Below, piece after piece: positions 1 through 64,000 of a stretch of DNA of 64,000 bases; within the stretch, counting starts at the first letter, position 1, and each line of letters starts with the position of its first letter. This DNA comes from Auricularia sp. M13. Taxonomy: Eukaryota; Basidiomycota; Agaricomycetes; Auriculariales; Auriculariaceae. The DNA lies in contig CM073193.1 in NCBI GenBank assembly GCA_037042915.1, positions 2,356,001 to 2,420,000 on the forward strand, read 5' to 3'. The translations under genes and the position numbers were made by a program. The notes beneath the pieces were generated by a model. That model worked only from the letters and a program-made list of their open reading frames with translations. It had not been told where the DNA came from and searched no databases.

Positions 1-1013
1 GGTCTGTCTGCCCTGACCAAGGTGTGAGTCTATAAAATATCAATGGAATCTAAACCGTAGATAAATTGTGGGCTCATACCATTCAGTATTTTGAGGTGTT
101 CTGTTTTGAACAGCAGAAACTTGTCTCCATCATACACCTGCAATGTGTTTGCGCTGAAGCACGCTTGCTGGATGTCTCGAACGACACCAGTGACAGCCGA
201 GGCATCTAGGATGGCCTCGAGAGGCAAAGTCAAGGTACCGTCCATTACACGGTGAATGAGGTTGGAAGCCTGTTGGCCTGGGCTACTTCAAATGGCTGAC
301 ACAATGGTCTCACTGGGCCAAATCAGTGACTCATGCTAGAGGAAATCCTGCAAAACCCACCCTGCTTGCTGACACATGCCTAGGTCGTGTGGGGGAGGGG
401 GCGGGCAAGTGAGAAACATATAAAATGGGGAAAGTGACAAAATTCACGCACAAAGCTTTGAGCTTCAGTCTGAGCATCAGTCTATGCGCAAAAATTGCAA
501 AACATACCACCTGTAGCTGGAAGCCCAGCGTAAATCGCATAGAAAGGTTAAAGTGTCATGATGCACAGACCCTTTTGATTATTGTTTTATGTACAAATTA
601 AGATTCATGCCAGCTGCTTTCCCAAGGATTCAATCCACTTCTCTGCTGACACCACATTTGTTGTAGATAACACTGCAGATTCATGACTCCTTTTTCTATT
701 CTGACTTGCTCACCTATGTCAGGATGCCTCCTTCAATGATTCATGGCCTTCATGTTCAAGGGTGTGGGGGCGCAGACAATGATGTCACATGTGTGACCGT
801 TACTTTTGTGCGGTGCCTTGCGCAAAAGTAACAGTTGCTTATTTTGTCCACTCTGCACAAACAACATTCCAGATAAGCAAATGAATCATTGATCTATACA
901 ATATGATTTTTCTCATAATACTAATTGAGTCAAAAGTCACCCTCCCGTTCCGAAAGATATTATGGGATGTGATGGCAGAGGAATCTTCTTGACGCCGCTT
1001 GGAAGCTATACGG
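1..1013. other. No supported gene
   Basis: AT-rich sequence with only short open frames (for example minus 30-245 and 331-540) that have no recognisable motif, no intron-supported extension and no similarity that I recognise. It is probably transposon debris next to the MITE that begins at 1014. Nothing else is visible. Confidence 0.5.
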
Positions 1014-1383
1014 GAGAACCTAACACTGCCTATTCCAGGTGGAATTCCGGTGGAAAACCTGCTCCAGACAAAATATTTTCTAAGCAGTAAAAAATTATGC
1101 TAGACATCACAAATAAGGTTCAGATATGCACAGTCGGATTAGGAAACATGTTGTTAGGTTAGGGAAACAATGTGGAAATTCATCAAAAACTGTGATTAAA
1201 TGTTAGGTTAGCTTAGGTTACTAGAACTTTTTCATGTTTCCTAATCCGGCTGTGCATATCTGAACCTTATTTGTGATGTCTAGCATAATTTTTCACCCCT
1301 TAGAAAATATTTTGTCTGGAGCAGGTTTTCCACCGGAATTCCACCTGGAATCCACTGGGAACCAGGGGGCAGTGTCAGGTTCT
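1014..1383. mobile_element. Palindromic MITE, copy 1
   Basis: The outer about 130 bp at each end are inverted copies of one another (AGAACCTAACACTGCC at the left, the complement of GGCAGTGTCAGGTTCT at the right). The arms contain the same GGTGGAATTCCGGTGGAAAACC and CACAAATAAGGTTCAGATATG stretches in opposite orientation. The loop holds a short TTAGGTTAGG run. There is no ORF. A second, better preserved member lies at 34490-34975 and shares the termini and arm sequence. No clear target-site duplication is visible here. It abuts and truncates the endonuclease-like ORF to its right. Confidence 0.75.
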
Positions 1384-2294
1384 CCTTCTAGGGCCGATGT
1401 CAGGGAGGTCCTTGCAGGTTATTTTGACTTGTACTCGGCTATGATCATCGATGTTTAGATCCAAGATGACAATATCCCATGCTCTGCTTGCTTGGAGCAA
1501 AGACCTAGTTAGATATACTCTATCAATTGTAGACATAGCGGTGCGGCCCGCATTTCGCCACGACCAGTCAATCTTCCCTGTGAAGGTTTCTCTCCAGCCG
1601 TCCACAAGGTGCAGCCGGGCTTTGAGAGTCTCAAAGGACACCGGAGAGTCTATTGCCGACATTTTGGAGGGGAACTGGTCTATGGAGTCTTCGACAAAGT
1701 CGAAGTCTCCTAGTAAAATATCTATTTTTGGGAGTTCAACGCGCACCTAATGTAGCACGTGGCGTAGCTTATTCCAAAATTCCTTATTTTCTTTAGTCTC
1801 TGTGGGCGCATATTTTCCGCTACAATGGTAAGCGTCTTGCCGCGATGCCATTCTAACTTGGCCACAATTTCTCGACCCGAAATAAGCACATGTGATGACA
1901 CGGATTTGTAGTTAGTGAGAAATCTGTTAAAGATGATGCCGACGCCAGTGGCACCAGTTGGATTGGATGGAAGGGCCGAGGTTACAATATGTAAGTGCTC
2001 GTAGTAAAGGTTGACTTCATCGACATGTTCTTCCGAGAGATGAGTCTCTTGAATCGCAATAATGCCAATTTTATTTCTCCTGATGTCGTCAGCCAACTTT
2101 TTCCATTTCAAGCTGCCTGCGATCCTTGGCCCTCCGCGTCCTCTCATATTTTCTGAGGCTAACTTAATGCACGAGTTGGTTTTCTTAGACGACTGCGGCA
2201 GAGAGTCCGCAGAGCTGGTCGGCAACACAATCCGCGGTGACGCGGACGAGGATAGTCTCCTAGAGCAGTGGCTCGAGATTGAGCGCAGCCACAA
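1384..2294 (-). pseudogene. Endonuclease/exonuclease/phosphatase-domain ORF of a retroelement, broken
   Basis: Read on the minus strand, an APE/DNase I-like N-terminal region (RGRGGPRIAGSLKWKKL, then IGIIAIQETHL with the Glu-containing QETHL motif) leads to a second part with the LLGDFDFVEDSID motif (GDFN-like). These are hallmarks of the EEP fold as found in fungal non-LTR elements. The two parts are in different frames. A frameshift lies near 1810-1830, and after restoring that frame an in-frame TAG follows at 1747-1749. The ORF is cut at its 3' end by the MITE ending at 1383. The last recognisable residues before the MITE are KDLPDIGPRR. It is non-functional as it stands. Assignment to a specific element family is inference. 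Confidence 0.7.
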
Positions 2295-3236
2295 GTCGAC
2301 AGAACTGTCTGCTCTCGTTGGCAGAGAGTGACTTGGGCTAGAGTGTGGCCAACGCTCCTCTTGGCCCGTGGGGCGCTGCTGAGAGTGATGTGTGGTATTA
2401 TTAGCCTGTGGAGACTCACTTTCGGCCTGATGTGGCCTCTATGAGGTCCTGCCATTTGCAGGAGACTGGTGTAGTTGCAATGTGATGGTCGCTTTTGCCA
2501 ATATGGCTTCCTGAGTGCAGCTCCAGTCTGCTTGTTGCTCGCATTGGCTGTGATGCTGTGTGTTGTCTGTGGCCGAACGCTGCAGACTGGCGGTCGCACG
2601 TTGTCTGCCGCCAAAAACCTCAGCACCTTCCTCTGCGGCACGAGTGGCAGACTGTTCTCCTGCTGCTCCAACAATCGGGGTCGTCAAACCAGACCGTTCT
2701 CTTGTTACTGTAGTGTATTCTGTAGAATTAAATTGAGGTTGCGCTGAATTTCTCGTGTATATGGGCCTGTGCACCCACATCACACAGCTAACGTACCCGG
2801 TCAGCTCGGGGGACTATGTCTACTGCAGAAATCCATGAGCAAGCCGGGCTCAGTGGGTCTACATCAACTTCAGCGTCTCCGCGCGGAACGTCCAGGCCTC
2901 AATAGGCCTCCGCATTTTCGTCTGAGCCACTTTCCTGTCCCGTTACCAGTCAGTGTATTTGGGCGGCTCAGTTGCACTCCTTTGAGATTGTGCACAGCTC
3001 GTGATACTTGGTCAGCTCATGTATTTGTAAGACGCCGGCACCTTTACAGGCACATGAGCAGATGGCAGAGAGGCAGGTCACAGTGTTGTGGGAGCAGTTC
3101 GTGGCGAGCGGAGATTTTTATTGTCTACTACGGCGAGGCATTACAGGAAGCCGTACTTCGATGGATAGTCAGAGAATGGCGAGATGCACGTAATCGGAAC
3201 ACCGTAGATATGATGTCTGACAAGAAGAGGGCTAGC
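2295..3236. other. No supported gene; low-complexity open frames
   Basis: Several overlapping open frames on both strands (minus 2439-2783, plus 2769-3329) are compositionally biased and carry no motif that I recognise. The minus-strand one could be the degraded 5' part of the retroelement whose endonuclease lies at 1384-2294. That is a guess from position only. Confidence 0.35.
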
Positions 3237-4773
3237 TCAGGTGCGTTGCACTACATGCATGGACGGTGGATAGGGACATGGGTGAGTGGGCAAGAAGGAG
3301 ATGTTGGAGGGGGAGGGGGAGGTTCGTAGATGAGGCGAGTAGCTCAGATGCCGCGGCCACGCGCGCGAGCGTTGCCTCCCGACGGGCGTAGTGTTGTTGC
3401 GCCTGTTGTTCTGCGCGTTGCCGTTGCTAGGGCCAGGCTGGGGTGGTGCAAGATGGGGGGCGGGCCTCCGAGGGGGCAATGCTAGCCCTCGACTTCCTTC
3501 GTCCTGCAGAGACCGCTCAGGTGGGAGCCAATGAACGCGTTGTGCGAGCAAGACCGGCACTTCCAGCCCAGTGTGAGGAAGATCCCCTTGCCAACGAGGG
3601 GAATGTGGATCTTTGTGGTGTGCAGCTTATTGCGGATCTCGCGGTACGTGGTGATGGGGAGGAACATGAAGTCGACATAGATGTTGTGCTCCACAATCTC
3701 CTCCTTGAGGATGTTTGTCGTCATCGGGGAGATTTTGACCGATGCAATGACGGTGGCGAGCAGCGCGTTGTACTCCACCTTGTAAACCCCAGTGTGTCTG
3801 CATCGTGTTCGATTAACAATGCTGCACACGGAAAGATATGTGGCACGTACTTCAGGAGAGCCGACTTGAGCTCCTGGAGCCCAGAGACAGTGTTGACAAC
3901 AGCGTTCTTGAGCTCGATGTCATCTGCGAGGGTGTTGGAGATGGTGCCTATAAACGGGGCTGCACGAGGATTGTAACGGAAGGTCGTGACGTTGGCTGCC
4001 CTGGCCCAGATGGCGAAACGGTTCTGGGTGAAGGCGTCACACTCGTCGTCCGAGACGTTGTAGACAAGCAGAAGGCTGGGCATGATACACGTAGGGTTGC
4101 GAGGGTCCTGGTCCGCGACTGAGAGCTTCGGGTCGAAGTCCTTGTTCAGGACAATGCTCTTGATCAGACGCAGCATCTTCGCATGGTAGACGAGGGGGTT
4201 GATGTTGACGAAGTCGACATAGTCGTACAAGCGGTCAGGCCAGAGGACAAACTTGGCACTCTTGACGCTGTCCCAATCCTTGCGCTGCTTGGGGCACATG
4301 CCCGCGAGGTGGCCGTCCTCCTCCATGCCGTCGATGGGGAGGTCATCGTCTGAAGCACGGATCAGCTCTTTATCAAACAGGTTTGAGATGTGCGCATTCC
4401 CAGCGTCCCCGTCTGAGCTCTCGTCGCCAGTGTAGTGCGGTGGGGGTTGGGCGGCAGGGATGTCCAGGATGTCGTCGATGTACATATCGTCTTCGTCGTT
4501 GGCGTCCTCCAGTCGCAGCGGCGAGGCGGCAGGCGCAGGTGGAATTGGCTGGCCATGAGCAACAGCCTGGTGCCTCACGCTCGCGTTCCAAGCCTCGAGG
4601 TCCTTGTTGCAACGTCTGAGGTGTTGGCTCTCTGCGATGGCCTGCGATGTGGGAGATGGCGGGTGAGCAGTGATTCTGATGTGAGAGTGCTGGGAGCACA
4701 GCGAGAACGCGTCTTCGTCCTCCAGGCCAGGGCGAAAGGCAAGCTGGGCAGACTGCGGGGCCAATATGTCCAT
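3237..4773 (-). pseudogene. Conserved-looking protein of unknown function, frameshifted
   Basis: A minus-strand ORF of about 330 residues starts at 4773. It has an acidic low-complexity middle (DDEDD-type runs) followed by a folded-looking half (WDSVKSAKFVLWPDRLYDYV, then FRYNPRAAPFIGTI). Near 3790 the reading frame is lost. The natural continuation GVYKVEYNALLATVIAS, with KIHIPLVGKGIF and a CX2C pair (CRSCSHNAF), lies in the neighbouring frame down to about 3482. A Pro-rich tail may extend to 3237 after another frame change. I do not recognise a named domain, and I infer a transposon-island gene that is decaying. Start and end are uncertain. Confidence 0.5.
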
Positions 4774-5245
4774 GTCTGCAGACGCCAGGCTAGGGCCTCT
4801 GTGACATTTTGGTCTGTGCCCTGAGCCTAACGGGCGAGTGAGTGAAAAGGTGCGTGGTTAGACCAGGTACTTGTACCTGTGTGACCTGTGGGCCATTTTT
4901 GCTGGCAACGCCGGTCTTCTGCGTCGCGTGTGCCAGGTTCTAGTCATATGTTAGACGCAGCCGCAGCAAGCAGCGAGCATGATGCTGTACTTGGATCGTG
5001 AGACCAGGCGGAATGGCCATCTCCTCGTTCCTCGTGCCGGTCACGGCAGTGCTGTTCTTGGGCTTGGGCACGCGTCCTGCGACAGGGCGAGTTGGTTTGG
5101 CCCACTGGCCGTTCTCGCTTGCCGTATGGTGTGTGACGTTAGGTTGAAGAGCAGGCCAGTCGGCCTCGTTATATTCTTCAATCGAGGCGCAGCGCCTGTC
5201 GCGGTGCTTGTGAACAACATTGGTGTTGGCGGCCTTGTTGCCTGG
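4774..5245. other. No supported gene, LINE insertion flank
   Basis: Between the unknown ORF and the GA tract that ends the LINE I see no gene. The minus-strand open frame 4940-5245 is only the read-through of the LINE tail frame into flanking sequence. Confidence 0.4.
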
Positions 5246-5780
5246 GAGAGAGAGAGAGAGAGAGAGTTTCTTGAATTTTAGACAGCGTAAGCAGGCTACA
5301 AATACAGAGCCAAGACGCTGTGGTCTGTACAAAGTACATTCCAATGGGTCAACATGGGGCAGGCAAGGGGGGGTCGTAACAGGGGTGTAGAGGGATCTAG
5401 TGCAAACTGGTGTGGATTCTGGGTGTAACAAAGTTGTGAGCCCAGTTCCATAGGGGTATAGGGGCATAGGGGCATAGAATAAATAAAAAAATATACAAAT
5501 ATACCATAACTTCATGTGCCTCATCAGCACATGAACTGATCAGCTCGCTAATAAGCAAGCAGATGTTAGCAAGTAGGCAGCTGCATGTGGCCCTTTAGGG
5601 CCACTATGGGTGTATCTCTTGAGACACTCAAGAAAAGTATCTTAGAGACTGATAGAGGGTAGAGGGCAGAGTCTGGATGGGTGGGGATGTAGCCTACAGA
5701 CAAAAGCGCACCGCAACATGGTCAAAGCCATGTGGAGCCACGGCGCAGCTCATGGTCCTCCCAACCCATTGTATGAATGG
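5246..5780 (-). repeat. LINE 3' untranslated region with (CT)n tail, copy A
   Basis: About 515 nt after the RNase H stop, ending on the minus strand in CTGTCTAAAATTCAAGAA followed by a (CT)n run in place of poly(A). It contains short tandem CCCCTATG-type units. The same region recurs at 9123-9640 (same strand) and 15357-15811 (plus strand). All three copies end in the dinucleotide tract, so the tract is part of the element's 3' end and not random satellite. Confidence 0.85.
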
Positions 5781-8194
5781 TTAAGGGTCCTGCGGCGGTG
5801 GCTCACCAGTTTTGGTGAACGCACCCGACGAGTGGATGAATTTGGCCAAGGCAGAGATGCCCTTGCGCGTACTGAGTAGCGCATGCGTCCCAAGCAAGTC
5901 AGGCTTGAAGGAGGCAAAGTGGTGATAGTGCTCGTCATGGCGCTCGCAATCTCTAAGGATGTGATCGCGTGTCTGCAAGTGGTGTCCACAAGGGCAAGCC
6001 ACATCTTCAGTGGGAACATGGCGCTGATAGTACTCGCCCATGAACGCATGTCCAAGGCGGCACTGCATGACCAGTCCATAAAGACGGCGAGGCAGCTCAC
6101 CAAAGTAAGGTGGAGGGTGCCTCTTGGGTGGCCCATAGGCTGCCCTGGCATACAAACCCCGAGGAGGTGACTCTGCCCACTCCTCTATTCAAGTCTCTAT
6201 GACACGCTCCTTGGCGCGTCTTTTGAGGTGGGACACAGTGGCCCATGAGGGACCTTGCATGCGAGCTGCCTCCTTGGCTAACTCATCTGCACGCTCATTG
6301 CCCCTTATGCCAATATGGCTGGGGACCCAAGAGATGGTCACCTCATGAGAAGCATCAGCAGCAAGGAAGTCACGAGCATGCTCGCAGAAAGAAATGGAGA
6401 ACTGCTGGGCAGAAGCAGCACGCTCCTTGACAATGGCCTCAACAGCTAAAGAGTTGTCAGCAAAGAAGTGAAGGTGGGAGGCCGAGCCCATGGGCAAGTC
6501 CATGTAATGGGCAACATGGTCCATGGCAGCAGAGAGGGCATGCATCTCAGCATCATAGACCTCAGCCTGGGACCCCATAGGGATGCGACCGCAAGACTGC
6601 TCCTGACCCTCCAGGTAGGTCACAAAAGCTGCACCAGTCCTGCGACCAGTTGGAGTGTCTAAAAGGGAACCATCAGTGTAGATTAGCAGGTTTGCAGAGC
6701 TGAGTTCCAGCATCTGCACAAGTCTGACATGGGATTCTGCAGCATCAGCTTTGCTCACACCCTTTGGCACAGGCCTGAGGTGGATGCGACCTGGAAAAGA
6801 TGCAAGCAGAGAAATGGCCCATGGGGCAATGTGGAAGGGCTCAATGCGCTCATTGCCAGGTGAGGTGAGCTTGGCAAGGTAGCGAAGAGAGGAGCGAGTT
6901 TGACCACGCTTGTGAACCACTGGTGGCTTCTCCATTGGAGACTGGTGCCAGGCAGGGTGCAGGCGCTGCAAGACAGGACTACAAGGCCCCAACTTGTGCA
7001 GGCGAGCAGCAGCAAGGTCATCGGCCTTGTCTAGCACCAAATGAATAGGTGGAATGGCTGTCTCCAACTCCAGAGCATAAATGGGCGAAGTCTTGAAGAC
7101 AGCACAGATCATGCGCAGACACTAGTTCTGCACACGCATGAGCTTCTCAGCTTGCCATGCCCGTTGCATCCACCATACTGGTGAAGCATAGAGGAGAATG
7201 AGAATGCAGGAGATGTACAGCCTGCGCATGTGTCCCTGGTGGAGACCACGCACAGTGATGGCTAGCATGCGCAATCCCATGGCTGCTTTACGCGCCTTGG
7301 CACAGGCCTTGTCCACATGGGCGCGATAGGTCAACTTGGGGTCAAAGAATATCCCCAGCCAGCGTACAATTGGGAGAGGGCGCAGGCGAGCAACCTGGCC
7401 CTGAGCATCAGTGTAGGCCATGGCCAAGTCATCATTGGCAGCAATGTCAGCAAAGGAGCCATCCTTGCGACGCCAGGTGTGGTGCATAAGCTCACACTTG
7501 TCTAGGTCAGGCTGAAGACCTGCCAGGTTGAACCACTCCCGAATAATGCAGAAGCAGAAGCGCAGCTCAGCAGTGTTCAGCTCGAGGCTGTCAGAGTGCA
7601 CAGTGCATCTCCCATCATCCACATAGAGGAAGAGGGTGGGTGCCACAAATGTGGGATTGAGCTGGCGCATCTCTGCCTCGCGGGCAGCTCGCCTCTTCTG
7701 CATGAACTCAATGAGCCCAGTAGAGTAGAAGGCAGAGAGGATGCCAGAGACTGGAGAGCCCTGAGGCACTCCATTCTCAACTGGCTCACAGCTGCTGACT
7801 CTACCATCCAGGCAGATGGATGCCTCTCTGTCCTGCAAGAAGGATGCAACCCACTGCACAATGGGCAGAGGCACACGCTTCTCTCGCAGGACCAGAAGCA
7901 GATGCTGGTGGTTGACAAAGTCAAAGTAGCCCTTGATGTCAAAGGTCAGGGAGCTAGTCACCAAACCCTTGTCACGAGCAGTCTGCACATCATGAGTGTA
8001 GCACAGAGCAGCATCCACAGTGGAGGACGCAGGCATGGCCCCAAACTGGTTGGGGTGCACAAGACCCATGGCAGATGCCATGTAGGTCAAGCGCTTTGCC
8101 TGAATGCGCTCCAAGACTTTGCCCAAGCAGACAAGCAGGGTAATCAGTCTGTAAGACCTGGGATTAGACCAATCAGTCTTGCCAGCTTTCTTGA
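5781..8194 (-). pseudogene. LINE ORF2 3' half: reverse transcriptase plus RNase H
   Basis: Minus-strand reverse transcriptase with SNPRSYRLITLL (motif near RT1/2), TFDIKGYFDFVNH (catalytic Asp), GVPQGSPVSGIL and FLYVDDGRC (YVDD box). An in-frame TAG at 7122-7124 separates it from an RNase H domain: IYTDGSLL (Asp), AEMHALSAAM (Glu), FFADNSLAV (Asp), WVPSHIGIRGNERADELA (His/Asp). A TGA at 6189-6191 replaces the Trp codon present in the sister copy (VIET*IEEW here, VMETWIEEW in the 9.6-10.3 kb copy). The C-terminus has a Cys/His cluster CPCGHHLQTRDHILRDC and ends at 5781. The two nonsense codons make this copy inactive. Confidence 0.9.
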
Positions 8195-8979
8195 GAGCCC
8201 GTTTGGGGTCACCACTCCGACGGTAGTGGTAGCGGTGCCGGAGCCCGTACCGGCTGTTCCGAGATGATGCCGAGCTGGCGGCAGGACGCTCTGCTCGTCG
8301 TTGCGCTCGTTCTCGAGCCAATTCAGCTCTCCTTGCCCCCCGGACATCTGGATCTGACTAGCATACTTGACTAGATGATTCATATATAAAAATATTGCTG
8401 TAATATGTCCAACAGAACATGCCCTGCAACAAGTGCCCAGCGACGCAGTTTGCTCTGTGGCTCCTGCTACCCGCATTAATAGCGCTCTTCAAATCTGACT
8501 TGTAATGTATTATTACTTTGAAAACTTCATTTGGTACGAAATTTAGACGGAAAACTGCCTGGGCAGACACCAGCTGGCCTGCTCATCGTCCAGGGCTGCA
8601 GAATACCGCCGCCCCGCATAGCTAACGCCGTAAAGCCATTATTCAATCGAGGAAAACATTCAGCTAACGTTTGTATGCCTTAAATGTCTTGTTTTTGTGT
8701 TGGATAAGCTCAGAGTCGCCGCCGTAAGGTCCCAAAAGAACAAATACTAGCACATGCTACATTGCTCCATTTTTCGTCGTTATTATGAACATTTTATCAT
8801 TATAAGCTCTTATATAGGCTATATACGACATATGAGGGCAGGGCGAGCTGAATTGGCTCGAGAACGAGCGCAACGACGAGCAGAGCGTCCTGCCGGCAGC
8901 TCGGCATCAGCTCGGAACAGCCGGTACGGGCTCCGGCACCGCTACCACTACCGTCGGAGTGGTGACCCCAAACGGGCTC
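8195..8979. mobile_element. 785 bp foldback/MITE-like DNA element with 145 bp inverted repeats, TSD TGA
   Basis: The left end GAGCCCGTTTGGGGTCACC is repeated as its complement at the right end. The inverted arms run for about 145 bp (8195-8339 and 8836-8979) with only a few mismatches. Flanks are TGA at 8192-8194 and TGA at 8980-8982. Removing the element with one TGA restores the LINE ORF2 frame exactly (AIAYVL then KKAGKTDW), which confirms both borders. The 495 bp centre has no convincing ORF. The terminal sequence and 3 bp duplication suggest a PIF/Harbinger- or CACTA-like superfamily. That placement is inference. Confidence 0.9.
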
Positions 8980-8982
8980 TGA

Positions 8983-9122
8983 GCACATATGCAATGGCTC
9001 GTCTCCAGCGACGAGGGTGGTAGCCCCAAAGAGCACAGCGCGCAATGAGAAGATAAATCTCCTCCTGTGCCACATCCCAAGCCCAGCGCAACCCAGTGTA
9101 GGGAACTCCCTCATCACCAGGC
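8983..9122 (-). pseudogene. LINE ORF2 segment between endonuclease and RT
   Basis: This short minus-strand piece encodes GVPYTGLRWAWDVAQEE...GYHPRRWRRAIAYVL. It is the conserved linker at the start of the RT domain. It continues the endonuclease half that stops at 10327 (NPQKAPGDE) and leads into the RT at 8194. Its upstream end carries one copy of the duplicated target CCTCATCACCAGGC (9109-9122) produced by the LINE insertion described next. Confidence 0.85.
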
Positions 9123-10326
9123 GAGAGAGAGAGAGAGAAATTCTTGAATTTTAGACAGCGTAAGCAGGCTACAAATACAGAGCCAAGACGCTGTGGTCTG
9201 TACAAAGTACATTCCAATGGGTCAACATGGGGCAGGCAAGGGGGGGTCGTAACAGGGGTGTAGAGGGATCTAGTGCAAACTGGTGTGGATTCTGGGTGTA
9301 ACAAAGTTGTGAGCGCAGTCTCATAGGGGTATAGGGGCATAGGGGCATAGAATAAATAAAAATATACAAACATACCATAACTTCATGCGCCTCATCAGCA
9401 CATGAAGTGACCAGCTCGCCAATAAGCAAGCAGATGTTAGCAAGTAAGCAGCTGCATGTGGCCCTTTAGGGCCACTGTGGGTGTATCTCTTGAGACACTC
9501 AAGAAAAGTATCTTAGGGACTGATAGAGGGTAGAGGGCAGAGTCTGGATGGGTGGGGATGTAGCCTACAGACAAAAGCGCACCGCAACATGGTCAAAGCC
9601 ATGTGGAGCCACGGCGCAGCTCATGGTCCTCCCAACCCTAAGGGTCCTGCGGCAGTGGTTCACCAGTTTTGGTGAACGCACCCGACGAGTGGATGAATTT
9701 GGCCAAGGCAGAGATGCCCTTGCGCGTACTGAGTAGCGCATGCGTCCCAAGCAAGTCAGGCTTGAAGGAGGCAAAGTGGTGATAGTGCTCGTCATGGCGC
9801 TCGCAATCTCTAAGGATGTGATCGCGTGTCTGCAAGTGGTGTCCACAAGGGCAAGCCACATCTTCAGTGGGAACATGGCGCTGATAGTACTCGCCCATGA
9901 ACGCATGTCCAAGGCAGCACTGCATGACCAGTCCATAAAGACGGCGAGGCAGCTCACCAAAGTGAGGTGGAGGGCGCCTTTTGGGTGGCCCATAGGCTGC
10001 CCTGGCATACAAACCCCGAGGAGGTGACTCTGCCCACTCCTCTATCCAAGTCTCCATGACACGCTCCTTGGCACGTCTTTTGAGGTGGGACACAGTGGCC
10101 CATGAGGGACCTTGCATGCGAGCTGCCTCCTTGGCTAACTCATCTGCACGCTCATTGCCCCTTATGCCAATATGGCTGGGGACCCAAGAGATGGTCACCT
10201 CATGAGACGCATCAGCAGCAAGGAAGTCACGAGCATGCTCGCAGAAAGAAATGGAAAACTGCTGGGCAGAAGCAGGATGCTCCTTGACAATGGCCTCAAC
10301 AGCTGAAGAGTTGTCAGCAAAGAAGT
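9123..10326 (-). mobile_element. 5'-truncated LINE copy inserted into the LINE, with 13-15 bp TSD
   Basis: About 1.2 kb on the minus strand. It starts in the RNase H domain (FFADNSSAVEAIVKE), keeps the ORF2 end (stop near 9638) and the 3' untranslated region, and ends in a (CT)n tract at 9138-9123. The target CCTCATCACCAGGCG occurs on both sides (9109-9123 and 10327-10341), the expected footprint of target-primed reverse transcription. Joining the flanks at one copy reconnects host ORF2 as APGDE-GVPY. The inserted RNase H part is open and nearly identical to that of the host copy, so the event is recent. Confidence 0.92.
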
Positions 10327-11812
10327 CCTCATCACCAGGCGCTTTCTGGGGGTTAGGTCCAAAGATGCCTTCTCTCACCTCCTCCAGAGTGACCTCCCTG
10401 TAGGGAATGTCTTCTGGGTGTGGTGTGGTCAGGTCTGGCTGGTCCAGGCCCTCTATGTGAGGAGGGCGCTGGTACAAGGTCTCGCGCAGTGCATCACACT
10501 TCTCAGCATGAGTGCGCGCAAAGGTACCATCTGGGCGACGAATGTCAGGAGAACGGTACCCCCGACGTCCCTGGGACCACTTGCGCATGTCCCAGATGTC
10601 ATCCACAGTGGCATCCTCCACTACCTTGTTCCAGTAGTCACGCTTGGTGCGCTTTACCTGGCGACGATGGTAGTTGCGCTCCCTGGTTGCAGTTGCAGTC
10701 AGGATTGCATTGGAGCGGCACATGCGCCTTGCAAAGTCCTGTGCAGCTCTCTCTGCCTCTCGCATCTTCTGCAAGCTCTGGGTGAGTGCAGGAGTCCACC
10801 AGGGCTGAGAGTGCTTAGAGGGTCTCCTCTTGGGCACCTTGGCCTGAGTGGCACCATTGAGAGCGTCATGGAGTGCTGCTGCAGTGCGCTCTAGGAGCTC
10901 AGTGTTGCGAGTGTGCTTGGGAGCACTTTGCAGCTCTGCAAACACTGCTGCATGGCCATCCAGGCGAGAGCGAAACTCTGCCTTGAACTCGGCCTCGTCT
11001 GCATGCTTGAAGTTGTAGCTGGCTCCAGAACCAAGGTCCACGTCCTCAGCACCCAGGTCAAAGACCCAGGAGACAGTGTGATGGTCAGAGAAGTCATGGA
11101 TGTCGTCTGACACCGCAAAGTCTTGCAGCAGACCAAGTGCAGCCATTTGGTCATTCTGCCACACCAAGTCCAGAACAAAGGACTGAGAGTGGTTGTCCTT
11201 GCGCCAAGTGGCCACATCAGGACTGTTGAGCACAGAGAACCCATGCTCCTCCATCCACTCCAGCATCTGCTCACCCCCTCGAGAGGAGTTGGCTGCAAAC
11301 AAATCCCACACATGGTGGTGTTCATTTGCATCCATGGCAATGGCAATTGGCATGTCTGGAAGCTCAATGAGCTTGAAGCGCGCAAAAGTGCGGCCAAGTC
11401 GCTCAGCCCCCTCAGGAGCGTCCTCATTGTACATGAGGACAAGTAAGAACGCTGGACGCCTCCCTTGACGAATCTCGAGAATGAGAAAGTCAAGATCTTG
11501 GGCAAGGTCATAGCGGTTAAATACCTCAAAGTCACGCCGCGTCGCAGACGCATAGGCCAAGACACGTGGCCTCTCAAGAGCAGGCACTACTTGAACTGGC
11601 AGGATGGGATACATGCCTGCTGGTTCTTTGACAGAGTAGTGTGGCTCGTCTGGTTCATCACCAACGCGCCACCACGGTTCAGTGACCAGATAAATATCAG
11701 ATGCAAGAGGGGTCCCATAATGGGAGCCAGGAGTGAAGAGTGCAGACTGCGAGTCATTGAGACGTCGCACATTGGTCATGGAGACACAAATGGGGCGAGT
11801 GGTGTCTCTCAT
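10327..11812 (-). CDS. LINE ORF2 5' part: APE-type endonuclease
   Basis: The minus-strand ORF starts at 11812. It carries endonuclease motifs AIAMDANEHHHVWD (Asp-x-Asn), the TWRKDNHSQSFVLDLV region and SDHHTVSWVF (SDH motif), followed by a basic linker (QPWWTPALTQSLQKMREAE, KRTKRDYWNKVV) typical before the RT. Its start overlaps the ORF1 stop as ATGA (11809-11812), pointing to termination-reinitiation or similar coupling. It reads straight into the inserted RNase H fragment at 10326, creating an endonuclease-RNase H fusion of 724 codons that lacks the RT. That fusion is an insertion artefact and not a natural protein. Confidence 0.88.
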
Positions 11813-14800
11813 GCAGACTCAGTGTCAGGCGCAGGTGTGTTGGGCTTGTCACGAGTGCTGCTTGCAGTTGCTGCAGCCTTGGCCGCAGCGTCTGCCTCTG
11901 AGCGAGAGTTGGTCCCCAGAGGGACGGCATTGCTGCCAGACACATTGGCCTTGGGGCCAAGTGCAGCTCTGCTCTTGGTGCGGCGCAGCTTGGGCGCAGT
12001 TGAAGCCTTGGGTGCATCATGTCTGGGCTTGCGCAGCGCCATGCGACGCCGCTGCCAGATCTTGCACTGGGAGTCACGCACAACATGTGCCCCACCACAG
12101 TGAGGGCACTTGAGCTGAGTGTGCTCGCAGTGAGTTCCAGGTGCATGTGCAGAGCTGTAGAACTCGCACTCCATCTGCTCGCAAGTGTGGTTGGCAGTGA
12201 TGTGGGTGCTGGCACTGCAGACTCCACAGCGCATGGGCTTGTCACAAATGCGAGCAGTGTGGTCAAGGCTGCAACACCTGTCGCAGGTGCGCAGACGAGG
12301 CATGTCCTCAAAGTAGCGAACTGAGCAGAGGCGTCCAAAGACACTGACTGCATGCTCAACTGCATAGCGAGCATCTGCATCACTCAGGAATGCCAAAATG
12401 ACAGAGCCTGAGCTCTTGCCAGCAAGGTCTGCTGCACTTCCCAGCCAGCGTGGGATGGTGGCCCAGTCAAACTTGTGAGTGTTGAACTCAACAATGTCTG
12501 AGAGGAGGTCTTGCCCAGTAGGCAGTCCGTCAATGTCATGAACTCGAGTCGAGACACCATTGACTAGCACTTGGTGCCAAGGCTCGTCGCGAGACGCCTT
12601 GATGAATGAGCCAGAGTCTGGCACGATGGCAGATGCAATTGCATCTCCATGTTCAACCAGATCTGCTGAAGTCAGTCCATCTGCCGCAACAACCACAATG
12701 TTGCCAGAGGCGGTGGTGTCCACACTTGTGACACGAAGTGGGAGCTTGGCAGGCGACTTGCTCTTGTGAGGAGCAAGCGCAGTGTTCACTGCGGCGCGCA
12801 AGCGGCTTGCATTGTTGCGCACATGAGCAGTGAGCTCAGGGGTGGCACGGACGCTCAGGATGAGACGGCCTGGGTGGTGGCGCGCACGACCATTGGTAGG
12901 AGGTGGCTTTGGCACCGCACTGGGACGGGCAGGCACCACAGTGCCTTTGGCAGCTGGCTGAGCAGCACGCGACGCATAGGAGCGGCCAGGTGCGCTTGCC
13001 TTTGCAGGAGCGGCTGTAGGAGCTGCTGCTGCTGCAGGCTGCTGCTGTTGGGCACTTGAAGGCGCAGAGGCCTGTTGGGCAGTGAGGAAGGCAATGTTGC
13101 GCTTGACCTCGGCCATATCCGAGACAAGGGTGTCAAGGAGTGTGGGCTGTGGGCAGGACAAGTACCCAAAGTGTTGCTCTGCTTCGCCTGCAGCTGCCGA
13201 AGAGCACATGACTCTGGCAAGCTCAGTGACACGCTCTGCTGTCCACAGGTCTGCCCAGCGCCAGTACTGGTCTTCCTGGTTCCAGACAGCCGCATTGACT
13301 GCAGTGGCACGTGCAATGAGGTGCTGCAGGTCAGACCTGATGTCATTGACTGCCTCCTCAAGTGGTGTGCCGTCTGGCAGACAGCCCAAGTTGGCTGGCA
13401 CATTCTGTGCCCTCCAGTCCTGAACTGAGTGCACAGAGTGCATGTCCTCGTCACCACAGACTGACATAGTCTCCCCTTGGGGAATTGAGGTGCTAGGGCG
13501 AGCATAGGGCAACTTTGTTGCAGCAGAAGACAACTTGGTTGCCTGTGGTTCACCTGGGGCAGAACTGCCCCAGTTATGCGCCGATTGAGGCTCTCCAGGA
13601 GCTGAGTCGACACCCCAGTCATTTCTGACCGAGGGGGCGCGATCTGAGCCGCTGCCATGTGCAGCAAGTCGAGGAGCGCGTCCAGAAGCAGTGGGAACGA
13701 GGCCCTGCATTCTGGATGCTCCCTCAGCCTGTTCTGGTGAGGCCGAACTCGTTTCGACGGTTTTGGGCGCAGCAGGTGAGCTAGTGGCTCGATATGCGGC
13801 GCCCTGCTCGAGGACGAGCCCATCAACCTTTCCTGAGGCCCCCAGCTGGTCATCGATACCAATGCCCGTTGAACGAGCCGGAATTGCGCCAAGGGCATCC
13901 TTGGACACCCCAGAGCGCACAGTAGATGTTGTGAGTGCAGCAGGCTCGTCCCAGTGTGCAGTGCACTAAGGGGGCGAGGAGCAGAATGCCCGTTGAACGA
14001 GCCGGAATTGCGCCAAGGGCATCCTTGGACACCCCAGAGCGCACAGTAGATGTTGTGAGTGCAGCAGGCTCGTCCCAGTGTGCAGTGCACTAAGGGGGCG
14101 AGGAGCAGACACTGTGGGCCGCATTGAAGCGGTAGGAGCTTGTTCTGAGCGGTTTGGAGTCAGTACAGCCAGCTGCTGCACACCAGAGTGTGCAGCTCGA
14201 GTTGGGGAGGCTGGAGGGGACTGCTGGGCTCCTCCTGCGCGTTCCAGCGCTTCCTGGAGGCGGTACCGGTCCGCTCCGGCCGGAGCCGATGGGGCCACGT
14301 CACCCTCGCGCAAAAACGAGCCTGGGACGCGCACAGAGTGCGCTCTGGTGCCAGGAATGGTGTGGAATGCAGGAGGGGATGTGGGAGATGTGTGTGCGCG
14401 AAAATCGAGTCCAGAAACAAAGGGGTCGTCCCCAGGGGCTGCAAAGCGAGCCTCCTGGTTTGTCTCGACCCCAGGATGCGAAGAACAAAAGGAGGAGCGT
14501 CTATAACGCTTGGGAACTGGCTGGGGCGCACGTCTGAGTCTAGGAGGGCTGTCAGACCGCTTCCTAGTGAGCTGCCTGCTCTGCAGCTCGTCAGGAGTGC
14601 TCCTGGGGCTCCTGGGGGTCAACCGGCGTACACCCGACTGCACAAAGCTGCCAAATCGCTGCAGAGCCGTGGGGGAGTGCGCAGGGTCATTATCTAGCTC
14701 CATGCAAGCGAGGGAAGGAGAGGGGGAGTGGTGGTGCGCTCTAGGAGTCCCAGTTTTGTCTGCAACTCGCACCTGCGAATTCTCGTGATCCACCAGCCCA

Positions 14801-14853
14801 GGAGGGTTCCGCCCGGGCTTGATAGACTCCTGGTGGGTCCGGGAAGATGCCAT
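11809..14853 (-). pseudogene. LINE ORF1 (gag-like, CCHC knuckles), split by tandem duplication
   Basis: The minus-strand ORF1 begins with MASSRTHQESIKPGRN at 14853 (an earlier Met at 14988 is possible). The N-terminal part is Ser/Pro/Arg-rich. The C-terminal part (13920 to 11809) has an Ala/Gln-rich stretch, an RNA-binding-like middle and three Cys/His knuckles: CDRCCSLDHTARIC (CX2CX4HX4C), CGVCSASTHITANHTC and CPHCGGAHVVRDSQC. The two halves lie in different frames around the 13861-14108 duplication and a TAG. It ends TCT GCA TGA, overlapping the ORF2 start. Family logic: ORF1 binds element RNA. Confidence 0.85.
13861..14108. repeat. Perfect 124 bp tandem duplication inside LINE ORF1
   Basis: Two head-to-tail copies, 13861-13984 and 13985-14108, each starting AATGCCCGTTGAACGAGCCG and ending GGGGGCGAGGAGCAG, with no differences that I can find. 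Because 124 is not a multiple of three, the duplication changes the frame and brings in a stop at 13966. Removing it alone does not fully restore the frame, so another small indel must be nearby. Confidence 0.92.
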
Positions 14854-14990
14854 GATCGTTAGATCGAAGAGGCGGATGAAGGGGCGCGCTGGAAAAGCGA
14901 GAATCTCTCCACTGACTCGGACTTGGTGGAAGTCGGAGTTCAAGAAGCGCAATTCATGGTGAACTTGGCTGCAACTCAGTTCCACCACAT

Positions 14991-15356
14991 GCGCATGTCA
15001 TTTCTCCGCCAGTTGTTAATCAATTGCATTCAAACTTCAGGATGTTCATGTAGGCATACTATACAATAGTCCCATGGGCTTAGAGCACGTTATAAGGTCG
15101 GGTACTGAGGTCTAGGAGGGTGGGAAGGCTTGGAGCGATAAACCGCTCACCCCTCCATGGCCTCAAAATGTACAGCCCTGAAAACTATTTCCAAAATCTT
15201 GTATGATGTCCTGGCATACGCACCCTAAGTTACTAAGAATATAATTAACAAATGCGCTCTGGGTGAAGGTACTTCTGGACAGAAACTGAAGATCGGATTT
15301 GCGAATGCAATTCCTCCACCAATGCCGCATCCCCTGAAGCCAAACTCTAGGATTGA
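14991..15356. repeat. Diverged dispersed repeat, left member
   Basis: No gene. From about 15110 the sequence resembles 16420-16720 in the same orientation: CTCAAAATGTACAGCC / TTTCAAAATATACAGACC, AAAATCTTGTATGATGTCC / AAAATCTTTTATGTTGTCC, and ATATAATTAACAAA in both. The copies have diverged strongly. Together they flank the foldback at 15824-16361. Confidence 0.55.
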
Positions 15357-15811
15357 ATGTGTAGGCTACAGCCCCACCCATCCAGACTCTGCCCTCTACC
15401 CTCTATCAGTCTCTAAGATACTTTTCTTGAGTGTCTCAAGAGATACACCCACAGTGGCCCTAAAGGGCCACATGCAGCTGCTTACTTGCTAACATCTGCT
15501 TGCTTATTAGCGAGCTGGTCACTTCATGTGCTGATGAGGCACATGAAGTTATGGTATGTTTGTATATTTTTATTTATTCTATGCCCCTATGCCCCTATGC
15601 CCCTATACCCCTATGGAACTGCGCTCACAACTTTGTTACACCCAGAATCCACACCAGTTTGGACTAGATCCCTCTACACCCCTGTTACGACCCCCCCTTG
15701 CCTGCCCCATGTTGACCCATTGGAATGTACTTTGTACAGACCACAGCGTCTTGGCTCTGTATTTGTAGCCTGCTTACGCTGTCTAAAATTCAAGAATTTC
15801 TCTCTCTCTCT
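15357..15811 (+). mobile_element. LINE 3' end fragment, plus strand, 12 bp TSD
   Basis: A copy of the LINE 3' untranslated region only (compare 5246-5700), in plus orientation and ending in the (TC)n tract. The target CTCTAGGATTGA is present on both sides, at 15345-15356 and 15812-15823. This is a heavily 5'-truncated insertion. Its right target copy abuts the first base of the foldback at 15824. Confidence 0.88.
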
Positions 15812-15823
15812 CTCTAGGATTGA

Positions 15824-16361
15824 CAGCGCTTTCCGAACCGGATGGCGCCGGTTGAAATGAAAAGCTTATCTCCGTTCACAAATGGTAACGCTTATATCTC
15901 GCCATCCACTCAAGCTATTGACTCGAAAATTGTATCATTGTGCTCGCCTTATTGTGGGACATTGCAACATAGGCTCATTTTGATAAAATACCTAGATCTA
16001 AAATTGTCATTTTTCGCCCAGAGACACATGTTCAGCCCCTACAGGGAGCAAAGAGACTGATCAGCACACCAAGCATGCACATTACGATGGACCAGTGTCC
16101 AATGCATTGCCCTGAAGGACTTTTGGGTTGCAGACGGACCCATGCAAGTCTCTGCCGCCATGACCATCCGGAAAAAATCGCAATTTTTTGACCTGGAAAA
16201 TTCGTTGAAAAAAGTATATGTTGCAATGGTCCTGAAGAAGGAGATCAGGATGGTACAATTCCCAAGCCAAAAGCCTTTGTATTTGATGAGATACAGCCGT
16301 TACAAAGTGCATGGAGTTAGGCTTTCTTTTCAACCGGCGCCATCCGGTCCGGAAAGCGCTG
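15824..16361. mobile_element. 538 bp foldback/MITE with GC-rich inverted ends
   Basis: CAGCGCTTTCCGAACCGGAT and GGCGCCGGTTGAAA at the left are mirrored at the right end (ends GGTCCGGAAAGCGCTG at 16361). Weaker complementarity continues inward for about 100 bp. The open frames inside (plus 15842-16060 and 16142-16372) are by-products of the palindrome. No target-site duplication can be assigned with confidence. Confidence 0.7.
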
Positions 16362-17296
16362 GAATGTTATGAACACATTCAAATAGATCAACATGCGTGG
16401 AGCAATGTCTGACCTCGAAGTCTGAGGTTTATTGGCCTTGGAAGGCCGGCCGGCGAAAATGCGCACTGCACCATCATTTCAAAATATACAGACCTGCACA
16501 ATATCTCAAAAATCTTTTATGTTGTCCTTCAACCCGCAGCAAGATTTGCTAAGGATATAATTAACAAACCCTCTCTGGGCGAACTGATCATTGTTGAGCA
16601 AAAAGTGGCCATTCGCACCGAGCACCGACCAATGCATGTACTCACAATTCATAGCCTGGACCATCTTCAGAGATGTCAAACAGCACACTTTTACCATTTG
16701 AGCTTGACAATTGGAGCAATGGTTGACCTGTTCTGATTCCTCACTTCATGCATGAATAGCTCTCTATTAGGACCATCTTGGAGGCTGATAATTCGCTGGG
16801 CAATGTGAATATATATGGGTTCATACAGACGAAGTTTAAGAGATTCATTTCAGCAGCATCTGGCCTCCCTCTGCCACTGAACACTTTGCCAGCAGCAGAA
16901 CGTTCGTTCGCCGGCAGCCAAGCCTTTCTTCGCCAGCAGCTGAGCGTTTCTTTGCCAGGCACTGAAAACAATGCTGATAGACACTTTGAGGGCTTTTCTG
17001 TTGCATTGGACAGCTGGAAAAAGTGGTGTAGCTGCCAAATACTCTTTCACCGGCCTACTTCGCTGGCGGCCAAGCATTCCTTTGCTGGTGGCCAAGTATT
17101 GCCTTAAGTGCCATTTCCTGCTTCATCATTGATTGATTCGTTAAGGGCGAGTTTGCATGGCTGCTGACAATGGCTTGAAAATATCAGCAGCCATTTCTGA
17201 GCAGCCACTGGCGAAGCCGATTGAATGCCAATGACCATTCCAACAACAAAAATAAATTAAACACTGATATGCACAGCTAATGCTGAAGGATTGAGG
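16362..17296. repeat. Diverged repeat, right member, and GCCAGCAGC-type short repeats
   Basis: 16420-16720 is the partner of the repeat at 14991-15356. At 16860-17105 a loosely repeated motif of the form TTTGCCAGCAGCNGAACGTT / CGCCGGCAGCCAAGC occurs several times. Similar wording reappears at 21277-21310 and around 17930-18010. I see no coding region. Confidence 0.45.
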
Positions 17297-18330
17297 CCAT
17301 TGCCCTGTCACGGTGACTGCTATATCACTCTCCGAGACGACACCCGAGGGGTAGGGATGAGTGAGGAGAGGGAGGAGCGGATAAGCGGTATGATAGACCA
17401 GACCAAACCTAAGGTACAAGAGGGGGCTCCGGCCCAGGTATATATACTACAGAAGCAAGGCCGAGGGGGCCCGCAGACCAATTGCGCCACCGACCGGACC
17501 GGGTGTCACGCGGGCACCACAGATCAAGCCGAGAGAGACCGCCGGGGTGTCCTCGGCGAGACGGGAAACCCGGGATAAATAGAGCCCAACCAAACCAGAA
17601 ACATCCCGTCGTGTTACCCTTCTCCTGGGAAGAGACCGAAACGCTCGCCGAGCAGGGAGACCACTAGGACGCACCAACGGAGGGGCTGCGGGGCCGGGCG
17701 AAGGGAATTTGGGGCGCCCAAATGAAGTGCGAGGACCACGGGACGGCGAAATGAGACAGCGGGGGAGGAGGGACCCGACGAAGACCGCAACATGTCCATT
17801 GATGACCAGCTGCTGGCTAAGCTGATTAAGTGTCGGTGAGCATCCTGCCGACGAACAGAAATTAAGTGCTGGTGTGCACGCTCGCCACTGAAGGAGAAGA
17901 ATGTTCGCCGACCAGTATCGGCCATTTCCGACCAGCCGCCGGCGAAGCCGAGGAAGCGCCGGTTCCCAGGCTGGCCGGCGAACAATAAATTAAGCGCCGG
18001 TGGTCATGATGGCCGACAAAGCATTGGACAGCCTGACGATCAATTTTCGGATCTTTCCGACCGGTCCCGAGGCCAGTAGCGCCAGCTCCGGGAGTTGCCG
18101 GAAGTGCTGGTGGCCGCCGTCGAGCAGGGGGCGGCCGCCAGTGAGCAGGCTGTGATGGCCGATGAGCAGAGGGCGGCGGCCGACGAGCGCACGGCGGTGG
18201 CCGCTTAAACAACAGCACCGCTGGCCAACGTCGCCAGCGGCCGACGCAGCCTGGCCACCGGACAAATTTAAGGGGGGTTGTTCTGATACTGGGAAACCCC
18301 CCCTTCGGATGTATTTTTAAGTTCCGTGGT
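17297..18330. mobile_element. Possible LTR-retroelement debris
   Basis: Features compatible with a collapsed LTR element: TGTCACGGTGACTGC at 17297, a TATA-like GGGATAAATAGAGCC near 17571, a short gag-like start (MSIDDQLLAKLIKCR) near 17791, and a purine run AATTTAAGGGGGG followed by TTGTTCTGATAC near 18265. However, I cannot match two LTRs, so borders and identity are unproven. No intact gene is present. Confidence 0.25.
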
Positions 18331-19713
18331 GACTGCTTAGGGTGGAGGAGGAGAAGGAGGAGGAGGACGAGGAGGGGGACTCGTGAGGAAGGGATGGCAC
18401 CAGGCATTATGCATTGTGAACGAGTTATGGGCGGATTACTTGGTCATTCTGGCTCGGTTGGTTGGAGGGCCTGACAAGGAAGCGACACATTGTACTGAGG
18501 TGGGGTAGAGGCAGGCAGGGACGATTCTGGAGCCGTCAGCTGGGAAGGCTCGGGCTCGGACGTGTCCTCAATGGCCAAAGACTGTGAGCACATGTCCAGC
18601 TCGGTGCCAAGGCCTCCTGTGGTGCTTTTGGTAGTGTCCTGAGTGGGTGCATCCTGCGAAGCAGCAGGAGAACTTGCGGACACCGGCGGCGCAGTGGTGC
18701 CCGTCAAGGTAGCGATGAGTTGGTGGATGTTGTGCTGCGTCCAGGCAGCATTATTTGAGCTGAGAGGGGTGATGCTCTGCCCAACCATGATATGGCAGGA
18801 GGACAAGACGCAAGCGGCACGGAACGTGCTGACGAGCCACATTCGTGGCTAGGCGTGCAGATTCTCTAGGAGCTCCGTAGCATGTGCTCTCAATAGTATA
18901 TCAGTGCCTTGCCAGCTCATGTGTTCCGAGTATTTAGTCCGCGGTCCTCCGCTGATGTTCAAGAGATTTCCCCTTCTCCCCTTTCTTCTGACACCTCTGT
19001 TCGAATAGCAAGAATACAAGAAGCAGTTCATCCGCTCCTGAGCCGACAGGCGGCCACCGTCGAGCTCTCAGCGCGCCGCGCGCAGGCGCTTCCGTTCGGG
19101 GATCAAGCACTTCCTCCGTGTGCGCTGGCCGATGACCCTGCCGTCCCAGCTCTTCCGCGATCCCCACCAAACCTGCGCGTCAGTGCAACGCACCGACGGC
19201 GCTGTATGCGTACTGCAACTTTGCACGCGTTTTTCGAGATTTCACGAGCGCGCAGCATGGCGCATGCATTGAGCGCACCTGTGCGACCATTTTGAGCCCC
19301 TGAAGCACAAGAAGGGTGCCCTGTACGGCACAGAATCGCGCTCAGGAGCTGGGTGCATGCAGCTGGGCTTGCAGCACCTCCTGGAGACCATGCACTTCTA
19401 TCCAGCTCAAAATCACGTCGGGTGCGGTGTGTGTAGTGTATAAGCATGCTATATACGAGATATGGGGTTGCTAGCTGCTTTACACGGCGAGAAACGACAC
19501 GCTCGGTCGCGTGCACACCAGAGCTGCCGTCAGAGAAACCCCAGGTACGTTGAAGTGTGGCCAAAACGGCAAACACCAAACACCAGCCGGTTGTTCCGAA
19601 CAGGCTCTCAGGCTCCTGTTTTTAAGGCAGGTTGCAGCTTCAATCCCAGGAGTACTTTGAATTTCCAGCATTTGGGAATTGGGAGTCAACTCCCAAGATG
19701 CAAGGGCCGGAAC
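18331..19713. other. No supported gene
   Basis: Open frames at minus 18444-18842 and minus 19103-19579 are Ser/Thr- or Arg-rich without motifs or intron support. Nothing else is recognised until the miniature LTR element at 19718. Confidence 0.4.
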
Positions 19714-19717
19714 ATGT

Positions 19718-19833
19718 TGTACCAGGCTCGGCTGGACATGCTCGGATGTACATACAGAGTCCGCTATCTCACTTGGTTCCGTTCCACCGAGACCACCCGC
19801 TGCGGGCCCCCCTGGCCCTTCCCAACTGCCACA
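19718..19833 (+). repeat. Left 116 bp LTR
   Basis: Begins TGTACCAGGCTCGGCTGG, ends AACTGCCACA, near-identical to 21152-21267. Confidence 0.88.
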
Positions 19834-20097
19834 CGTGGTGATCACCGCGACTCGACACTTCCGCGACCTTAGACCCGACGCCAGATCGAGCCCTGAGCGA
19901 CATTTCCGTCGCAAATTACTTCTGTCCGACACCGTTGCGACATCCGCACCTACTGCGACAACCTGTGCAACCCGTCGTACCCCAAGCGCCCGAGCGCGTA
20001 CTGCACGCGTAACACTATCCGTCTTCGTTCCGAGCCTCCATCGGCCACCGTGTCTTTTTTTCTTTTCACTCACCCTGCCCCGTTTGTTGATTCGGCA

Positions 20098-21058
20098 ATG
20101 GCCGATACCGTCGTGCCCGCCGATGTGACACCGGGTGCCCCCGCCAAGGCCAAGAAGCGCACCGAGACCGCGGCTCAGCGTCGAGCACGCACCAAACGTG
20201 CTGCAGACCGCAAATCCGATGTTGCAGAAGCATTTCTGCCTGCCGCTTCCCCAACACCGCCGTTGAACCCGGTTCTTTGCTCACCGCAACCGCCCCACAC
20301 CTCAACCTGCCCTCCGACCGCTCAGCTTGCAACCCCGCTGCCCGCTCCAGTGCTTTGTGTCCCACGGACCGCCTCCGCATCTGCTTCACGCTGCCCAGCA
20401 CACGAAGCAGCTTCACGGACAGCATGCTCGCACTCTGTTGACCAGGATCCCGCTTCTCACGGTAACCCAACGCCTCGCCGAGATCTCTTCGCACTCGTCC
20501 GAGGATATGAGGAGCTACAATCCCTGGTCCAGCATTCGACACCGACACCGACGCCGTGCTCCTCGCCCGCATCGTCATGTACGCCGGCAACGGTCAGCCC
20601 AGCTCTCATGGCATAATCAGCTGTTGTCCGACAGTTTTGAGGCCGAGGACAGCCTGGTTGACAGCCTTCGCACCGTCTGCTTTGAGGTGCTCGGCCCGCT
20701 ATACGAGCATCTCGGCACTAGTGGCCTGTACGGTGCAACTCCCGCCGACGCCGAGTTAGGTGACACGGTCTTCAGGCCTCGTTCAGGTGGGGACTGCCTG
20801 AGTGAGATTGCTCATGCATTGGCCATTGGGGAAAGCATTCTATACCCTGGGCCTGGCACTGCGGACTTGGAGGCCACTGCGGAAGACATCGCCGCTGACC
20901 TTTTGGCTCTCCATCCGTCAGTATGGGACGCATTCCTCACTCTCCATTCATTCCTCGTGTGCACACACATGCACTGGCTCGCACACTCCCTAGAGGATAT
21001 GCAGCAGTCCTACTTGGTTGGAATTTCAGCATGGCTGCTTCCTGACAATGGTGGTTGA
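20098..21058 (+). pseudogene. Internal ORF of the miniature LTR element, frame-disturbed
   Basis: It starts ATG at 20098 (MADTVVPADVTPGAPAKAKK) with a strongly basic stretch (KKRTETAAQRRARTKRAAD) like a nuclear-localisation or nucleic-acid-binding tail, then a Pro/Ser/Thr-rich linker, then an acidic helical C-terminal half (LLSDSFEAEDSLVDSLRTVC, then AEDIAADLLALHPSVWDAF) ending at 21058. The sensible reading moves through three frames, near 20530 and near 20615. So either an intron is missed or two small indels have broken it. No reverse transcriptase, protease or zinc knuckle is visible. A gag-like role would be inference. Confidence 0.55.
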
Positions 21059-21151
21059 GTTCTTTTTCTTTCTTATTGTCATCCCCACTCTCGTCGACCT
21101 ATCCCTTACTCCTGGATGCGCCGGGACGGGCATCTCTTGGAGGGGGGAACC

Positions 21152-21267
21152 TGTACCAGGCTTGGCTGGACATGCTCGGATGTACATACAGAGTCCGCTA
21201 TCTCACTTGGTTCCGTTCCACCGAGACCACCCGCTGCGGGCCCCCCTGGCCCTTCCCGACTGCCACA
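21152..21267 (+). repeat. Right 116 bp LTR
   Basis: Begins TGTACCAGGCTTGGCTGG, ends GACTGCCACA. Preceded by the polypurine tract at 21139-21151 and followed by the ATGT duplication. Confidence 0.88.
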
Positions 21268-21368
21268 ATGTCCTGCACTTTGCCAGCGGCAGAACGTTTG
21301 TTCGCTGGCGGTGGAGTATTCTGTAACCAGCCAGGATCAAGTGCTTCGTCAGCAAGCTTCCATTTTTT

Positions 21369-21530
21369 GCTAGGAAGTCCCAGCGCATTCCAGCGCGTTC
21401 CTCGAGAGTCTCTGAATCTCTCAGACATTCTCAATTATTCTAGACTTTCTGTACTTTGATGTATATAAGGAGACCCAGTCTCCATTCTAAAATAGCATCC
21501 TTGTATTTACACTTGAACTGCTTTAAGGCG
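21369..21530 (+). promoter_or_regulatory. TATA-containing, LTR-like stretch
   Basis: TGCTAGGAAGTCCC at 21369 is followed by a clear TATA box (GTATATAAGGAGACCC, about 21461-21476). This order resembles a retroelement LTR promoter. No partner LTR was found, so it could be a solo LTR of the old gypsy element whose integrase starts at 22351. Confidence 0.35.
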
Positions 21531-21847
21531 GCAGCATCCGTCCTTCATTTGAGAGTGCGTCGCCGGTCTTTGAGACCTGCCGCATACCCGGAATACGTAG
21601 AGATCACTGTACTCTGTCTCGTTGTTTACTCAAGAGGCCGCTTAAGTGAATCTGAGCGTGAGCAACACGAATATTCCTTGCAGCTACTACCAGAAGGCTA
21701 CAATTTGGTGGACGAATCGGTCTTGAGCTTGCCTCTATCCACTATACAACGTCATTATCCATTGCAAGGCGATATGTCGAAGCCTGGGGCAGTATTATTC
21801 GCGAGTGTATCTACAGTAGCATTCCAAGTGCAATATGCCATGGCGCA

Positions 21848-21868
21848 CCCCCCCCCCCCCCCCCCCCC
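21848..21868. repeat. Poly(C) tract, 21 nt
   Basis: An uninterrupted run of 21 cytosines. Its length is likely unstable and it is a candidate site of assembly error. Confidence 0.9.
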
Positions 21869-21893
21869 ATCACCACGGCTTCTTATCACTGGA

Positions 21894-22140
21894 AGTGTTG
21901 ACACCCGGGTGCCCTCACCTCACAAACATGCTCCAAACACTGAGATATGGTTGAGGAACATGCTCAGAGTGCAGTGAAACCTATATTACAAGTTTATTTA
22001 AATATTCATTTTTCCAAATAAGGCAATTTGGACCCTGAGGAGGCCTCCTGAGCATGCTTCCCAAGCATATTTGAGTGTTAGGAGCATGTCTGGGAGGTGA
22101 GGGAACTTGGTGTTCCTCCCAGCTACAAGAGTGTTGGCAC
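21894..22140. mobile_element. About 250 bp foldback MITE
   Basis: 21913-21966 (CTCACCTCACAAACATGCTCC and onward to GAACATGCTCAG) is the inverted counterpart of 22050-22104 (CTGAGCATGCTTCCCAAGCA to GGAGGTGAGGG). The centre is AT-rich. Outer GTGTTGACAC / GTGTTGGCAC may mark the ends. There is no ORF and no certain target duplication. Confidence 0.65.
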
Positions 22141-22250
22141 TTTGATTGGAGTGTCAGCACCTTGATGGAGTGTCGGCACTCTGATGGGAGTGTCACCACT
22201 GCTGACTAAGTGTGTCCACACACTGACTGAGTGTGTCCACACATCAAAAG
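22129..22250. repeat. Degenerate tandem repeat, about 20 bp unit, six units
   Basis: Successive units GAGTGTTGGCACTTTGATTG, GAGTGTCAGCACCTTGATG, GAGTGTCGGCACTCTGATGG, GAGTGTCACCACTGCTGACTA, AGTGTGTCCACACACTGACTG and AGTGTGTCCACACATC show progressive drift from left to right. Confidence 0.75.
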
Positions 22251-22350
22251 TGCTGTGCACACACTTTCTACAGGTGAGAAACACCCAAATTGGTGTGACA
22301 CCCCCTTTTCAGTGGGAAATAATAAATGTACACTTTAAGGAGGATAGCTA

Positions 22351-22838
22351 CCCATCAGCAAGGGCGGGTACCGGACAGTTCTCCTTTTCATAGACGTCAA
22401 CACGCGCTTCGTGTGGGGCTACAAGTCGACCAAGAAGGCTGGTTCTGGTGCGTTTACCGTCGCGAGCCTCTGCAACATGAACAAGATGTTTGTGTCGCTC
22501 AAGCTCTTCAGCACTGACACAGCCTGCAATATGTCCTTTTCAGCACATTCTCAGTGGCACAAAAGGACGTGAGAAAGCATTGAAAAAAGTTCGTGCATTG
22601 GCACTAATGCACGAACTTTTTTCAATGTGTTCTCAAAGCCTATTGTGCCACCCAAAAAGTATTGAAAAGGACATCTTGCAGGCTGTGTGACGGCGGCAGC
22701 CACTTTGATTGTAGGGAGGTACATACATACTGTAGGGAGGCCAGCATCGAGTACACAAAGACACCTCCCTACTCTCCGCGGGCAAACAGCCTCGTCGAGG
22801 AGACAAATAGGACACTGCTTGGCCACCTGCGGCGATAC
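22351..22838 (+). pseudogene. Old Ty3/gypsy integrase, segment 1 (outermost host of the nest)
   Basis: Plus-strand reading LLFIDVNTRFVWGYKSTKK (integrase first catalytic Asp), then FSTDGGSHFDC (second Asp) interrupted by the MITE at 22518-22687, then IEYTKTPPYSPRANSLVEET (catalytic Glu in NSLVEE) up to GHLRRY at 22838. The frame continues at 32445 after the 9.6 kb gypsy insertion and at 36679 after the hAT insertion. The fold and spacing match integrases of Agaricomycete gypsy polyproteins. Upstream parts (gag, RT) are not preserved here. Confidence 0.85.
22518..22687. mobile_element. 170 bp palindromic MITE, TSD TGA
   Basis: Inverted ends CACAGCCTGCAATATGTCC and GGACATCTTGCAGGCTGTG. The element folds on itself through the centre TTCGTGCATTGGCAC / TAATGCACGAA. 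TGA is duplicated at 22515-22517 and 22688-22690. Deleting the element with one TGA restores FSTDGGSHFD in the integrase. CAC...GTG ends with a 3 bp duplication suggest a CACTA-like or Harbinger-like driver. Confidence 0.92.
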
Positions 22839-23615
22839 TGACGCGCAGGTTCCGGGGCAGAAGGAGCTAGGCAGTCGGGGGCGGGGACCCGGTAGGAATA
22901 CTAGCCCGAATAGCACTGAGAGCGGATAAATCCCCTGTATGCGTGCGGAATAGAGTGAGAATGTTGATAGTGAGCGAGTAGGAAGCAGTCAGACGGATGG
23001 CCGCCAATCTGACGCTGTGAGAACGATCTTGAGGAGCTAGAGGGCCGATTTGAGCTTGAGGACTGAGAAGTTCAGAGAGAGAGTGGGGAACTATATTCTG
23101 GGGATCAGGATGCACAGTCAGAGGTTTAAGTACATTGGAAGCAAGCATATGGACGACGGAAAGCCGGATCTCAGACCGTGTACAGCAGGCGGAGGCAGAA
23201 TGGAGAGGATGTGAGAGGATGGTCGAAAGGCAGCAGAAACGATTGGATTGTGTTCAGAATGACGATGCGAGGCGATTGGTATGCATATCGTGGGGGGAAA
23301 GGTACACAGACGAGAGGGGGAAGTGTCTCAGACAGGGGGAGAGCGGGTGCAACCGCGGTGATGGTGCCGGACGATTTGATAAGGCCGTCGCGGTCATCCC
23401 GGGCTATCACTGCCGGATTAGCGAGAGGTCGAGAGTGCAAGACTGAAGACGAGGTGACGAAAGGCTAGCGTTAGAGGACGACGCAGTGTGCCATGAACGA
23501 GAGCAGCTGTGAGGCGGTGCTGACAGCGCAAATCCGGCCTAATCGGGAACTTTCCATATTCGGAATGGCAAGCTGGCCGCGCTGCGCCCCTGGTCGCCAC
23601 GAGCGTAGCTCGTCA
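22839..23615 (-). repeat. 3' LTR of the gypsy element (777 bp)
   Basis: On the plus strand it begins TGACGCGCAGGTTCCGG and ends GTAGCTCGTCA (TG...CA). Differences from the other LTR: second base G against A, GGAGCTAG against GGATCTAG, and GAGGCGG against GAGGTGG. Confidence 0.95.
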
Positions 23616-23685
23616 TATCCCGGGGTACTTGAATCATGGCCGTCCCCGGCCATCATAAAATCCGAGCGAGGCGAGGTGAGAGGCC

Positions 23686-24581
23686 ATGGAAACCCCCAAC
23701 GCAGAAAACCCCCCCGAGTCTGGCGAAGCGCGCGACAACGACGGCGGCAATCGTCCTGGTGAGCAGATCTTCCGCGAGGCGGCAGGCAGCTGACGTCGCA
23801 GACGGTTGTCTGTTCTGCGCCGACGGAGTACACGAGCGCGCCGAGTGCCCGAGGATGTGAGTGCCGTCGCTCAACGTGGCTCGCACTGACGATTGTAGCG
23901 CCAATCGACGGTTCTCAACCCGCCGCGACTTCTACTTTGACGAGGTAGAACTGGCGAGCGGATCTGTGAGTCGAGTCGCGCAGCAGTCGCGAACCGATGC
24001 TGAACGCCCCGTAGGAGGTCGTGGATGGAGCGTTTGCCGGCGCGCGCAACCTCCTACTCCGCGTCGGTCTCAGCACGCGAAGCGCGAAGCTGGCGCTCGA
24101 TGCTGCCTCCGCCGCTGTCTTCTTCACCGAGCTCACGCTGCTCGCGCATTCGATCCTTCAGGACAAGCCCGGCTCCGATGTTGATGGCCAGCGCATTCAT
24201 GATCTCGTCCGCGACTGCGAGCGACTGAGCGTAAGTCGCGCGCGTGAGGCCCAGGAGACGTCTAATAAATAAATTCAGTTCATCTTAGTCAATTACTTCG
24301 GATGCAGCAAAGTCGGTAGCGACGCCAAGGAGCTGCACGAGGGGCTGAAAGAGAAGCAGAAGCGGCTTTGGTCGCGTATCGAGGCGGGCGAGTACTTCGA
24401 CGGCGGCCTGGGTATGATCAAGAACAAGTACGACTTCTGGGAGGAGCCCGTGACGGAGATCGGCGTCGTGGGCGCGCTGTACCGCGTCCGCGGAGACTGG
24501 GGCGATTCGGCGGTCACGCTGCGCGAGTTCGTCCAAGCGCTGCGCGAGGAGTTCGACAGGTCCACACGGTATATGTATTAG
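23686..24581 (+). CDS. Antisense spliced gene inside the gypsy element, CCHC zinc-knuckle protein
   Basis: It sits on the strand opposite to gag-pol, between pol and the 3' LTR. Exons 23686-23758, 23790-23856, 23899-23965, 24015-24230 and 24279-24581 total 726 nt, which gives 241 codons plus stop with no internal stop. All four introns are GT-AG (31, 42, 49 and 48 nt; the last has CTAAT near its end). Exon 2 encodes CLFCADGVHERAEC, an exact CX2CX4HX4C knuckle. Exon 4 is helical (TRSAKLALDAASAAVFF). Exon 5 is charged (LKEKQKRLWSRIEAGEYFDG) and ends STRYMY-TAG, 8 bp from the pol stop. An alternative start at 23636 would avoid the unusually short first intron. The function is unknown. RNA or nucleic-acid binding is inferred from the knuckle only. 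Confidence 0.72.
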
Positions 24582-24589
24582 GCGCGCAG

Positions 24590-27500
24590 TCATAGCCTGA
24601 GGGCGTCGTCGCCGTCGTCCGCAACGTCGTCCTGTTTTCCATCGTTCTCGGCGTCACCGTCAAGCTTTTGTATTAGACGCAGCTGAGCCTCAGTGGCCTC
24701 CAATATATCCGCAACGTCGTAGAGCATGCCGTAGCGCGGGAAGTAGGGGATGACGCGGAACCGAGCACAGCGCAAGATGGAGACCGAGCCGTCGAGTTCG
24801 GCGATGGTATATGCACCACCCGCACGGCGTCGTACGACAACCATGGGCCCGTAGTAAGGATCCTCAGTTTTCTTGAGACCAAGATCTTTTTCGATGCGTG
24901 TGTTTCGGACGAGCACGAGCGCCCCAGGTTCGAATTTCCAGTCGCGGACGGAGCCGCCGTGACGGCGCATGTAGTCTTGTATGTTCTTGAAGCGCGAGTC
25001 GAGCACGCGCTCCCGAACGATAGCGAGGTCGTCTTCGCGGCGCTGCAGCTGCCGGGCGCGCAGAGCGATGAGGTCGGTCGTCAAAAGTGGGAATTCAGGC
25101 GGTTGTACGAGGTAGGTAGCCTCTGCGAGGTCGAGCGGCATGACAGGTTCGACACCGTGTGCCATATAAAACGGAGACATGCCCGTCGTTTGACGCACAG
25201 TCACGCCTTCGGCCCATAAGACGAGATGATAGACGTCATGCCAGCGCGACATTTCGCCGTCGCAGAGCTTGACAAGTGATTCGCGCACATCGTAATGTTT
25301 GTGCTCCACTGCCCCATTCGCCTGCGAGTTGTAGCCCGAAATCTTTATATGCCGTATGCCGTAGCGACGCTCGAGTTCGTCCAGCGCGGCGACGAACGGC
25401 TTGCCATTGTCGGTAATCCACTCGCAACAGAAACCCCAGCGGCAGAGGATATCCTCGAAGAAGAACTCGGCCAGGCTCTTCGCGGTCTCACGGCGCAACG
25501 CACGTGCCTCAGGCATCAAGGTCAAGCTGCAGCGCGCCTGTACGAGGTATTTGAACCCTCGAGACGGCGGCAGGTGCATGGTATCGATATAGACGCGCTG
25601 GAATAGAGTCGCAACAGCCGCCACAGTCGGCGGAATCTTCAGCTTGAACGTCGTGCGGCGTTGGCAGGTGCCGCATGTCGAGCAGTACCATCGCACATCT
25701 TCTGCAAGGCCCGGCCACCAGAAACACTCGCGAATGAGCCCCTCCGTCGGGAACGTGCCTTTGTGACCTGTGTTGTCGTGCGCGGCCTCGAGAATCGCGA
25801 CTCGTCGTGCAGGCTCTTGGACCACAATCTTGTGTCTCCCGTGTTCGTCACGGCGCATCAACCGTCCTTGCGCAGAGATGAAGAATTTCGACGCCTGACG
25901 GACGAACCAATGAACATGTTTCGCGTCGAGTGTCGAGGGTTTCTGGAATGTGCGTAGGTAATCTTCGAAGTCCACCAGCTGCGCGTCCTTGCGTTGTAGA
26001 GCACCAGAACGCGGTGGAATAACGACTGAGCCGTCCTCGAGCACGTTGGCGGGTAGAGACAGTGTAAGACGCTCAGGTATATCGGACAGCATAATCTGCG
26101 CGGATGACGCGGCGAACGGGCCTCCCCGCGGTACTTGGCTGTATGCGCGCTCCCGCACGCTCGCAGCGTTGCGCACGAGGGGGTTACCAGAGCGCGAGAC
26201 GACGGGTAATGTGTGATATGGAAGCGTGAGGGAGGCGGCGAACCAGAGGCCGAGCGCGCGGTCAAGCCACTCTTCGGCGTTGTCTGACTCCTGAGGATCG
26301 TTGGGCGACGGACGTCGACGTGACAGACCGTCAGCGGCGGCATGTCGATCGGCGGGGACGTGCACGAGCTTGATATTAAATAGCTGAACGCCTGCGATCC
26401 AGCGGTTTATCGTGGCGTTGGGCTGAAGGTCGGGGTGATTCAACATGCCTTTGATATATTTCGCGTCCATCTCCACCAGCAGCACTGGCAGGCCGAATAC
26501 GTAGACGCGAACGTTGCGCAGCGACCGCCAGAGCCCGTAAAGCTCGATCTTTGGCTGGGAATAACGAGCCTCAACCTCATTCCAGGCGATGCTGCCGAAC
26601 CGCGACGGGCAGCGTTCTCCTGCCGGTCCAAGCTGTAAGAGGATGAATCCAACGCCATATATCGAGGAATCCACAGCCAGGATAACGTCGCGACCACACT
26701 TATAGTCGACGGGCTTGATGCAAGGAGCACGTGCGACGGCTTCCTTGAGACGGAGCATCGCCTCGTGGCAGTCGTCATCGAATTCGAACGCAATATCCTT
26801 CTTCACGAGGTTCGTAAGCGGGCGCGCTATGAGCGCAAAGTTGCGTATCCACGGCCGTGCGAGACCAACGGTGCCGAGGAAGGCGCGCACGTCACTGGCG
26901 TTCTTGCATCGCGGCCAGTCGAGCACTCGCTGGACCTTGTCCTGCAGCGGACGTCGACCCTCAAATGAGACTTCGTATCCAATGACGATCAGGTGCGGCA
27001 CGCATATCTGAGCCTTCTTGCCCGAGATGGAGGCGCCCGCATGGCGTAGGCGCTGAATGATTCGGTTGAGGGAGTGCGCATACTCCCATATGAAGCGCCG
27101 GATGCCTTCGTTGTCCGGAATCGTCTCATAAGTGCCATCCTCGCGTCGAAAATGGCTGCGTGGTCCCAGCGGGTGCACGTCGTCAACAAAGACCTCCACG
27201 TCATCAGGCATCTCGGGGCTGAGCAGGAACAGGAGGTTGCCGTGTTGAATAGCGACGGCGTTTGAGTAGCCTTGCGGCAGACAGGTGAGACGTAGCGTGC
27301 CGACGAGCGTCTGGAAAGTGGTCAAGTCGCGCGAGTCGGGGTGCACGAGCTGTAGGTCGTAAGAGCTGAATTGGTCGAGAGCGCCGATGCAGGCGCGCCC
27401 CGCACATCGCTCGGAGACTTCGTCCGGAGACGGCAGCGTCCCCGCGTCGCGAATCGTCACGCTGTTGAGCCGCTGGGGGTCATGTACGATACGGAGGGAG

Positions 27501-27769
27501 GAGCCATCCTTCTTTACGACGCAAAACCAGCCTGAGCGGTATGCAGAAGTTGAAGGCTCGTACACGCCCGCCGCGATCTTGTCCTTCAAAAGCGCGACAA
27601 CGCGGTCGCGGATGGCGTGCAGAATGGGGATGTTTCGGTCTGTCCCTGACAGGCGGAAAGTAGTCGTCTCAGAAGCGACGACACTCGCGCTCTTCCCAAG
27701 CAAAAACCTCTTGATGGTGCTCGATGATGAACTCGAACAGCCTGACTTCCTGCGGCCAAAGGAAGCCAT
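24590..27769 (-). pseudogene. Gypsy pol: reverse transcriptase, RNase H, integrase
   Basis: Domains in order: RT (KIAAGVYEPSTSAYRSGWF, then GALDQFSSYD with catalytic Asp, LPQGYSNAV, EVFVDDV box), RNase H (ILAVDSSIYGVGFILLQL, KIELYGLWRSL, HAAADGLSRR), zinc-binding HHCC (HDNTGHKGTF ... CSTCGTCQ), and integrase core (VYIDTMHL, ITDNGKPF, NGAVEHKHYD, giving D, D, E), then a C-terminal domain. The ORF is open for 1,059 codons. It lacks its own N-terminal linkage: the preceding sequence HHQEVFAWEERECRRF ends at a TGA (27669-27671), and the expected DDYFPPV that follows lies in that other frame. As written, pol is disconnected by a stop and a frame change. Confidence 0.88.
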
Positions 27770-28710
27770 CCTTGTCGAGCGCGAATCCCATCATTCTTTC
27801 GCGGGTGAGATGCGCTGTGGTGGGCGCCCAACGCGGAGGATGCGTCGGCAACACCGGTAGCCCGTCCATGCAGTCGAGCGGTCGACGTCGTTCAATGCGA
27901 TATTCCTCAGGCATTCGCTCCTGGAGCGGCTTCACCTTCTTCGCGACGGGCTTATAGGGCTTCTTCGGGCGCCCAGTCTCGGGCTTAGGGCCATCTGGTA
28001 CGTGACGAGCGCCGTTGGCGGCGTATTCGACCTTGATTTCCGAGAAGACTTCGGCATACGACTGAAGGGCGGCGGACTCGGGCTGAGCGGGCATGTACTG
28101 CAGATAGAACGTGTATTCGTCATCGCCTGCAGGCGGTAGCGATACAAATTCCACCGCAGAGGACGGTGGGACGGACGGCGGATCAGACAGCTCATAAATG
28201 AGGCAGTCTGCGGACGGACGGACGGCGGACAGACGGACGGACGGACAGATTGGCGGATAGACGGACAGATGCGTAGCGGACGGCGGATCGGACAGCTCAA
28301 AGCTGGGTAGCGTGGGCGTCGCGGAGGAGTGGTTCCTTGAGTAACGCGCACTCGCGGCGCGACGGACGTCTCGTCCAACGGGGCTACCACCCGGGCAGCT
28401 CGGTTCTGATCTACAAAATACGTTGTTAATTTCGCGCGATATTGGGGGAGATTCCGGTCCATAAGATCGACAAAGAGCGGGGTGAGCAGCGGCCGGACGA
28501 GATAGAATGAGAGCATAGACAGGATGAGGAGGAATTTGGACTGGAGCGCGGATTCGAGCATATTCAGGGCGAGATAAAAGAGTGGAAGCACGGCTATATA
28601 CGGGTATGCGTGAGTAAATGATAACCGGACGTTCTGGAGCGGTTCGGACGAGGGAAGGGGCGGCAGCGAAGTGGTATGGTATACGGCGGTGCCAGGGCGA
28701 CCTTCCCCGC
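27669..28710 (-). other. Gypsy gag-pol linker region, third frame, with (GGAC)n-like repeats
   Basis: The minus-strand frame carries DEYTFYLQYMPAQPESAAL, a basic KKPYKPVAKKVKPLQERMPEE stretch (split here as KKPYKPVAKKV and KPLQERMPEE) and MMGFALDKDGFLWPQEVRLF, which normally lead into RT in this polyprotein family. A plus-strand GGACGGACGG microsatellite lies at about 28200-28260. The frame differs from both gag and RT. Whether this is decay or a recoding arrangement cannot be decided from one copy. Confidence 0.55.
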
Positions 28711-31590
28711 TCAAAAATCCAGCGGCATCGATTCTGGGCGCGGAGAGCGGCAAGCACACGTGGGGATACGGACCGAACGCCCCGTGTTATCGTCGTTGAG
28801 GGTAAGGAACGAGCTGCCGTCGCCACGAGTGTCTTCAGTAGCGCGGGCAAGAGCGAGGAAAGGGCGGCCGAGGAGCAGCGAGAACGGCGCGTCCTCAACA
28901 ACGTGCACGCGCAGGTGGAAAGTGAGGCCAGCAATGACGACCGGCAGCACGCAGAGACCCAGCGTGAGGTTGGTAGTCTTGTTCGCGGCGGTCAGGTTGA
29001 CCCGGTGTTGGGCGTCGATCGGACTGCCGAGTGCCTCCCAGAAGGCCTGGCTGATGATGACTAGCTGTGAACCATTGTCCACAACGCCCTCAGCGCGGAA
29101 GTCGCCAACGAGGCAGTCGAGGTAGCGTAAGGGCAAGGCGGCTTCGGCGGTGATTAGATCCCGCGAACGCTCAGCCGGCTCCACTTGGCGGAAATTAAAA
29201 ACGTCCGCTCCTTCCACAACATCGCCGGCGCCGGTGAATCCAACGACAACGCGCTTCGTGGACGCCTGGTCCTTCCAATGGCGACGCAAGTACGGGCTCA
29301 TGGCGAACAGCTCCTGCACGGTGAGCACTACCTTGGACTCAAGGATCCGCTGGTTGATGATTTTTGCCAGGCCCTCGTCCTCCAGCGGCGCCTGCAGCCT
29401 GAACTGCGGGCGGGGAGCAACGGCGGGCACAACAGCGGGCGCAGCCGCACGTACGGGCAGAGGTGCGTCCCGGTCGGGTACTTCCTCGATCGTCACGGCA
29501 GGTACTGACCGGCGTGGCGGCGCCGTTGCAGATCCCGGCGCGATGAACCGAGACGCCGGCGGCGCGCGCTCAGCAGCGTCGTCTCGCGCGGGGGGAATAC
29601 GGTCCACAGTCGCCTCGAAGTGCGGAGGGCGATTGCGGGAAGGCTCGACGCGAGCAGCAGCACTGGCATTCGCGGTTTTGTCGTCGTTCTTCGGCGCTTG
29701 GACGGGGCCACCGCTGCGCAGCCCAGGGCGGCGCGGCTGACCATTAACGGTACGCCCCTTCTCGTACGCGTAGACGTGCTGCATCATAACGTCATACCAA
29801 GCAGCTTCTGCGTCTTCAGATTCGAATTCGGGAATGGAGAATTGCGGAAATGGCGTCTTCGTTGGATTGTCGAAGAACGTCTCGCCCAATTCGATTAACA
29901 TCGCTGTCGCCGACGCGGACCCCTTCGCCGCATACTCCGGGTGAAGGCGGTTGAACTCCATGACCTTGTCGCGCAACGTCGTGCCATAAGTGGTGCGTAT
30001 CGCCTCGCCGTTCGGATAAACGACGCGGCCCTGATCATTCTTAACGCAGCGACCAGCCTTCATGTCCTCGGCGAGCGGCGCGCATTGCGCGATGCGATGC
30101 TCGCCGCCGCAATAGTAACAGTTCGAATAACGAGTGGCAGGCGCGGCTCCGGAGACGTCAGCGAGAGCGTGCGTCGAGGTAGCAGCCGCTGCCGCCGGCG
30201 CGGAAGTCGGAGCAGGTGCAGAACGGCGTTCGAGCGCGTCCATGCGTGCACTAATGCGTTGCAGCAGCCTGAGCGTCGGATCTTCGACCTTGACGGTGAC
30301 TTGAGGCGCGACAGCAGGCGGCGACGCGGCGAGCGGCTTCGCAGCGCCCGCGCGTCGTTTGCTCTCGGCTTCTGCGTCCTTCAAGATTATCTTCGCCTGC
30401 TTGAGCGTGTCCGCGACGGACCACTCGCTACGGTGCTTGTCCTTGTGCTCGGCGATCAGGCGCGCGATGAGCTCCTGTCCGAGTGACTTCTCGAGCACAT
30501 CAACGTAATCTTTCTGGATTTCTTCGTCGTGGATGGCCTTCGCGCGTCGAACATCGGAGGCGAGCGCGCGGAACTCACGCGTGAACTCGCCCAACTTCTC
30601 CGTGGTACGTATCGTCGTTGTCATTGCCTTCGCGACGAAGTCGTCGTAATCCGCGCAACGGAAGTCGGACGGAGCCTCAGCGTCGACGTAATCCTCGATC
30701 ATGCGCATGCGGAACGCGTCCCACGACGTCGGCGAGCAGAATTCGTCATAGCGTTCGACGAGAGTGCGCGGCTTCGCGGTCATGTACTGCACGATCCGCT
30801 CAATAGCGGTCTTGTCGTCGTATTGCGCAGCATCGGTGAACGCCTGGTAATCGCGAAGGAACGCGACGAGCAAGCGCCCATCACCGTCGAAGTGTGGGGC
30901 GCGACGCTCCTTGGGCATCGGCATTTCAGCTGGTTGCGCCATCCTTGGAATTTGCGCGGTTGGCGACTGCTGAGGTGAAGGCTGGGGTGGAGACGGAGGA
31001 GGAGACGGAGCTCGAGGTGAAGAAGGCGAGCGAGGCGGCGGTGGAGATGGAGGAGGAGGCGGCGACGGCGGAGGGCTCGGCGAGCGCGGATGTGGTACGC
31101 TGAATCGGGCGAGGAAATCCGCGACTGACGGCAGGTGAGACGGACCCGCGAGCGATGAGAGAGGCACTGACGACGCGCGAGCAGGTCCGTAGCCTGTAGG
31201 CGATGGCGGTTCGGACTCGGAGCCGCGCGACGGTGGATGCGCGGGACGGACTGGACTCGAAGGAAGCGAACGTGGACCACTCTCGAGTTGATGCGGCCGC
31301 GGTGATGGGGTACGAATACGATCTTGCGACCCCGAGGGAACGAGAGGGGTAGGTGCACTAGCAGACGCGACGACGGATGGGGCGGTCGCTTGTCGTTCCG
31401 CGCGCGCGCGATCGGACGGCGACGGCTTGTGTACGAAGGGTTGCGCGAGCGACGACGGGGGTTTGGGCTTGGCAACCGGCTTGGTACGCTTGGCAGTTGG
31501 GGGAACGACTGGACTGTCGGGTTTCGGTGCTCGGTGTCGGGTACTGGACTGTTGACGGTCGTAGAGGCTGCGACGAGGGTCGGAAGCCAC
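28711..31590 (-). CDS. Gypsy gag plus aspartic protease
   Basis: A 959-codon ORF: a Pro/Ser-rich N-terminus with low-complexity PPPSPPPPR runs, a capsid-like helical region (HFDGDGRLLVAFLRDYQAF, then FREFRAL-type motifs), an Ala-rich linker, and a knuckle CYYCGGEHRIAQC (CX2CX3HX4C). Towards the C-terminus it has a retropepsin: GVVDNGSQLVIIS (D-N-G in the position of D-S/T-G) and LLLGRPFL. A fused gag-protease separate from RT is one known arrangement in this family. The Asn in DNG is unusual but seen in fungal gypsy elements. Confidence 0.88.
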   Translation of the reverse strand: MASDPRRSLYDRQQSSTRHRAPKPDSPVVPPTAKRTKPVAKPKPPSSLAQPFVHKPSPSDRARAERQATAPSVVASASAPTPLVPSGSQDRIRTPSPRPHQLESGPRSLPSSPVRPAHPPSRGSESEPPSPTGYGPARASSVPLSSLAGPSHLPSVADFLARFSVPHPRSPSPPPSPPPPPSPPPPRSPSSPRAPSPPPSPPQPSPQQSPTAQIPRMAQPAEMPMPKERRAPHFDGDGRLLVAFLRDYQAFTDAAQYDDKTAIERIVQYMTAKPRTLVERYDEFCSPTSWDAFRMRMIEDYVDAEAPSDFRCADYDDFVAKAMTTTIRTTEKLGEFTREFRALASDVRRAKAIHDEEIQKDYVDVLEKSLGQELIARLIAEHKDKHRSEWSVADTLKQAKIILKDAEAESKRRAGAAKPLAASPPAVAPQVTVKVEDPTLRLLQRISARMDALERRSAPAPTSAPAAAAATSTHALADVSGAAPATRYSNCYYCGGEHRIAQCAPLAEDMKAGRCVKNDQGRVVYPNGEAIRTTYGTTLRDKVMEFNRLHPEYAAKGSASATAMLIELGETFFDNPTKTPFPQFSIPEFESEDAEAAWYDVMMQHVYAYEKGRTVNGQPRRPGLRSGGPVQAPKNDDKTANASAAARVEPSRNRPPHFEATVDRIPPARDDAAERAPPASRFIAPGSATAPPRRSVPAVTIEEVPDRDAPLPVRAAAPAVVPAVAPRPQFRLQAPLEDEGLAKIINQRILESKVVLTVQELFAMSPYLRRHWKDQASTKRVVVGFTGAGDVVEGADVFNFRQVEPAERSRDLITAEAALPLRYLDCLVGDFRAEGVVDNGSQLVIISQAFWEALGSPIDAQHRVNLTAANKTTNLTLGLCVLPVVIAGLTFHLRVHVVEDAPFSLLLGRPFLALARATEDTRGDGSSFLTLNDDNTGRSVRIPTCACRSPRPESMPLDF

Positions 31591-31642
31591 GGGGACGACG
31601 CGGGACTGCGGATTGGGTTGCTATGGGCCTACCTACCTGCAG

Positions 31643-31660
31643 TCCCTGCGGTGGTCACCA
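31643..31660 (-). promoter_or_regulatory. Primer-binding site of the gypsy element
   Basis: Three bases inside the 5' LTR, the minus strand reads TGGTGACCACCGCAGGGAC, the complement of a tRNA 3' end finishing CCA. It shares TGGTGA-CACCGC with the site in the miniature element at 19836. So the two may use related tRNA primers. Confidence 0.6.
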
Positions 31661-31663
31661 GTA

Positions 31664-32440
31664 TAACGCGCAGGTTCCGGGGCAGAAGGATCTAGGCAGT
31701 CGGGGGCGGGGACCCGGTAGGAATACTAGCCCGAATAGCACTGAGAGCGGATAAATCCCCTGTATGCGTGCGGAATAGAGTGAGAATGTTGATAGTGAGC
31801 GAGTAGGAAGCAGTCAGACGGATGGCCGCCAATCTGACGCTGTGAGAACGATCTTGAGGAGCTAGAGGGCCGATTTGAGCTTGAGGACTGAGAAGTTCAG
31901 AGAGAGAGTGGGGAACTATATTCTGGGGATCAGGATGCACAGTCAGAGGTTTAAGTACATTGGAAGCAAGCATATGGACGACGGAAAGCCGGATCTCAGA
32001 CCGTGTACAGCAGGCGGAGGCAGAATGGAGAGGATGTGAGAGGATGGTCGAAAGGCAGCAGAAACGATTGGATTGTGTTCAGAATGACGATGCGAGGCGA
32101 TTGGTATGCATATCGTGGGGGGAAAGGTACACAGACGAGAGGGGGAAGTGTCTCAGACAGGGGGAGAGCGGGTGCAACCGCGGTGATGGTGCCGGACGAT
32201 TTGATAAGGCCGTCGCGGTCATCCCGGGCTATCACTGCCGGATTAGCGAGAGGTCGAGAGTGCAAGACTGAAGACGAGGTGACGAAAGGCTAGCGTTAGA
32301 GGACGACGCAGTGTGCCATGAACGAGAGCAGCTGTGAGGTGGTGCTGACAGCGCAAATCCGGCCTAATCGGGAACTTTCCATATTCGGAATGGCAAGCTG
32401 GCCGCGCTGCGCCCCTGGTCGCCACGAGCGTAGCTCGTCA
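31664..32440 (-). repeat. 5' LTR of the gypsy element (777 bp)
   Basis: Near-identical to 22839-23615. It carries the promoter for minus-strand transcription by family logic. TATA and start site were not assigned. Confidence 0.95.
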
Positions 32441-32444
32441 ATAC

Positions 32445-32713
32445 TGCCAGCCGGACTTGGTCGAGGACGGCACGTCCATGTCTACGGCAGAGATGGCACG
32501 ACTCACACCCGCACGATGGCTCGACTTTCTTGCAAAGACGATAGCAGACATCAACTCATGGGTGGTGCTCCTGCTGGGATACACGCCACGCGAGCTGCTC
32601 TTCGGGATGACCTTGACGGGCCACGGTGAGCAGGCCCCCGCGGCCGTGCGCAAGTTGGCATACGACAACCAGGTCAAGGAGGTCGAATTCGCCGTGGGTG
32701 ACATGGTCCAGGC
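32445..32713 (+). pseudogene. Old gypsy integrase, segment 2
   Basis: Continues GHLRRY with CQPDLVEDGTSMSTAEMARL, WLDFLAKTIADINSWVV and YTPRELLFGM (integrase core end), up to VEFAVGDMVQ where the hAT element starts. Confidence 0.85.
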
Positions 32714-34489
32714 CAGTGTTGGTTTGTAAGGGGTTATTAAGCCCCGACGTGGATTGTAAGACTTAACGAGGTTATTAAGCTTAATATAAGGGTTACAATG
32801 AGCCATTAAAAACATGAAAGCCTTCATTTGAAGAAAGAAACATTTTGTTGTATTCAGAATTTTAGTGCAGTCCGTTTCAGCCCATGAAGTCGTCGTCGGA
32901 GCCTTCCAGCGCACCGTCATCAAGTGGCTCACCCTCGTACTCCGCGGCAAGGAGTTCCATGAGCAGGGTTTCTTCAGATGGCTGCTGCCGACTCCTGCGG
33001 CGACCTGGGGCCTCGGCGGGACGAGCTGCTGTGCCGCCGAAGAGCAGTTGCAAGCTGCGGGGGAAGAACGCCTTGCGACGCGCAGCAGTGGTGGCTGCGC
33101 CAATGGTTGGTGCGGCTGCGCGGGTGCTTGGTGCGGCTGTTCCGGTGGTAGATGCGGCTGCGCCAGCGGCCGGTTGCTCTTTGCTGTCACTGTCAGACAG
33201 CAGCACCGCGTCCAGGTCCTCCGAGAAGCTCCCTTTCCATTTAACGAGCTCCTTGCGCCATGCCGCTGAAGATGTGATGAGCGCCACCCTCTGTGTGCCC
33301 TCAATGTCTTCGTTGTCGCCGTTATCGTCCTGTTCGAGCGCGTCTGCATAGCGCGGCACAGCTAGAAGTTGTGCAACCCGCGATTTATTGTGAACCTTTC
33401 GCAGATCCCGCACGTCGCGCAGCCCGTCGCGCATGTGCTCTCGACGCATTTGTGCTCCAATCTTGAAGACAGTGAGCATACCACCTCGTCGAGCATCCGA
33501 TGTACCTTTGACATGTGCTCCAGCTTCTTGAGCCCAAGGCGGTTTCGGAGCCTTGTTTGCTTGATGTGCAGGTCTGAGAATGTGCGCTCGTTGCCCGCCT
33601 GGTTGCAGCAAATGCCATGCAACATAATGGCAAAGTTGGCGAGTGCGCTCGTGTCCGGCTTTCGGGTGAACTGCTCCCAGAACATGACAGGGTCATCGCC
33701 CTTCGTTGAGTCTTCAGCTGCGGGTCAGGAGGCACAGGACGGACGTACATGAACATCCTGAAAAGTGGCTCGGTGGTCGGCCCAGACAGAAAAGGCCCCT
33801 CGGTCGGCAATGTACTCAAAGAAGGCCACCGACAACGTGCGTTTCTGCTGCTCGTAGTCGGCCTTGTGGGCCTCTTGCTGCGCGTCGCTCATCGGTAGCC
33901 GCTGTGGGCGCGAGTTGAAGCGGTCATACAACTAGAGACATCAGTCATGATGATATGAGCAGTGCCGAGACGTACCTTGAGCAATTCGGCGTTCAGGACA
34001 AAGTGGTCGATGTTTGCCTTGTCGCCAAAGCGAGAGAGCTGCTCATATGGGTTCAGAATAAGAGCAAAAATGAACATGGGCTGGTCAAGACCCTCCCAGC
34101 GTTGCTCGATGCGCTTTGTCATCCCCGTCCGAACGCCAATGTTTGGGTGCCGTGCAAAATGGAGATACACTCCAGCAAGGGATAGGACAACTTGATCAGG
34201 TCGAGCGTCGTCTGCCTGGTTGATATTTGTTAAGTAAGTGATGGGCTCCAAGTCTTGAACGACCTGGGCAAGCCGCTGCCAGAGCGCGCCATCGTCAATG
34301 GTCTTGAGCATCGTCCGGGCAGACTTCTCAAGCGCCGCCTTTTGCTTCCTGCGCTGCTCAGCTCCAACCTGCGCAGCAATTATCTGGTCCTTCTGCAGGA
34401 TGGCAGCACGACAAAGTGGGTCCTCAAGGCGCAGAAGTCGCTGAAACGCCAGAGTATGCGTTGTCCATCGTGTCTGGTTGCCAAGAAGG

Positions 34490-34975
34490 CTGTAAGTGAC
34501 TGTGCCCCCCAATTCCAGGTGGATTCCAGGTAGAAAAATGCAACTATGCAAAAAAAGTGTCAGAATGTCAAATCCATCATATTTTGATGGTATACCCCCT
34601 CAGGTGGAATTTGGGTGGAATTCCACTGGACCATTGGATCGGATGGGCCAGAATGGCCGAATTCCGATGGAATTCCACTGGAAACAATGTGGAAATTCAT
34701 CAAAAACTGTGATTAAGTGTTAGGTTAGGTTAGGTTAGGTTAGGTTAGGTTAGGAGTTAGGTTAGGTTAGGTTAGGTTAGGGGTTAGGTTAGGTTAGGTT
34801 AGGTTAGGTTACTGGAACGTTTTCATGTTTCCTGAGGCGGCTGTGCATCTCTGAACCTTATTTGTGATGTCTAACATAATTTTTTACCCCTTATAAAATA
34901 TTTTGTCTGGAGCAGGTTTTCCACCGGAATTCCACCTGGAATTTCTCCTGGAACCAGGGGGCAGTGTCAGGTTCT
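34490..34975. mobile_element. Palindromic MITE, copy 2, with 9 bp TSD inside the hAT transposase
   Basis: Same family as 1014-1383: GGAATTCCACCTGGAA arms, CACAAATAAGG-type (here TTATTTGTGATGTC) and the right end GGCAGTGTCAGGTTCT. CCAAGAAGG occurs directly before (34481-34489) and after (34976-34984), a target duplication of 9 bp, or 8 bp if the first C is shared. The coding frame of the transposase continues across one copy. The centre carries a long (TTAGG)n run. Confidence 0.93.
34720..34811 (+). repeat. (TTAGG)n pentamer microsatellite inside the MITE
   Basis: About 18 TTAGG units with two small interruptions. The related MITE at 1014-1383 has only two or three units in the same place, so the array expanded or contracted between copies. 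It is not the TTAGGG hexamer of fungal telomeres. Confidence 0.9.
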
Positions 34976-36678
34976 CCAAGAAGGTATGCCAGCGGCTCCT
35001 TTTGTGGGGCTAACTTGCGCTGGACGTTATCCACAATGTCACGGATGCGGTTGTGGTTGTGCAGCCAGCCCACGATGTCAGTGGCCTTCTCGCTCACGTC
35101 TTCGGCTTCAGGGTTCTCCTTGAAATAGTCGCCATTGATGAGTTGGCCCTGTCGCAGCATGTAAGCTGCTGTATGCATGCATATAGTTGACACACCTGAT
35201 GGCTCATGCAGGGATTGACAAAAATCCAGGGCCTTTCCTCATGAAGCAAGTTGCGTCCTGCTTGCGAGCCGCCGTCGTTGTCGGTACCAAAATGCACAAC
35301 ACGGCAAGAGTACGCCTCCTCGGCATCGTCAATCATCTTGCTAAAGAATGCCAGCATCGTTGTTTTGTCTTTTCCCATGCTGTTTGTCTTGGTCAATTGC
35401 ACAAGGTGCGACTATAAGCTTACTATAAGCTTAGGAGTCAGTGGGCGGCACTAATGCAGCAGAATCAATTATCACATACTATGCCGTTGACGGCAAGGTG
35501 CACGCTAGCAACGCCGTTCTTGACACCATCCTTCCACCCATCGGTTCTTAAGTGCACAGTGAGTGCTCATGAGTGCAGAACATGAGATGACTTACGAGAC
35601 CGACACTTGTTGGTTGTGCAAAACTTCTACCAATGTTGCTTCGGTACGCTGGCCTTCCGTGTCGAGCAGCCGGTCCGCAATGACCCTCCGACTAGGCACC
35701 ACATCGCAGACCCGCGAGCGGAGCATCAGAAGGAATCGGAGGACCTCCACATCCTCGATCCAGCGGTATGGAAGATTGGCGGAAACTGTCGCTCGTGTGC
35801 ACTGCCGTTCAATTGCGGCCTTCTGTGCCTCCGAAAACGGCATATCCACACCCTTGAAGGCCACAAGCTCAGACTGGTGGAAGTTGGTCGTCACTTTGGT
35901 CTGTATCTCAGTACGCCTTCGCTTTGCGGGCGGCAGTTCGTCATCGTTACTCGACTCTGCCTCGTCGAGCTTGTCACAGATCCACCATCCCAATTAGCAC
36001 CGGAAGCAAGAGATAAAGAGCTTACAGACCTTTCTGGCAACAGCACGTGCACTCTTGGATGCGTGCGGGCAGCGCTCATTCTGCCTGGTGGTACCGAGCA
36101 AGTGGTTGATCATGGGGGTCTTTTCGCCGCGTACATGCCCTACGCTTTTGCACGCTACAGCGGAATAAGCATGCATATCAACTAATGAGCATCTGGCACA
36201 CCGTCCAAGAACCATTGCGACTTTTTTTCTCTGTTGAGGTCAATGCCAGCCTCCCAGTTTTCCTCGTAGGGAAAGTTGTCCGGTCTTTTGGACGCTATGC
36301 ACACAAGGCAGTGTGCCTTCGAGTGCGATGAATTCTGCTTTGACCCACAGAGGAAAATTTTCCATAGAGGACCCGCAACAGCAGGCATATTGCCTGGAGC
36401 AACGAGGGCGAGAGGAAGACCCGGAAAAATCAATTGGATGACACAATCGATCACAGGGCAAGATTTTGGTGTGTAAGATCTGATTACTGGCTCAAATCCT
36501 GTGCTGGAGCGTCTAGATATGCTTCAGATACTCCAAACTTTGACTGCACAGCTGAGAATGGCATTTCTTATAATTAAGTCATTAAGCCTAAGTTCCCTGA
36601 ACTTGGATTGTAAGCCTTCAAATTAAGGGGTTATTAAGCTTAATTGAACTTAAGTCATAACCCTTACAACCAACACTG

Positions 36679-36917
36679 ATCAAGACTGGCTTGATAGCAC
36701 GCTGTCGACGCTGTCAAAGTTGGAGGCCAAGTGGTCTGCTCCGATGGAGATCGTCAGGCAGTATCTGGGTTCCTGGAAGGTGCACACGCGCGGAGAGGAG
36801 GAAGGCGGGCTGTACGTCTCAGGGAGGCGCTTGCGGCGGTGGATACCGCCGCGGGGGATAGAGAGGACGGGGGTTGAGGTCCGTGGGGGTGTGGCACCCA
36901 GGAGGGGCACACCATAG
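36679..36917 (+). pseudogene. Old gypsy integrase, segment 3 (C-terminal domain)
   Basis: Frame resumes as DWLDSTLSTLSKLEAKWSAP, then VRQYLGSWKV and GLYVSGRRLRRWIPP, the chromo/SH3-like tail typical after the core, ending at TAG 36915-36917. GGGGGGGG follows at once and could be the polypurine tract of that element. Confidence 0.82.
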
Positions 36918-36938
36918 GGGGGGGCACCTGTGGGCGGC

Positions 36939-37761
36939 TCAGGAGCAGTAGGAGATAGGGGTTACTCCGGTGACTGTAGAGTTCTTGTTCCGTGTGTTTG
37001 GTGCTGAATCCACACTGTCTTCTTGTACCTCGAGGCCGACGGGTCCCCAAGACTCCCACAGCATGACCTTCAAAGCAGTCATGAACGTGTACGTCCCAGC
37101 AGTCTGAGTCATTGTCATCATAGTTGCAGCAGTAGCAGTGCCTCTGGTGGTACCTCCAGTGGCAGCAGCAGAGCTGCTGGCAGCTGGTGTAACGGTGGCA
37201 GCAGTGCCTGTGATGCCAGGGACCGTCAATGTATGCTGTACATCCTTGATCGCCTCGTACTTATGTGGTTGGAGCAAATTGCTCCAGCTTGAAGACTGAT
37301 GCGAACAGGTGGTAAGACTCGGGCAGACAAAGAAGCAAGGTCTTGCAGAACTGTTCGTTGGTCACTGGTGCTCCCACGTCCGCAAGCTGCAAGCAAAGAT
37401 TGAGTGCTGTTGCACAGTGCGTGGGAATATCTTTGGACTCATCGGCCCGTAGGTCCACCGTCTGAGAGCTGCTGATGCAGCGTGACTTGGGTGATGATGC
37501 CTAATGGGAGGTAGAAGTCCTCGAGGGCACTCATCATCTCAAAGGAGGAAATTGTATGGCGTACGATGGCCTTGTTGATTGGGCCCATGTGGAGGGGCAT
37601 GATGCGCATTCTGGCTGCATCGTGGCCGGTGGTGTTGTTGGCGGTGTCGAGGGTGCCCTTGATATATTTGGGTATGTTGTTGTGTTTCTATGCGGCGAGA
37701 TCATAGATATCTGAGTGCCACAAAAGGAAGTTGCTGCCGTCCTCAGCCAGGTGTTGGACAC
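36939..37761 (-). pseudogene. Retrotransposon gag fragment (UBN2/copia-like), degenerate
   Basis: Minus-strand pieces in several frames: RHTISSFEMMSALEDFYLP-like sequence around 37530, then LLLCLPESYHLFASVFKLEQ (the LPESY motif of copia gag), then a Thr/Ala-rich stretch. Frames change at least twice, so it is a relic. Confidence 0.55.
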
Positions 37762-38486
37762 TGAGCCTATCGGAGGCTATCTCAGGTCTGTCTGTGTATT
37801 TGTATAGCAGCCGTTGTTTGCGTTTCGGGCGTTTGGGCGTTCTCAGCAATGATCAGCGTGAGCCGGGGCTCATAATCTCTCACGTCTTGCAGGGACGGAG
37901 AAGGAGAAGGTGAGAGGATGGAACAGTGAATGCCTCAAGGCACTGACACATGTATATGACAATCAGAGAATAGGAAGATCACGAGGTGAAGATGAGTATG
38001 AGACAACAGAGTGCTATCGAAGGACGAGAACGGAAGGCGTCTACTCACGAGCATGTGGCTGCAAGTGTCACATATTCCGATAGGGGGCATATCAGTATAC
38101 ATGTATAGTCCTCCCTGCAGTAGATCCCGTGATATATGCAATTTTGTCGAACGGCATTCTCAAGTTTCGCCACTGTAGACTTTCCACGTACCATGGCCAA
38201 TTCTTGAAGATTGAATGCACCTCACCTGCACACCTGTATCGGCGAGCATGTTGAAGCTCAAACACCGTCACAAAGCAACTGGAGAGCATGTTGAAATGCC
38301 ATTTGGGGGGTGGGTGTAAGTATGGGGCAGGTAAGTAAGTAAGTAGGGTCAGCGCGGATGAGCGGCACGGCAAGCAAGACAACAGCAGCGGCAACAAACA
38401 AAAAAGAGCGACTAAAGATACAGATACAGCGACGACACCACCAGAGTCGGATCCCTCGCACGGCCCCCCACGAACCTTTTAAAGTC
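37762..38486. other. No supported gene; boundary of the transposon island
   Basis: Short open frames only, and a GTAAGTAAGTAAGTAGG run near 38330. From 38487 onward host genes follow each other closely. Confidence 0.5.
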
Positions 38487-39885
38487 TTAGACGACGTCCC
38501 ACATCTCTTCCAGCGCGCAGCAGAACTGCACAGCGATGAATGGGAGGGAGAGGCAAGGAGGAAGAGGGAAGGCCGCACCTTGCCGCACGCGACGGACGCG
38601 CTGAGCGAGTAGTCGCTGATGGAGATCTTCTCGTCGACCATGCCGTCCGCGAAGTCGTCCTTGCCGCGCGCCATCGCGCCTACGAACACGGCGATGGAGT
38701 GCGTCTCGGGCAGCGTGGGCAGGAACTTGCTCAGCCGGATCGTCGGTGCGTCGCCCGACAGCGCTAGATAACAACGCGGTCAGGCCCCAAGGGGTGCGTG
38801 AGGGGAGACAGACGCACTGAGCTTGTACGTGTTGATGGGGAAGTGGTCCGTGACGGGGTTCTGTGGGCGTGCGGGGAAAGGCGTGGATCGTGAGCAAATC
38901 GATGTGACTTGCGGCGACTCGACGCACCCTGATGACCTTCAGGAGTTTTTCTGGGCCGTTGACGCCGCGGATGGACAGCTTATGGAGCAGCTGCACTGTG
39001 CGGGAATGAGCCACGGCGGAATCGAGCGCATGACGACGTACCCATGAGGCCCGAAAAGCGCTTGAACGTGCGCGGGATGCGGACATGAGGGTTGACCTCG
39101 ATGAGCACGCCCTTGGTGGTGTGGATGTAGACCTGGAGCAGGCCCGCCTTGTTGAGAGGCGAATCCAGCAACGTGAGCAGGCACTGTCAGGGCACTATCA
39201 GCACCGATCGCCGTGCGGAAATATCAGCGATGAGTACCTGGTGGGTTATGTCGGGACGAGCGTCCGCAATGTCCCTGTTCATTTTGGCAAGCACACCCTG
39301 GTGGTCATCGCAGTTGAGCAGTGCGTATTTTGCCTCCTTTTTTCCGACGCCGCCGCCGCTGCCGGCGACCTTGTATGCCTCTAGACAGGCGCGCTCGAGC
39401 ACGACGATGAGACGGCGCGTGCTCTCCTTCTGGACGGGGGTGCGCGGGATGGAGGCCTGGGCGGGCAGCATAGATGGATTGCGGATGCGGTCGACGTTGC
39501 GGTGGACGAGCGCGGACTGGGCCTTGGGCACGAACGGCTGGGCACGGGCGTCTAGTTCGGAGCCCGAAGTGGGCGACGTCTTGCCGTTCGCGACGCGCGG
39601 CGTAAGGTCGGGGCCAGCGTCGGCATCGTCGTCGTCGAACGCGCCGTCGTCGTCGTCGCCGTGGAGCTGTGCGTGGGACGGTGCGGGCGAGTGCTCGAAG
39701 ACGGAGGAGGCAATGTCGTCGTCGTCGGCCGCCACGACGCGTGGACGGTCTCCGGGCTCTGTGACTGCGTTGCTGTGGCTGCGGTGCTTGGGCAGCGAGT
39801 ACGGTGCGGGGCGAGCGCGGGCGACCGACGACTGCGAGTGGCGGCGGCGACGGGACGACATGGAGGAATGTGGCAGAGAGCGCAA
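38487..39885 (-). CDS. EMG1: Ribosome biogenesis N1-methyltransferase Emg1/Nep1
   Basis: SPOUT-class enzyme that methylates a pseudouridine in 18S rRNA and is needed for 40S assembly in the nucleolus. Exons 39238-39885, 39042-39183, 38928-38995, 38818-38860, 38579-38763 and 38487-38525 join in phase to 374 codons. Family signatures in order: [63 protein letters not shown] region (written here [13 protein letters not shown]), [37 protein letters not shown] and [16 protein letters not shown]. It is longer than yeast Emg1 (252 aa) through an acidic, Ser-rich N-terminal extension. MSSRRRRH at 39861 is an alternative start. It is head-to-head with SCO1. Confidence 0.96.
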
Positions 39886-39942
39886 AGCAGGCCGCGTTTT
39901 TCAAGCCCGCCTCGGCCGTTTTCCCGGTTCCGGCTTTCTCTC
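39886..39942. promoter_or_regulatory. Shared EMG1/SCO1 promoter, 57 bp
   Basis: Only 57 bp separate the two start codons (81 bp if EMG1 starts at 39861). Both transcription starts must lie in this space or within the coding sequences. No TATA box is visible. The sequence is pyrimidine-rich on the SCO1 side. Confidence 0.7.
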
Positions 39943-40901
39943 ATGCCTCCCCGAGCCCGCATACGGCTGCTGGCTCTCGCAAAACCCGCAGCCAGGCTCC
40001 ACGCGCTCCCACGCTTCCCGGCTGGCCATCGACGCGCCTACTCGACGCGCGAAGAGTTCGTCCGCGACCGGCATGCTGTCGGCGTCCGTCGCGCCCGCGC
40101 CCTCCCAGCCTATTCCCGCGTGTCTCTGACCATGTGCTGCAGATGTTCACGCCCCAGGCGGCGGCCGTATTTGTGCTCACCGCGTGCGGCCTGTTCTGGC
40201 ATTTCCAGCACAAGAAGGAGGAACTGCGCGTCAAACGCGGTCAGTGCGCTCCAGCCACAGAACGTAGCACAGTGTGTTGAGTCTCTCACTCAGTCAAGGA
40301 GATGAAGAGCCAGAAGATGGGCAAGGCGCGCGTCGGCGGGCCCTTCACGCTGCGCACCCAGGACGGCACACCGTTCACGCACGAAGACCTGCTCGGCAAG
40401 TGGTCGCTCGTCTACTTTGGCTTCACCAACTGCCCCGACGTCTGCCCCGACGAGCTCGACAAGATGGGCGTCGTCGTCGACACCATCGGTCCGTGCTTCA
40501 CCCGCCACCACCGCCCCGTCGCCTGCCGCTGACAGCACGGTCCAGACAAGAAGGGCGGGCCCCCGATCCAGCCCATATTCATCTCCTGCGACCCCGCCCG
40601 CGACACGAATAACGCGATCAAGGACTACCTCTCCGACTTCCACCCGCGCATGGTCGGCCTGACGGGCACGTACGACCAGGTCAAGGCGACGTGCAAAGCC
40701 TACCGCGTCTACTTCTCCACCCCGCCCGACGTCAAGCCCGGCGACGACTACATCGTGGACCACAGCATTTACTTCTACCTCATGAACCCCGAGGGCGAGT
40801 TCGTAGACGCATTCGGCAAGGACCGCTCCGCCGCCGACGTCGTCCAGCGCGTCGAAGAGGCCGTCGCTGACTTTGAGAAGGAGTACGGCTCCAAGGTCTA
40901 A
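39943..40901 (+). CDS. SCO1: Copper chaperone Sco1 for cytochrome c oxidase
   Basis: Inner-membrane thioredoxin-fold protein that delivers copper to the CuA site of Cox2. Exons 39943-40083, 40143-40239, 40294-40488 and 40546-40901 give 262 codons. The order is an Arg-rich mitochondrial presequence ending RRAYSTREE, one membrane span (FTPQAAAVFVLTACGLFWHF), GGPFTLRTQDG, the copper motif CPDVCPDEL (CX3C), PIFISCDPARD, and IVDHSIYFYLMNPEG with the copper-ligand His (DHS), then a charged tail. Length and order match fungal Sco1. The third intron uses the acceptor TCCAG before ACAAGAAGGG, chosen because it restores VVDTIDKKGGP. It ends 33 bp from the NDUFB7 stop (convergent). Confidence 0.96.
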
Positions 40902-40934
40902 CGAGAGAAAACGTCTATTCGCTTTGGCAGGCAG

Positions 40935-41414
40935 CTATGAATCGTTCGCGGCGTCGCGCGCGGCCTGCTTCTGCTTCGACAGCTCCTTCATTCGCCGCAG
41001 GTAACTGCGCACAGCAAGGCTTAGCATAACACACGTAAGAAGAGAACGGTATACGCACTCGTCGTACTGGCACCTAATAATGTATCCATCCTATTGAGCC
41101 AACTGGCACGGAATAAAACGACCCCACTCACCGCTCGTATTCATGCCTGTGATCAAAGAGAAATTAATGAGCTACAATGTCCCAGCCAAGTCAAGCTCAA
41201 CACCGCGCACCGTTCATGCTCGCATTCCCAGGGCAGCGAAAAGTGCGCGCGGCGGCACTTGTTGAGCGGGATGAGCAGTCTGCAGCGCAGCGCGTCAGGC
41301 CAGAATAACGAGCGAAGAGCGAAGAGCACCGCACGCGGAGCACTGGTCGCGGTATCCGACGGGCAGGCGCGCCTGCGCCATCTCCTCTTGCGACGCCGTC
41401 GTCGAGGAGGTCAT
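40935..41414 (-). CDS. NDUFB7: Complex I subunit NDUFB7 (B18), two 15-nt microexons
   Basis: Accessory subunit of mitochondrial NADH:ubiquinone oxidoreductase facing the intermembrane space, a CHCH protein. Exons 41335-41414, 41211-41279, 41132-41146, 41059-41073 and 40935-41004 total 249 nt (82 codons). Both CX9C motifs are exact: CSALLIPLNKC and CEHERHEYERC, followed by QYDDYLRRMKELSKQKQA. The third and fourth exons are only 15 nt each, and the second CX9C is assembled across three exons. Start MTSSTTASQEEMAQ at 41414 is the only Met in the right frame upstream of LPVGYRDQC. Its presence means that the organism keeps complex I. Confidence 0.93.
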
Positions 41415-41873
41415 CGTCGTCCAAGTTGCGGTGTTTGCCGGCCATCAACGGCGCTGTCTCTTTCTTTCCGCCCAACCACCATCGTCTGCGTCTCCGTTGC
41501 TGCTATGGCCTGACATTGCGACCTCGTTTTGGCGCGTCGTGCTTGGTTTTGTTTTCTTGCCTGTTCTCTGGCGCCGCGCGGCGTTGGCTGCCACTCACGA
41601 AGTGCTCGAACATGTGCTCTGGCTTTCTACCCTTCGTCCAGTGGTCCCTCCCTGCTTCCATGGAAATTTCTCGTACTGTAGGATGCGCCATGTCTCCCTC
41701 TGATCTGTGGGTTCTGCTCGACTCCTGGCACTTACAGCACAACTGCATTTCACATGCATCCTGATGTAGAGAGCCAAACTCGCTGAGCACCAGACACAGC
41801 GGGCGTCTCTACAATCTATGTACTGTACACCAACCGCTCCAAGTCCAATTCTGGCGCAGTTTCACTTTCGACT
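41415..41873. other. Intergenic, no gene seen
   Basis: Lies between the start of NDUFB7 and the stop of the P450 (both minus). Probably NDUFB7 promoter and P450 3' flank. Confidence 0.6.
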
Positions 41874-43975
41874 TCAGAGTTTGATCTCATCCTCCGTCTC
41901 CAGCAGAGCAGCTACGCGCTCGTGCCTTGGAACAAAGCGCACGCGGAACGGCAGTGGCGTGCGTCCGGACTTGCCCTCGTACTCCTCGAGGTTGATCGTC
42001 TCGCCGGGTACGGCCTCAATCCTGAACGACCACAGAAGCCGGGATATTGCCAGCCAGAGGGAGTGCTCGGCTACGTGGATTCCTGGACAGATGCGGCGAC
42101 TGCTGCTGTTTTAGCACGCGACTAGGCGACCTGGCTGGAAGACTCACCCGGCGCCGAAGGCGAAGTGGTCGCGCTGCATGGGGTCTACGAGCCTCGACGA
42201 CTCCGCGCAGCTGAGCTCGTCGCCGTAGTAGCGATCGGGATTGAACTCATCCCTACGAAATTCAACCAACGCACGAATCAGCACCGTCACGCGGAGTCCC
42301 TGCGCTCATTCCAACCAGAATTGGAGAGAGGGGGCACTCACGGATTCGCATAGCGCGCGGGATCGTGATGCAGCGCGTAGCAGTTCATCACGACGACGGT
42401 GTCCTTGGGAATGTACATCCCGCCGTACACGAAGTCGCCCGTGGTGTAGTGCGGCGTGCCCATCCAGAACGGCGAGTGCAGCCGCTCGACCTCCTTGACG
42501 ATCGCGCGGACGAACGGGAGCGCAGCCGCGTCGTCGATGCCGGGCCAGCACGCGGCGTCGCGCCCGAGGACGTCGTCCAGCTCGGCGTGCGCGCGCGCCT
42601 GCACCTCCGGGTGCGTGGCGATGAGCGCGACGAACCACTGCAGCGTGCTGGTCGTCTGCGTTAATGTGAGTATTGCTGGCCTGTCGCGAGATCCGAGAAT
42701 GGAGACTGACCGTGTGCACCCCTCCCAGTGTGAACACGGCCGAGAGCATGCACATGTCTTCCCAGTCGAGCTGTGGATTCGTGAGCTTGTTTCATGATGG
42801 CATCGGTCCATTCGGTAGCGTACCTTCTCCTGCTCCTGGATGTTGATCAACGTCTTCACCAGGCAGTCCGGCACGTCCTCCCCAGCGTCCATCCTCGCAC
42901 GCACGCGCTCGATCATTGCGCCATAAACGTCCATGATCCCGCTACTGAGAGCCTTGGCGCGCGACTTCGTTCGCGAAGGCAGCCACTGGAGGAGAGGGAA
43001 GAAGTCGATCATGTTGTTGAACGGCCCTGCGCAGCGGCGTCCCGTCAGACATGAGTAGGCATTTCAGACTCGCACAGCGCACCAGTTAACTCCATGAATT
43101 CATCTCCAAGCGCGAGGGCTCGTCTGACAAGAGGGTCGTCCGTCGTGTCCGTTCGCGTGCCGAAGGAGATGGTGAGCATGTTGCTGAGATGTGGGTTAGT
43201 CATCGCGATTATTTTTCATCGGGAATGGTCGTGCTGACGTACTTGAGCGCAAAGCGGCCAGTGTAGTGCGCTGGGCCTAAAGGTATCGCGCCGCCTGCGC
43301 CCTCTTGATATAGAGATTTCAAAAGAATGTGAGCTTCGTAGTCCAACACGTGTGAGTAACTATTGATTGCGTTAGGCGTTAGCAGAGACATCGCAATGCG
43401 ACGGTGTTGTCTCCTACCAGTGCATCTCCCGTCAGCGAGCATGCCATGAATTTCAGAGACAGAGATCCCCGGGCCGGTACGTACCACTTGTCGCCGTAAT
43501 TAGTCCCAGTAATCGCCCTCCCTTTGAGGATGGTCTGGCTCTTGATAAAATACTGCTTCCTGCCAGAGAACAGCGCGCCGTTCGTGACCATCAGGTCCTT
43601 CACGATGGCCGGGTCCGAGATGACGACGAAGAGCTGGTTGCCCAGCCAGAACGAGATGAGGGGCCCGTACTGCTCTTTCCACTTCTGCAGGACGCGCTCG
43701 GGGTATTTGCGGAGGAAGGCATAGCGCAGCGGAGGCCCGGGAGGGAGGCGGTGTCCGTGCTTGTCGACGAGTTCCTTGCGCAAGAAGAGGGGGAGGATAT
43801 ATGCGAGCACGACGAAGAGAGCGAAGGCGAGTAAAACTCGGTGCGCAGCGTCCTGAGATGGGGACGTGAGCTTATCCCTTTTCGATGACGATGGGTTCAC
43901 GAGGTTCCTGCTACTCACCGGGCTAATGCGGATTGCTGCCAGCGGCAGGAGTACGTCAAGCGAAGACTGCTGCAT
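41874..43975 (-). CDS. Cytochrome P450 monooxygenase
   Basis: Haem-thiolate oxygenase anchored in the ER membrane, substrate unknown. Nine exons: 43919-43975, 43485-43852, 43243-43413, 43083-43183, 42824-43026, 42711-42770, 42342-42655, 42148-42252 and 41874-42099, 534 codons, all phases consistent. Order: N-terminal anchor (RVLLAFALFVVLAYILPLFL), LPPGPPLRY hinge, helix C WRQHRRIA, helix I region MLSAVFTLGGVHTTSTLQWF (here GGVHTTS where AGxDTT is usual), ExxR KEVERL, PERF-like DEFNPDRY, haem loop FGAGRRICPGI (Cys ligand). The I-helix His in place of Asp (GVHTT) is a noteworthy deviation. Likely a xenobiotic or secondary-metabolite enzyme. Confidence 0.93.
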
Positions 43976-45896
43976 CTCGAAAACCGCGTTGCTGGCGCGA
44001 ATGAGAAGGAGAAAGGCGAAAAGGAATGAGAACCATCCTGCGATGGGGTGTGGGATAAATACTCTCCTCCGAGAATAGCAGGTCAGCCATCGCACAGCGG
44101 TGCGGCTGAGAAGAGAGAACCAACCGTGAGCATGTTTCGCATCATTGTCTTATTCCGTAGACGGATCGCGCTCAGCTGTCAGAAATTTCAGATGCAAGCG
44201 GCGCGCGCTTGTTCCAGCGGCGTAATCATATCGAGAGAAATGCAACTCAAATCGCCGCCCCTCCGGGCTACTCCTTCCGGCCGGAGATTATCCACGAGGA
44301 TACGGAGGACGAGGACCGAATATACTACCCAACGCAGTAACGTTCTCCACCATTGCAACATATACTATAACTTCCTCGCGCGCAGCACGTTACAGCGCAC
44401 GGTTCTCGTGAGCCTGGGAACGTAGGACACACCACGGTAATGTGTCGACATATCAACAATGGGATGAATTGCCCTACTTCCTCGCAGCACTATGATGAGC
44501 TGGAGTCGGACCCGAGGCTCATTAGATCAACGGGAGCACCATTCTCGGAATGGAACTTCAGCTCGCGGTCTGAGAACGGCTTTCGGACATCGCGGCGCGA
44601 TGCTATATACTGGCACTTGCTGTGTGCTTCGAGTCGCCGAGTCTTGGCAGTCTCGCGGTGCCCGAGACTGGGACTGTGGGAATCCGTTGGGCGTCAACAC
44701 GTCAACCTTCGTCTCGGGCCCGACTTGCACAGCCAAAGGAACACTCGAGCATTGATTTACAGTAACGATTCACACGTACGGCCGCGGGTGCAAGTCTCTG
44801 CCGTTGTTGGTCTCGCTCATGCATTGAAACGCGTTATGGGGATTTCACGGCCTCCAAAACGAAACGGTCGCCCAAACCTTATTATTCCCCTACGAGCTTT
44901 ATAGATCATATGCGCAGCGCGGTGTGGGATGATTCTGTCCGTCCTGATCGGCCGCGGAGAACATTGCAACAAGCGCTCCTAAGAGGCTCTAATGGAACGA
45001 AGCATGATGCTGCAGTCTCTGGAGCTATTTTGAGCATTTGCGGCTGTCTGCACGCGCGGACAACGGGTCATTTAAACGCGGACTCGCCTGACAGCTCCGC
45101 TGACAGTTGATACTGATACAGTTGCAAACAAATACCCTATACTGCAATGCCAAACATAAGCGTGTAACCCCCGGTTCTGGAACAAGACGGAGTCTACTCC
45201 TGCGTAGACAGAAATAGGGTAAATTCAGGCCGGTAGACCTGTTGGTAGGACCAGGTTGAACGTCGAATGCCAACAATTTGCAAGCTCGATTCTGATTAAC
45301 ACTGTGTGCGGCAAGACCGGCCCCACTCTGTACTGCAAGCAGCCAGTTGGCCGGAACACCGATGTCTAGCGTGATATAAAGCGAGAAGAACTTGCAACTG
45401 GAGGCAACATGATCCCCCCGGACCTCTGGCTAGTGAGAGACAAGAGTCCTTAATCTAGGTTTTAACATCTAATTCAGACAGGACGACGGCGACGCGATTG
45501 CGAAGGCAACGGAACGTGCACCCCTACCTTTGACATGGAGTCGTTGGCATGATAGAAACTCCTCAACAGCCTGCCTAGATTCATTATGGGAACAACGAAC
45601 GCCGAACGGCATCCACCATGGTGACTATCTACCGATCGTCAGGCGCAGGAACGAGACTGCCAGTGTCAGGTCGTCCTCCGAATCATGCAACTAGGGCGAG
45701 GGGTAATGAGGGACGCGAAGGAGTTGATGGATTAGCCTGCCTGGCCTTGGCGAGTAGCAGACCGAACTGACAGCTAGATCGAGAGATACAGATACAAACA
45801 CAGCAAAACGTACATCCACAAACATCACATCCTGTCACTGTGTGAGACTGGAGTCTCACGCGCACGGCTCGCCTCTTGCCAGAACTCGATTGGCAT
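43976..45896. other. 1.9 kb without a supported gene
   Basis: Several plus-strand frames (44048-44425, 44440-44904) and minus 45683-46054 lack motifs and intron-supported continuity. I see no tRNA and no repeat. Longest gene-free stretch of the right half. Confidence 0.5.
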
Positions 45897-47346
45897 TTAC
45901 CAATCCGCGTCGTCCTCCGTCTCCTGCGCGTCCTTATCCTCCTCGGGCCAAAAGTCGAGCACCTCAGCCTCCTTGCCCAGCCGCTTGACGACCTCCCAGA
46001 ACGCCTTCTCCGCTGCCAAAGCAGCGGCGTCGCCCAGCTCTGCGGGCGCGCCAAGCGGGAGGGTGTCGAGCAAGACGTCTGCGTCTGGCCGCGTTAACGG
46101 TGACGGTGAGGACGCAGAGGAGGGAGGAGGCTGGGTGAACGAAGCGGTAAATGTGGGTGCGTGCCCGCCGAGCAGCGTGTTAAGGTGCGGCTGCAAGTCC
46201 GGTGTGAACTGGGTGGAAGAGGAAGTAGCGAAGACGTGGACGACCCAGTTGCCCGGCGGCGCGGACATGCTCTTCGGCCCTGTTATCAGCGCGCGGACTA
46301 CAGGCTCGTCCGAGGAAGGAGGGAAGACGACCAGCGCATCGTCGACGGGCTGCTCGCGGTCCGGGAGGGCCAGCGGGTGCGCCGTCAGCGCGACGCTGCA
46401 CGTCAGCGTCTCCTGCTGCTGTTCGGGCTCCGGGTGCGAGGAGAGCAGGACCGAGGCGGTCAGCGTGTCGGGTACACCATCCAGCGTGATCGACCATTTC
46501 TCTCCGTCATGGGACAGGGCAAGCAGCTTGTGGCCGAGGATGTACACACCGCCATGCACGGCGCATGTGCGGCAGAAGCCCTGCGCGATCTCGCCCAGGC
46601 CGCCGTAGTAGGGCAGCAGGAAGGGCGAGTTGCCGTATCTGCCGGATGAGCGGATGAAGGCGCGCGTGCGGGCGAGCGCGCTGCCCGTCGCCTCTGCTCA
46701 GATGTGTCAGCCCGCAGCATAAGCACGTACAGCGTTGACATGCCATACCCTGCGCCGAGCCACACTGCGCGATGGCATAAACGACCGCATCGGCCGTGCG
46801 GTCGCCCAACCTGAACCGCTCGCGCAAGAACGCGCCAAACGGGCGCTGGGCGTCGTCGTCGGACGGCGGCTCGTCGCCCGCGGCGAAGAGCAGGAACTTC
46901 ATGAGATGGTGCTTCTCGGGCAGCGTGAGGTCCTTCGAGCGGAACACGTCCTCCTTGCTTCCGGGAACGGCCTGCAGCGGGCCCGCGGGCGACGGCGCGA
47001 GCGCCAGGGCGTCGAGCAGCTTGTAGCCGCCGTACCTGCTCACGCCGCTCGCGACGATGCTCGTGATCAGCGGGCCCGTCGCGTTGATGACCGCCGGGGC
47101 GAGCGCAATGGAATATTGGCGCGCATACGGCGGCAAGGGCTGGCTGGCGGTGGACGACGATGGGTGGCGGAGGAGCTCGTCGGGCGTGAGCGACGCGTGG
47201 GCGCCGCCGTAGAAGTCGTTCTCGTCGACATGCAGCACGCTGAGGCCCGCCTTGGCGAGCGCGGCGGCGGCGATGGAGGCTGCGAGGTCAGTGCTGAGGA
47301 CGAGGACGTCAAAGTGCGTCCCGGGCGTCGAGTCGGGGGAAGCCAT
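45897..47346 (-). CDS. MRS6: Rab escort protein / Rab geranylgeranyltransferase component A
   Basis: GDI-superfamily protein that presents newly made Rab GTPases for prenylation. Two exons, 46749-47346 and 45897-46693, 464 codons. N-terminus: HFDVLVLSTDLAASIAAAAL, then VLHVDENDFYGGAHASL. Middle: GPLITSIVASGVSRYGGYK (the conserved Y(L/K) surface), EDVFRSKDLTLPEKHHLMKF, FGAFLRERFRL and, after the intron, YGNSPFLLPYYGGLGEIAQGF and HGGVYILGHK. The usual GTGLxES nucleotide-fold loop reads STDLAAS here. The C-terminus is acidic (DKDAQETEDDADW). It is shorter than yeast Mrs6 (about 600 aa). It is head-to-head with the proteasome gene. Confidence 0.92.
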
Positions 47347-47397
47347 CGGAGAGTGCCGGGGCGACGCGCAACACGCGTTTCTCCTTCCCTTCCAGCC
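47347..47397. promoter_or_regulatory. Shared MRS6/SCL1 promoter, 51 bp
   Basis: The start codons are 51 bp apart. The space contains CTTTCTCCTTCCC-type pyrimidine sequence on one strand and no TATA box. Confidence 0.65.
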
Positions 47398-48504
47398 ATG
47401 TCCCGCACATCCTACGACAGGCACGCCCACCGCGTCTCCAGGGCGCATACAGCCTGCTGACCGCCCGCTGCGCAGATACCTGACGGTGTTTTCGCCCGAG
47501 GGACGGCTGTACCAAGTAGGCACGTACATAACGGCTTAAGAGCTTTGTGCGCGGGTCGCCGCTGACGACGAGGACAGAGTACGCGTTCAAGGCCATCTCG
47601 GGCTCGGGGCACACGGCCATCTCTGTGCGCGGCAAGGACACGGCCGTCGTCATCACCCAGAAGAAAGTCCCCGTGCGTTGCGTGACGCGTCCCGCGCTCC
47701 TCCCGCTCACTCTCCGCGCGCAGGACAAGCTGCTGGACGCGAGCACCGTCACGCATCTGTTTAGCATAACCCCGTCGATAGGCTGCGTCATGACCGGTCT
47801 CATCGGTGCGCTTCGCCGTCTCGCATTGTCCTGAATTCACCCCGACACCGCCGCAGCCGACGCCCGCGCGCAGGTCGCACGCGCACGCGCCGAGGCGGCC
47901 GAGTTCCGGTACAAATACGGCTACGAGATCACGCCCGACGCGCTCGCCCGCCGGCTGGCCAACATCAACCAGGTCTACACCCAGCGCGCGGGCATGCGGC
48001 CCTTGGGCATCGGTACGCTCTCTCCCCCTTTGGCCGTCTCTTCCAGACTGACACTGTGCACTGTGCAGCGACGATACTTATTGGCATCGACCCCGAGTAC
48101 GGGCCGCAGGTGTTCAAGCTGGACCCCGCAGGCTACTTCATCGGCTTTCACGCGACCGCCGCCGGCCAGAAACAGCAGGAGGCCATGAACCACCTCGAGA
48201 AGCGCTGGAAGAAGCTCGAGGGCGGCGCGGACGACCCCGCCAAGGCCGGCCAGGCGCTCGACCGCGACCTGGTCATCGAGGTCCACATATTCACATTTAT
48301 ATTGGCAGAACGCTGACACAATGCGCTCAGATTGCGATTGAAGCCATCTCGACGGTACTCGCGACGGATTTCAAGGCGGGCGAGGTCGAGGTCGGCATCG
48401 TGTCGACAGCAGAGAGCGAGGACCCGAAGACGCGCGGCAAGTGGCGCGTCATGAGCGAGGCCGAGGTTGAGAAGCACTTGCTGGCGTACGCGGAGAAGGA
48501 TTAA
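47398..48504 (+). CDS. SCL1: 20S proteasome subunit alpha1 (alpha type-6)
   Basis: Outer-ring subunit of the 20S core. Seven exons: 47398-47420, 47476-47519, 47578-47672, 47724-47805, 47857-48012, 48069-48280 and 48331-48504, 261 codons. Signatures: [20 protein letters not shown] (proteasome A-type N-terminal motif), [86 protein letters not shown]. Introns 1 and 2 begin GC, not GT: ACAG|GCACGC and GTAG|GCACGT. Only this reading yields the invariant [11 protein letters not shown] and YQVEYAF. No GT alternative preserves both. Confidence 0.95.
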
Positions 48505-48617
48505 GTCTTCCATAGTTAATGAACGGGTTTCTCTTTCTCTGCGCTTTCCTGTCACAGTCAATCGCATCTACAATAAGGTTCCATTTGAACGCTTCAGTCT
48601 GGAGTACAGCTCAATGC

Positions 48618-49058
48618 TCATCTCTGGAGCGTCGATGCGCCGCCCGACTGCACGCGCACCGTCAGTTGAAAACATTATGCGATGGAGCAGGATAGCACGC
48701 ACGATGACGGCGTCTATCTCAGCGTCGGTGACGGGCACAGCGCTCTGCACGAGCCGGGGCGGCGCCTGCCACCATTCCAGCGCCGAACCGCTGCCGCCTT
48801 GCGCCTTGCCTTGGCCGGACTGCGGCTTGGGCGGCGCAGAGGACAGCTTGCGCAGGAACTCGGAGAAGTGCGACGCGACGTCCTTGGGCGCCGCGGGGTG
48901 CGGCGCGGGTTCGTGTGCGTCTGCGAAGGCGAAGGGAAGGTATGTATGTATGAGCTCGGGGTGGATGGAGGAAGGGACGCACGCGTGGGCGGGGCGCGCT
49001 TGCCCAGGAAGTGGATGAGCGGGGTGTGCACCCGGCGGATCGTGGCTGTTGGCCGCAT
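48618..49058 (-). CDS. KGD4: Kgd4/MRPS36-type subunit of 2-oxoglutarate dehydrogenase
   Basis: Small mitochondrial adaptor that tethers E3 to the 2-oxoglutarate dehydrogenase core (earlier called ribosomal protein S36 or Ymr31). Exons 48983-49058 and 48703-48920 give MRPTATIRRVHTP, the diagnostic HTPLIHFLGKR, then HEPAPHPAAPKDVASHFSEF. A last intron with GTGCGT donor would add Arg and a TGA at 48618 (99 codons). Read-through instead would end at 48568. Start at 49058 is preferred because it gives a short basic mitochondrial presequence. It converges on SCL1. Confidence 0.85.
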
Positions 49059-49619
49059 CGAGCGAGCGAGCAGCGAGGGAGGAGGAGAACGTAGATGCCG
49101 ACGACCGGGCTCTGCCGCCAGCGCTCTCGACCATGACCATGACCGTGACATCCTTTGCTTCTCAGTCTGGAATCAGCACCGACGAGGTTGTCCCATTCTC
49201 TATCCTGTCTTTCTGGCAATAAGCCCATGCTCGTCTATCGGTCTGGCTTCTTGCAGACTTGTGGCCAACCTAAGAATCACTTCGGCCTGCCGTCCCGCCC
49301 GATTTACAACTGTCCTTTCGTGCCGTGCAGTCGCCTTCCGAGTCCAGCCAGCCAATCGTCGCTGGTTTCGGCTCGCGCGGTCTGCTGGGAGCGGATACCA
49401 ACCGCTGACAGTGCAGTCTTTTCCTCTTCAGGCCTCTGCTCAGCGTGTAGATTCAAGATCACCCCCACGCTGACACCGGGAAGTAGGACTGCCGTGAGTG
49501 CATCCATGTGTTCCGATGATATTCGAAAGCTGCCGCTCGCTGTCTGGCAGCAGGACATAAAATCGCACCACGATGCCGTACCCCACTCCGTTGCCACATA
49601 ACTCTTCAGGTAGCCCTCG
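49059..49619. other. Intergenic, no gene seen
   Basis: Between KGD4 and the methyltransferase cluster. Open frames at plus 49155-49601 and minus 49304-49711 are without motifs. Confidence 0.5.
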
Positions 49620-50672
49620 ATGTTGGCGAACCCTCCCTCAGCGCAGCCGGTGCACGGATCCCGTTTCTTCAATGATCCTACCAACTCCGCATATCTCCTA
49701 CCTGCCGACACGGAGGAAGGGCGCCGGTAAGCAAAAGGCTGAATTGCGAGATGAAATATGTGGTCGCTGACTCTGCGGCAGCCTGAACGAACAGCATGAA
49801 GTCATAACACGTGCTGCCGGGGGAAAGCTGATCATGGCTCCCGTGCAACTGCGCGACGGGGACAAGGTTCTGGACTGCGCGACGGGCACAGGTGATCATC
49901 CACCATATCTCTCTGAGAACTGCGCGCTGATCTAAAACTAGGGGTATGGCTCATGGCCCTTGCGTCTCAGACATCCGCGCGAGTATCCTTCTGCGGGATC
50001 GACATCTCGCCACACCTCTTCCCCCCGCCAGACAATACCCCCGCACGTCAGCTTCCTCCAACGCTCCGTCTTCGCTCTCCCCGACTCGTTCTCAGCCCAA
50101 TACACGCTGGTCAACCAGCGCCTCGTCTCCGCCGCCTTCCGCGCGGAAGAGTGGCCGCAGGCCCTCCACACGTACTTCCGCGTCCTGCGTCCGGGCGGCT
50201 GGGTGCAGCTCTGCGAGATCCATCCTCCGGGCTTCGCGCCGATGGGTCCGTGCACGGCGCGCATGCTGGGCATACACGATGCCGTCGCGCAGGCGCGAGG
50301 GCTGGACAACGATTGCGCAGTTCGCATTGCCGACTGGGCACGGGACGCGGGGTTCGTCAACGTCCAGACGCTCTGCACGCGCGCGCCTGTGGGCGCTCGC
50401 GCCGGAGACGGACCGCACAATTATACAAAGTCTGCGCTCTCGTTCTTTAGGGCGATGAAGGTGAGAGGCTTGGTCGGCTGTAGCTTGTCCCGGTACGGTA
50501 CTGATGCGTGTGCGTGTCATAGGATGTGGTGCTGAAGCATGGCATTGTTGAAACCGAGGAACAGTATGAGAAAGGGGTCCGGGACATGGAGGATGAGTGG
50601 AGCATGCTGGACAATCCGTCCTATCCATATTACTGGATCTGGGGTCAGAAGCCGTCAAGTGCTACTCCATGA
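49620..50672 (+). pseudogene. SAM-dependent methyltransferase, tandem copy 1, one frame disruption
   Basis: Class I (Rossmann) methyltransferase. Exons 49620-49726, 49782-49891, 49942-50460 and 50523-50672. Order: HGSRFFNDPTNSAYLLPADT, KLIMAPVQLRDGDKVLDCATGTG (motif I, VLDCATGTG, glycine loop for SAM), GIDISPHLFPPP (motif II, acidic residue), YTLVNQRLVSAAF, YFRVLRPGGWVQLCEI (motif post I/III, LRPGGW), AGFVNVQTLCTRAP, YYWIWGQK near the C-terminus. In the C5 run at 50038-50042 the frame changes (net +1 or -2; -2 would match the paralogues in length). If that is a sequencing slip, the gene is intact. Substrate unknown. The neighbours are its own duplicates. Confidence 0.85.
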
Positions 50673-50880
50673 TGACGTTTACTCTAGTACCGGTATTCAC
50701 TGGATTAACGCTCTGCCATGGTTAATGCTCAATGCGTCAAAATCGGGTGCCTGATAGTAGTGACAGTGAGCCATCCGCTGCCGGTCCCGCATGACGGCAA
50801 TGTTATGCGATGTAACTGCTACATAAGAATCTACCTGAGTCCATTGGCAGCTGCGACACTTTTGAAGGGTCTCCCCAGCC

Positions 50881-51944
50881 ATGGCAGATTCCACCCCAGC
50901 GCAGCCAGCACATGGAACTCGTTTCTTCCACGACCCTGTCAACTTGCCGTACATCTTGCCCGCAGATGCAGAGGAAGGCCGCCGGTAAGCTTACTATTCA
51001 GTTGCGAGGAGAAAGTGTCTAATCGCTGGCGCACATTATTGCACAGCCAAACTCTGCAGCACCAGGTCATCACTCTCTCCGCCGGGGGAAAGCTCGTGGT
51101 AGCGCCATTGCAACTTGCCGATGGGGACAAGGTTTTGGACAGCGCGACAGGCACAGGTCTCCGACTCATCCTCACACCAGCTGATATGCACGCTGAACAC
51201 ATATTGATAGGTGTATGGCTCATGGACCTCGCTTCTAAGACATCCGCAAATGTTTCCTTCGAGGGCATTGACGTCTCTCCGCACCAGTTCCCTGCGCCGG
51301 ACACCCTGCCCTCCAATGTCAGCTTTCATCAGCACTCGATTCTATCGCTCCCCGAATCATTCTCATCGACATACACCCTGGTGAACCAGCGCCTCCTCTC
51401 CGGTTCTCTCCGCGCCGGTGACTGGCCGCAGGTTCTTTCAACGTACTTCCGCATCCTCCGTCCGGGTGGCTGGATACAGATTTGTGAGATTTACCTCGGA
51501 GGCTTCAGCCCACCAAGTCCCAGCACGGCGCGCGTGCAGGGAATAGTTGACGTGCTCCTGAAGAAGCGAAGGCTTGACATTGATGCCGCGCTGCACATAG
51601 CTGATCGGGCACGTGCGGCGGGCTTCGTCAACGTTCAGACTATGTGCACGCGCGCACCTGTCGGCTCTCGCGCGGGTGATGGCCCCACAACTACACCAAG
51701 CATATTCTGGCATTCTACATGACGATGAAGGTGGGCAACTGCAGAGACTGTCCCCTCAGACTCTTGTCCTGTCTGACCATTTTTCACCGGTTAGGGTGTT
51801 TTACTGAAGGAAGGGATCATTGAAACCGAGGATGAGTATGATGAGGCGGTTCACAAGATGGAGAAAGAGTGGGATGAGTTGGAGAGCCCGTTCTTTCCCT
51901 ATTACTGGGTCTGGGGTCAAAAGACTTCGAGTGAGATTGTGTAG
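50881..51944 (+). pseudogene. SAM-dependent methyltransferase, tandem copy 2, 1-nt frameshift
   Basis: Same four-exon plan as copy 1: 50881-50984, 51047-51156, 51211-51730 and 51795-51944. Motif I is VLDSATGTG (Ser where the others have Cys), then GIDVSPHQFPAP, YFRILRPGGWIQICEI, AGFVNVQTMCTRAP, YYWVWGQK. At 51683-51686 (CCCC) one base is missing relative to GDGPHNYTK, so translation ends early at WHST (51720), although the last exon is otherwise well preserved. Confidence 0.85.
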
Positions 51945-52566
51945 CGTGTGATATAATAACGATATCGATAAGAATGTGATTCGACGCCTGGTAGATATGA
52001 GAAGTCTATAAGGCTATCAGGCCTCACTCAATGAAAATGCTTAAGATACTCACTACTGGATAATGTATATTGCAATCGGCGAGATTGCATCCTTACCAAG
52101 TATTGACAACTCGAGCGGCGATCACGATTGATCTACAGACTACATAGCTAGTGGAACTGTAAGAGATATTCACGACATTGGCTAGACCATTTTGGCCACT
52201 TCTTCTGGCGTTCAGGTGATCCAGCTATGCCACGCGCTCAATGGTGTCCAGCAGAAATCGCGACATCCACCACTACTTTTAGTGCCACATGATTCATTCG
52301 ACCATGCGAGTGATGCTTGACATTGCAGACTTACCACTTGTACCCTTTTAGCCAGCGCGTATTCCGGAGCTCACCCATGCGGACACCGGGAACCAATGCA
52401 GCGTCCTCGCGAATACGCTTAGTGAGTTCGGTGACAGTTGAGAGCCTGCACGGCTTTCACTGCCAGCGACGCTATATAATGGCAAGTTGCCCCCAACCAA
52501 CCAACCAACCACCACGACCGCCCCTTGGTGCATCAATCGCAGCACTTTCAAGAAGCCCATTAACCC
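51945..52566. other. Intergenic, no gene seen
   Basis: Spacer between methyltransferase copies 2 and 3, mostly AT-rich, with a CCAACCAACCAACC run near 52497. Nothing coding was recognised. Confidence 0.5.
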
Positions 52567-53609
52567 ATGACAAAGTCTTCTCCAGTGCAGTCAACGACGG
52601 AACCCCGCTTTTACAATGATGTTGTCCACTCATTGTACCTTTTGCCCGCCGATACGGAGGAAGGGCATCGGTAAGCTCAGCTGGAAGGCGAAAATGCAGT
52701 GTTGACGCCATTCTCAGTCTGAATGAACAGCACGAGGTCATCAAGTACTCTGCTGGAGGGAAGCTCGTGGTCGCACCTGTGCAACTTGGCGAAGGAGACA
52801 AAGTTCTAGACTGCGCGACAGGCACAGGTTGTTATCCCACACTCATCAGAATATTAGACGAGCTGAGCTCAGAGTCAACAGGGGTTTGGCTCGTCGACCT
52901 TGCGTCAAAGACTCCTGCAAATGTCCTTTTCGACGGGATCGACATTTCCCCGCACCTTTTCCCCTCGCCGCATAACACGCCCTCCAACGTCAACTTCCGA
53001 GAACACTCGATCCTAGCCTTGCCCGAGTCGTTTTCATCAGCATACGCGCTTGTCAACCACCGCCTCCTCGTCGCAGCGTTTCGCAGTGGTGAGTGGCCGC
53101 AGGCCCTCGAGACGTACTTTCGCGTCCTACGACCCGGAGGTTGGGTGAAACTGTGTGAGATTTACCCCGGGGGTTCACCCCGCAGGCTCCCCACACGACG
53201 CGCATGTTCGGAATATTCGATGCGATCATGGAGAAGCGGGGGATGATCCACGAGGCCGCTCTACACCTAGCCGACTGGGCGCGCGCCGCGGGCTTCGCCA
53301 ATGTTCAGACCATGCGCACTCGGGCGTATGTTGGTGCTCGCGCGGGAGACAGTGGGCAAAACTACACAGGTTGTATGCTATCAGTCTTCAGAGCGATAAC
53401 GGTGAGAGTAAACGACGTCGCACTTGTGTTTTGTACTGATCGGCCGCCAAAAGGACATTGTGCTGCAGCACGGGCTCGCCGAATCTAGAGAACACTACGA
53501 ACAGCAGATCCGGGACATGGAGGATGAGTGGAACAAGTTGGAGGAACCCTATTTGCCCTTTATCTGGGTCTGCGGCCAGAAACTCTCGGAAAACGATGAG
53601 CTCAAGTAG
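52567..53609 (+). pseudogene. SAM-dependent methyltransferase, tandem copy 3, 1-nt frameshift
   Basis: Exons 52567-52670, 52718-52827, 52882-53401 and 53454-53609. Intron positions are identical to copies 1 and 2. Motifs VLDCATGTG, GIDISPHLFPSP, YFRVLRPGGWVKLCEI. After EIYPGG a single base is missing (GGGGGTTCACC, near 53169-53176). The correct continuation TTRMFGIFDAIMEKRGM, GFANVQTMRTRAYVG lies one frame over and is fully open to the stop at 53609. Confidence 0.85.
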
Positions 53610-54058
53610 TGCTAATTCTACTATACCGCCTATTCGATACAATCATGCCGCTCCTGCTGAAAGTACTGGTGTTGAATCCGGTCACTGCTCAGAGACATCG
53701 CACGACGCATGGCGGTGTTCGCCGGGAGAGAAGCCCGAGAGCCAGCTGAAGTGCAGCAGAGGTCACGTTGTCTGTGAGCGCAGTTCATTCAGGTTGTGGC
53801 ATGAGCACCAGCGGTCGAGAATAAAGCCAAGACATGACCTTCGATTCTGCGTGTACAAGCCGGTGTGCAAAGCAAGAGCATCCTGCGATTGGAGCCCAGA
53901 AAACGTCGCCGATGAGCCCCAGCCAACGTTGGTACCGCTGTGCGTACGAGACCTTCACTGGAAATCGAATCACCGAATCGGGTCTCACAATTAAAGCAAT
54001 AATGAATTCGCATGCCCGAGCCCAGCAGTCGGCGAGACGTGCGATGGCTACAACAACG
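53610..54058. other. Intergenic, no gene seen
   Basis: Between the convergent methyltransferase copy 3 and MIM1. It may include their 3' ends. Confidence 0.5.
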
Positions 54059-55121
54059 CTACACAACAGGGGCAGCGCGCAGCCCGATTTGTGTCGTGCT
54101 CAGCTTGGGACCAGGCCTCCACCAATTAACAATTGCTTTCGCGGTGATCTCGCCAAAGCCGAGCATGACACCGTTGATGAATGGCAGGAAAAAGTTGATG
54201 CCCAACGTGGCGGCGAGCGCGAGCAAGCGGGTCCGCGTGCTGGTCTCCGGATCGAATAGCACGAGAGTTATCGAGCGTGCAGGGGCAGGGGGTGGAGGCT
54301 GGTGTCTAGGTGGGGAAGGCTCGAGGATCGACGGCGGTGATGGGCGCGAAGGGAGCGACGGGAAGGAGGAGGCGAGCGAGGGGATGTTCTCCCATGTGCG
54401 CGACTTGCCGCTGTCCTCGTCCGTCCCTGTTTGCGCAGCCTCATCGTTCGCGCGTTCAGGTACGATGGGATGTTGTTGTTCTGTGGGAGGCCGTGGACCC
54501 AAAACTTCCTGTTATCAGGAGAACTATGAGCTTGTGTGAAACGGTTATACGGCACGGCTGACCTCCAAGACTTCGACCCCATGGCCGCCAGGATGCTCAT
54601 TCGAAGTCATGTCGCGTCCGTCAGCCGGGCTGGGTGTCGAACCAGCCTCGACGTGTTGCGAGCTCGCCGCAAGACTGACTGTGCTACTCGCCATGGTGGT
54701 CGCGCCGACGCTTTCCCAGCCCGAAGCAAAGGACGATGTTGCGCTCGGCTTACGCTTTGCCTCTTCGGCGCGAATGGCCTCCCATTTTGCGCGTTCCTTC
54801 TCGGCCTTTTCGCGCGCGACAGCGGCAGCCGCGCGCCATTCTGCTAGTCGCTCATCATATTCTTCTTTCCATGCAGGCTCGGACGTCGACAGACTGGGCT
54901 CGGGGTCGGCAGGCGCTGGCTCATCGGGCTGGGCAACCTGAGGTGCTGGTGGAGTTGGTGTCGAGGGCTCCAGCTTGCGCTCAGCAAGGTGAGGCGAGTA
55001 CTCGAATGAAGACGCCATAGCAGCCTAGGCAGAGCAATGTAAACCAATTGCAAAGCCACGTGAGCTATGAACCCCGGATACTTACCTCAAGAGGCGTCAA
55101 TTCGCGCTCACCAGCGGCCAT
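54059..55121 (-). CDS. MIM1: Mitochondrial outer-membrane insertase Mim1 (Tom13)
   Basis: Mim1 promotes insertion of helical outer-membrane proteins and TOM assembly. Exons 55086-55121, 54563-55024 and 54059-54508 give 315 codons. The long N-terminal part is Pro/Glu/Ala-rich with a probable coiled coil (EYDERLAEWRAAAAVAREKA). The diagnostic membrane segment is LLALAATLGINFFLPFINGV continuing MLGFGEITAKAIV. Yeast Mim1 is only 113 aa, so the extension is large but occurs in basidiomycetes as an N-terminal addition by inference. The last residues (GPKLSTTQ...) may come from a retained intron, since GTCCCAAG follows WWRPG. The first exon, MAAGERELTPLE, is supported by in-phase GTAAGT/CTAG sites. 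Confidence 0.85.
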
Positions 55122-55213
55122 AGTGGCAAGCTGTTACTGTAACGTACGGTGGTGATTGTCAGCAGCAGCCTTGGAATTTGAATCACCGAATCCTTGCTTT
55201 GCATCCATCTCTC
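55122..55213. promoter_or_regulatory. Shared MIM1/ENT promoter, 92 bp
   Basis: The divergent start codons are 92 bp apart. No TATA box is evident. Confidence 0.6.
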
Positions 55214-56763
55214 ATGAGCGTCGAGCGGCCACAAATAGGGTCCGCCGCAACGTACATTCCCGTGCCACAGGATGTTGGCGGGGATGTTGGCCTGCTTGTC
55301 GATGAAGAGGAAGAGCTCGACGGCCGGGCGCCCGAACCCGATACGCAAGCACCAGTGACGGCGAGTATCCGTCGCGTACACTTCATGCTCGGTGCAGCAT
55401 TATTACTGCCTTGGAACGGTAAGTATGGCCTCCCACGCGTTGGTAGCACCTGGCTGACCGGTACGCATAGCAATGATCACCGCGACGAGCTACTTCCAGT
55501 CGCGTCTGGCTTCACGGCCAGATTATCGAGATAAATTCAGCTATACACTCTCGACAGTTCTGACGACCTCTAATCTTGTCTTCTTGCTTCATGCCACGCT
55601 CACGTCCAAGTCGGTGCGTCTGCAGTGAACGCGCGGCATCCAGACTCACCCGCTCTCGCAGTCTCCGCTGACACGGCGTCTACGCGCCAGTTCACTCGTG
55701 ATAACCGCGTTTTTCGCGTTCTTCAGCCTTTCGGCTCTCATTTCGATCCCACCTACACCGTTCTTCTACATCATCCTCGTCGCGGGCGCAATACAGGCAG
55801 CTGCAGGATCGTACCTCAACACGGCCGTCTTTGCGTTGGGCTCGTTATTTGGGCCATTGACTTTACAGGCTGCCATGGCAGGCCAGGCTGCTGCGGGTAT
55901 CCTCGTTAGTCTGGTTCAATTGGTCACCACATACTCCGCGCTGCGAAGGCCGGTTGACACTGCTGAGGACGCCGCTGGGTCTGCTGCTTTCTCGTTCTTT
56001 GCCTTCTCCACAGTCTTCATGCTCTTATCACTGGCCGGACATACCTACGTAGCACGCCAGCGCGCGTACCAACGGGTTGTGCAGCCGTTCGAAGCCATGC
56101 AGGCCGGCCCTCGAGCTCATGGTGCTGATAAGGAAGGCCTGAAGCACATAGGTCGCGTTGCAAGAGCCAATCTGATCTATAACGCTACCGTGGCATACGT
56201 TTTTGTCGTAACACTCGTGAGTCGCGTCCATGGTCTGCAGTGTCTGCGCCACCAGCTAAGACCTCGCTCTACAGAGCGTGTTTCCCGCAATCACAGGTTC
56301 CGTCAAGCCGTCTCATCCAGCACCGGATGGGACTCCGTCATTCGCGCATCCATACATGTTCACGGCCTTACATTTCCTGTTTTTCAACATCGGTGACTGG
56401 CTCGGGCGATATCTCTGCTCATTCCCGCGGTTCGTCATATGGAACGGCAAAGTCCTCGCGACGCTCGCCATTATTCGCACGCTTTTCATTCCGCTGTTTT
56501 TGTCCTGCAATTTCGGCGCGAGCAATGCCACCGTCAGCGGCGCAAACGATGTCTGGTTCTTCCTGCTCGTGCTTGCGCTTGGAACGACCAACGGCTGGCT
56601 GAGCTCTTTGTGCATGATGTCAGCGCCAGATATCGTGCACAATCCCCGACTTTCGGGACGCGAGGATGTCGATACCGCGGCTACAATCGCCAGCTTCTGC
56701 CTCGTCGGCGGACTCTCGTTAGGCAGCATTGTCAGCTTCGGTGTCAGCGCTTTTGTACATTAG
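55214..56763 (+). CDS. FUN26: Equilibrative nucleoside transporter (SLC29/ENT family)
   Basis: Polytopic carrier for nucleosides, vacuolar in yeast (Fun26). Exons 55214-55418, 55471-55613, 55662-56216 and 56275-56763, 463 codons. Acidic N-terminus, then HFMLGAALLLPWNAMITA (the ENT N-terminal PWN motif in TM1), ITAFFAFFSLSALISI, FALGSLFGPLTLQAAMAGQAAAGI (split: FALGSLFGPLTLQAA, MAGQAAAGI; the PQ/GQ motif of TM4-5), a cytosolic loop with KEGLKHIGRVARAN, SVFPAITGSV, FNIGDWLGRYL (the FNxxDxxGR ENT signature) and a C-terminal NGWLSSLCMMSAPDIV. About eleven membrane spans are expected. The gene symbol is by homology to the only yeast member. Confidence 0.92.
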
Positions 56764-56993
56764 AGGCTTGCATAACTACATAGAAGGACTGCAAAGGACA
56801 ATCTGTAGCATTACAACCACTACCTCGTCCTCCGTGGTGATGCTAAGTTCACTAGGTACTGGTCCAGTACGCGAGCTTGAGGAACGAAATACCAAATCAG
56901 TTGGAACGCCAGAGTCAAGCCGAATCAGCACAACATTCGTTATTGTATCTAAGCATGATTTCGAAGCACGGTTGGGTTTGTCGCATTCCGGAC

Positions 56994-57990
56994 TTACGAG
57001 TTATCCCTGAAAATTTGAGCAACCTCTTCCACAACCTCCTGGCTTACATCCTTCCACCCTTGCAGGTCAACCAGATCCCGATCGACGACGTCGAACCTAT
57101 CCCCCGCCCACGGGCCGCGAGATATATCTGGAGCATCCATGCCTACTGAGGGATCGCTCGACCAGCAGATGCGGAATGCAGCTAGGTCACCAACGCCCCG
57201 CATCTCCTTGAAGTCTTCGCCGTGCTCTTCCGCTTTCTGCGCCTCTTTGAGAACGTCCTCCAGTACGTATTCCTTCTTGGTCAAGTTGCGCAGAATGCGG
57301 TGAGCCATCTTCGGCCGCTCGAGCGTATCGAACATGGAGATCCACAAAGTTGTAAGCTTGCGCACGCTCATCACGGTAGCGCTGCTGTCCCGCCCAGTAT
57401 CGAACAGGTGCTTGCACACGTACATGTTGAGCGCGTAGTGACGGTCGAAGAACGAGCTGGATTCACGGTAGATGTTTTTCCCTGCCGCACTCCAAGATGG
57501 GTCGGCCGCGAGGCTGGGAGGCAGGTCCGTGGTTTCCTGATAATCGCCAGCAATGATGAGACGGTCTCCGGCCCACGAGTGCGACGCCTCCTGGTGTCTA
57601 TTGAGCACGCTGAACCCAGCTTCAAAGCACAGCTGACAAGTGAGGGCAAAGCATGCAGCACCGATGCCAGCAGCTGTATCGTTCGTAGAGCCGAAGCACT
57701 CGAAAATATGGCGGAGGATATCGCCATTGAGCACCGTCAGAAGAGGAGACTGCTGCTGCTCATGGCATGCTCTTAGTCTAGTATACATTCGTTAGAAACG
57801 CCAAACACGGATATACAGCACCGGCTGCTCACTTGTGGTGCTTGCGAATCTTGTCTAGAGGCATCAACGGATCCAGCAAGCCAGGAAGTAGGTATTTGTG
57901 AAGGTTGACTGTCCAGATCCCTTCAACCAGCTTTCCAAGGCGCATCGAAACGCGCCTGTCGAGGTTTACAAGACGCCAGTACTGGCCCAT
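56994..57990 (-). CDS. MGQY-type protein with F-box-like segment, paralogue 1
   Basis: Exons 57833-57990 and 56994-57777, 313 codons. Begins MGQYWRLVNLDRRVSMRLGK, a start that I recognise from a lineage-expanded basidiomycete family of unknown function. Then QSPLLTVLNGDILRHIFECF (F-box-like helix), CFALTCQLCFEAGFSVLNRH, SWAGDRLIIAGDY, a helical middle, and DPSVGMDAPDISRGPWAGDR with WKDVSQEVVEEVAQI at the C-terminus. No enzyme motif is seen. A role as a substrate receptor is only suggested by the F-box-like part. The tandem partner at 58197-59236 shares the whole layout. Confidence 0.78.
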
Positions 57991-58196
57991 GATATCACGA
58001 TGACAAGATCGAGATGGTGAACGAAAGACGATAGGTAAACAAAGACCAAAACAAACAAAACAGTTTGTTGGCGCGCGCCAGCCTCCCGGCACGTGCTTGA
58101 TCCATTCAAATTTGAATGCATCGGCACTAGACAGTGCCTACGACCATCTACAGCAAGGTCTGTTCGCTCCTTCAGAAAGTTGTCATTACAGGATAT

Positions 58197-59236
58197 CTAG
58201 TAGGCGTTCTCCTCGTAAATTTTTGCAACCTCCGAAACAAGCTCATCGCTAACGTCCTTCCACCCTTCCAAGTCGACTTCCGACTGAGAGACGATGTCAA
58301 AGCGGTGACCAGCCCATTTCCCACGGACGAGGTTGTCATCGGCGACCAAGCTAACAGAGGGATCGCTGGACCAGACGATGCGGAAGGCGACAAGGTCGCC
58401 TATGCGCAAGCTCTGGAACAGTTTGCCATGATCACCGCTGCGCTGGACCTTCTTGAGGGCATCTCCACGTGCATACTCCTTGCAGTCAGGTTTCTGAGCA
58501 GCGGATTGACGATGCGGGGGCGGTCTTGCGAGCCGAACATGCTTCTCCAGCGCTCGTGGAGGTCGCGCACCGCGGAGACCTGATCATAACTTCGAGCCTC
58601 GGAGCGCATCCTGTTGAAGATAGCATCGGACGTAGCCAGCAGGTCCTTGTAGCTGTATGGCCAAACGTCCTCGGTTTGGGAGAAGATATTCTTCTCGGAG
58701 TCTTTCATCGACGCTGCGAGTTCGAGGCCTTCGGGAAGGTCGTCCGCGTCCTATTCGCCCGCTATAATGATCCTGTTGCCTGTCCACGTGTTTTTCTTTA
58801 CGTTCTGGTGTCTCTTGAGAACGGGGTGTCCAACCTCGAAGCACAACTGGCAGGTGAGAGCGAACGAGGCTACATCAACCCCGGAGGACATGTCCTCAAG
58901 CATCGGCGGGCCGAAGCTCTCGAACACAAGGCGCAGGACGTCAGAAGGGAGGACGGCGAGAAGGCGGACTGGGTCTGTGGATGGAGAGCCGGTAGACCGC
59001 TGGAGAGAATATCCAATATATAATCAGTTCTGTGCACAACTTGAACGGGACGAGGCAGTAATTATAAGGACGCACGTAAAGCAGTCGCGGCGGATGTCTT
59101 CCAGAGGCTTCAAGTAATTCAGTGGGCTTGGAAGTAGAAGTTCGTGTAGCGAGATTTCCCAGATCCCTTCCCCCAGTTTGCCAAGACCGACCGCAACACG
59201 TCCATCGAGGTCCACGAGGACGAAGTACTGGCCCAT
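58197..59236 (-). pseudogene. MGQY-type protein, paralogue 2, disabled
   Basis: Same layout as the gene at 56994-57990: MGQYFVLVDLDGRVAVGLGK, VLPSDVLRLVFESFGP, FALTCQLCFEVGHPVLKRH, IIIAGE. A TAG at 58751-58753 stands where the paralogue has a Tyr codon (GDY). A second defect near 58475-58485 is a missing base: the C-terminal GDLVAFRIVWSSDPSVSL ... VDLEGWKDVSDELVSEVAK continues in another frame to TAG at 58197. First intron borders are not resolved. One nonsense plus one frameshift argue for a true pseudogene. Confidence 0.82.
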
Positions 59237-59726
59237 AGTACGCAGAGAGTCGAGTGTGAGAGTACCAGGAGCTTGGCCCTTTATACGAATCGCGCGTAAT
59301 GTGGCAACGGTGCGCTTTTAGCCGTCACCGTACTAAACATACCCGGATTGACACCAAAGAAAGCGCATTCTCGATTGTCGACAGCAAAGAGACGATATAC
59401 CATAGGAACGTACAGCAGCGGAGAACTGGAGAAAGCATGGGATGCAGGACGCGGAGGGGGGAAGCGCACTGAAATGGACAATGATGCGGGGGCGGAGAGG
59501 GCGATATCGATATACAACGGAGATGTCTCAGGGGGGGTTGTGGACGACTAGCGAATACAGTATCGGAACCTTGGAGTGGGGTAAGGTGGGTGGGTGGGGG
59601 GGGATCGCTCGCTATGTATGTACTCTGTATGCACGAATACGGGGGTCAAACAATCTTTACACTAAGGAAGGAAGCCTCGAGAGAAACGCACGGCGCCCCT
59701 CGCGAGAAAAAAAAGGCAAAGCTGGG
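59237..59726. other. Intergenic, G-rich, no gene seen
   Basis: Between paralogue 2 and the CDC14 stop. Contains GGGTGGGTGGGTGGGGGGG at about 59586-59605. Long plus-strand frames starting here only run antisense through CDC14. Confidence 0.55.
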
Positions 59727-61896
59727 TCATGCGACGACGTCGGCCGCGCTGAACGAGCTTCGCCGTCGCCGGACGGAGCGCAGCGCAGGGCGCGGCTCGC
59801 CCTGCGTGCGGGGCTGGAGGACCTTGCTCGTCCCGTCCTTGACCCACGCGTCCTTGTCCTGCGCCTTCGCGCCCTCCTTGTCCGTGCCCACCTCGCTGAG
59901 CGCGAAACTCCGCTTGCTGGGCACCAGCGTCGGCAGCCGCGATGGCGGCGCCCCGGGAGGGCTGCCTGGCGCGCCCGCCCGCCGCGCACCCACAGGCCGC
60001 GGCACGCGGTTGACCGGTTTCCCAGTACCGGCAGCGGCGGCGGCGGCAGCCCGCGTCACCCGCGCCGTGCCCGCGATGGGTTTTGCAGCAGTCGAAGCAA
60101 CAGCAACAGCCGGTGCCGCCCTGGGCGCGGCCTGGCTCTTCGGCTTCGCAGTCGGGGCCGGACGGGCAGCCGCCTTGGCCGCCGCGCGCGGGCTGGCGCG
60201 CGCGCGCAGCGTCCGCTCCTCCTGCTCCTCGGGCGCCTCGTCTTCGTCCTCCTCGATCGCCGCGACAGTCCGCTTGCCGTTCGGCGTCTTGCGCGGCTGC
60301 GGCGGGCCCGCGCCCAGCTGCTTGCTGGCCGCCACGTGCTTGCTCGGCGTGACGGGCGGGACGGCCGCCGCGACGATCTTGCCGACCGCGGTGCCGTTCA
60401 GCACCGGCGTGCTGGTGTCCATCCGGTCGCCCTCCTCGGCCGGCGGCGTCGCCGGCGAGACCGGCACAGTCGCCGCCGCGGCCGCCGCGGCCTGCATGCG
60501 GCGCATCTCGTCGACGGCGGACCACTTGGACCACTCGAGCTGCTTCATGTACATGTATTGCTGCATGGCGCGGCACGTGAGCCACGCGGGCTTGCCGCAT
60601 TTGGCGGAGAATGCGCACCTGCTGGGGGCCCACGACGGATCCGGGGCGGACAATGCGCATGAACGCGATAGCCTCGTTGGCGGTGAAGCCGTACTTCCAA
60701 ATGAGGTATGCTGTGCGGGATGAGGGCACAATAGACAGACGGACGGCGTGCGGCTCACCTCCAATGAGCGTGCCGGTGCGTCCGAGGCCGGCTTTGCAGT
60801 GCACAGCGACGACACCGCCTTGGTCGATGATCTCGTCCGACAGCTGGATGAATTTGCGCACGATCTCGTCCGTCGGGTTGGTCCCGTCGTCGAAATACAA
60901 CTCGACGTGCTGGATGCCGCGCTCCTCAAACAGACCCTTGTCGTACAGCGGGTTGTTGAGCCGAACGACAGCCTTGACATTGCGCTGCTGAAAGTACTCG
61001 AGACAGTTTTGGAAGGCCGCCGGGAGGCGGCGCTGCATGCCGGGTGAAGAGGGCCCTTCGCCGTTGGCGGCGGTACCGTTCTTCAGGCGGCGGATGTAGG
61101 CCGGGTCGACGGGCGAGGCGAAGGCGATGAAGCCGGGCGTTATCCAGTTCCAGTCGCCGTTCTCGACCTGCTCGTAGTATTCGTAGTCGTCGACGGAAAA
61201 CTCGTTCATGTCGCAGAGGCCGTTCTGGATGGCCTTCCAGACGCCCCAGAGGCAATCCTGGATGGAGAGGTTGAAGTCTGAGCGGCCGCGGCCTGCGTCG
61301 CGGAAGGGCATGAACTCGAGCTCGGCGATGGGGTGGAAGGCCTCCCAGGGCGCGCGGCGCTGGACGATCATCTGCAACGCGGCGTTAGGGGCGTCCTTCA
61401 GCCTGAAATTGTGCGTACGACGAAAAGCGCGAGCAGCAGGGCTGCGTTCGCCTTGTGGCGGGGCTCGTTGAGCGCAAAGAGCACGAGCCGATGACCGGCG
61501 AGGCTCTTGTCCTGGCTGGGGGTCAGCGGCGCGCGCGAGTTGCAGGCTTAGGGCGTGCCTGGAGCAGCTCATGGATGAGGATGCAGGCCTTGAAGACCTG
61601 GGCGAGGTTGAAGGGGCCCCAGTCCTCGAAGAACGAGACGTATTTGAGCTGGTCGTCGAATGTGAAATAGTAGTAGCGGCCGTCGGCGTCGTCGGGCGAG
61701 ACGGGCGCGCCGGTCTTGGGCGTCGTGCGGGCGAGCGGCGGCGACGAGGCGCGGTTGAGGGACTCTTGCTTTGGGAGCGGGCCGGGGAATGTCGTGAAGT
61801 ACAGCCTGCGCGGCGGGGGGTTAGATGCGGGCGGGCAGCGCGGCGGGCGGCGCCGGACCTGTCTGTAAATTGGACGAGCTGACACGAGGGCGCCAT
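59727..61896 (-). CDS. CDC14: Dual-specificity protein phosphatase Cdc14
   Basis: Phosphatase that reverses Cdk phosphorylation at mitotic exit. Exons 61859-61896, 61559-61805, 61422-61505, 60759-61371, 60619-60710 and 59727-60560, 635 codons. N-terminal domain: LYFTTFPGPLPKQES, YYYFTFDDQLKYVSFFEDWG, GPFNLAQVFKA, HRLVLFALNEPRHKANAAL. Substrate/catalytic domain: YDKGLFEERGIQHVELYFDD, VVAVHCKAGLGRTGTLIG (P-loop Cys and Arg), AYLIWKYGFTANEAIAF, RPGSVVGPQQ. C-terminal tail of about 280 residues, Ala/Pro/Lys-rich and probably disordered. The second intron starts GC (CTCCAG|GCACGC) and contains no GT at all, so a GC-AG intron is required. Confidence 0.95.
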
Positions 61897-62006
61897 GGCG
61901 GGCAGCGGGCGCGCGGGGACGAGGGCAAGGAGGACAAGGCCGAGCGTGAGTTGTAGAGACCACCCTAGCAAACAATACACAACAACGCTCGGACCCAAAC
62001 GCCAGA

Positions 62007-62588
62007 TTAGACTCCGGTGCTCCCGAACCCGCCGCTGCCGCGCAGCGTCTCCTCCAGGTCCTGCACCTCCACCACCTCGGGCGTCACTATTTTCTCCAGG
62101 ATCAGCTGCGCGACGCGGTCGCCCTCCTCGACTGCCGATCGTCAGCGCCCATCGGCAATGGCACCCAAAAACACACCCTGGAAGTCCTTGTCCGAGTAGT
62201 TGAAGAGCAGCACGAACAGCGTCCCGCGGTAGTCCGCGTCGACGACGCCGGCGCCCGTGTCAATCATGTGCTTGGACGCTGCGGGTGCTGAGCACGGCGA
62301 CACGCGATCGATGGGCGGACATGACGCACCGAGGCCGGAGCGCGGCGCGACGCGTCCGTACGTGCCCGCGGGGACGGCGATGGAGAGCTGGGTGTCGATG
62401 AGCGCCTTGCCCCGCGCCGGCACGACCTTGCGTTCCGCGCTGGGCACGCACGCGTCAGTCACGCGACGCGTTAAGCTCGGGCTGTATGCGCACCTGTAGA
62501 GATCGTAGCCGGCGGCGAGGGTGGAGCCGCGCGTCGGGGTGCGCGCCTTGTCCGACAGTTTCTTGATCAGCAGCGGCGCGACGGACAT
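62007..62588 (-). CDS. DUT1: Deoxyuridine triphosphatase (dUTPase)
   Basis: Homotrimeric enzyme hydrolysing dUTP to dUMP, keeping uracil out of DNA. Exons 62494-62588, 62330-62439, 62177-62278 and 62007-62131, 143 codons, the normal length. All five motifs are visible: AAGYDLYS (1), APRSGLGAS (2), [21 protein letters not shown] in two parts, [13 protein letters not shown] and TLFVLLFN (3), [11 protein letters not shown] (4), [10 protein letters not shown] (5). It shares 79 bp with the divergent SDR gene and precedes CDC14 on the same strand. Confidence 0.97.
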
Positions 62589-62667
62589 CGTTGGGGGATG
62601 GGGGAAGAAAGGAACGGACCGTGTCGGGCGCCTAATAATTAGCCTTCTCCCCCATCGATACTGTACC
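62589..62667. promoter_or_regulatory. Shared DUT1/SDR promoter, 79 bp
   Basis: Start codons are 79 bp apart. Includes GCCTAATAATTAGCC, an AT-rich palindrome at 62629-62643, that could serve as the core or as a regulator site. Confidence 0.6.
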
Positions 62668-64000
62668 ATGCCCAACCGTCTCGCCAACAAGGTCCGTGCC
62701 CCCACGTCGCGTCTAACGCCGCCCTGACGTCCATCAGGTCGCCATCGTCACCGGCGGCGGCTCGTGCGTGCCTCACTCGCCGCGCCTGCCAATCTCACCG
62801 TGACTCACAGCGGTATCGGCCTCGAATCGTCGCTCCTCTTCGCGGCCGAGGGCGCACGCGTCGTCGTCGCAGACCTCAACCTCGAAGCCGCCCAGCGCGC
62901 CGTCAAGCTCATCCAGCAGCAATCGCCCAACGCCCAGGCCATCGCCGTCAAGACAGATGTCGGCAACGAGGACCAGGTCAAGGCGCTCGTCGACACCGCC
63001 GTCAACACCTACGGCAGGCTCGACATCATGGTGCGCAGTGCCTCCGCATACACCCTGCATGCTCAGCTGAGCCGCCGGCGCAGTTCAACAACGCGGGTGC
63101 GCTCTCCGCGGACGTGCAGGGATCCTCTTTAAACGGCTAGCAGGAATCATGCACCCCGAGGACGACAACGCCATCACCACCGAGGAACGCGTCTGGTATC
63201 CCCATGATCTCTCCTATGAGCTGCAGCGCTGAGATAGGCAATAACTGCCAGGGACCTGACGATGCAAGTCAACGTCAAGGGCGTCTGGTTCGGGTGCAAG
63301 TACGCCATCCAGGCCATGCGCGCCAACCCCGCGCCGGTGGGCGGCAGCATCATCAACACCGCGTCCTTCGTCGGCCTCATGGGCGCAGCGACGCCCCAGC
63401 TGGCCTGTGCGTCCACCCATTGCATGTTATCTCCTATCTAATCCAATCCCATTCAAGATACCGCCTCCAAGGTACGCATCCTCCTTCGCGCAACGCTTCC
63501 CGAATCCGACTTGGTCCGAACTTCAGGGTGCCGTATTGGCCATGACGCGCGAGCTGGCGATGGTTCACGCGCGCGAGGGCATTCGCTGCAACTCGATCTG
63601 CCCGTGCGTCTTCCTTACCGTTGCTTCTCTCGTCGCTGACATCGTCTCAGAGGTCCTCTGAAGACGCGTGAGTTTCTACGAAGATTCGGAATATTCGAAG
63701 CTCATAACCACCGCCCGGCTAGCGCTGCTCATGAACTTCCTCAACACCCCTGAGAAACGCGACAGGCGGCTCGTGCACCTGCCCATGGGCCGCTTCGGCG
63801 AGGCCGTCGAGATCGCGCAGGCCGCGTGCTTCCGTGGGTGTCTTCTTTCCCTCTCGTCCTGCTGTTTCTCAGTCGACCTGGTCTTCAGTGGCGAGCAACG
63901 AGAGCAGCTACATCACGGTAAGCCTCCCCGAGGTTGCCCAGTTTCAAATCTGATCGCCGGTGCGCGGCATCCTTATTCAGGGCACGGACTTCAAGGTCGA
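62668..64000 (+). CDS. Short-chain dehydrogenase/reductase, 3' end outside window
   Basis: NAD(P)-dependent oxidoreductase, classical SDR, substrate unknown. Twelve exons are seen: 62668-62691, 62738-62763, 62811-63030, 63084-63096, 63144-63195, 63252-63406, 63458-63471, 63527-63603, 63651-63667, 63723-63833, 63889-63917 and 63981-64000 (runs off). All phases agree. Motifs: [12 protein letters not shown] (cofactor loop TGxxxGIG), ADLNLEAA (acidic end of beta2 favours NAD), FNNAGIMHP (NNAG), [13 protein letters not shown] (catalytic Ser region, Ala-Ser), [17 protein letters not shown] (YxxxK), [27 protein letters not shown]. Several exons are very small (13, 14 and 17 nt). The 14 nt exon carries the catalytic YTASK. 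Confidence 0.93.

Follow-up and report, generated by a model that had tools for sequence, protein, structure and literature searches.

The window, the whole 64,000-nt stretch of Auricularia sp. M13 DNA analysed here, carries an LTR retrotransposon on its minus strand and, on the plus strand between pol and the 3' LTR of that element, a predicted gene of five exons (Table 1). RNase H precedes integrase in pol, and this order together with the LTRs and the target-site duplication makes the element a Ty3/gypsy retrotransposon. Its LTRs are identical at 774 of 777 positions, with one of the three differences falling in the terminal dinucleotide of the 5' LTR. This near-identity shows that the element is young, and along with the ATAC duplication it bears out the initial annotation of a young gypsy element. 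The gag-protease ORF of this copy contains a Gag knuckle, CYYCGGEHRIAQC, with the spacing CX2CX3HX4C, while its aspartyl protease matches are weak and lie just under the Pfam cut-offs. A Pfam scan of the element returned no reverse transcriptase (RVT_1) match passing an E-value of 0.001.

The antisense and pol genes are arranged tail to tail with 8 nt between their stops, and the antisense ORF has the placement that defines an antisense additional ORF (aORF-3R) of an LTR retrotransposon, between pol and the 3' LTR and antisense to gag-pol. Five exons opposite gag-pol, four GT-AG introns, an exact CX2CX4HX4C motif and a stop 8 bp from the pol stop had all been proposed for this locus, and each was recovered in the window copy, with the gene at the proposed coordinates and the motif at residues 27-40 (C27-X2-C30-X4-H35-X4-C40).

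A putative promoter region precedes the gene, at the junction of the 3' LTR and the internal region. The hairpin just inside the LTR, TGGCCGTCCCCGGCCA, occurs at 10 exact places in the genome compared with none for a reversed control pattern, and one-base variants of it are present in copies D, E, F57 and F58 (the copies are introduced below). The TATA-like CATAAAA, whose function would be that of a core promoter element, stands 32 nt ahead of the ATG in copies A (the window copy), B, D and E and 33 nt ahead of it in C. In F57 and F58, TATAAA(A/T) lies 94-95 nt ahead of the start codon, and no TATA-like box was found before the ATG in F24, F28, F29 and F23. The hairpin may be part of an antisense promoter, may serve in priming plus-strand synthesis, or may do both.

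Table 1. Features of the retrotransposon and its antisense gene, in window coordinates
Feature	Position	Strand	Details
LTR retrotransposon, Ty3/gypsy-type	22839-32440	-	LTRs, target-site duplication and domain order
Target-site duplication	22835-22838; 32441-32444		ATAC, 4 bp, two copies
3' LTR	22839-23615	-	777 bp, TG...CA; LTR comparison
5' LTR	31664-32440	-	777 bp; LTR comparison
gag-protease ORF	28711-31620	-	969 aa
pol ORF	24590-27769	-	1059 aa; RNase H followed by integrase zinc-binding domain
Hairpin	23637-23652		TGGCCGTCCCCGGCCA, just inside 3' LTR
TATA-like box	23654-23660	+	CATAAAA; putative function
Antisense gene	23686-24581	+	five exons, opposite strand to gag-pol
Exon 1	23686-23758	+	73 nt, ATG
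Intron 1	23759-23801	+	43 nt, GT-AG, CTGAC branch motif
Exon 2	23802-23856	+	55 nt
CCHC motif	23807-23848	+	CX2CX4HX4C, residues 27-40
Intron 2	23857-23898	+	42 nt, phase 2, CTGAC; both other subfamilies share its position and phase
Exon 3	23899-23965	+	67 nt
Intron 3	23966-24014	+	49 nt, phase 0; window copy lacks CTRAY
Exon 4	24015-24230	+	216 nt
Intron 4	24231-24278	+	48 nt, phase 0, CTAAT; position common to all three subfamilies
Exon 5	24279-24581	+	303 nt including stop
Recombination breakpoint (approximate)	24780-24800		fine identity scan, break near 24.8 kb

Several further features were noted in and around the element. A third open frame lies between the gag-protease and pol ORFs (27669-28991, minus strand). 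Positions 22517-22688, ~150 bp away from the 3' LTR, form a foldback with inverted repeats of ~83% identity over 174 columns, which is perhaps a small inverted-repeat element. Two 116-bp direct repeats (19718-19833 and 21152-21267), 98% identical and separated by ~1.3 kb with ORFs, have TG...CA ends by eye and are perhaps the termini of a tiny TRIM/SMART-like LTR element. A perfect 124-bp tandem duplication occupies 13861-14108.

The spliced reading frame and its homologues

Spliced reading frames in the window interval were enumerated with GT-AG introns of 35-75 nt. No model with zero to three introns is open, and 2193 models with four introns are, 30 of them 714 nt long. The homologue-supported model is among the latter length, with 714 nt including the stop and 237 residues; it replaces the 726 nt and 241 residues of the initial annotation, a length shared by 5 of the 2193. 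Open models with up to four introns were also permitted by 107 of 200 dinucleotide shuffles of the same interval, so that from the single sequence by itself a claim of a gene would not be safe. Adding a stricter splice filter (donor GTRMG plus a CTRAY branch motif) gave no discrimination: it left no model in any of the 200 shuffles and none in the real sequence, which is rejected because intron 3 of the window copy has no CTRAY.

Homologues were therefore decisive, and they were sought in the genome assembly (52 Mb, 14 contigs). A DNA search yielded at least five close copies, named A (the window copy) to E. The spliced frame is intact in A-D and broken in E by one small deletion in exon 2, and all five copies retain the GT and AG ends of all four introns. 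Exon identity between D and each of A-C is 73-74%, compared with 54-57% for whole introns and 34-40% once the splice ends are trimmed off to leave the intron cores; for the close pair A-B, exons (94.8%) barely exceed introns (92.8%).

More distant copies came from LTR and protein searches followed by a profile scan of candidate loci, and later protein searches agreed. At eight distant loci the gene runs antisense to pol and adjoins sequence resembling the edge of the window LTR. Five of them (F24, F25, F28, F29 and F23) form one subfamily and three (F57, F58 and F59) another, F59 being a near-duplicate of F58 with 3 exon differences. Indels break the spliced model of F25, those of the other seven being intact, and antisense protein identity between subfamilies is 18-27%. 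The gene thus lies opposite pol at no fewer than 13 loci of one genome in three subfamilies, supporting the earlier proposal that it travels with the element. Loss of the ORF or random stops in other copies would have spoken against that proposal, and the spliced ORF is intact at 11 of the 13 gene-bearing loci, E and F25 being the broken ones. Pol and antisense stops are separated by 8-10 nt in A, B, D, F57 and F58 and by 55-61 nt in F24, F28, F29 and F23.

Intron positions are largely shared. In all three subfamilies, a phase-2 intron follows the knuckle and a phase-0 intron precedes the last exon, each at an equivalent position. Intron 3, in phase 0, is common to A-type and F24-type genes and missing in the F57-type (F57 and F58), whose N-terminal part is longer, and intron 1 is missing in the F24-type. 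The first introns of A-type and F57-type genes are both in phase 1 and split an Asp codon, at differing distances from the knuckle. These shared positions, and the four introns with intact ends in A-E, fit the suggestion that the introns survive retrotransposition. Across 38 introns from A-E and six distant loci (all but F25 and F59), 36 start with GT, two with GC and all 38 end with AG. A CTRAY branch motif lies 6-32 nt before the end of 31 of the 38, compared with 2.2 expected from shuffled interiors, a count that is somewhat favourable and not a strict probability because the distant gene models were chosen by eye, guided by the splice consensus, and the loci are related.

It is this shared exon structure, with the conserved splice ends and dN/dS values of 0.08-0.21 (see below), that decides for a predicted gene, and we regard its reality as close to certain. 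A chance open frame with imagined introns, the reading that the 107 permissive shuffles would allow, is extremely improbable and was rejected: reading frame, splice ends and branch motifs are conserved and dN/dS is low over the intact loci, and such cross-copy evidence outweighs a shuffle control on a single sequence. The predicted gene thus appears to be a genuine accessory protein gene of this Ty3/gypsy-type lineage, tail to tail with pol and interrupted by short spliceosomal-type introns, and we infer from the gene models that it is spliced and expressed.

Two other hairpin loci, L036 (C11:1410674) and L060 (C10:269136), showed no convincing gene and no window pol or gag match nearby in one tblastn search (E 0.001, run without a positive control), and they are possibly non-autonomous relatives. 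A divergent homologue with its own knuckle, CX2CX6HX2C, was observed outside recognised elements of this kind at L061 (C2:2562200-2563700) and L062 (C1:5655200-5656700), which lie within large, nearly identical duplicated stretches of C1 and C2. The stretches beside L061 gave no match to window gag or pol, again in one tblastn search at E 0.001 without a positive control. This homologue, for which provisional splice sites were placed by eye and which is counted in none of the tests, may be a relic, part of another element or a host gene.

Selection and recombination

Substitution rates point to constraint at the protein level. The NG86 omega is 0.140-0.182 in all six A-D pairs, where third positions change most, and 0.083-0.213 in all seven pairs from the other families, values that are rough for several pairs because dS exceeds 1 and is near saturation. 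Copies E and F25 were omitted from this set because they are broken, and F59 because it nearly duplicates F58. In a six-frame control on exons 4-5 of three pairs, the annotated frame was each time the only one free of stops and had the lowest omega; the next-lowest, 0.185-0.292, belonged to the opposite-strand frame that shares its third codon position with the annotated frame. The range of 0.08-0.21 in 13 of 13 pairs, far from the value near 1 that would have counted against a gene, shows purifying selection on the predicted antisense protein.

LTR pairs were compared at 10 of the 13 loci (those other than F57, F29 and F23) and are 99.7-100% identical, except for one of two E blocks (97.7%). 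The broken copies E and F25 are also young, the F25 pair being 100% identical. Despite their near-identical LTR pairs, the copies have diverged from one another by dS of 0.15 to more than 1, which suggests that the lineages separated while still replicating and that selection acted during the mobile life of the element.

Comparison of A with B revealed that the gene has a history distinct from that of pol. Between these copies, dS is 0.15 in the antisense gene and 1.0 over the final 209 codons of pol, and identity in 150-nt windows is 90-98% over 23589-24788 and 72-86% over 24789-26288. The 3'-LTR side of the breakpoint between these blocks resembles copies B and C, and the remainder of pol compared does not. 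Inside the 3' LTR, A-B identity is 82-98% and lowest in the outer part, so the exchanged block comprises the gene and at least the inner LTR. The A-B break shows that the predicted gene and its adjoining LTR recombine separately from pol. Between B and C, identity falls from 88-94% to 72-82% past ~25.84 kb.

The last 208-209 codons of pol, the part compared, have omegas of 0.045-0.074 in all nine pairs, a set that omits F23 because its longest open pol stretch aligned poorly (28-36% identity). For A and F24, the antisense proteins share 21% identity, compared with 59% for pol. By both measures, the predicted antisense protein evolves faster than pol.

The antisense protein and its possible role

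The predicted protein has an N-terminal CCHC motif followed by an acidic domain of ~180 residues (pI about 5). The His of the knuckle shifts between subfamilies, giving CX2CX4HX4C in A-D, CX2CX3HX4C in the F24-type and also CX2CX6HX2C, with C-X2-C and the final C-P constant throughout. Pfam scans of four and nine members gave weak matches in single or few members, the best being zf-C2H2_10 (E 0.0027, one of nine members), and no zf-CCHC match at E<=1 among the nine. PDB profile searches returned noise, with no hits at E<=5 in one search and 21 at E<=10 in another (best 0.17), and of 12 stretches in viral contigs picked up by pattern with exon 5, none was confirmed. Profile hits to the CCHC zinc knuckles of retroviral nucleocapsid, AIR2, LIN28 and ZCCHC8 were very weak (E 0.34-6.5); the predicted motif has in common with them C-X2-C-...-C with a His between, but it differs from them in its variable His position and in lacking a Pfam zf-CCHC match. 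A hhalign comparison with the Gag of the element aligned knuckle columns only (E 0.02, probability 2.3%), and an origin of the whole protein from Gag was rejected since the similarity is confined to the knuckle. Descent from TRP28 or another Pfam family was likewise rejected, as the scans held no such match: neither TRP28 (PF04195) nor bZIP was matched up to E 1 in the four and nine members. Judging from Pfam and PDB, the predicted ~180-residue domain is without a clear known relative, and the knuckle motif, with no Pfam or PDB match beyond it to the same effect, suggests that the protein may bind nucleic acid.

We propose that the junction of the 3' LTR and the internal region holds a Pol II promoter that would drive a separate antisense mRNA. 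The product of this mRNA would act on RNA, DNA or Gag of the element itself and so regulate its expression or replication. The template for reverse transcription would be the sense genomic RNA, and the introns would persist because they go unrecognised in that strand. Such a regulatory accessory mechanism has about an even chance of being correct.

Other roles can be set against regulation of the element. The protein might instead be a second nucleocapsid-like factor or partner of Gag, a structural aid to replication that would attach to genomic RNA or cDNA within the particle and not be a regulator. Its knuckle resembles that of the element's own Gag in the hhalign columns, and the F24-type spacing CX2CX3HX4C is exactly the spacing in the Gag of the window copy, but the similarity ends with the knuckle, the protein is acidic, and a separate antisense unit would be ill-suited to a structural part needed in fixed ratio to Gag, which makes this role unlikely. 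We consider it doubtful, too, that the gene is host-derived or shared cargo that counters host silencing or benefits the host and has no direct part in replication. Its pace relative to pol (omega 0.08-0.21 against 0.045-0.074, A-F24 identity 21% against 59%) is that of genes in conflict with the host, one homologue (L061/L062) lies outside recognised LTR elements, and dsRNA could arise from the antisense mRNA, which probably overlaps pol. Against such a cargo role, neither Pfam nor PDB yielded a relative among known suppressors or host genes, and omegas well under 1 indicate constraint and not diversifying selection at the level of the gene.

The likely overlap with pol, suggested by the 8-10 nt between tail-to-tail stops at five loci, raises another reading, that the antisense RNA alone matters, for example in copy-number control by dsRNA or interference, and that the ORF is incidental. 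Purifying selection on amino acids in the spliced frame, together with the freer divergence of the introns, makes this very unlikely, and dN/dS largely refutes it.

Antisense genes in this position have precedents. Plant Ty3/gypsy elements carry antisense ORFs between pol and the 3' LTR (Grande GENE23, RIRE2, Retand TRP28), and according to PMC7264820 and PMC11963269 these resemble the present gene in position, orientation, conservation over copies and families, unassigned function and suggested regulatory role. They belong to another kingdom. The gene described here has three to four short introns, which mostly occupy shared positions, and its knuckle is N-terminal; in the main text consulted, neither paper uses the word intron. 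A fungal case is brtn, antisense between pol and the 3' LTR of Botrytis cinerea Boty (Zhao et al. 2011), likened here through the descriptions that cite it (PMC7264820, PMC8365987). A chromodomain is described for a Boty-like gag-pol (PMC4227169), whereas the window pol gave no Pfam match to that domain at E<=0.001. The initial annotation knew of no fungal antisense gene with multiple introns. That stands insofar as our literature search, with most subscription papers outside its scope and so no proof of absence, found none, but a fungal antisense gene as such had already been described in Boty.

Deltaretroviruses offer another parallel. HBZ of HTLV-1 and APH-2/3/4 are regulatory proteins made from spliced antisense transcripts at the 3' end (PMC10186651). 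Both systems place a spliced antisense gene beside the 3' LTR, here as a predicted gene structure; HBZ and APH differ in being retroviral, and HBZ has a bZIP domain where the present protein has a knuckle motif and an orphan domain. By analogy, the proposed role would be comparable in kind to that of HBZ/APH in HTLVs or of GENE23 in Grande. The broader reading, for which we put the chances slightly below even, is that the gene represents an old, HBZ-like class of multi-intron regulatory genes in fungal LTR retrotransposons, encoding an orphan zinc-knuckle protein, one that predates the split into at least three subfamilies, outpaces pol and is shuffled as a module with the LTR. If so, the antisense accessory gene of complex retroviruses would have been invented independently, and the introns would serve as a strand-specific sign that reverse transcription uses sense RNA only.

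The role of antisense genes in LTR retrotransposons is described as an open question in PMC7264820 and PMC11963269, and this family offers intact copies in young insertions under strong purifying selection with which to address it. Expression could be shown by simple RT-PCR, since the introns set the antisense mRNA apart from both genomic RNA and DNA, and the swaps of gene and LTR between lineages provide natural combinations for tests of specificity.
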